Below are positions 1 to 21,899 of a DNA stretch of 21,899 nucleotides, piece after piece. Source of the stretch: a virus. The position numbers were made by a program, and so were the translations under genes. Location of the stretch: positions 1-21,899 of the IMG/VR virus record IMGVR_UViG_3300025309_000189; one strand, written 5' to 3'. The notes beneath the pieces were generated by a model, which saw only the letters and a program-made list of their open reading frames with translations, was not told where the DNA came from and made no database searches. Position 1 is the stretch's first letter, and every line of letters begins with the position of its first letter.

Positions 1-71
1 CGCGCCGCCTGTAGCGCGAGGTCGCGGTCGAGCTGCTCGCGTTCGCTGCCTTGATCGATTACATCCGCCAT
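1..71 (-). CDS. TraR/DksA-type zinc-finger protein, N-terminus only (cut by window edge)
   Basis: The minus-strand reading frame starts at ATG 71 and runs off the left edge. The visible peptide begins MADVIDQGSEREQLDRDLAL. Phage TraR/DksA family proteins typically begin with this kind of acidic, Glu/Arg-rich helix, followed by a C4 zinc finger, which here would lie outside the window. An AAGGGG ribosome-binding site precedes the ATG, and the stop of the upstream gene is just 1 nt away (TGAGATG), so the two are translationally linked. Family members bind RNA polymerase and adjust transcription. The family call rests on about 23 residues and the zinc finger is not seen. Confidence 0.6.
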   Translation of the reverse strand, partial: MADVIDQGSEREQLDRDLALQAA

Positions 72-72
72 C

Positions 73-429
73 TCAATCCCCTTTCTTCATCTCTATTTCG
101 ATTCTCGCCAGCGCTTTGGCGATGCCGCTCTTGCTGAAATAATATTTTTTGCCGAGCGCGCGCAGGCTCAAACCATGCCCGCCCGCCGCAACCGGCTGGG
201 CGTCGTGCCAGATTGCGAGGTCGCGCGCGCGGTTCTTTTCGGCGACGCCCTTGCCGATGTAGAGCTGGTCGCCGCAAAACTCTTCCTGAATGATGCGCGC
301 CACATCGGCCATCATCTGGCCGCGGGTGCTTTCGATGTAGTTCAGCAGCAGCCGCGTCTGCGCCTGCACCGCGCGATCGATCAGGCGGTTCAGCGGATTA
401 TCATCGATCTGTTTTTCGTCTACAGCCAC
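73..429 (-). CDS. Mor-like helix-turn-helix phage protein
   Basis: 118 aa, starting ATG 429 and overlapping the 3' end of the terminase large subunit gene by about 10 nt. Residues 52-60 read CGDQLYIGK, and residues about 86-112 form a predicted helix-turn-helix (LSLRALGKKYYFSKSGIAKA). This layout, a GGQxxYIPKG-like strand followed by a C-terminal HTH, resembles the Mor/C transcription activator family of Mu-like phages. The first 45 residues look helical and carry no recognisable motif. Its place between terminase and a TraR-like gene suggests a late-operon regulator or a small packaging accessory protein. The family assignment is by motif shape only; a gpW-like or unknown structural role is possible. 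Confidence 0.55.
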   Translation of the reverse strand: MAVDEKQIDDNPLNRLIDRAVQAQTRLLLNYIESTRGQMMADVARIIQEEFCGDQLYIGKGVAEKNRARDLAIWHDAQPVAAGGHGLSLRALGKKYYFSKSGIAKALARIEIEMKKGD

Positions 430-2630
430 GAGCCACCTCCATTTGCATTGCCGCTTTGATAACTTACCCGCGCCCGCTTGCGCACCTCGTTACGGAGCGG
501 CGGCATGGGTAAGGCGTCCTGCTGCTTGTCGGCACTTTCCTGCGACAGAGTTTGCGCCGCTTCCCCTTCTGCGGTCGTAGACGTCTGCACCGGCGCTTCG
601 TTGCTCGCCTCTTCCTGCACCGTTGCGGGCACAGGCGATTCCTCGATCAGTAGCGCGCCCTGCCGCAGGCGCATCTCGTCGATGTTCCAATGGCCGGGAC
701 GGCGCAGGTGCAGGCGCAGGTGGCGGGAGAGGTAGAGCGCGTAGACCGTGCAGTCGAGCGCTTCGTTGCGGCGATCGGTGCGCGCCTTCCACTTGCGGCG
801 TTTGGGGTTATGGCGCATCGGCACCTTGATTTCGGAGAGCAGCTGCTCGTAAAAGTCAGCGCGGACGTTTTCGTACCAGTGCATGCGGCCAGCACCGTTG
901 CCGGTGAGTCGCACGCGCCCGCTTTCGGTGGCCCAACCGAGGATCAGGTCCTTGGCCTTGGCGGCGCCGACGATGTGGATCTGCACGCCGTACTTGCTGG
1001 CCTTGGTGCTGCGGTGGTTTGGGTCGATGGCTTTGGGCGGCGTCCATATCTCGACGCGGCCTTCGTCATCGGATGCGCCCTTGAGCGCGAGCACCGGTCG
1101 GCCATGGCGGTTGTGCTTGCGCACGAATGAGTAGGCCGCATCCGATGTTTGTCCGTCCGAGCAGTCGATGCCGCAGGCGGCGATGGGCAGCGCCGCGCCG
1201 CTGGCATGGCGCACGGTACGCGTGAGCAGTTGTTCGAGCTCGATCCACGCGCCCTGGTGCGCGACCACGGTCTGGCCGTACAGCTCGCCCCAGTAGGCCA
1301 GCCACATCTCTTCGCCTCGCCCCACCGCCCAGACGGTGACGGCAAGGCGGTCGTGCTGCACGTCGACGGAGATCAGCGGCACGATGCCGCCCAGCGGCGC
1401 ACTCCACTCGGCGTACTTTTCGGCACGGGTGCGCAGCTCTTCCTCTTCCGGCAGCTCACCCTTGTACTCCCAGCACATGCCGCGTGTGGCGTTCCAGAAC
1501 GCGACCATCTCAGTCGGGTCTCCCTGATCCATCAGGTGCTGGGCGCGCAGGAATTTTTCAGCGAGCACGGGGATGCGCGAGCCTTCGAAAACGCTCTGCA
1601 GTTCGTTGAGGTAGAAGCCGGGGTCGGGGCTTTCTGCGGTCGGCTCCCAGCCATACATCGGCGGCACGGATGCGGCACGGCGGATGTTGGCGACGCGGTC
1701 GTCCTCGCTCCACACGCCGCCGCAGTGCGGGCAGGCATAGTAGGCATCCTCATGGCGTGCACGGCCGTAGACTTCGCGGGACGGGTGGCGCTCGTCGATA
1801 TCCGGTGCGGCCAGCTCCTCGGGTGATAAGTTGCTGCCGGGAATGGTGACGTGATCCCACTCGACTTCGTGGCGCTCGCCGCAGTGGTGGCAGTCAACCA
1901 TGAAGCGGCGCTGGTCGGTGGTGCGCATTTCCTTCTCGATCTCGCTCGCGCCCTTGGCCGTGGGCGTGCCACCGATCAGCTCGAAGTTGTCACGGATGGT
2001 CTTGCCGCGTTCGCGCAGCAGGGCGATGGAATTGCCCTGCCCTTTCACGTCCTTGTTGGTGTCATCGGGTTCCTCGACATAGCGCACCCTGGCGCTGGTG
2101 GACTTCACGTCGGACGGGCTGTTGGAGGCAACGAATTTGAGCAGGCCGCCGGGGTAGTGTTTGCGCGTGGCGCTGTTGCCGTCGCTCCGGCTCTTGAGCC
2201 GTATTCGCTTGGCCAGTGCAGGCGTGGCCCGCACCATGGGCGCGAACTTTTCGGCATCGAAGTCTTTGGCCGATTTCTCGCGCGGGAACATCGCCACCTG
2301 GACGCAGGGTTTCCAGTGTGTGTAGTAGCCCATCATCGTGCACACGACGCCAGCTGTCCACGCGATCTGCGCCGACTTCTGACCGCACACGCGCTTGACG
2401 CCAGGTTGACCGCAAGCCGCCAGGACGCCGCGCAGCACGGGGATGTTCTCCAGGCGGAAGGGGCCGGCGAAGTCCGGGTTTTCTTCCGAAGACAGGCGGC
2501 GGTATTTCTCCACCCAGTCGATCGGCGACAGCGGCGGACGCGGACGCAGCTGGGCAAACATCCGCCCGAGCAGCGCATCGAGGGCAGCGGCTGCCCAGGC
2601 TTCAGCGGCGGCGACTGCAGGCGTCTGCAT
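420..2630 (-). CDS. Phage terminase large subunit, GpA family
   Basis: 736 aa, close to the usual GpA-family length. It is the ATP-driven motor and nuclease that translocates phage DNA into the prohead and cuts it. Visible in order: a Walker A-like segment CGQKSAQIAWTAG (about 82-94), a Walker B-like strand VRYVEEPDD (about 182-190), a GGTPT coupling motif (about 220-224), two Cys pairs (CHHCGE near 247 and CPHCGG near 300) that probably bind zinc, and nuclease-domain acidic strands ISVDVQHD and GIDCSDG, ending with the EALDCTVYALYLSR helix. ATG 2630 overlaps the stop of the small-subunit gene (TGATG), so translation is coupled. The C-terminal ~70 residues are low-complexity and Gln/Glu rich. 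I see no frameshift. Confidence 0.95.
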   Translation of the reverse strand: MQTPAVAAAEAWAAAALDALLGRMFAQLRPRPPLSPIDWVEKYRRLSSEENPDFAGPFRLENIPVLRGVLAACGQPGVKRVCGQKSAQIAWTAGVVCTMMGYYTHWKPCVQVAMFPREKSAKDFDAEKFAPMVRATPALAKRIRLKSRSDGNSATRKHYPGGLLKFVASNSPSDVKSTSARVRYVEEPDDTNKDVKGQGNSIALLRERGKTIRDNFELIGGTPTAKGASEIEKEMRTTDQRRFMVDCHHCGERHEVEWDHVTIPGSNLSPEELAAPDIDERHPSREVYGRARHEDAYYACPHCGGVWSEDDRVANIRRAASVPPMYGWEPTAESPDPGFYLNELQSVFEGSRIPVLAEKFLRAQHLMDQGDPTEMVAFWNATRGMCWEYKGELPEEEELRTRAEKYAEWSAPLGGIVPLISVDVQHDRLAVTVWAVGRGEEMWLAYWGELYGQTVVAHQGAWIELEQLLTRTVRHASGAALPIAACGIDCSDGQTSDAAYSFVRKHNRHGRPVLALKGASDDEGRVEIWTPPKAIDPNHRSTKASKYGVQIHIVGAAKAKDLILGWATESGRVRLTGNGAGRMHWYENVRADFYEQLLSEIKVPMRHNPKRRKWKARTDRRNEALDCTVYALYLSRHLRLHLRRPGHWNIDEMRLRQGALLIEESPVPATVQEEASNEAPVQTSTTAEGEAAQTLSQESADKQQDALPMPPLRNEVRKRARVSYQSGNANGGGSWL

Positions 2631-3097
2631 CAGGCGTCATCCTCCACGTCCTGATCGGCGTGAGCCCAGTCGGCCAAGCGATGCAGGAAGGCCTCGAACT
2701 CGGCCTGCAGCATCGCCTCCCGCTCGCGCTGATCCGCAGTCAACTCGCGGGCAAGGCGCGACACGGCGTCCAGCAAGTTCTCGCGGGCAGACACGAAGGC
2801 GGCCTTGAGCTTCGGCTCCAGCTGGTCGGCGGGGATCAACATCCCCCGCTTCTCGGCGTTCTCCATCTCGATCTTGTCCGCCTGTACGCGCGCCAGCCTG
2901 TCCTGCGGCCGCTCCGACTGAACCTTCTTCACCTCACGGTCGATCAGCCAGCCGATGCAGGCCTCAGTCTCGAACTCGCTCGCCACACCAGGGCCGCCAC
3001 GCACCGCGACCGGGAACCCCTGCTCCTGCCACTCGACAATCGTCTTCGGGGCCACGCCGAAGACAGATGCGATATTCTCCTGACCCATGATGCGCAA
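2630..3097 (-). CDS. Phage terminase small subunit, Nu1-like
   Basis: About 155 aa. The N-terminus (MGQENIASVFGVAPKTIVEW) is the winged-HTH DNA-recognition region typical of Nu1/GpNu1 small terminase subunits, followed by the EFETEACIGWLIDREVKK segment and a long charged helical region for oligomerisation and large-subunit contact. It recognises the packaging site and recruits the large subunit encoded immediately downstream with a TGATG overlap. The frame is open upstream to ATG 3121, but that start lies before the only good ribosome-binding site, GGAGGG. An in-frame TTG at 3097 sits 8 nt after GGAGGG and is preferred; ATG 3088 is the alternative. Confidence 0.88.
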   Translation of the reverse strand: MRIMGQENIASVFGVAPKTIVEWQEQGFPVAVRGGPGVASEFETEACIGWLIDREVKKVQSERPQDRLARVQADKIEMENAEKRGMLIPADQLEPKLKAAFVSARENLLDAVSRLARELTADQREREAMLQAEFEAFLHRLADWAHADQDVEDDA

Positions 3098-3202
3098 CTT
3101 ACTTACCCTCCATGTCATCACAGAACTGGCGCTTTTCCGGGTTCGTTTCGCCCCGTGTGTGGTTTAGCTGGGGGAGTACCTTTGAAAGGGTGGGAGCGTT
3201 GA

Positions 3203-3817
3203 TCATCGTGCGAACCCCTTGAGTATCACGTTCAATTCGCGATGGAAGTTCGCATCGAATTTTCTGATCAGCATATCTACCACCACACCATGGATGCGCT
3301 TGGTCATAAACATCTGCGGCACGGCGATGGTGTTGAGCGCCTTGATCGGCAGCCGCCCCTTCCCTGTCCGGATGAACAGCGTCCGCCCATCGTTGCCGAT
3401 GAATGCACCGGGGATCACCTTCCTACCGCCGCTGCGCTTGATCTGCAACTGCAGCTGACCGGCAAGGGCGGCATTGCCCTGCCGCTTAGCTGATGCCCTG
3501 CTCACCCGGCTTCCTGTCACGAACGGGCGCATGTTCATCGAGCGGCCCTTGCCTTTGCGGGTCGCTTCGAGGAATGCCTGGAAGCACAGCAGGCCGCCGC
3601 GCACAGAAGCGCGGCGAACAGCCAACCGGTCATTGGCTGCACTGACCGAGATGCGAAACTCCTGGCTGATCTGCCTGGCCATCTGAGTCTTGCCCTGCTC
3701 AGCCGTGGCATTGAGTGCGCGCACCATGGCCTTGTTGCCCACATCTTCAGCCACGCGATTGAGCTTCGCGGCCACGGCGGGGAAGTTGTTGCGGATGTTG
3801 ATCGTAGCGCCGCTCAT
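3203..3817 (-). CDS. Minor tail protein Z (GpZ)-like protein
   Basis: 204 aa. The start chosen is ATG 3817, with an AAAGG ribosome-binding site just upstream. The longer open frame to 4051 runs through the GGTATGGAA repeat structure and yields repetitive IPSIPSIP peptide, so it is not credible coding. The protein is basic, begins with a helical segment (FPAVAAKLNRVAEDVGNKAM) and contains SVSAANDRLAVRRAS, as in prophage minor tail Z family proteins, which act in tail assembly or completion. Its place upstream of the terminase genes is unusual, since GpZ homologues normally lie after the head genes. An alternative is a general virion morphogenesis protein. Confidence 0.65.
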   Translation of the reverse strand: MSGATINIRNNFPAVAAKLNRVAEDVGNKAMVRALNATAEQGKTQMARQISQEFRISVSAANDRLAVRRASVRGGLLCFQAFLEATRKGKGRSMNMRPFVTGSRVSRASAKRQGNAALAGQLQLQIKRSGGRKVIPGAFIGNDGRTLFIRTGKGRLPIKALNTIAVPQMFMTKRIHGVVVDMLIRKFDANFHRELNVILKGFAR

Positions 3818-3833
3818 TTCCAAACCTTTCTGA

Positions 3834-4054
3834 GGTATGGCAGAGGTATGGAACCCTGCAACCCTTGCTGGCATTGTTCCTTCCATACCTTCCATACCTT
3901 CCATAGGTAAATTGTGTTGCGTGCGCGCGCGTATATGCGCGGGTGTGCGCCCGCTCGCCTGCGGGTGGGTAGGTATGGAAGGTATGGAAGGTATGGAACA
4001 TCCAGTAACGGCGTGGCTTGCAGGGTTCCATACCTGTGCCATACCTTCCATACC
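3834..4054. repeat. Large dyad of eleven GGTATGGAA-type 9-mers between vapE and the tail gene
   Basis: Forward copies of GGTATGGAA start at 3834 (7/9), 3845, 3972, 3981 and 3990. Reverse copies (TTCCATACC) start at 3881, 3890, 3899 (7/9), 4026, 4037 (7/9) and 4046. They form nested inverted repeats: 3834-3861 pairs with 4018-4045 (27 of 28 positions) and 3881-3907 pairs with 3972-3998 (25 of 27). Both arms share the same centre at 3939.5. The 64-nt loop holds an alternating GC run around 3921-3948. It lies directly after the vapE stop codon. Tandem short iterons beside a replication gene suggest a replication origin or initiator binding site; a giant RNA hairpin or terminator is the alternative. 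Function is inference. Confidence 0.85.
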
Positions 4055-4060
4055 TTTGGA

Positions 4061-6124
4061 CTAATACGGCTCATCATCGTCCTCCGGTTTTGGCGCGGGT
4101 ATGCTGCTGTTCGACGTTGCCGTTTTCTGTGGCGGCTTGTACCAAAAGCGAGTCATACCGTTGCGTTTTTCTACCTTCGTGCATCCCAGCTTGCGCAGTG
4201 AAATGCCGATTCTCGTTTGCAGATCTCGCGTCAACTTCGACGCATCCAACCCAAGCCCATCCATCGCGGCGGTGGCGATGGAGAAATCATTGCGCTGGTT
4301 GAACACCCAATCGTGAAGCGCGTCGATCAGCGAATCCTGCTGCTCGCGCTTGAGTTGTTCAGGATCGAATATCTCGCGCTGCTCTTGAGCGTCAGGCCAG
4401 TATTTATCACCCGCCTCAAACAGCACCAGCGCCTCGGCGAACAGCTGATCGCGCGCGGCCTTAAGCCCATCGATATTCACTTCGTTTTTAACCGATACGG
4501 GCCAGAAGCGGCGGCCTCCGGTCGGGTCCTTGTTCCAGTCCCACTCCTCGTTTGTTGTGCCACCGAAAACAATTTGGCGCGGGCTACGAATTTCGCGCCG
4601 ACCGTACACCGGACGATACTCATCTATCTGCCGGGAAATAAAGCTCTTCTGCTTGCTGGCCTCATGCTTGGCCAACGAGCCCAGCTCCGCAAATTCGTGA
4701 ATCAATTTGCCGCGCAGGGCGCTCATCGAATCCTTGTTGTCCAGGTTGATGTCCGCATCGCTAAACCACTCTCCGGCGAGCGCGGCGAACGCGCTACTCT
4801 TCATCAATCCCTGCTTGCCTTCAAGCACCAGGCAGTAGTCGAACTTGACACCCGGCCTCATCACGCGAGCAATGATCCCCAGCAAATACCAGCGCGCGAC
4901 ACGCATGGAATAGGGCGTTTTCTCAACACACAGGAAATCAGCCAGCCAGTCATCCACACGGGTCACGCCATCCCACTTCAACCCGCGTAGCCAGCGTCGC
5001 ACGGGGTGGAATCCGTTTGCCCTGGCGATCACCTCTATAGACTCGGCTATCAACTGGGAAGAAGGCGCGAACCTATAGCCGCGCGACAACTCCATCGCGG
5101 TGAGTGAATCATCGGTCGCCTCCCACTCGCCAGCCGCGCCTCCCTGATACACCGGAGCCTTGAGCTTGACGACCCGCTGCGCGAACTCATCGAATGCGAT
5201 CACGCCTTTCCACTCCGGCGCATTGGCCAGAATGTCATGCACGTTCGCCAGGCACGGCATCAGTTCGCCGCTCTTTCTGATCAACCCAAATTCCCATGCC
5301 GCACTCGGCTGCAGATCAGGCTGCGCCGCACCGGGCGGCGGATCGGCCGGGATGTGCTCCCCTTTGAGTTGGCGGACGCGCTGCTGGAAGTCCGAGCCCA
5401 TTCCGGCCGGAGAATTTGCCCACACCCAATCTTCCAGCCGCTTCGACTCCCAGTTCTGCATCCCGGCTATCGCCGGGCCGAAACCTTCAGGCAACTCGCC
5501 GGCACTGAACGGGTCGGTGATGCCCATTACATGGCAGCCGAAGCCGATTAATATCTTTTCCAGCTTCAACGCCGCCCGCCAGCCGGACTGCTGCTCGCGC
5601 GGCAACACCGCGCCTCCGTCGCTGGTATCGCGGCGAACCTTGACGCGATCCTTGGACAGCGTCGGCCAGATCACGATATTCCGGCCACGCAAAACAGACC
5701 AATCCACCTCGTCGATTTTCTTGATACCGCCGGGCCACGCGATGAAATCCCACATCATGGATTCGCCTAGCAGTTTCTGCCCCCACTCCGCCTCATGCTC
5801 GTCGAACACCAGGAACGTCCAGCCGGTTTCGCCGAGCTCGGGCAGGCGGTCGATCCCGTAAACCGGACGGAATCGCGGGAACTGAATCCAGCGCCAGCAG
5901 CGGATGCCTTCCTGATCGTGGCACCAGGTCATCGGCAAATGCATAGCTTCGCCAGATGAAGTCATGAAGCGCGCGGTGTAGCCGAGCAACTGGCCTTCCG
6001 TATTGCGATAAATGAACGCCCGCAACGGATCGCCGCGCGTGCCATGCCGCAAGCGTGGCGCCGGAGTATCTTCCGGCACCGGCAAGATCGGCGACCACAC
6101 CGAGCGCTGTTTAGCTTCCGCCAT
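4061..6124 (-). CDS. Virulence-associated E (VapE)-type phage replication protein, TOPRIM-like plus P-loop ATPase
   Basis: 687 aa. The C-terminal half is a VapE-family ATPase: Walker A-like LEGKQGLMKSS (about 434-444), Walker B-like LIHEFAEL (about 474-481), a sensor region IVFGGTTNEEWDW (about 518-530) and an arginine-finger segment PTGGRRFWPV (about 534-543). The N-terminal ~160 residues follow the layout of primase-type TOPRIM domains (TFLVFDEHEAEWG ... WPGGIKK ... GRNIVIWPTLSKDR). However, the usual acidic pair after IWP is replaced by TLS, so primase chemistry may be weak or lost. Such proteins act as phage helicase/primase for genome replication. The ATG overlaps the 3' end of the upstream Cys-rich gene by 14 nt, and the stop abuts the repeat dyad. 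Confidence 0.88.
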   Translation of the reverse strand: MAEAKQRSVWSPILPVPEDTPAPRLRHGTRGDPLRAFIYRNTEGQLLGYTARFMTSSGEAMHLPMTWCHDQEGIRCWRWIQFPRFRPVYGIDRLPELGETGWTFLVFDEHEAEWGQKLLGESMMWDFIAWPGGIKKIDEVDWSVLRGRNIVIWPTLSKDRVKVRRDTSDGGAVLPREQQSGWRAALKLEKILIGFGCHVMGITDPFSAGELPEGFGPAIAGMQNWESKRLEDWVWANSPAGMGSDFQQRVRQLKGEHIPADPPPGAAQPDLQPSAAWEFGLIRKSGELMPCLANVHDILANAPEWKGVIAFDEFAQRVVKLKAPVYQGGAAGEWEATDDSLTAMELSRGYRFAPSSQLIAESIEVIARANGFHPVRRWLRGLKWDGVTRVDDWLADFLCVEKTPYSMRVARWYLLGIIARVMRPGVKFDYCLVLEGKQGLMKSSAFAALAGEWFSDADINLDNKDSMSALRGKLIHEFAELGSLAKHEASKQKSFISRQIDEYRPVYGRREIRSPRQIVFGGTTNEEWDWNKDPTGGRRFWPVSVKNEVNIDGLKAARDQLFAEALVLFEAGDKYWPDAQEQREIFDPEQLKREQQDSLIDALHDWVFNQRNDFSIATAAMDGLGLDASKLTRDLQTRIGISLRKLGCTKVEKRNGMTRFWYKPPQKTATSNSSIPAPKPEDDDEPY

Positions 6125-6362
6125 CCCCTACTCCCTGATTATTTTTTTTATTCGACCAGCGCACGCTGATGGCCTGCTCCAGTTGCGCGAAAAAACCCGC
6201 ATCGACTCGCGACTTGAGCCGCTCCATCCAGCCCTGCCGCATCGCCTTGAGCGGAATGCTGCACACGTACCTCGCGCAACAGCACACCCGCCCGAAGTCG
6301 TAGACGCCCTTGTCCGCCGCGCACAGATCGCAGTCACCGGAAAACGCATCGGCAACCGTCAT
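6111..6362 (-). CDS. Small Cys-rich phage protein (putative zinc-binding)
   Basis: 83 aa from ATG 6362, which is preceded by GGTGGTGG; the upstream open frame to 6539 overlaps the CII gene and has Pro/Cys/Arg-rich shadow composition. CDLC at residues 11-14 and a CCCARYVC segment near residues 27-34 could chelate a metal. The C-terminus is helical and charged (MRQGWMERLKSRVDAGF). It sits between the CII-like regulator and VapE and overlaps the VapE start by 14 nt, so it is probably co-translated with the replication gene. I do not recognise a named family; a replication-accessory role is only suggested by context. Confidence 0.65.
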   Translation of the reverse strand: MTVADAFSGDCDLCAADKGVYDFGRVCCCARYVCSIPLKAMRQGWMERLKSRVDAGFFAQLEQAISVRWSNKKNNQGVGDGGS

Positions 6363-6495
6363 CAATCCACCACCCGCGCGGTATTCAGATCGCCGCCGCA
6401 CCGCTCTTGATCGCCGCCCACACCGCACCACCTGGAAAGGGGTGCGGCAGCGCATAGGAAAGCCGCGTGGCGCGCATTGTGTGGGTACACATAGG

Positions 6496-6948
6496 TCAGG
6501 CTTGTTTGAGGATGGTTGGGGCGTGCAGCACGGTGGCATTCAGCGCGTCGAGCGCCTGGTGCGCGTCGCGGATCTGCTTGGCAATCGCGGCCTTCTCGGG
6601 TTCGGTCAGCTTACCGTCGGCGAGCGCCGACTGTATCTCACGCGAGATATCGCCGTGCTCGGCATCGGCGGACAACACCGCGGCCACGATGCTTTGCGCA
6701 TCCGGCAGCGCGCGACGCTCCAGCGCGTAGCCGCGCATCCCGGCCAGCACAGCGAGGATGCGATCATCGTCCGCCGCATCCATCATCGCCACCGCCTCGC
6801 GAAGGCTCAGCTTGTGCGTGTCTGTCGTCGGGCACACCTTGTTGCGCAACACTTGCTCGCCAAGGCCCATCTTGCGCGCAAGTGCGTTAAGGCCGCCGGG
6901 CGCATCGTGCGCCGTTTGGTGAATTGCAATATCCAGTTGATCCAGCAT
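6496..6948 (-). CDS. Phage regulatory protein CII, CP76 family
   Basis: 150 aa. The N-terminus (LDIAIHQTAHDAPGGLNALA) leads into an HTH of the CP76/CII type (ARKMGLGEQVLRNKV ... KLSLREAVAMMDAADD), followed by a helical C-terminal half. Family members are DNA-binding regulators encoded next to replication genes in lambdoid and P2-like phages of beta- and gammaproteobacteria. A GGGAG ribosome-binding site lies about 8 nt before ATG 6948. The gene is the first of the leftward operon that continues into the Cys-rich protein and VapE. About 130 nt between its stop and the next start hold no gene that I can see. Confidence 0.85.
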   Translation of the reverse strand: MLDQLDIAIHQTAHDAPGGLNALARKMGLGEQVLRNKVCPTTDTHKLSLREAVAMMDAADDDRILAVLAGMRGYALERRALPDAQSIVAAVLSADAEHGDISREIQSALADGKLTEPEKAAIAKQIRDAHQALDALNATVLHAPTILKQA

Positions 6949-7035
6949 TTTGTTTGTCTCCCTTGTGATTAACCGTTGAACCCTTGCTGCCGCCCCTTTA
7001 ATCTGCCCTCATGCGAAACCAGATCAACATCGATA

Positions 7036-7071
7036 AAAAAATGCCACCCGGCGCAAACCGGGATGGCACAA
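7036..7071 (-). terminator. Rho-independent terminator on the minus strand between cro-like gene and CII
   Basis: On the plus strand, AAAAAAA is followed by TGCCACCCGG, the loop CGCAAA and CCGGGATGGCA. Read on the minus strand this is a GC-rich hairpin of about 10 bp with one bulged base, followed by a run of seven T. It would stop leftward transcripts from the cro promoter before they reach CII, in the same relative position as tR1 in lambda. Confidence 0.75.
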
Positions 7072-7132
7072 CCGCACAGAAGCTGCGCGGACTTCACCTT
7101 GGGAGGAGGAAGACTGTATGGAGGCGCGCCCA

Positions 7133-7153
7133 TTCGACAGGCTCAGGACAGGC
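7133..7153. repeat. Dispersed repeat of the TTCGACAGGCTCAGGAC type
   Basis: The 21 bp starting TTCGACAGGCTCAGGACAGG match a short sequence that I recall as recurring in intergenic regions of many proteobacterial genomes. Only one copy is present here, so the repeat nature cannot be shown from this window. It lies immediately left of the first duplicated cassette. Confidence 0.35.
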
Positions 7154-7193
7154 ATCACAACGCGCCCCCGGTAAAAAGTGGGCATCCGCAGCC

Positions 7194-7203
7194 GTGATAG
7201 GAT
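7194..7203 (+). promoter_or_regulatory. Candidate extended -10 promoter of cassette A
   Basis: GTGATAGGAT contains TG-N-TAGGAT, an extended -10 arrangement, about 40 nt before the start codon. No good -35 is visible. The same element lies at 7641-7650 in cassette B, inside the fully identical first 35 bp of the border. Confidence 0.4.
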
Positions 7204-7242
7204 GGGGTTCTCACGCAACAACCAACCACGAAAGGAATGCCC

Positions 7243-7500
7243 GTGAACCAAAAAGAAAAAATAGATTTAATCATCGATCAGTACAACTCCATCAAGGCGC
7301 AGAACGTCGCGCTGACACAGGCTTTTTCGAGCCTGCTCGCCGTGTTGCCGGAAGAACTGCGCGCCGAAGTGCAAAAGCAATTCGACCTGCGCTGCGCCAC
7401 ATTTCAGGTATTCGTGAACGACGGAAAAACAGAGCTGGATGCACTGACCATCCAGCGAGAACAATTTGCAATCGTCCGACAACGCATCTTTCACAACTGA
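7243..7500 (+). CDS. Small hypothetical protein, cassette A gene
   Basis: About 85 aa, acidic and largely helical, beginning VNQKEKIDLIIDQYNSIKAQ. An ATG lies 6 nt upstream at 7237, but it overlaps the AAAGGA ribosome-binding site. GTG 7243 aligns exactly with the ATG of the cassette B gene within the duplicated border, so GTG is the preferred start. There is no signal peptide, membrane segment or known motif. It sits on the strand opposite to the cro-to-CII transcript, with its own promoter-like border. I do not recognise a family. Confidence 0.65.
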   Translation: MNQKEKIDLIIDQYNSIKAQNVALTQAFSSLLAVLPEELRAEVQKQFDLRCATFQVFVNDGKTELDALTIQREQFAIVRQRIFHN

Positions 7501-7617
7501 CACAGGCGAAATCACCCTTTCGCAGATATATCTCCTGTCCTCCGTACTCGGCCAATATCTGCGCCTTGAGAGCCGCCTCCTGCTCTGGCGTGAAGGCGCT
7601 CATATCAAGCGGCCCAA

Positions 7618-8064
7618 GTAAAAAGTGGGCATCCGCAGCCGTGATAGGATGGAGTTCTCACACAACACCCGATCACGAAAGGGATACCCATGAACGACGA
7701 ACAGCTAAAACAATTCTTCGAAGACCTTGTTCAAGCGAATGCAGCCGCGACAGCGCTGTTAACAGCAGCGGCCGCCAGACAGATGGAAACGGGACAATTG
7801 ATGGACTTGATAGCCAACGTGAAATCAGGCCTATCTTCAACCAAAAAAGAACACCCGAACTCCCGCATTGCAAACCTTGCAATTCATATAGCGACAGAGT
7901 CATTAGCTGCTCTGGACGCAGAGATTCTGCTGCGCCAGCAAGAGCAACAGACCGGGAAGGCGCACTAGCCGAAAACCACACAGGCAAAGCTGCGGAATCC
8001 ACCAACGCACTGACGCGCGGCACTCCGTCCCACTCAGGTATTAACGTATTCATATCAAGCGGCC
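7618..8064 (+). repeat. Cassette B: second conserved-border unit carrying a different small gene
   Basis: The left border 7618-7695 copies that of cassette A (70/78). The right border TCATATCAAGCGGCC is at 8050-8064, where it overlaps the last codons of the cro-like gene. Gene content differs completely from cassette A. Confidence 0.75.
7690..7968 (+). CDS. Small hypothetical protein, cassette B gene
   Basis: 92 aa from ATG 7690, with an AAAGGG ribosome-binding site 6 nt upstream. The sequence starts MNDEQLKQFFEDLVQANAAA and continues with Ala-rich helices and a Gln-rich tail (LLRQQEQQTGKAH). It shares promoter and ribosome-binding region with the 7243 gene but no clear protein similarity, which fits a cassette whose content has been exchanged. 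No catalytic or binding motif is visible. It is antisense to the leftward cro transcript. Confidence 0.7.
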   Translation: MNDEQLKQFFEDLVQANAAATALLTAAAARQMETGQLMDLIANVKSGLSSTKKEHPNSRIANLAIHIATESLAALDAEILLRQQEQQTGKAH

Positions 8065-8288
8065 TCCTTCATGGGTTGAGGTTGGGTGCAATCGCAGGCT
8101 GCCTCTGTAATTCTGATATCGGAACGCAACCTTTCGCGTGGAATACCAGTAAGCCGCGCCACATCATTAACTCGCTCAAGTGGCACCCTCTCCCATTGAG
8201 AAACAGCACCACGGCTAAGGCCGAGTGCCAACGACAAAGCGACTACCCCACCGGCTTCTTTTGCGATTTCTTTAATTGAAAGTTCCAT
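8055..8288 (-). CDS. Cro-like repressor, YdaS-type HTH
   Basis: 77 aa. An HTH spans about residues 12-47: GGVVALSLALGLSRGAVSQW is the recognition region, followed by VPLERVNDVARLTGIPRERL, as in YdaS/Cro-family phage proteins that open the lytic programme. ATG 8288 has no Shine-Dalgarno sequence, and the -10 of its promoter (8295-8300) puts the transcript start at about the A of the ATG, so it may be leaderless. Its last codons (MKEAA) contain an AAGGAGG that could serve a downstream start at 8053. It is divergent from the CI-like gene. Confidence 0.8.
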   Translation of the reverse strand: MELSIKEIAKEAGGVVALSLALGLSRGAVSQWERVPLERVNDVARLTGIPRERLRSDIRITEAACDCTQPQPMKEAA

Positions 8289-8294
8289 ATGGCG

Positions 8295-8324
8295 AGTTTA
8301 ATCCGGCTAAACAATAAAAGTCAA
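8295..8324 (-). promoter_or_regulatory. Leftward promoter of the cro-like gene
   Basis: On the minus strand, TTGACT (8324-8319), an 18-nt spacer and TAAACT (8300-8295) form a sigma70-type promoter. The expected start point falls at or within a base or two of ATG 8288. The palindrome GTTTA-N7-TAAAC (8296-8312) covers the -10 and half of the spacer, as expected for an operator. Confidence 0.65.
8296..8312. promoter_or_regulatory. Candidate operator O1 (GTTTA-N7-TAAAC)
   Basis: The 17-bp inverted repeat GTTTAATCCGGCTAAAC overlaps the -10 of the leftward promoter. Its right arm extends to TAAACAAT, the same half-site as in O2. The repressor assignment is inferred from position between divergent cI-like and cro-like genes. 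Confidence 0.55.
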
Positions 8325-8331
8325 GCACTTC

Positions 8332-8348
8332 TAAACCATAATTGTTTA
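8332..8348. promoter_or_regulatory. Candidate operator O2 (TAAACCATAATTGTTTA)
   Basis: The 17-bp palindrome has half-site TAAAC(C/A)AT, with one mismatch between halves. Its centre is 36 bp from O1, and it lies just upstream of the presumed CI-like promoter. Similar half-sites (GTTTAG / CTAAAC) occur at 10777-10811. Confidence 0.55.
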
Positions 8349-8369
8349 ATACGCCTTTACACTAGCGGC

Positions 8370-8690
8370 ATGAGTATTGGCGCGCGCATTCGACAGCTTC
8401 GGGAACGGAACAGCCTCTCCGGTGAAAAATTCGGGGAGCTATGTGGTGTCACAAAAGGAATGGTTTCACAGTGGGAAAGCGACACATCTACTCCCCCGAC
8501 CGACCGGCTGATCGAGCTCAGAAAGCATTTCCAATTTTCGATGGATTGGTTGATCAACGGAGATAAGATAGACAACAAGATCATGTCTGTTTGCATGGCA
8601 ATGCAGGATATGCCGGAATACAAAAAAGACGCTCTGGTGGCCACCAGCAATTCGTTCCTTGAACAACCCAAACACAACGGCACCCAATAA
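8370..8690 (+). CDS. Short CI-like HTH repressor (no S24 peptidase domain)
   Basis: 106 aa from ATG 8370. Residues about 5-60 form an HTH_3/XRE domain (IRQLRERNSLSGEKFGELCG, then VTKGMVSQWESDTSTPPTDR), and DWLINGDK closes the domain as in many phage repressors. Only about 40 more residues follow, so the self-cleaving S24 domain of lambda CI is absent. No Shine-Dalgarno precedes the ATG, and TACACT at 8358-8363 would start the RNA at the ATG, suggesting a leaderless mRNA as for lambda cI from PRM. It probably maintains lysogeny by binding O1 and O2. Confidence 0.82.
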   Translation: MSIGARIRQLRERNSLSGEKFGELCGVTKGMVSQWESDTSTPPTDRLIELRKHFQFSMDWLINGDKIDNKIMSVCMAMQDMPEYKKDALVATSNSFLEQPKHNGTQ

Positions 8691-8749
8691 AGTATTGCAA
8701 ATCCAGATTCAGCTGAGTCTAGACTTCAATCAATCGAGGAACGAACACC

Positions 8750-9223
8750 ATGAAGCTAACCCTCTTCGTGACCATTCTTGCGGCACTCACATCACCAACC
8801 TGCGCAGCATGGGAATACGAAAACCAAACTGACGCGATGGGGCGTGGCGGCATCAAGACTGCCTCTGTCACATCGATCCAGCCGTTCACACTTAATTTCC
8901 CATACAAGGGCGAACAATACGCAACGCTGCTAATCCGTAAACACCCAAAGTACGGCAACGATGTCATTTTCACCATCGAGCGCGGGCAACTGATCTGCGA
9001 CTATGACGATTGCGCCATCACGGTGCGGTTCGACAATAACAAGCCGATGCGCTTCACCGCTAACAAGCCCGCCGATCACAGCACCACACACTTTTTTCTC
9101 GAAGGGTTCAGCCGCTTTGTCTCATCGGCAAAAAAGGCAAAGCGCCTGCAGGTTGAAGCGGTGTTCTTCCAGCAAGGCGGCCGCATTCTCGAATTCGACA
9201 TTACTGGACTCAAATGGCCATGA
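8750..9223 (+). CDS. Secreted hypothetical protein (moron)
   Basis: 157 aa. The N-terminus MKLTLFVTILAALTSPTCAA is a classic Sec signal peptide with cleavage likely after CAA (about residue 20), so the mature product is periplasmic. The mature part is beta-rich and contains CDYDDC (near residues 83-88), which may form a disulfide. A GAGG ribosome-binding site lies upstream of ATG 8750. It follows the repressor gene in the same orientation, the usual place for lysogenic-conversion genes expressed from the prophage. I do not recognise a family. Confidence 0.75.
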   Translation: MKLTLFVTILAALTSPTCAAWEYENQTDAMGRGGIKTASVTSIQPFTLNFPYKGEQYATLLIRKHPKYGNDVIFTIERGQLICDYDDCAITVRFDNNKPMRFTANKPADHSTTHFFLEGFSRFVSSAKKAKRLQVEAVFFQQGGRILEFDITGLKWP

Positions 9224-9262
9224 TAGATCGGCGGCACTGCCGCGAACTCAGGAGGGCGACAA

Positions 9263-10090
9263 ATGGCAATGGTCAGTTGTAGCGAATGTGGCAAAGAGAT
9301 CAGCGACAAGGCCGCTGCATGCCCGAACTGTGGCGCACCAGCCGAAAAAATTCGGCTTATCCCATGCCCAAACTGCCAAAAAGAAGTCTTGCCAGGCGCA
9401 ACGATCTGCCCACACTGCAAGCGCGTGCTTAAAGCAAGCACAAACCGCCGCTGCCTGTCGTGCGGCTACATTGGCCAAATGAAGACATGGTTGCGCAACT
9501 ACAGCATGCCGCAGTTCATCGCCCTCGTACTGGCGTTCTTTTACATTATCCCGGCCATTATTTTTATTGCATGGGGATGGGGTAAACACAAATGCCCGCA
9601 GTGCGGGGCGCTGGGGAAAAACATTCCTTCGGCCCCGCCGCGCGGCATGATTGACGACATCGGCGACATCGAAGACGACATCAGGCGCGAACGCAAGGCG
9701 CACGCTGAAGCGTTAAGCACGGCTCTGGCATCTTGCCAAGAAGAGCACCAAGCGGCAGTCAATGCGCTGACTTGGCTGGCTGCTGCCGACGGCACCGTGA
9801 GCAAGCAGGAGCTGCGGGGTATCTTTCGCTTCTGCGAAGATCAGGGCACGCCCATCGACAAGGGCGCCTATAAGGCGATCGACAGCCTGAATGCAGGCAT
9901 GTCTATGCAGGTGAAAGCCACGGAAGCCGATGCGCACCGCTCCATCTCTTCACTGACTGGCAGGGAAGCTCCCTATAGGCTGGCTTTTTACGGCGCAGCC
10001 AATAAGCTCTGCGGATCGCAGAAGCAGCTTAGCCAAGCCAAACAACGATTCCTCAAGCAGGCCGAAGCCATCGTCGTCCAGCAATCATGA
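9263..10090 (+). CDS. Zinc-ribbon membrane protein with C-terminal TerB-like domain
   Basis: 275 aa. The N-terminus carries repeated CxxC zinc ribbons: CSECG/CPNCG (about 6-23), CPNC/CPHC (about 35-52) and CLSCG (near 63). A hydrophobic segment (FIALVLAFFYIIPAIIFIAW) follows, then another Cys pair (CPQCG). From about residue 155 a helical region (ALTWLAAADGTVSKQELRGI and what follows) resembles TerB-like domains linked to membrane stress and phage-defence contexts. An AGGAGG ribosome-binding site precedes ATG 9263. Its stop overlaps the lipoprotein start by 4 nt (ATGA). The gene is not needed for phage growth in known relatives and looks like a moron. Domain order is seen; TerB is inferred from pattern. 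Confidence 0.78.
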   Translation: MAMVSCSECGKEISDKAAACPNCGAPAEKIRLIPCPNCQKEVLPGATICPHCKRVLKASTNRRCLSCGYIGQMKTWLRNYSMPQFIALVLAFFYIIPAIIFIAWGWGKHKCPQCGALGKNIPSAPPRGMIDDIGDIEDDIRRERKAHAEALSTALASCQEEHQAAVNALTWLAAADGTVSKQELRGIFRFCEDQGTPIDKGAYKAIDSLNAGMSMQVKATEADAHRSISSLTGREAPYRLAFYGAANKLCGSQKQLSQAKQRFLKQAEAIVVQQS

Positions 10091-10374
10091 CAAAAATCAA
10101 AATCACCTTACTCGCCGCCCTGCTCTTAATTTCCGGCTGCGCCGGAACCGCATTCAAGTGGAGCGATGCCCGCAAGATCACGCCTGGCATGACCACCACC
10201 GAGGCGACCCAGTTGATCGGCACTCCCAACAACGTCACGTCGCGCGACGGCATCCTGATCTACGTCTGGGTCAATGTGAACATGCTGACCGCAGAGACCC
10301 GGACGCTCAGGGTCGATTTCAGGGACAACAAGGCCATCTCGGCCCCGCCGATACCGGACTCTTTCAAGGATTGA
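10087..10374 (+). CDS. BamE/SmpA-like lipoprotein
   Basis: 95 aa. It has a lipoprotein signal with a LISGC lipobox (Cys 18) and then ARKITPGMTTTEATQLIGTP, the helix and turn typical of SmpA/OmlA (BamE)-like folds, followed by strands (GILIYVWVNV). Family members are anchored to the outer membrane; true BamE helps beta-barrel assembly, whereas prophage versions have unknown roles. It overlaps the zinc-ribbon gene by ATGA and so is co-translated with it. Together with the secreted 8750 product it suggests envelope modification during lysogeny. Confidence 0.8.
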   Translation: MTKIKITLLAALLLISGCAGTAFKWSDARKITPGMTTTEATQLIGTPNNVTSRDGILIYVWVNVNMLTAETRTLRVDFRDNKAISAPPIPDSFKD

Positions 10375-10553
10375 TTTCCACCCACTCAAAAAGCCAGCCT
10401 GAAGTAGTAGAAGACTGGCTGGCGGCATTGCTGCGGACGCTCGACACCGAGCCTGCGATCCCGGACAAGCAACGCGAGTTGATGCAAGGCCAGTTTGTTG
10501 CACTGGCCGAGCACATGAAATCGATCAAGTCTGGAACTACATCCCGCAGGTAG
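10371..10553 (+). CDS. Small hypothetical protein, TTG start, overlapping the lipoprotein stop
   Basis: About 60 aa. No ATG lies near the 5' end; TTG 10371 overlaps the lipoprotein TGA and is the most economical start. The sequence is helical and looks protein-like (EVVEDWLAALLRTLDTE, ELMQGQFVALAEHMKSIK). The frame is open further upstream through the lipoprotein gene. The 3' end overlaps the convergent 10537 gene by 17 nt. No family recognised; the start is uncertain. Confidence 0.45.
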   Translation: MISTHSKSQPEVVEDWLAALLRTLDTEPAIPDKQRELMQGQFVALAEHMKSIKSGTTSRR

Positions 10554-10725
10554 TTCCGCCGAAAACCACTTTGCGCGGCAACACCAGGTCGCCGCGGTTC
10601 AATTCCAGGTATTCCACCAACCACTTCTCCTTGAGCGCAGCAAACCCGTCCTTGCTTGGCGCAGTCGGTTTTGCTACCCGCTGCAACCCGATCAGGGCCA
10701 ATCCTCTATCCAGTAATTTAATCAT
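10537..10725 (-). CDS. Small hypothetical protein, minus strand
   Basis: 62 aa, MIKLLDRGLALIGLQRVAKP at the start. A strong AGGAGGG ribosome-binding site lies about 6 nt before ATG 10725, which supports a real gene in a region otherwise transcribed rightward. A TATAAT on the minus strand (10803-10798) is a possible -10. It converges on and overlaps the 10371 gene. Composition is basic with a hydrophobic start, and no known motif is visible. Confidence 0.6.
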   Translation of the reverse strand: MIKLLDRGLALIGLQRVAKPTAPSKDGFAALKEKWLVEYLELNRGDLVLPRKVVFGGTTCGM

Positions 10726-10744
10726 CGCACCCTCCTAAATTTAA

Positions 10745-10768
10745 CCGCCGGACGTCCCGGCGGTTTTT
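10745..10768 (+). terminator. Rho-independent terminator after the moron block
   Basis: CCGCCGG, the loop ACGTC and CCGGCGG form a perfect 7-bp GC stem followed by five T. It would end rightward transcription of the repressor/moron block and insulates the promoter 25 nt downstream. Confidence 0.85.
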
Positions 10769-10776
10769 ATTATGCC

Positions 10777-10811
10777 ATAAGTTTAGTGCTGCTTGACATT
10801 ATAAGTTTAGT
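10777..10811. promoter_or_regulatory. Direct repeat ATAAGTTTAGT x2, candidate operator
   Basis: ATAAGTTTAGT occurs at 10777-10787 and 10801-10811, spaced 24 bp. The second copy lies in the spacer of the rightward promoter and over a minus-strand TATAAT. The CTAAAC core matches the half-sites at O1 and O2, suggesting control by the CI-like or Cro-like protein. Confidence 0.5.
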
Positions 10812-10822
10812 AGCTCTATACT
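10793..10822 (+). promoter_or_regulatory. Strong rightward promoter of the long plus-strand region
   Basis: TTGACA (10793-10798), an 18-nt spacer and TATACT (10817-10822). It lies just after a terminator and about 40 nt before the first gene of the array (10865). Confidence 0.8.
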
Positions 10823-10864
10823 TCACCCCGTCGCCGTCAAAAACGGCAACCAACGGAGGCAACC

Positions 10865-11083
10865 ATGGCAACAACAAAGCAGATCAAAGAACGCCTGCGC
10901 GGGCACGTCAACCAGCGCATGGACGATTTCCGCGCGCTGGTGGCGGATGGCTACTATCGCGATATTGCGTATGGCGCGGTATGGGCCGCCAACACCGCCG
11001 ATGCGATCAGCAATAGCGAGTGCGACGCGCTGGTCGCCGAGCTCCACGGCAAGGTGCCGCCCAGCACCTCCATGCTGTCGTAA
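10865..11083 (+). CDS. Small hypothetical phage protein
   Basis: 72 aa from ATG 10865, preceded by GGAGG. The start is MATTKQIKERLRGHVNQRMD, followed by ALVADGYYRDIAYGAVWAAN. It is helical with mixed charge and has no motif that I recognise. It is the first gene behind the 10793 promoter, where phages often place early host-modifying genes. Function unknown. Confidence 0.7.
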   Translation: MATTKQIKERLRGHVNQRMDDFRALVADGYYRDIAYGAVWAANTADAISNSECDALVAELHGKVPPSTSMLS

Positions 11084-11093
11084 CGGAGGCCGC

Positions 11094-11306
11094 ATGAGCC
11101 TCGCCACCGAACTGCAAACCGTCACCACCGAAGAGCTCAGCGCGGCCTACCGCGCCGCCAACCTGCGCCGGCTGCGATACGGCCTGCTCACCGCGCTGAA
11201 CACGCCCTGCATCGCGCGCGCCCTGCGCCTGCAAGCCATTGCACACCGCCGCACCATCAACCAACTGGAGGAAGCCCGCCATGCCAATCGCTTTGAAACG
11301 CAATAG
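11094..11306 (+). CDS. Small hypothetical phage protein
   Basis: 70 aa from ATG 11094, with CGGAGG 6 nt upstream; the longer upstream open frame is a shadow of the previous gene. Mostly helical and Arg/Ala rich. It overlaps the next gene by 26 nt. No known motif. Confidence 0.65.
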   Translation: MSLATELQTVTTEELSAAYRAANLRRLRYGLLTALNTPCIARALRLQAIAHRRTINQLEEARHANRFETQ

Positions 11307-11442
11307 CCGCAACGTACCCCTGCGCCGCCGCATCGAAATCCGCGTGCAGACGTTTACGCGCACCCTCGCCAAGGCCGCGCTCTACTTGCGCAACGGCCAC
11401 GGCCCCATCGAGGCATGGAACAAAGCCGGGAGGACACTATGA
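11281..11442 (+). CDS. Tiny basic hypothetical protein with AWNKA tail
   Basis: 53 aa, strongly basic (RNVPLRRRIEIRVQTFTRTL) and ending IEAWNKAGRTL. The same ending (QAWNKARDTL) occurs in the 12360 gene, so the two are probably related. GGAGG precedes ATG 11281. It ends in an ATGA overlap with the next gene. Function unknown. Confidence 0.6.
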   Translation: MPIALKRNSRNVPLRRRIEIRVQTFTRTLAKAALYLRNGHGPIEAWNKAGRTL

Positions 11443-11900
11443 ACGCCTATTTCATCGCCAAGGAACTCAGCGCCGCGCACGGCTGCATCGAAATGCTCAA
11501 GCGCGCCGCTTGGTCCGCAGAACGCGCCGAGGCCGAGCTGCACCAGTCCAACCTGCGCGCCCTGTGCGGCCAACTGCTCACAGCCCTCAGCCACGATGCC
11601 ATGCACGCCGCCCGCACCATCGCGGCCGCCGCCTGCTGCATCGGCGACACCATCCGGCCGAGCCGCCCGTGTCTGGCGCGCGCCGAGGCGGACGCACTCG
11701 CCGAGCGGCTGCACGATCTCGCACGGATGCTGGCCGGCCCGCGCGCCGGCGAACTCTATGACGACGACGCAGGACTGGATGAAGTGCGCGCCTGGTACGC
11801 CCGCTTCAGCAACACCCAGGCCGCAGGGTTGCTGCCGGTAGAGCCGAAAGAAGTGTTCAGCGTCCACACCATCGTCATCGATGAGCGGGTGGCAGCATGA
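11439..11900 (+). CDS. Hypothetical phage protein, helical
   Basis: 153 aa. The start chosen is ATG 11439, which overlaps the previous stop (ATGA); an in-frame ATG at 11415 lies inside the previous gene and lacks a ribosome-binding site. Sequence: MNAYFIAKELSAAHGCIEML, then Ala/Arg-rich helices, then a less repetitive acidic tail. It ends with another ATGA overlap. Composition is very GC-rich. No family recognised. Confidence 0.68.
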   Translation: MNAYFIAKELSAAHGCIEMLKRAAWSAERAEAELHQSNLRALCGQLLTALSHDAMHAARTIAAAACCIGDTIRPSRPCLARAEADALAERLHDLARMLAGPRAGELYDDDAGLDEVRAWYARFSNTQAAGLLPVEPKEVFSVHTIVIDERVAA

Positions 11901-12184
11901 AACACAATCCAGACGCCCACATCGTGCGCAAAACATTTCTGGAAGACTGCCGCGTGAAGTTTGACCTGAATATTTCACTGTCGCACTTCATCAGCAGTGA
12001 TGATAAATGCGTATCAGTTTTCAAGCTCAACTGTGGCCCGATCGATGCGCAAATCGAAATCACGCCGGAGCAGTGCCGCGAATTCGCCGCGCACCTGCTC
12101 GCCCACGCCGGAGAATTCGAGGCGCGGCGCGATGCGCACGAAGACGCCCGGATCATAGACAGGTTTGAACGGGAGGGGGTATGA
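11897..12184 (+). CDS. Hypothetical phage protein
   Basis: 95 aa. A beta-rich middle (KFDLNISLSHFISSDDKCVS, FKLNCGPIDAQIEITPEQ) is followed by a helix (REFAAHLLAHAGEFEARRDA). It is linked on both sides by ATGA overlaps. Less GC-skewed than its neighbours. No known function. Confidence 0.68.
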   Translation: MKHNPDAHIVRKTFLEDCRVKFDLNISLSHFISSDDKCVSVFKLNCGPIDAQIEITPEQCREFAAHLLAHAGEFEARRDAHEDARIIDRFEREGV

Positions 12185-12372
12185 CCGCCCGCGCCTACCA
12201 GATCACGCTCATCAGCCTGCGGCAGCGCATCGAGCGCAGCGTGATCGCGCACAGCACCGTCGCCGCGATCTGCATCGGCATCCGCATGATGACCGAACTC
12301 GATGCGCCCTGCGCCATCACCTGCAAGCCCCTGTGCAATCTTGCCGACGAGGAGGAAACATGCGCCGCCTGA
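12181..12372 (+). CDS. Small hypothetical phage protein
   Basis: 63 aa, MTARAYQITLISLRQRIERS at the start, with four Cys in the C-terminal half (AICIGIR, CAITCKPLC). ATGA overlap with the previous gene; its 3' end overlaps the next tiny gene by 13 nt. Function unknown. Confidence 0.6.
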   Translation: MTARAYQITLISLRQRIERSVIAHSTVAAICIGIRMMTELDAPCAITCKPLCNLADEEETCAA

Positions 12373-12443
12373 TCACCCGTATCGAACGATCGCTAGGCAA
12401 CAACCCGCGCCAGGCATGGAACAAGGCGCGCGACACGCTATGA
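12360..12443 (+). CDS. 27-residue basic peptide, AWNKA family
   Basis: ATG 12360 is preceded by GAGGA, and the stop at 12441-12443 overlaps the next ATG (ATGA). The peptide runs MRRLITRIERSLGNNPRQAW and ends NKARDTL, matching the tail of the 11281 product. Its position in an overlap chain with a ribosome-binding site on each side supports translation despite its size. Confidence 0.5.
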   Translation: MRRLITRIERSLGNNPRQAWNKARDTL

Positions 12444-12655
12444 AATGGCTCGTCGTGATTATCAGCCTGGGCCTTGGCGTCACCCTCGGCATGATGACCT
12501 TCGCTGCCGGGAAAAAATCCGCCCTGCGCGAATGCCCAACTGCGCAACAAGGCGAACGCCTGCTGCACTCACAGCAGACGCCAAGCGGCCTGCTCTGCAC
12601 CTATGCCGGCGGCTGGAACGGCTACGGCCATAACATCATCGTGAGGAAACCATGA
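12440..12655 (+). CDS. Small membrane-anchored hypothetical protein
   Basis: 71 aa. The N-terminal WLVVIISLGLGVTLGMMTFA (about 3-22) is a transmembrane helix or uncleaved signal anchor, followed by a soluble tail with two Cys (RECPT, LLCTYAGGW) that would face the periplasm. Linked by ATGA overlaps to both neighbours. Function unknown; a superinfection-exclusion role would be a guess. Confidence 0.65.
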   Translation: MKWLVVIISLGLGVTLGMMTFAAGKKSALRECPTAQQGERLLHSQQTPSGLLCTYAGGWNGYGHNIIVRKP

Positions 12656-12867
12656 GCCAGCAACTGTACGCAAAGATCAAGCGCAGCAGCAAGTATTTCA
12701 GCCAGAACAAGGTCGCCCAAGAGAACGGTTACGGCCTGCCGTTCGCAGTGAGAGTGGAGGTGATCAGCGACGCCTACTGCGTGAGCGGCGGGCCAGGCGG
12801 ACGCTACCGGCTCAGCGACGTCAACCTGTTTATTGTGGAAGACGGCAAAGAATTGAGGATTTCATGA
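12652..12867 (+). CDS. Small hypothetical phage protein
   Basis: 71 aa, MSQQLYAKIKRSSKYFSQNK, then a beta-rich half (FAVRVEVISDAYCVSGGPGG, VNLFIVEDGKELRIS). It overlaps both neighbours by ATGA-type junctions. No family recognised. Confidence 0.68.
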   Translation: MSQQLYAKIKRSSKYFSQNKVAQENGYGLPFAVRVEVISDAYCVSGGPGGRYRLSDVNLFIVEDGKELRIS

Positions 12868-13538
12868 CCAAGAGCCGAGGAATCCGCGCACCGCGCATGG
12901 TCTGGACGGAGCAGCAGGTCGAGGCCATCCGTCGGCGCTATCCGCACGAGCGCACCGACGCCATCGCCCGCGATCTCGGCCTACCGGTGGCAAGAGTTTA
13001 TTCAAAAGCCGCATGGATGGGCTTGGCGAAGACGCCGGAATACATGGACAGCCCGGAAGCCTGCCGCCTGCGCCGGGACAATCCGCAGGGTGTTCTGCAC
13101 CGCTTTCCGAAAGGACACGTCCCGGCCAACAAGGGCGTGAAAGGCATCAGCTATCCTGGTATGGAGGCCACGCAGTTCAAGAAAGGCGCGAAGCCGCACA
13201 CCTGGAAGCCGATCGGCACCGAGCGCTACAGCAAGGAAGGCTATCTACAACGCAAGGTCACTGACACCGGCTATCCGCCGCGCGACTGGGTAGGTGTGCA
13301 TATCCTGCTGTGGCGCGAACATCACGGGGAGATTCCGTCTGCCCACATTATCAAATTCAAGGATGGCAACAAGCAGAACATCGCCATCGAGAATCTGGAA
13401 TGCATCAGCCAGGCCGACAACATGCGGCGCAACAGTTTTCACAACTATCCCAAAGAAGTCGCGCAACTCATCCAGCTGCGCGGCGCCGTCCAACGTCAAA
13501 TCAACAAAAGGAGCAAGCAAGATGAGCAGTCAACCTGA
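12864..13538 (+). CDS. HNH endonuclease-like protein with N-terminal HTH
   Basis: 224 aa. Residues about 14-58 form an HTH (WTEQQVEAIRRRYPHERTDA, IARDLGLPVARVYSKAAWMG). The C-terminal half holds an HNH_3-type fold: VHILLWREHHGEIPSAHIIK, then FKDGNKQNIAIENLECIS. The central His and Asn positions (HIIKFKDGNKQN) agree with phage HNH proteins, although the usual GH at the core is AH here. Such proteins nick or cleave DNA; some are homing enzymes and some aid packaging. It overlaps the next gene by 17 nt. Confidence 0.82.
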   Translation: MTKSRGIRAPRMVWTEQQVEAIRRRYPHERTDAIARDLGLPVARVYSKAAWMGLAKTPEYMDSPEACRLRRDNPQGVLHRFPKGHVPANKGVKGISYPGMEATQFKKGAKPHTWKPIGTERYSKEGYLQRKVTDTGYPPRDWVGVHILLWREHHGEIPSAHIIKFKDGNKQNIAIENLECISQADNMRRNSFHNYPKEVAQLIQLRGAVQRQINKRSKQDEQST

Positions 13539-13875
13539 ACAGCAGCCCGAACAACAGAACGACATCCGCGCGCTGCGCACAACCCTGTTCGATACCCTGA
13601 AAGGTCTGAAAGATAAGACACTGGAAGTCGATCGCGCCAAGACCATCGCCGATACGGCGCAGGTAATCATCAATAGCGTAAAAGCCGAGATCGACTTTGC
13701 CAAAGCAACCGGGCTTCAGCCCAGCTCGGAATTTATTCCAACTGCGCAACTTTCAAAACCGGAGCCGAGACCGGCCATGCAGAACCTGCGTGACAAGGGC
13801 ATCCTGGCGGAAGACCCGGTGCGCCCCGGTATCAGCTATCCGGCACCCGGCGTGATACGCCATACCTTGCGCTAA
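13522..13875 (+). CDS. Hypothetical phage protein, coiled/helical
   Basis: 117 aa from ATG 13522, with AAAGGAG upstream. After a Gln/Glu-rich start comes a helical block (LRTTLFDTLKGLKDKTLEVD and VINSVKAEIDFAKATG) seen in a widespread family of small phage proteins of unknown function located in early regions. The C-terminus is Pro-rich (PVRPGISYPAPGVIRHTLR). It is the last gene before the lectin-like trio. It does not look like the four-helix Avd accessory protein of DGRs. Confidence 0.65.
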   Translation: MSSQPEQQPEQQNDIRALRTTLFDTLKGLKDKTLEVDRAKTIADTAQVIINSVKAEIDFAKATGLQPSSEFIPTAQLSKPEPRPAMQNLRDKGILAEDPVRPGISYPAPGVIRHTLR

Positions 13876-13907
13876 TTCACCACCAACCAAAAAGAAGGAG
13901 CAACAAC

Positions 13908-14285
13908 ATGAACGCACCAACCAAACCAACCATCCTCGCCTTCCCAGAACTCAAGGACGGAGAGAAATACGCCTTCGGCATCACCCTTCCGGATGGCAAA
14001 ACCATACACACCATTTTATTACCCGTAGATGAAGTCGTGCCAAGCTGGAACGCCGGGATGGAATTGGCAAAGAACATTGGGGGCGATCTTCCGGATCGCG
14101 CTGAGCAAGCACTTTTCCACAAATACATGCCGGAGGAATTCCAGAAGAAGGCCTACTGGAGCAATACGCAGCACGCTGGCTACTCATGCAACGCCTGGTA
14201 TCAGCGTTTCCTCGACGGCGACCAGAGCCTCGACAACAAGAGCTGTGCCCTCCGCGTGCGCCCCGTCCGCAGAGTAACAATTTAA
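13908..14285 (+). CDS. Putative DGR variable protein 1 (C-type-lectin/DUF1566-like)
   Basis: 125 aa, with an AAGGAG ribosome-binding site before ATG 13908. The N-terminal part (LPDGKTIHTILLPVDE, SWNAGMELAKNIGGDLPDRA) resembles the scaffold of short phage DUF1566/C-type-lectin folds. The C-terminal 40 residues, from KAYWSNTQHAG to LRVRPVRR, match the two following genes except at scattered surface-loop positions. Every variable codon is NNC or NNT. The fold binds ligands in known DGR targets; the ligand here is unknown. No signal peptide is present, so the protein is either cytoplasmic or carried on the virion. Closest to protein 3; protein 2 has a different scaffold. Confidence 0.8.
   Translation: MNAPTKPTILAFPELKDGEKYAFGITLPDGKTIHTILLPVDEVVPSWNAGMELAKNIGGDLPDRAEQALFHKYMPEEFQKKAYWSNTQHAGYSCNAWYQRFLDGDQSLDNKSCALRVRPVRRVTI
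14151..14272 (+). repeat. Variable repeat 1 (DGR-type VR)
   Basis: Aligns without gaps to 14789-14910 and 15280-15401. The variable core is 14181-14237 (57 nt). The 35 nt after it (14238-14272, containing CGCGTGCGCCCCGTCCGCAG) are almost invariant and could act as the initiation site for mutagenic homing. Confidence 0.8.
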
Positions 14286-14317
14286 CCATTCAGTAATTTA
14301 TCAATTCGGAGGTAACT

Positions 14318-14923
14318 ATGAACGCAATCACCACTACTACACTTCCCGCGATCGGCACTCCCATGCCCGGCGGATTCTTCGCCGGCGCGATCATGTTCAA
14401 CGGCCAGCGAATCGCAATTATCCAGGCATCCAAACTACACGAACTGAGCGGCGCTTGGCATGATAATGAACCCGACGTGCCCGGCGCGAAGTCGTACAAC
14501 GACGGGCTGGCCAACACACAGGCCATGGCCGAGGCTAGTAGCGAACTTGCCAGGCAAGTGATGGACCTCACCATCGATGGCCTGAGCGACTTTTACATCC
14601 CATCCCAGGACGAAGCCGAACTCTGCTATCGCGCATTCAAGCCGACGACAGACAAAAACTGGTGCTATGCACGCTCAGGCATCAACCTGAGCGCCGTGCC
14701 GCCAACATATCCCTACACGCCGGAATTTCCCATACAGACCACGCTGGATGCCTTCAAGCAAGGCGGTGATGAAGCGTTCGAGCCGGAAGCCTACTGGACC
14801 AGCACGCAGCACGCTGGCAGCTCGAACTACGCCTGGTATCAGTATTTCGGCTACGGAGACCAGTACGGCTACTACAAGAGCTGTGAGCTCCGCGTGCGCC
14901 CCGTCCGCAGGCAGCCAATTTAA
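14318..14923 (+). CDS. Putative DGR variable protein 2 (DUF1566-like, longer scaffold)
   Basis: 201 aa; a CGGAGG ribosome-binding site precedes ATG 14318. The N-terminal ~70 residues (GGFFAGAIMFNGQRIAIIQA) and the middle (LSDFYIPSQDEAELCYRAF) follow DUF1566 domains. The segment EAYWTSTQHAG to LRVRPVRR is the shared variable module. Tyr, Gly, Ser and Asn occupy the variable positions, the residue set reachable from AAC/AAT. The unrelated N-terminal scaffold joined to the same C-terminal module shows that the module, not the whole gene, has been duplicated or homogenised. No signal peptide is seen. Confidence 0.8.
   Translation: MNAITTTTLPAIGTPMPGGFFAGAIMFNGQRIAIIQASKLHELSGAWHDNEPDVPGAKSYNDGLANTQAMAEASSELARQVMDLTIDGLSDFYIPSQDEAELCYRAFKPTTDKNWCYARSGINLSAVPPTYPYTPEFPIQTTLDAFKQGGDEAFEPEAYWTSTQHAGSSNYAWYQYFGYGDQYGYYKSCELRVRPVRRQPI
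14789..14910 (+). repeat. Variable repeat 2 (DGR-type VR)
   Basis: The variable core is 14819-14875 (57 nt). Downstream, 14876-14910 includes GAGCTGTGAGCTC, a small perfect hairpin (5-bp stem, GTG loop), also present in VR3 but altered in VR1. Confidence 0.8.
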
Positions 14924-14955
14924 CTATTCAGTCATTCATCCATTAGGAGACACCG

Positions 14956-15432
14956 ATGTCCGCAACTACAACGCTTGAATTCGACGGCGCCAAGATCACC
15001 GTCGATACGTCTGCACTGTTCCGCGCCTGGTTCGAAAGGCACCTCGGTAAGCCGGGTACACCATCCTGCGCGATACCAGCCGCAAGGCCGGGAGAACGCT
15101 ACCTTGGCTCGATCACAGAGCCGAGCGGGCGGATGCGCCACACCTTCTTGCTGCCGGATGATAAGAAAAAGAACTGGAACGACGGCATGGAATGGGCAAG
15201 AAGCGTCGGTGGCGACCTACCAGATCGCATCGAGCAGGCCATGCTCTTCGCATACATGCCAGATGAGTTCCAAAAGGAAGCCTACTGGAGCAATACGCAG
15301 CACGCTGGCGACTCAGGCTACGCCTGGTATCAGAGTTTCGACTACGGAAACCAGTACGGCCACGGCAAGAGCTGTGAGCTCCGCGTGCGCCCCGTCCGCA
15401 GAGAATTCAGTGATTCAGTCATTGGTAACTAG
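14956..15432 (+). CDS. Putative DGR variable protein 3 (C-type-lectin/DUF1566-like)
   Basis: 158 aa from ATG 14956, with AGGAG upstream. The scaffold (RYLGSITEPSGRMRHTFLLP, NDGMEWARSVGGDLPDRIEQ) is homologous to protein 1. The C-terminal module EAYWSNTQHAG to LRVRPVRR differs from protein 1 at the NNY codons and little else. It continues 10 residues past the point where proteins 1 and 2 stop, because the conserved ATTCAGT 3' flank is translated here. The stop is 2 nt before the GTG of the HNH gene. Together the three genes look like one array serving a single diversification machinery. Confidence 0.8.
   Translation: MSATTTLEFDGAKITVDTSALFRAWFERHLGKPGTPSCAIPAARPGERYLGSITEPSGRMRHTFLLPDDKKKNWNDGMEWARSVGGDLPDRIEQAMLFAYMPDEFQKEAYWSNTQHAGDSGYAWYQSFDYGNQYGHGKSCELRVRPVRREFSDSVIGN
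15280..15401 (+). repeat. Variable repeat 3 (DGR-type VR)
   Basis: The variable core is 15310-15366. The flanks (15280-15309 and 15367-15401) match VR1 and VR2 almost exactly. Confidence 0.8.
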
Positions 15433-15434
15433 CC

Positions 15435-15905
15435 GTGAACACTAAGAAGCCAATTCTTCAACGATTAATGCAACGGACTATCAGACAAGGCGAATGCCTT
15501 ATCTGGACTGGTGCGCGCAATAATTGCGGATATGGTCTGATTAGATTTAATGGCAAGTCATGCACTGTGCATCGCGTAAGTTTCACTGTGCACAAAGGAG
15601 AAATACCGGCTGGTATGGTCATCATGCACGCTTGCGACAATCGACTTTGCGTCAATCCTGAGCATCTATCGATTGGCACCCACAGTGACAACACTAGAGA
15701 CATGGATAGCAAGGCACGCTGCAAGCGAACAAAAGGCAGTCAACATCACAAAGCCACTTTGACTGAAGAGGCCGCCGCAGAAATTCGACGGCGCTACAAA
15801 CCATATTGCAGAGCAAACAGCACATATGCGCTGGCGCGTGAGTTTTCCGTCAGCCAAAGCACAATCAAAGCCGTACTCCAGGGAACTACGTGGAGGTCAG
15901 CTTGA
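15435..15905 (+). CDS. HNH homing-type endonuclease
   Basis: 156 aa from GTG 15435, 2 nt after the stop of variable protein 3; no convincing Shine-Dalgarno is seen, so translation is probably coupled. A complete HNH_3 core is visible: VHRVSFTVHKGEIPAGMVIM, then HACDNRLCVNPEHLSIGTHS, with paired Cys and the HxxxNPxHL ending typical of phage HNH enzymes, followed by a C-terminal HTH (TYALAREFSVSQSTIKAVLQ) for DNA recognition. Base composition is clearly less GC-rich than its neighbours, a sign of separate acquisition. It may be a free-standing homing endonuclease that mobilises this locus. Confidence 0.85.
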   Translation: MNTKKPILQRLMQRTIRQGECLIWTGARNNCGYGLIRFNGKSCTVHRVSFTVHKGEIPAGMVIMHACDNRLCVNPEHLSIGTHSDNTRDMDSKARCKRTKGSQHHKATLTEEAAAEIRRRYKPYCRANSTYALAREFSVSQSTIKAVLQGTTWRSA

Positions 15906-15931
15906 CATCCGCCAACCTCCGGGCATACCAT
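15902..15931 (+). promoter_or_regulatory. Candidate promoter for the Rha leader and rightward genes
   Basis: A perfect TTGACA (15902-15907) overlaps the HNH stop codon; TACCAT lies 18 nt on (15926-15931). It would start a ~230-nt leader before rha. Confidence 0.5.
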
Positions 15932-15959
15932 GCGCGCACTGGCTCACATAGCCAGTCGA

Positions 15960-16160
15960 GTTTGAACGCTCGGGTTATAGGCGGACGAGCCGCCAGCAAC
16001 AGCGGCTTTTTTCACGTCCGTAAACACAGCAGCCCAATTGGGCGGCCTGTGTGGGGAGCCGCAAGGCTCGCCGGTTCCTATACCCGGTCGTTCAACCCGC
16101 ACTGTGCCGCCCTCCTTCATTTGAACGTGAGCGAGAGCGGTTTACCAAACCGTTATAGGA
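15960..16160 (+). ncRNA. Structured leader, ash/C4-antisense-RNA-like
   Basis: This 263-nt gap (15906-16168) holds no convincing separate gene but much structure. There are two mutually exclusive hairpins: GGCGG/CCGCC (15980-15994) and GCCGC/GCGGC followed by six T (15989-16012, terminator-like). A GCAA tetraloop hairpin sits at 16056-16069, and a CGGTTT/AAACCG hairpin (16138-16152) ends just before the AGGAG of rha. TTTGAACG and GTTATAGG each occur twice (15961 and 16120; 15974 and 16152). Phage ant/rha operons of the P1 and P22 type often carry an Icd/Ash reading frame and C4 antisense RNA here, and the frame into rha is open. Matching to C4 is from memory only. Confidence 0.45.
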
Positions 16161-16168
16161 GTCTCGCC

Positions 16169-16828
16169 ATGTCCAACATCACCACCCGCAAACCGTCCGT
16201 GAAACTCGTTCACGGCAAAGTCACCACCACCAGCCTCAAGATCGCCGACGTGTTCGGCAAACGCCACACGCATGTTCTGCGCGCCATCACCAACCTGCAA
16301 TGTTCGCCGGAATTCACTGAGCGCAATTTTGGGCTGAGTGAATACGCCGACAACACCGGGCGAAAACTGCCAATGTTCACCATCACCCGCGACGGCTTCG
16401 CCTTTCTCGCCAGCGGCTTCACCGGCAAGGAAGCCGCGCAGTGGAAAGAGAAGTACATCGAAGCCTTCAACGAACTGGAACGCCGCGCGCTGGAGAAGGC
16501 CGCCGCCAAGGCAGCACCCAAGGCCCTGCCTCCACCACCAAAGGCGCTGCCAGCAGGCAGCTACCACTATCCGCGCAACATGCTCAACCAGCCGTATTTC
16601 GTTTCGCCAAAGACCGGACAAACCCTGCTGAATGTCGCCGTGCTCACCAGCAGCACGTACGTATCGCCGCTGATGGCGCTGCTCAACCAGATGCGCAGCG
16701 AAGGCCACGAAGTCACCGCGCCGTTCGATGAAGCACTGGCGATGCGCAAAGCGCTCATCAAAGCAGCAAGGGCGCTGAATGATATCCAGACGCAGGCATT
16801 GGCGGCGCGGTTCGAAAGCGCGGAATAA
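16169..16828 (+). CDS. Rha-family phage regulatory protein
   Basis: 219 aa from ATG 16169 (ATAGGAG 5 nt upstream). Residues about 20-110 are the Rha domain: TTTSLKIADVFGKRHTHVLR, then ERNFGLSEYADNTGRKLPMF and TRDGFAFLASGFTGKEAAQW. After an Ala/Lys-rich helix and a Pro-rich linker comes a C-terminal region (AVLTSSTYVSPLMALLNQM) without a recognised domain. Rha/Ant-type proteins interfere with lysogeny or host functions when phages infect. The frame is open for 279 nt upstream with no stop, but the ribosome-binding site and domain start favour 16169. It is the first gene of the ParB and integrase segment. Confidence 0.85.
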   Translation: MSNITTRKPSVKLVHGKVTTTSLKIADVFGKRHTHVLRAITNLQCSPEFTERNFGLSEYADNTGRKLPMFTITRDGFAFLASGFTGKEAAQWKEKYIEAFNELERRALEKAAAKAAPKALPPPPKALPAGSYHYPRNMLNQPYFVSPKTGQTLLNVAVLTSSTYVSPLMALLNQMRSEGHEVTAPFDEALAMRKALIKAARALNDIQTQALAARFESAE

Positions 16829-16862
16829 AGACGTATCGACATACCCACAAAGGAGACCACCC

Positions 16863-18797
16863 ATGAACACAGCGACCGACCCATTCAATTCCACGACCCC
16901 CGACGAATACTTCCCCATTGCCATCGAGCGCCTCTTCCCATCGCCGACACAGCCGCGCAAACGTTTCGACGAAGCCAAGCTCAAAGACCTGGCCGAGTCG
17001 ATCAAGATGCAGGGCGTGCTGCAGCCGATCCTGGTGCGTAAGGCTGTGCCACCCACGGCCAAGCCGGTTACCTCATGGCCGTTCCCTTCCCCAAAGATCG
17101 AGAAACCAGCACAACCTGCAGATGAGATTCAACGCTTCGAGATCGTCGCCGGCGAACGGCGCTTCCGTGCCGCCAAACTCGCAGGCCTCACCGACATGCC
17201 CTGCTTCGTGCGTAACCTAACCGATCAGCAGGTGCTGCATGCCCAGGTGATCGAGAACCTGCAGCGGGATGACCTGCATCCGATCGAAGAGGCCGAGGGC
17301 TATGAACGGCTGATGAAGGAACAGGATGAAACCGGCAAACCCTATACCGCCGAGAGCATCGGCGTGGAAGTCGGCAAGAGCAAGGCCTATGTCTACGGGC
17401 GACTCAAGCTGCTGGCGCTGGTACCGGAAGCGCGCCAGGCGTTCTACGATGATGAACTGGACGCCTCCACCGCCCTGCTGATCGCCCGCATCCCGGTCGC
17501 CAAGCTGCAAACACAGGCCGTCAAGGATATCACCGCAAAAGCCGTGTACGGCACCAGCAGCCATCGCGAGGGCGATACCCTGATGTCCTACCGCACCGCG
17601 CGCGACCATATCCAGCGCGAATACATGACCGACCTCGCCCAAGCACCGTTTCAAATCAAGGATGCCAAGCTGAGCGAAAAGGCGGGTGCCTGTACCGATT
17701 GCACCAAACGCACCGGCAACCAACCCGAACTCTTTGATGATGTGAAGAGCAAAGACGTCTGCACGGACACCGTCTGCTTCGCCATGAAGAAGACGGCACA
17801 CATTCTCGCCATCCAAAAAGAGGCTGAGGCAAAAGGTTGCGCCGTCATCACCGGCAAGGCTGCGAAGAAGCTCATGCCGAACCCGCATTGGGGTTCGCAC
17901 CCATCCCCATCACCCGACAGCGGCTACGCCAGGCTGGATAGTATCTGCCCGCATGATCCTGAACACCGCACCTGGGAAGAGGTGCTCGGCAAGAAAGCCT
18001 TCGCGCCTGCGAAAGATACCGGCAAGCCTGCCGTGCAGAAGACCCTGATCGAGGACACTCACAGAAATGAGCTGATCCCAACGATCTGGTTGAGCAGCGC
18101 CATCAAGGCGCTGCGCGATATGGGCATAGAGGTCAAACCGGCGCACACTTCCAGCAGCGCCCCATCAGTCAAAGCGCAGGCAGACCAAAAGGACAAGATC
18201 GAACAGGCGAACACCTTCCGCCGCCGGCTGTTCGATACCCTGCACCAGCAGATTGAAGTGGATATCAGCGGGCCCAAGGCATTCGTCGCACCGGGACTGT
18301 ATCGCATCCTGGCCGAGCGCGCTTTCGAGCAAGCCGGTTATGACGAATGCGAGCACCTTGCCAAACTCTATATGCCCGGCACCACCATCGAAGATCAGGA
18401 CGATCTGATCGGCGCATTCCAGCAGCACATTCCGAACCTAACCACACAGCAACACTTCCTGATGATGGTTGACCTGATGATGCTCGACGAGATCAAGGCC
18501 GGGCACTACAACTATCAGAGCGCGCCGCAGATGATGACCAGCATCGCCCAGGAAGTCGGCATCGATGCAAAAGCGATCGAGAAAGAGGTAGACACGGAAG
18601 CCAAAGCCGCGAAAAAAGCGGCCTCATCTGCGGTCAAAAAAACGGAAGCGAAAAAGGTTCCTACCCCTACCCAAGCTGCGCAAGCGCCAGAGTCGAGCGC
18701 GCCCGAAAAAACCGAAGCTGTATGGCCGTTCCCTGAGCCAAATTACACGAAGGTGACGCCGGAAAAGACAAAAAGGAAAGCCGCTGCCGCGGCTTAG
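16863..18797 (+). CDS. ParB/RepB/Spo0J-family protein, large phage version
   Basis: 644 aa from ATG 16863, with AAAGGAG 7 nt upstream. The N-terminal ParB domain shows SPTQPRKRFDEAKLKDLAES, ILVRK and the CTP-binding box GERRFRAA (about 97-104), then VIENLQRDDLHPIEEAEGYE and an HTH (SIGVEVGKSKAYVYGRLKLL). A 30-residue insert (about 61-90) with WPFPSP splits the domain; a similar WPFPEP recurs near the C-terminus. Five Cys (CTDC near 291, then C, C and CF) may bind metal. The C-terminal ~100 residues are Lys/Ala rich. ParB proteins segregate plasmids or plasmid-prophages, but this one has no ParA beside it. It may act in phage replication or gene control. Confidence 0.85.
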   Translation: MNTATDPFNSTTPDEYFPIAIERLFPSPTQPRKRFDEAKLKDLAESIKMQGVLQPILVRKAVPPTAKPVTSWPFPSPKIEKPAQPADEIQRFEIVAGERRFRAAKLAGLTDMPCFVRNLTDQQVLHAQVIENLQRDDLHPIEEAEGYERLMKEQDETGKPYTAESIGVEVGKSKAYVYGRLKLLALVPEARQAFYDDELDASTALLIARIPVAKLQTQAVKDITAKAVYGTSSHREGDTLMSYRTARDHIQREYMTDLAQAPFQIKDAKLSEKAGACTDCTKRTGNQPELFDDVKSKDVCTDTVCFAMKKTAHILAIQKEAEAKGCAVITGKAAKKLMPNPHWGSHPSPSPDSGYARLDSICPHDPEHRTWEEVLGKKAFAPAKDTGKPAVQKTLIEDTHRNELIPTIWLSSAIKALRDMGIEVKPAHTSSSAPSVKAQADQKDKIEQANTFRRRLFDTLHQQIEVDISGPKAFVAPGLYRILAERAFEQAGYDECEHLAKLYMPGTTIEDQDDLIGAFQQHIPNLTTQQHFLMMVDLMMLDEIKAGHYNYQSAPQMMTSIAQEVGIDAKAIEKEVDTEAKAAKKAASSAVKKTEAKKVPTPTQAAQAPESSAPEKTEAVWPFPEPNYTKVTPEKTKRKAAAAA

Positions 18798-18807
18798 TAT
18801 TTGATTG

Positions 18808-18830
18808 CCGAAGCCGCGCGGCGGCTTCGG
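18808..18830 (+). terminator. GC-rich hairpin after parB (terminator-like without T-run)
   Basis: CCGAAGCCG, the loop CGCGG and CGGCTTCGG form a perfect 9-bp stem 10 nt after the parB stop. No U-run follows, so it may be a pause or RNA-stability element rather than an intrinsic terminator. Confidence 0.5.
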
Positions 18831-18870
18831 GTGTGGCCCAACGGGCACAGGAAGAAAGGAGAGCAGCACC

Positions 18871-19191
18871 GTGCAGATGAAGATGAAACCGACGGACACG
18901 CCAAGAACGAACGCGCTTTTAACTGAATTGGGGGTGGTGAAGTTCGCAACCTTCGAGCAGATCGTCAGAGATACGCAGCGATTCGCAGACTTCGCCCGCA
19001 AATTGGAGCGAGAGATACAGATGCTGCGGGCGGCTATCCAGCAGACGCTGGATGAGAACGGACACCTGGCCGACGGCGACAACTGTACATTGATCGTATT
19101 GAAGCGCACGGAGGATATGTTCAATACCTGCGCCTGCCGAATCACTAATTTGGACGGGCACTGTGTCGAGTGCGGAAAGATGCCAACATGA
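18871..19191 (+). CDS. Hypothetical phage protein with C-terminal CxC/CxxC
   Basis: 106 aa from GTG 18871, which lies 10 nt after AAGGAG; ATG 18877 or 18883 are alternatives. Sequence: KPTDTPRTNALLTELGVVKF followed by a coiled-coil-like helix (FADFARKLEREIQMLRAAIQ), and a Cys-rich end (NTCACRI, HCVECGKMPT) that could bind zinc. The PTDTPRT...LE.E...L pattern is common in small phage early proteins of unknown role. ATGA overlap with the next gene. Confidence 0.72.
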   Translation: MQMKMKPTDTPRTNALLTELGVVKFATFEQIVRDTQRFADFARKLEREIQMLRAAIQQTLDENGHLADGDNCTLIVLKRTEDMFNTCACRITNLDGHCVECGKMPT

Positions 19192-19637
19192 GCCGCCACC
19201 AGAAACCACGCCGCAACAAGCCGCACCGGCACATCGATCCGATGGCCTGCATCACCCGGCGCTTGCCGCTGCGCAACGACCAGCAGATCGACATCGGCAT
19301 CGCCTACCACGCCAGCCTGCAAGCCCTGCTCACCGGCCACGGCACCGAGCAAACCTGGAGCACACTGGCCTGCGCGCTGAATACCTCCCTGCTGCTCTCC
19401 GAGTACGGCGTCTGCGCCCCTGCCACCCAGACCATCAAGCTCGCCCAGGAAGCCCTGCTGCGCGCCCAGGAACGCGCCAGCCGCACCGGCAAGTGGGCAC
19501 TCGACGGCGATGGCATCCGCACCCTGCAAGCCGCGCTCAACATCCACGACGAACAGATCAGCCGCACCACCCGAGACAAGATCACCGCCGCACTGCATGA
19601 AGTGCACCGGCGCGTCAGCATGGGAGAGACACTATGA
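19188..19637 (+). CDS. Hypothetical phage protein
   Basis: 149 aa from ATG 19188 (ATGA overlap). It begins MSRHQKPRRNKPHRHIDPMA (basic) and continues with helices (AYHASLQALLTGHGTEQTWS, LAQEALLRAQERASRTGKWA). Similar proteins occur in beta- and gammaproteobacterial prophages next to ASCH-like genes. Function unknown. It overlaps the next gene by 4 nt. Confidence 0.7.
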   Translation: MSRHQKPRRNKPHRHIDPMACITRRLPLRNDQQIDIGIAYHASLQALLTGHGTEQTWSTLACALNTSLLLSEYGVCAPATQTIKLAQEALLRAQERASRTGKWALDGDGIRTLQAALNIHDEQISRTTRDKITAALHEVHRRVSMGETL

Positions 19638-20269
19638 GCAAAGAACGCCCGATCCTTTTCAACGCGCCGATGGTGCGCGCGATTTTGGATGGCAGTAAAA
19701 CCCAAACAAGGCGAATCGTGAAGCCCGAAAAAGTATTTTCACCCTATCTCCCGTACACCAATGCCAGGTTTGATGAGCGCGGAAATTATTGTTTTGATTC
19801 CGGTCCGAACGTGCATAATCATATCGGGCTTTCAGATCCAAACATAGCGAAACAATGGTGCCCTTACTCGTTGTGCGATGGATATGATGAGGCGCCCGGC
19901 AGGCTTTGGGTGCGCGAGACACATCTGCCAAAAGCCAGCGGCACGATCTACCGTGCCGACTATTCAGAATTCGAGGCTGCCGGGCTGGGCGGCATGTACG
20001 GCGGATGGAAGCCGTCGATTTTCTGCAAGCGCGAACACTCGCGCATCCTACTGGAGATCACCGGCGTCCGCGTCGAGCGGTTGCAGAACATCAGCGATGA
20101 GGACGCCATAGCCGAAGGCGCGGCGGGCGGCCACGGCTCGATACCCGGCTACAACTACGCAGCCACACCGCTAGAGCACTATCGGCACATATGGGAATCC
20201 ATCAACGGCCCCGGCTCCTGGGACGTCAACCCGTGGGTGTGGGTAATCGAATTCAAGGTGCTGCCGTGA
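19634..20269 (+). CDS. ASCH-like phage protein
   Basis: 211 aa. The N-terminus RPILFNAPMVRAILDGSKTQ TRRIVKP is the signature of the phage ASCH-like family (beta barrel with the PMVRAILxGxKTQTRR strand), and the C-terminus ends with VNPWVWVIEFKVL, another family hallmark. GRLWVRETHLP and EHYRHIWESINGPGSWD lie between. ASCH domains are thought to bind RNA or modified nucleotides; the phage versions have no proven function. ATGA overlap before, and the stop overlaps the GTG start of the next gene. Confidence 0.82.
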   Translation: MSKERPILFNAPMVRAILDGSKTQTRRIVKPEKVFSPYLPYTNARFDERGNYCFDSGPNVHNHIGLSDPNIAKQWCPYSLCDGYDEAPGRLWVRETHLPKASGTIYRADYSEFEAAGLGGMYGGWKPSIFCKREHSRILLEITGVRVERLQNISDEDAIAEGAAGGHGSIPGYNYAATPLEHYRHIWESINGPGSWDVNPWVWVIEFKVLP

Positions 20270-20487
20270 CCCAACTTCTCTTCCTCACAGCCGACGAACT
20301 GCGCGAACTGACTGGCTACGCCATCAAGGCGCGGCAGATCGCCCAGCTGCGCACCATGGGCATCGCCTTCCGCGTCAATGGCTGCGGCAGGCCCGTGGTG
20401 ACGCGCTCGGCGGTTGAGGGACAGCACGGCCAGGCAGCCGCGCTCAAAGCCACCTGGACGCCAACCGTATTGCAGGACAGCAGATAA
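20266..20487 (+). CDS. DUF4224 small phage protein
   Basis: 73 aa from GTG 20266 overlapping the previous stop (GTGA). The sequence (LFLTADELRELTGYAIKARQ, IAQLRTMGIAFRVNGCGRPV) is typical of DUF4224 proteins, which commonly precede integrases in proteobacterial prophages. The layout resembles an excisionase-like wHTH, so a role as recombination directionality factor is possible but unproven. Integrase starts 10 nt later. Confidence 0.82.
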   Translation: MTQLLFLTADELRELTGYAIKARQIAQLRTMGIAFRVNGCGRPVVTRSAVEGQHGQAAALKATWTPTVLQDSR

Positions 20488-20496
20488 GGAGGCATC

Positions 20497-21630
20497 ATGG
20501 CCGGCACTATGGGACGAAAACCTTCCGTCAATCTCAATCTTCCACCCCGGATGCGCGCGCGTAAAAAGCCGGGCGGCACCTATTACTACTACGACGCCGG
20601 CGGTAAACCGCGCCGCGAGATCCCGCTGGGCAGCGACTACACCACCGCCGTGCGCAAGTGGGCCGCGCTCGAAGGCGATCAGCCCAGCGTGGGCAACCTG
20701 CTGACAGTGAAAGACCTCGCCGACCGCTATACCCGCGAGGTGATGCCGCTCAAGGCGGCGCGCACCATGGACGACAACCTGGTCGAGCTGGGCTGGCTGC
20801 TCAAGTTCTTCGGCAACCCGCCCGCCCCGATCGATTCCATCCAACCCATCCACGTCCGTCAGTACATGGACTGGCGCGTGAGCGAGTCCAGAAAGCGCGT
20901 CGCGGAAGAAAACGCCGTGCGCGCCAGCAAACACAAGCCCATCGTTCAGACCACCGGGAAAGAAGGCCAGGTGCGAGCCAACCGCGAAAAGGCGCTGTTC
21001 TCCCATATGTGGAACAAGGCGCGGGAATGGGGCATCACCGACAAACCCAACCCATGCGCCGGCATCAAGGGATTCACCGAGCCCGGCCGCAATATCTACA
21101 TCGAGGACAACGTGTTCGAGGCCGTCTGGAATGCCGCATGCGTCCCGCTACGCGACGCGCTGGATCTCGCCTACCTCACCGACCAGCGCCCGGAAGACGT
21201 GCGCGAAATGAGCGAGCTGGATATCAGGAACGGCGAGCTGCACGTTCTGCAAGGCAAGACCACCGAAAAGCTGCGCATCGAGATCACCGGCAAGCTGGAC
21301 GACCTGATCAAGAGCATCAAAGCCCGCAAGGAAGGCTACAAGATACACACCCTCGCCCTGCTCTGCACCGAAACCGGCCGCCCGCTCACCTACAACGGCT
21401 ATCGCGCCCGCTTCGACAAGGCACGGAAACAGGCCGCGAAGGAACACCCCGATCTAGCCGACGCTATCCGCGCCTTCCAGTTCCGCGATCTGCGCGCCAA
21501 GGCCGGCACCGACAAGGCCGACGCAGAAGGCATGGAATCCGCCCAGAAGCTGCTCGGACACAAGAACATCACCATGACCCAGCACTACGTCCGTAAACGC
21601 CTGGGCGAGCGCGTCAAGCCGACGAAATAA
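20497..21630 (+). CDS. int: Tyrosine-family phage integrase
   Basis: 377 aa, ATG 20497 after GGAGG. It catalyses integration and excision at the attachment site. The N-terminus (GTYYYYDAGGKPRREIPLGS) is a DUF3596-like arm-binding domain; the core-binding region spans about 65-175. Catalytic residues: Arg231 (TDQRPEDV), a Lys in the beta-hairpin (about 254-258), Arg330 in place of the usual His plus Arg333 (FRDLRAK), His355 (LLGHKNITM) and Tyr364 (QHYV). It reads toward tRNA-Leu, which lies about 120 nt past its stop, so the prophage right end is close by. Confidence 0.95.
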   Translation: MAGTMGRKPSVNLNLPPRMRARKKPGGTYYYYDAGGKPRREIPLGSDYTTAVRKWAALEGDQPSVGNLLTVKDLADRYTREVMPLKAARTMDDNLVELGWLLKFFGNPPAPIDSIQPIHVRQYMDWRVSESRKRVAEENAVRASKHKPIVQTTGKEGQVRANREKALFSHMWNKAREWGITDKPNPCAGIKGFTEPGRNIYIEDNVFEAVWNAACVPLRDALDLAYLTDQRPEDVREMSELDIRNGELHVLQGKTTEKLRIEITGKLDDLIKSIKARKEGYKIHTLALLCTETGRPLTYNGYRARFDKARKQAAKEHPDLADAIRAFQFRDLRAKAGTDKADAEGMESAQKLLGHKNITMTQHYVRKRLGERVKPTK

Positions 21631-21669
21631 CGCTGACGGCGCGGGCGTTTTAGCTGGGGTAAAAACTGG

Positions 21670-21703
21670 AATTGCGGACTGGAACAAGAATTGCGGACTG
21701 GAA
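21670..21703. repeat. Direct repeat AATTGCGGACTGGAA x2, candidate integrase arm sites
   Basis: Two exact 15-bp copies (21670-21684 and 21689-21703), 19 bp apart, lie between int and the tRNA. The place and spacing suit integrase arm-type binding sites at the attachment region. Confidence 0.55.
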
Positions 21704-21751
21704 ATGCCAGATTTCCGAAACAGACAGAAACGCTGGAAGCCTTTATTCTAT

Positions 21752-21841
21752 TGGTGCCCGGGACCGGAATTGAACCGGTACGCCGCGTTAGCAGCGACGG
21801 ATTTTAAGTCCGTTGTGTCTACCAATTTCACCACCCGGGCA
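21752..21841 (-). tRNA. tRNA-Leu(UAA), phage attachment gene
   Basis: A complete class II tRNA on the minus strand. The 7-bp acceptor pairs 21835-21841 with 21755-21761, and CCA is encoded (21754-21752). The anticodon stem ACGGA/TCCGT surrounds the loop CTTAAAA, with anticodon UAA at 21806-21804. A long variable arm (CGCTGCTAACGCGGCG region) and T-loop TTCAATT are present. Its 3' end faces the integrase gene, so integration was probably within the 3' part, leaving the tRNA intact. Confidence 0.93.
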
Positions 21842-21847
21842 GGTATC

Positions 21848-21899
21848 TGGAGGCGAGAGCAGGAATCAAACCGGCATCAACGGATCGGCAATCCACAAA
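21848..21899 (-). tRNA. Partial Cys-type tRNA with unusual GCC anticodon loop
   Basis: Only the 3' part is in the window. The acceptor 3' strand TCTCGCC, U73 and encoded CCA resemble proteobacterial tRNA-Cys, and tRNA-Cys is expected next to Leu-UAA. But the anticodon loop reads TTGCCGA (anticodon GCC, Gly) instead of TTGCAAA, the T-loop is TTTGATT (C56 changed to T), and the stems carry wobble or mismatch pairs. It may be a degenerate copy or a noncanonical tRNA. Confidence 0.55.

What the first reader, a model, noticed from the sequence alone, without database searches (positions are those of the whole stretch)
13908..15432. Three tandem genes with diversity-generating-retroelement variability
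The C-terminal modules of the three genes align without gaps over 122 nt (14151-14272, 14789-14910, 15280-15401). Eleven codons differ in amino acid, and at all 11 the third base is fixed (C ten times, T once) while the first or second bases differ: for example TAC/AGC/GAC, TGC/AAC/GGC, CGT/TAT/AGT, CTC/GGC/GAC, AAC/TAC/GGC. This is what adenine mutagenesis of AAC/AAT template codons gives. Ordinary drift would put differences mainly at third positions. The proteins look like DUF1566/C-type-lectin folds, the known type of DGR target. An array of three targets in an early or accessory region, not a tail-fibre region, is unusual.
Basis: partly seen in the sequence, partly recalled or inferred. 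Interest (0 to 1): 0.9.

Follow-up and report, generated by a model that had tools for sequence, protein, structure and literature searches.

The report
DGR targets orphaned by HNH gene
Three neighbouring phage genes carry the scars of a known protein-diversifying machine (a diversity-generating retroelement), but the machine is gone and an HNH endonuclease gene stands in its place, a swap that recurs in at least 13 other phages.

Summary
The variability is real and is DGR-made. In the 107-nt core shared by the three genes, 21 of 22 polymorphic columns fall on adenines of the template repeats (TRs) of related phages (p about 1e-11); those relatives carry the same array followed by Avd, TR and reverse transcriptase (RT). 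Arrays of 2-3 targets are normal in this family.

The window itself holds no RT, Avd or TR. Where they belong, two bases after the last target gene, lies an HNH_3 endonuclease gene. The same HNH clade sits at a broken DGR in all 14 phages where I found it; the 69 next-ranked HNH homologues are never at one. Seven loci keep a 3' fragment of the RT gene; five of the seven fragments start within 9 codons of one another, at the motif NPTKTILQPVDRGVDFVG. The five fragments long enough for a tree join different intact RTs, so the swap happened at least five times. One pair (about 88% identical) shows the exact replacement.

Best reading: an orphaned, recently active DGR target array whose core was replaced by a DGR-associated HNH gene, probably a homing endonuclease with its site in the RT gene. 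Orphaning and replacement are shown; homing and cleavage are inferred.

The parts
13908..14285 (+). Target gene 1 (125 aa), Lcl_C/DUF1566 C-terminal domain; VR core 14166-14272
   Evidence: Pfam PF07603 E 3.7e-7, below gathering score; VR core homologous to TRs of relatives
14318..14923 (+). Target gene 2 (201 aa), Lcl_C/DUF1566; VR core 14804-14910
   Evidence: PF07603 E 3.8e-9, above gathering; 77% aa identity to L004 homologue, which has an intact DGR
14956..15432 (+). Target gene 3 (158 aa), Lcl_C/DUF1566; VR core 15295-15401
   Evidence: PF07603 E 2.2e-7, below gathering; AlphaFold2 pLDDT 82, best PDB match Legionella Lcl C-terminal domain 8q4e
15418..15432 (+). Left junction: identity with intact relatives (..GTGATTCAGTCATT) ends about 15423; the stop codon of target 3 comes from the replacing DNA; avd starts shortly after this point in relatives
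   Evidence: Junction comparison with L004, L005, L014, L088; inference from alignment
15435..15905 (+). HNH_3 endonuclease gene (156 aa, GTG start) in the place of avd-TR-RT
   Evidence: PF13392 E 1.2e-13; clade found at 13 further broken DGRs
15902..16170 (+). Leader-like segment (resembles the Ash/Icd-like leaders of phage accessory genes), 79% nt identical to L128 9293-9555, which lies upstream of the HNH gene there
   Evidence: the Ash/Icd name is from memory
16170..16828 (+). pRha regulatory gene; a homologue lies directly before the HNH gene in L269
   Evidence: PF09669 E 8.5e-30; L269 sequence
16863..18797 (+). ParB-family gene: the gene that directly follows RT in the intact relative L004 (right flank of the replaced segment)
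   Evidence: TIGR00180; gene order
20497..21630 (+). Integrase; tRNA-Leu at 21752-21840 (-) marks the probable right end of the prophage, so the early region is complete here
   Evidence: PF00589; ARAGORN

Best explanation
The three genes are targets of a DGR. Until recently an Avd/RT complex copied an A-rich TR, mutating its adenines, and wrote the copies into the 3' ends of all three genes, which kept their non-A bases identical. The core (avd, TR, RT) has since been replaced in this phage by a DNA segment carrying an HNH endonuclease gene, so the three lectin-fold proteins are intact but, as far as the record shows, no longer diversified. The same HNH clade has replaced the core repeatedly in other phages. 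The likely mechanism is homing: the HNH enzyme cuts intact DGR loci at the RT sequence coding NPTKTILQPVDRGVDFVG, and repair from the HNH-bearing copy puts the HNH gene against the RT 3' end (fixed right junction) while the left crossover falls anywhere upstream with homology (variable left junction), deleting avd, TR and most of RT. Shown: A-specific variation, missing core, recurrent replacement by one HNH clade, at least five independent events, clustered right junctions. Inferred: cleavage, the exact target site and homing. For the window itself no RT fragment survives, so its replacement is placed by analogy.
For: Relatives L004, L005, L006, L014 and L088 have the same array followed by bAvd (PF22296), TR and RT (PF00078). 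Own VR versus own TR: zero non-A mismatches in 9 of 9 VRs; window polymorphism 21/22 at template A, p about 1e-11; V2 and V3 identical at all 71 non-A columns while 60 nt upstream V1 and V3 are only 75% alike. No RVT_1 in the window record or in 13 other HNH records. Top HNH homologues all at broken DGRs, lower-ranked ones none. RT fragments join different intact RTs: L128+L057 support 0.99, L115+L048 0.93, L130+L077 0.81, L270+L044 0.79; Fitch count 5 changes. L128 versus L057: 1435 bp of core replaced by 1037 bp with HNH, flanks about 88% identical. Right edges at RT positions 275, 276, 279, 280, 283, 316, 338; chance of 5 of 7 within 9 codons 2.5e-5, or 0.0024 if limited to the last third of RT. 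Non-A columns still near-identical between VRs (1/71 variable), so the loss is recent.
Against: L089 lost its core at almost the same base as the window with no HNH gene, so HNH is not the only route. In L128 the replaced segment also carries a leader and another ORF, so HNH could be a passenger of a larger module. The window, L110, L124, L272, L274, L275 and L276 keep no RT fragment, so their junctions cannot be tested. Four of the five clustered junctions (L115, L127, L128, L130) belong to one HNH subclade, so they are not fully independent draws. No uninterrupted RT-N/HNH/RT-C intermediate was found. The late half of the window's phage is missing.
Confidence: 0.7

Rival explanations
1. Passenger model: the stretch downstream of the target array is a hot spot where phages exchange accessory modules (leader plus Rha, AntA-like, DUF3077-like and HNH genes). 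The DGR core is lost by ordinary recombination and HNH is only a frequent module, not the agent.
For: L089 lost the core without HNH; leader-like DNA shared by the window, L110, L124 and L128 in different orders; Rha next to HNH in the window and L269.
Against: One HNH clade is found at broken DGRs 14 of 14 times, while 69 lower-ranked homologues never are; right junctions cluster in one RT motif with the HNH stop codon abutting it.
Confidence: 0.25
2. The array is still diversified in trans by a DGR in the missing part of this phage, in the host or in a co-resident prophage; the local core is absent but not needed.
For: All 11 testable HNH-type arrays look fresh (156/334 A columns versus 18/727 other columns polymorphic); the closest TR (L014) differs from the window VRs at only 2-3 non-A sites.
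Against: No RT in any of 14 HNH-bearing records, three of them 42-49 kb; the intact relatives I read keep the core beside the array.
Confidence: 0.12
3. No DGR was ever involved: ordinary paralogue divergence under positive selection, with gene conversion keeping the rest alike.
For: The window itself lacks RT, TR and Avd.
Against: Variable columns match template adenines found in real TRs of four relatives; homogenised segment starts and ends where the TR does; no excess sharing of A-site alleles between VRs compared with intact arrays.
Confidence: 0.02
4. Assembly artefact: the core was dropped or a chimera formed at the VR/TR repeats.
For: VR and TR are direct repeats of about 107 nt.
Against: The junction lies about 20 bp beyond the repeat, after gene-specific DNA; the same structure occurs in many independent records, some of them IMG genome-derived by their record number (L110, L130, L274).
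Confidence: 0.02

Closest known systems
Multi-target DGRs with DUF1566/C-type-lectin targets (e.g. Stenotrophomonas sp. SKA14, six VRs, PMC6642488)
   Same: Tandem DUF1566 genes with A-specific variable 3' ends, shared non-A bases, Avd-TR-RT downstream in relatives
   Different: Window has no Avd, TR or RT; an HNH gene occupies their place
Free-standing phage HNH homing endonucleases (for example MobE in the nrdA gene of phage Aeh1; from memory, not tested)
   Same: Small HNH protein, recurrent insertion at one conserved coding motif in different lineages, junction fixed on one side
   Different: Here the insertion removes most of the invaded locus (avd, TR, RT N-terminus) rather than splitting a gene that stays functional; cleavage not shown
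Bordetella phage BPP-1 DGR (Mtd target)
   Same: A-directed variation at the C-terminus of a C-type-lectin-fold protein
   Different: Early/accessory region next to ParB and integrase genes, several targets, core missing

Membership tests
Diversity-generating retroelement (complete system) | DGR-type reverse transcriptase | tested here: not met
   No RVT_1 match in the window record; RT absent by tblastn with L004 RT. Present in relatives L004, L005, L006, L014, L088
Diversity-generating retroelement (complete system) | Template repeat with A at variable positions | tested here: not met
   Only the three VRs match in the 21.9-kb record; TR present in relatives
Diversity-generating retroelement (complete system) | Avd accessory protein | tested here: not met
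   No credible Avd match in the replaced region; HMM finds none in the window
DGR target (variable protein) | Adenine-specific variable repeat at the 3' end of the gene | tested here: met
   21/22 polymorphic columns at template A of relatives
DGR target (variable protein) | C-type-lectin fold | tested here: met
   Lcl_C matches; predicted fold matches 8q4e and many C-type lectins
DGR target (variable protein) | IMH-like GC-rich 3' end shared by VR and TR | tested here: inconclusive
   3' end CTCCGCGTGCGCCCCGTCCGCAG shared by the VRs and, but for one base, the L014 TR; IMH function not testable
HNH homing endonuclease | HNH catalytic domain | tested here: met
   HNH_3 PF13392 E 1.2e-13
HNH homing endonuclease | Same insertion site in separate lineages, absent from close relatives | tested here: met
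   L115, L127, L128, L130 and L269 junctions at RT positions 275-283; intact sisters. Not testable for the window itself, where no RT fragment remains
HNH homing endonuclease | Sequence-specific cleavage of the HNH-less allele and transfer by homing | not testable with these tools
   Needs biochemistry and mixed infections

The most novel reading that the evidence does not exclude
HNH-bearing arrays are not dead. A dedicated HNH clade displaces DGR cores and the orphan arrays go on being rewritten in trans by TR/RT of co-resident elements, which would explain why none of the 11 testable arrays looks decayed.
Probability: 0.1. Interest if true: 0.85.

Novelty: new variant of a known kind. Interest (0 to 1): 0.62.

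Why it matters
DGRs are usually treated as stable assets of phages. Here one small endonuclease lineage repeatedly removes the mutating core and leaves the targets. If homing is confirmed, DGRs have a dedicated genetic parasite, which would bear on why phages that need DGRs sometimes lack them. It would also give a natural experiment: frozen target arrays whose age since the last diversification can be read from their non-A columns. I found no paper linking HNH or homing endonucleases to DGR loss in the library searched; most subscription journals are not in it.

Tried and rejected
Search for a TR or RT in the window: none. Phage collection search with the VR: no match. Ordinary drift and gene conversion: rejected by the TR match and the lack of extra allele sharing. 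A first L089 polymorphism count was spoiled by a 3-nt insertion in V2 and was redone with gaps. Search of 399 genomes of the order of the Gallionellales MAG with the HNH alignment: 12 genomes with hits; the ten best neighbourhoods fetched showed no DGR. Target-gene search in the same order: 5 intact multi-target DGRs, no HNH replacement, several single DUF1566 genes. L266 'Avd' fragment: E 1e-5 beside an RHS gene, not pursued. PDB sequence search for the HNH protein: only one weak hit, E 0.018.

Full report
The observation. The window is a whole IMG/VR record of 21,899 bases. It reads as the terminase side plus early region of a prophage: gpA terminase and a primase-like gene on the left, minus strand; integrase and a tRNA-Leu on the right. 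The late genes are missing. Two of those four (12 and 23) are A-to-G and A-to-C type, one (5) lies outside the repeat, and one (33, in gene 1) is a true exception.

The DGR origin. A search for relatives of target 3 returned L004, L005 and L006. In each, the targets are followed by a gene matching bAvd, a repeat of the variable module, and a reverse transcriptase. The repeat in L014 is ACGCAGCACGCCGGCAACTCAAACAACGCCTGG..., with AAC or AAA at the variable sites. Each relative's own VRs differ from its own TR only at A: 0 non-A mismatches in 9 of 9 VRs. In the window 21 of 22 polymorphic columns are at template A, with p about 1e-11 for four different TRs and 20 of 22 for a fifth. Non-A columns are identical between genes 2 and 3 (71 of 71) and 70 of 71 between genes 1 and 3, although the 60 nt upstream are only 75% alike between genes 1 and 3. 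The homogenised block begins where the TR begins. That is concerted rewriting from one template. The three window VRs share two non-A bases not found in L014's TR, so their last template was the window lineage's own. Fold prediction of target 3 (pLDDT 82) matches the Legionella Lcl C-terminal domain and C-type lectins.

The missing core. The window has no RT, Avd or TR. Two bases after the stop of target 3 an HNH_3 gene begins (15435-15905). Identity to intact relatives ends about 15423, inside the last codons of target 3. After HNH come a leader-like segment, pRha and ParB; in the relative L004, ParB directly follows RT.

The pattern elsewhere. Searches with the HNH family give 14 distinct phages counting the window: L107, L110, L115, L124, L127, L128, L130, L269, L270, L272, L274, L275 and L276. 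All sit at a broken DGR; L269 has only the RT fragment, with no target gene detected. In the second scan every row down to L277 is such a locus and none of the 69 below is. In a sample chosen by target gene only, HNH adjoins 3 of 5 coreless arrays and 0 of 19 intact ones (p = 0.005). None of the 14 HNH-bearing records has an RVT_1 match anywhere. The HNH proteins group together with modest support (0.84) and two long-branch intruders.

Independence and junctions. RT fragments survive in seven loci; the five long enough for a tree join different intact RTs, so at least five separate replacements occurred. L128 and L057 are about 88% identical on both sides. L057 9391-10825 (avd from codon 5, TR, RT to about residue 277) is replaced in L128 by 9255-10291, holding a leader, a small ORF and HNH. 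Fragments begin at RT positions 275, 276, 279, 280, 283, 316 and 338. In L107, L127, L128 and L269 the HNH stop overlaps a start codon (ATGA or TTGA) in the RT frame. Left junctions vary: avd codon 5 (L128), avd codon 29 (L115), the end of the last target in the others.

Interpretation. A fixed right edge in one conserved motif, variable left edges and recurrence of one HNH clade are what homing would leave. Cleavage is not shown, and L089 shows the core can be lost without HNH. For the window, the right junction is gone, so its own event is placed by the family pattern. Non-A divergence between the window VRs (1 of 71 columns) against about 20% divergence from L014 means loss was recent, or rewriting continues in trans. 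The same holds for all 11 testable HNH-type arrays (156/334 A columns against 18/727 others).

Known and new. Multi-target DUF1566 DGRs are published (PMC6642488), and here 56 of 66 intact relatives have 2 or 3 targets. No paper in the searched library links HNH or homing endonucleases to DGR loss. Membership: the targets qualify as DGR variable proteins; the window is not a complete DGR because three defining parts were tested and not met.

Noticed in passing
L089 7470-9520: Same three-target array, core lost at nearly the same base as the window but with unrelated genes and no HNH; its integrase looks internally deleted.
   Followed up: partly
L107 11098-11100, L127 4908-4910, L269 10472-10474, L128 10284-10286: HNH stop codon overlaps an ATG or TTG in the RT reading frame (ATGA/TTGA), as if the RT fragment were translationally coupled.
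   Followed up: partly
L052 5813-7751: Intact DGR with a related HNH gene (40% identity) about 440 bp downstream of RT: a possible state before core loss.
   Followed up: no
L130 10882-13039: RT fragment is itself split by about 2.1 kb that looks like a DNA methyltransferase and a transposase gene.
   Followed up: no
window 12864-13872; L052 1928-2750; L124 12462-13327: A second HNH_3 gene and its small neighbour travel together near DGR target arrays, upstream or downstream.
   Followed up: no
window 3879-3998: Short 9-base tandem repeats (CCTTCCATA, AGGTATGGA) within a minus-strand ORF giving SIPSIP and MEGMEG runs.
   Followed up: no
L089 6830-6968: Second VR has one extra codon in the AAC-run region, perhaps template slippage.
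   Followed up: partly
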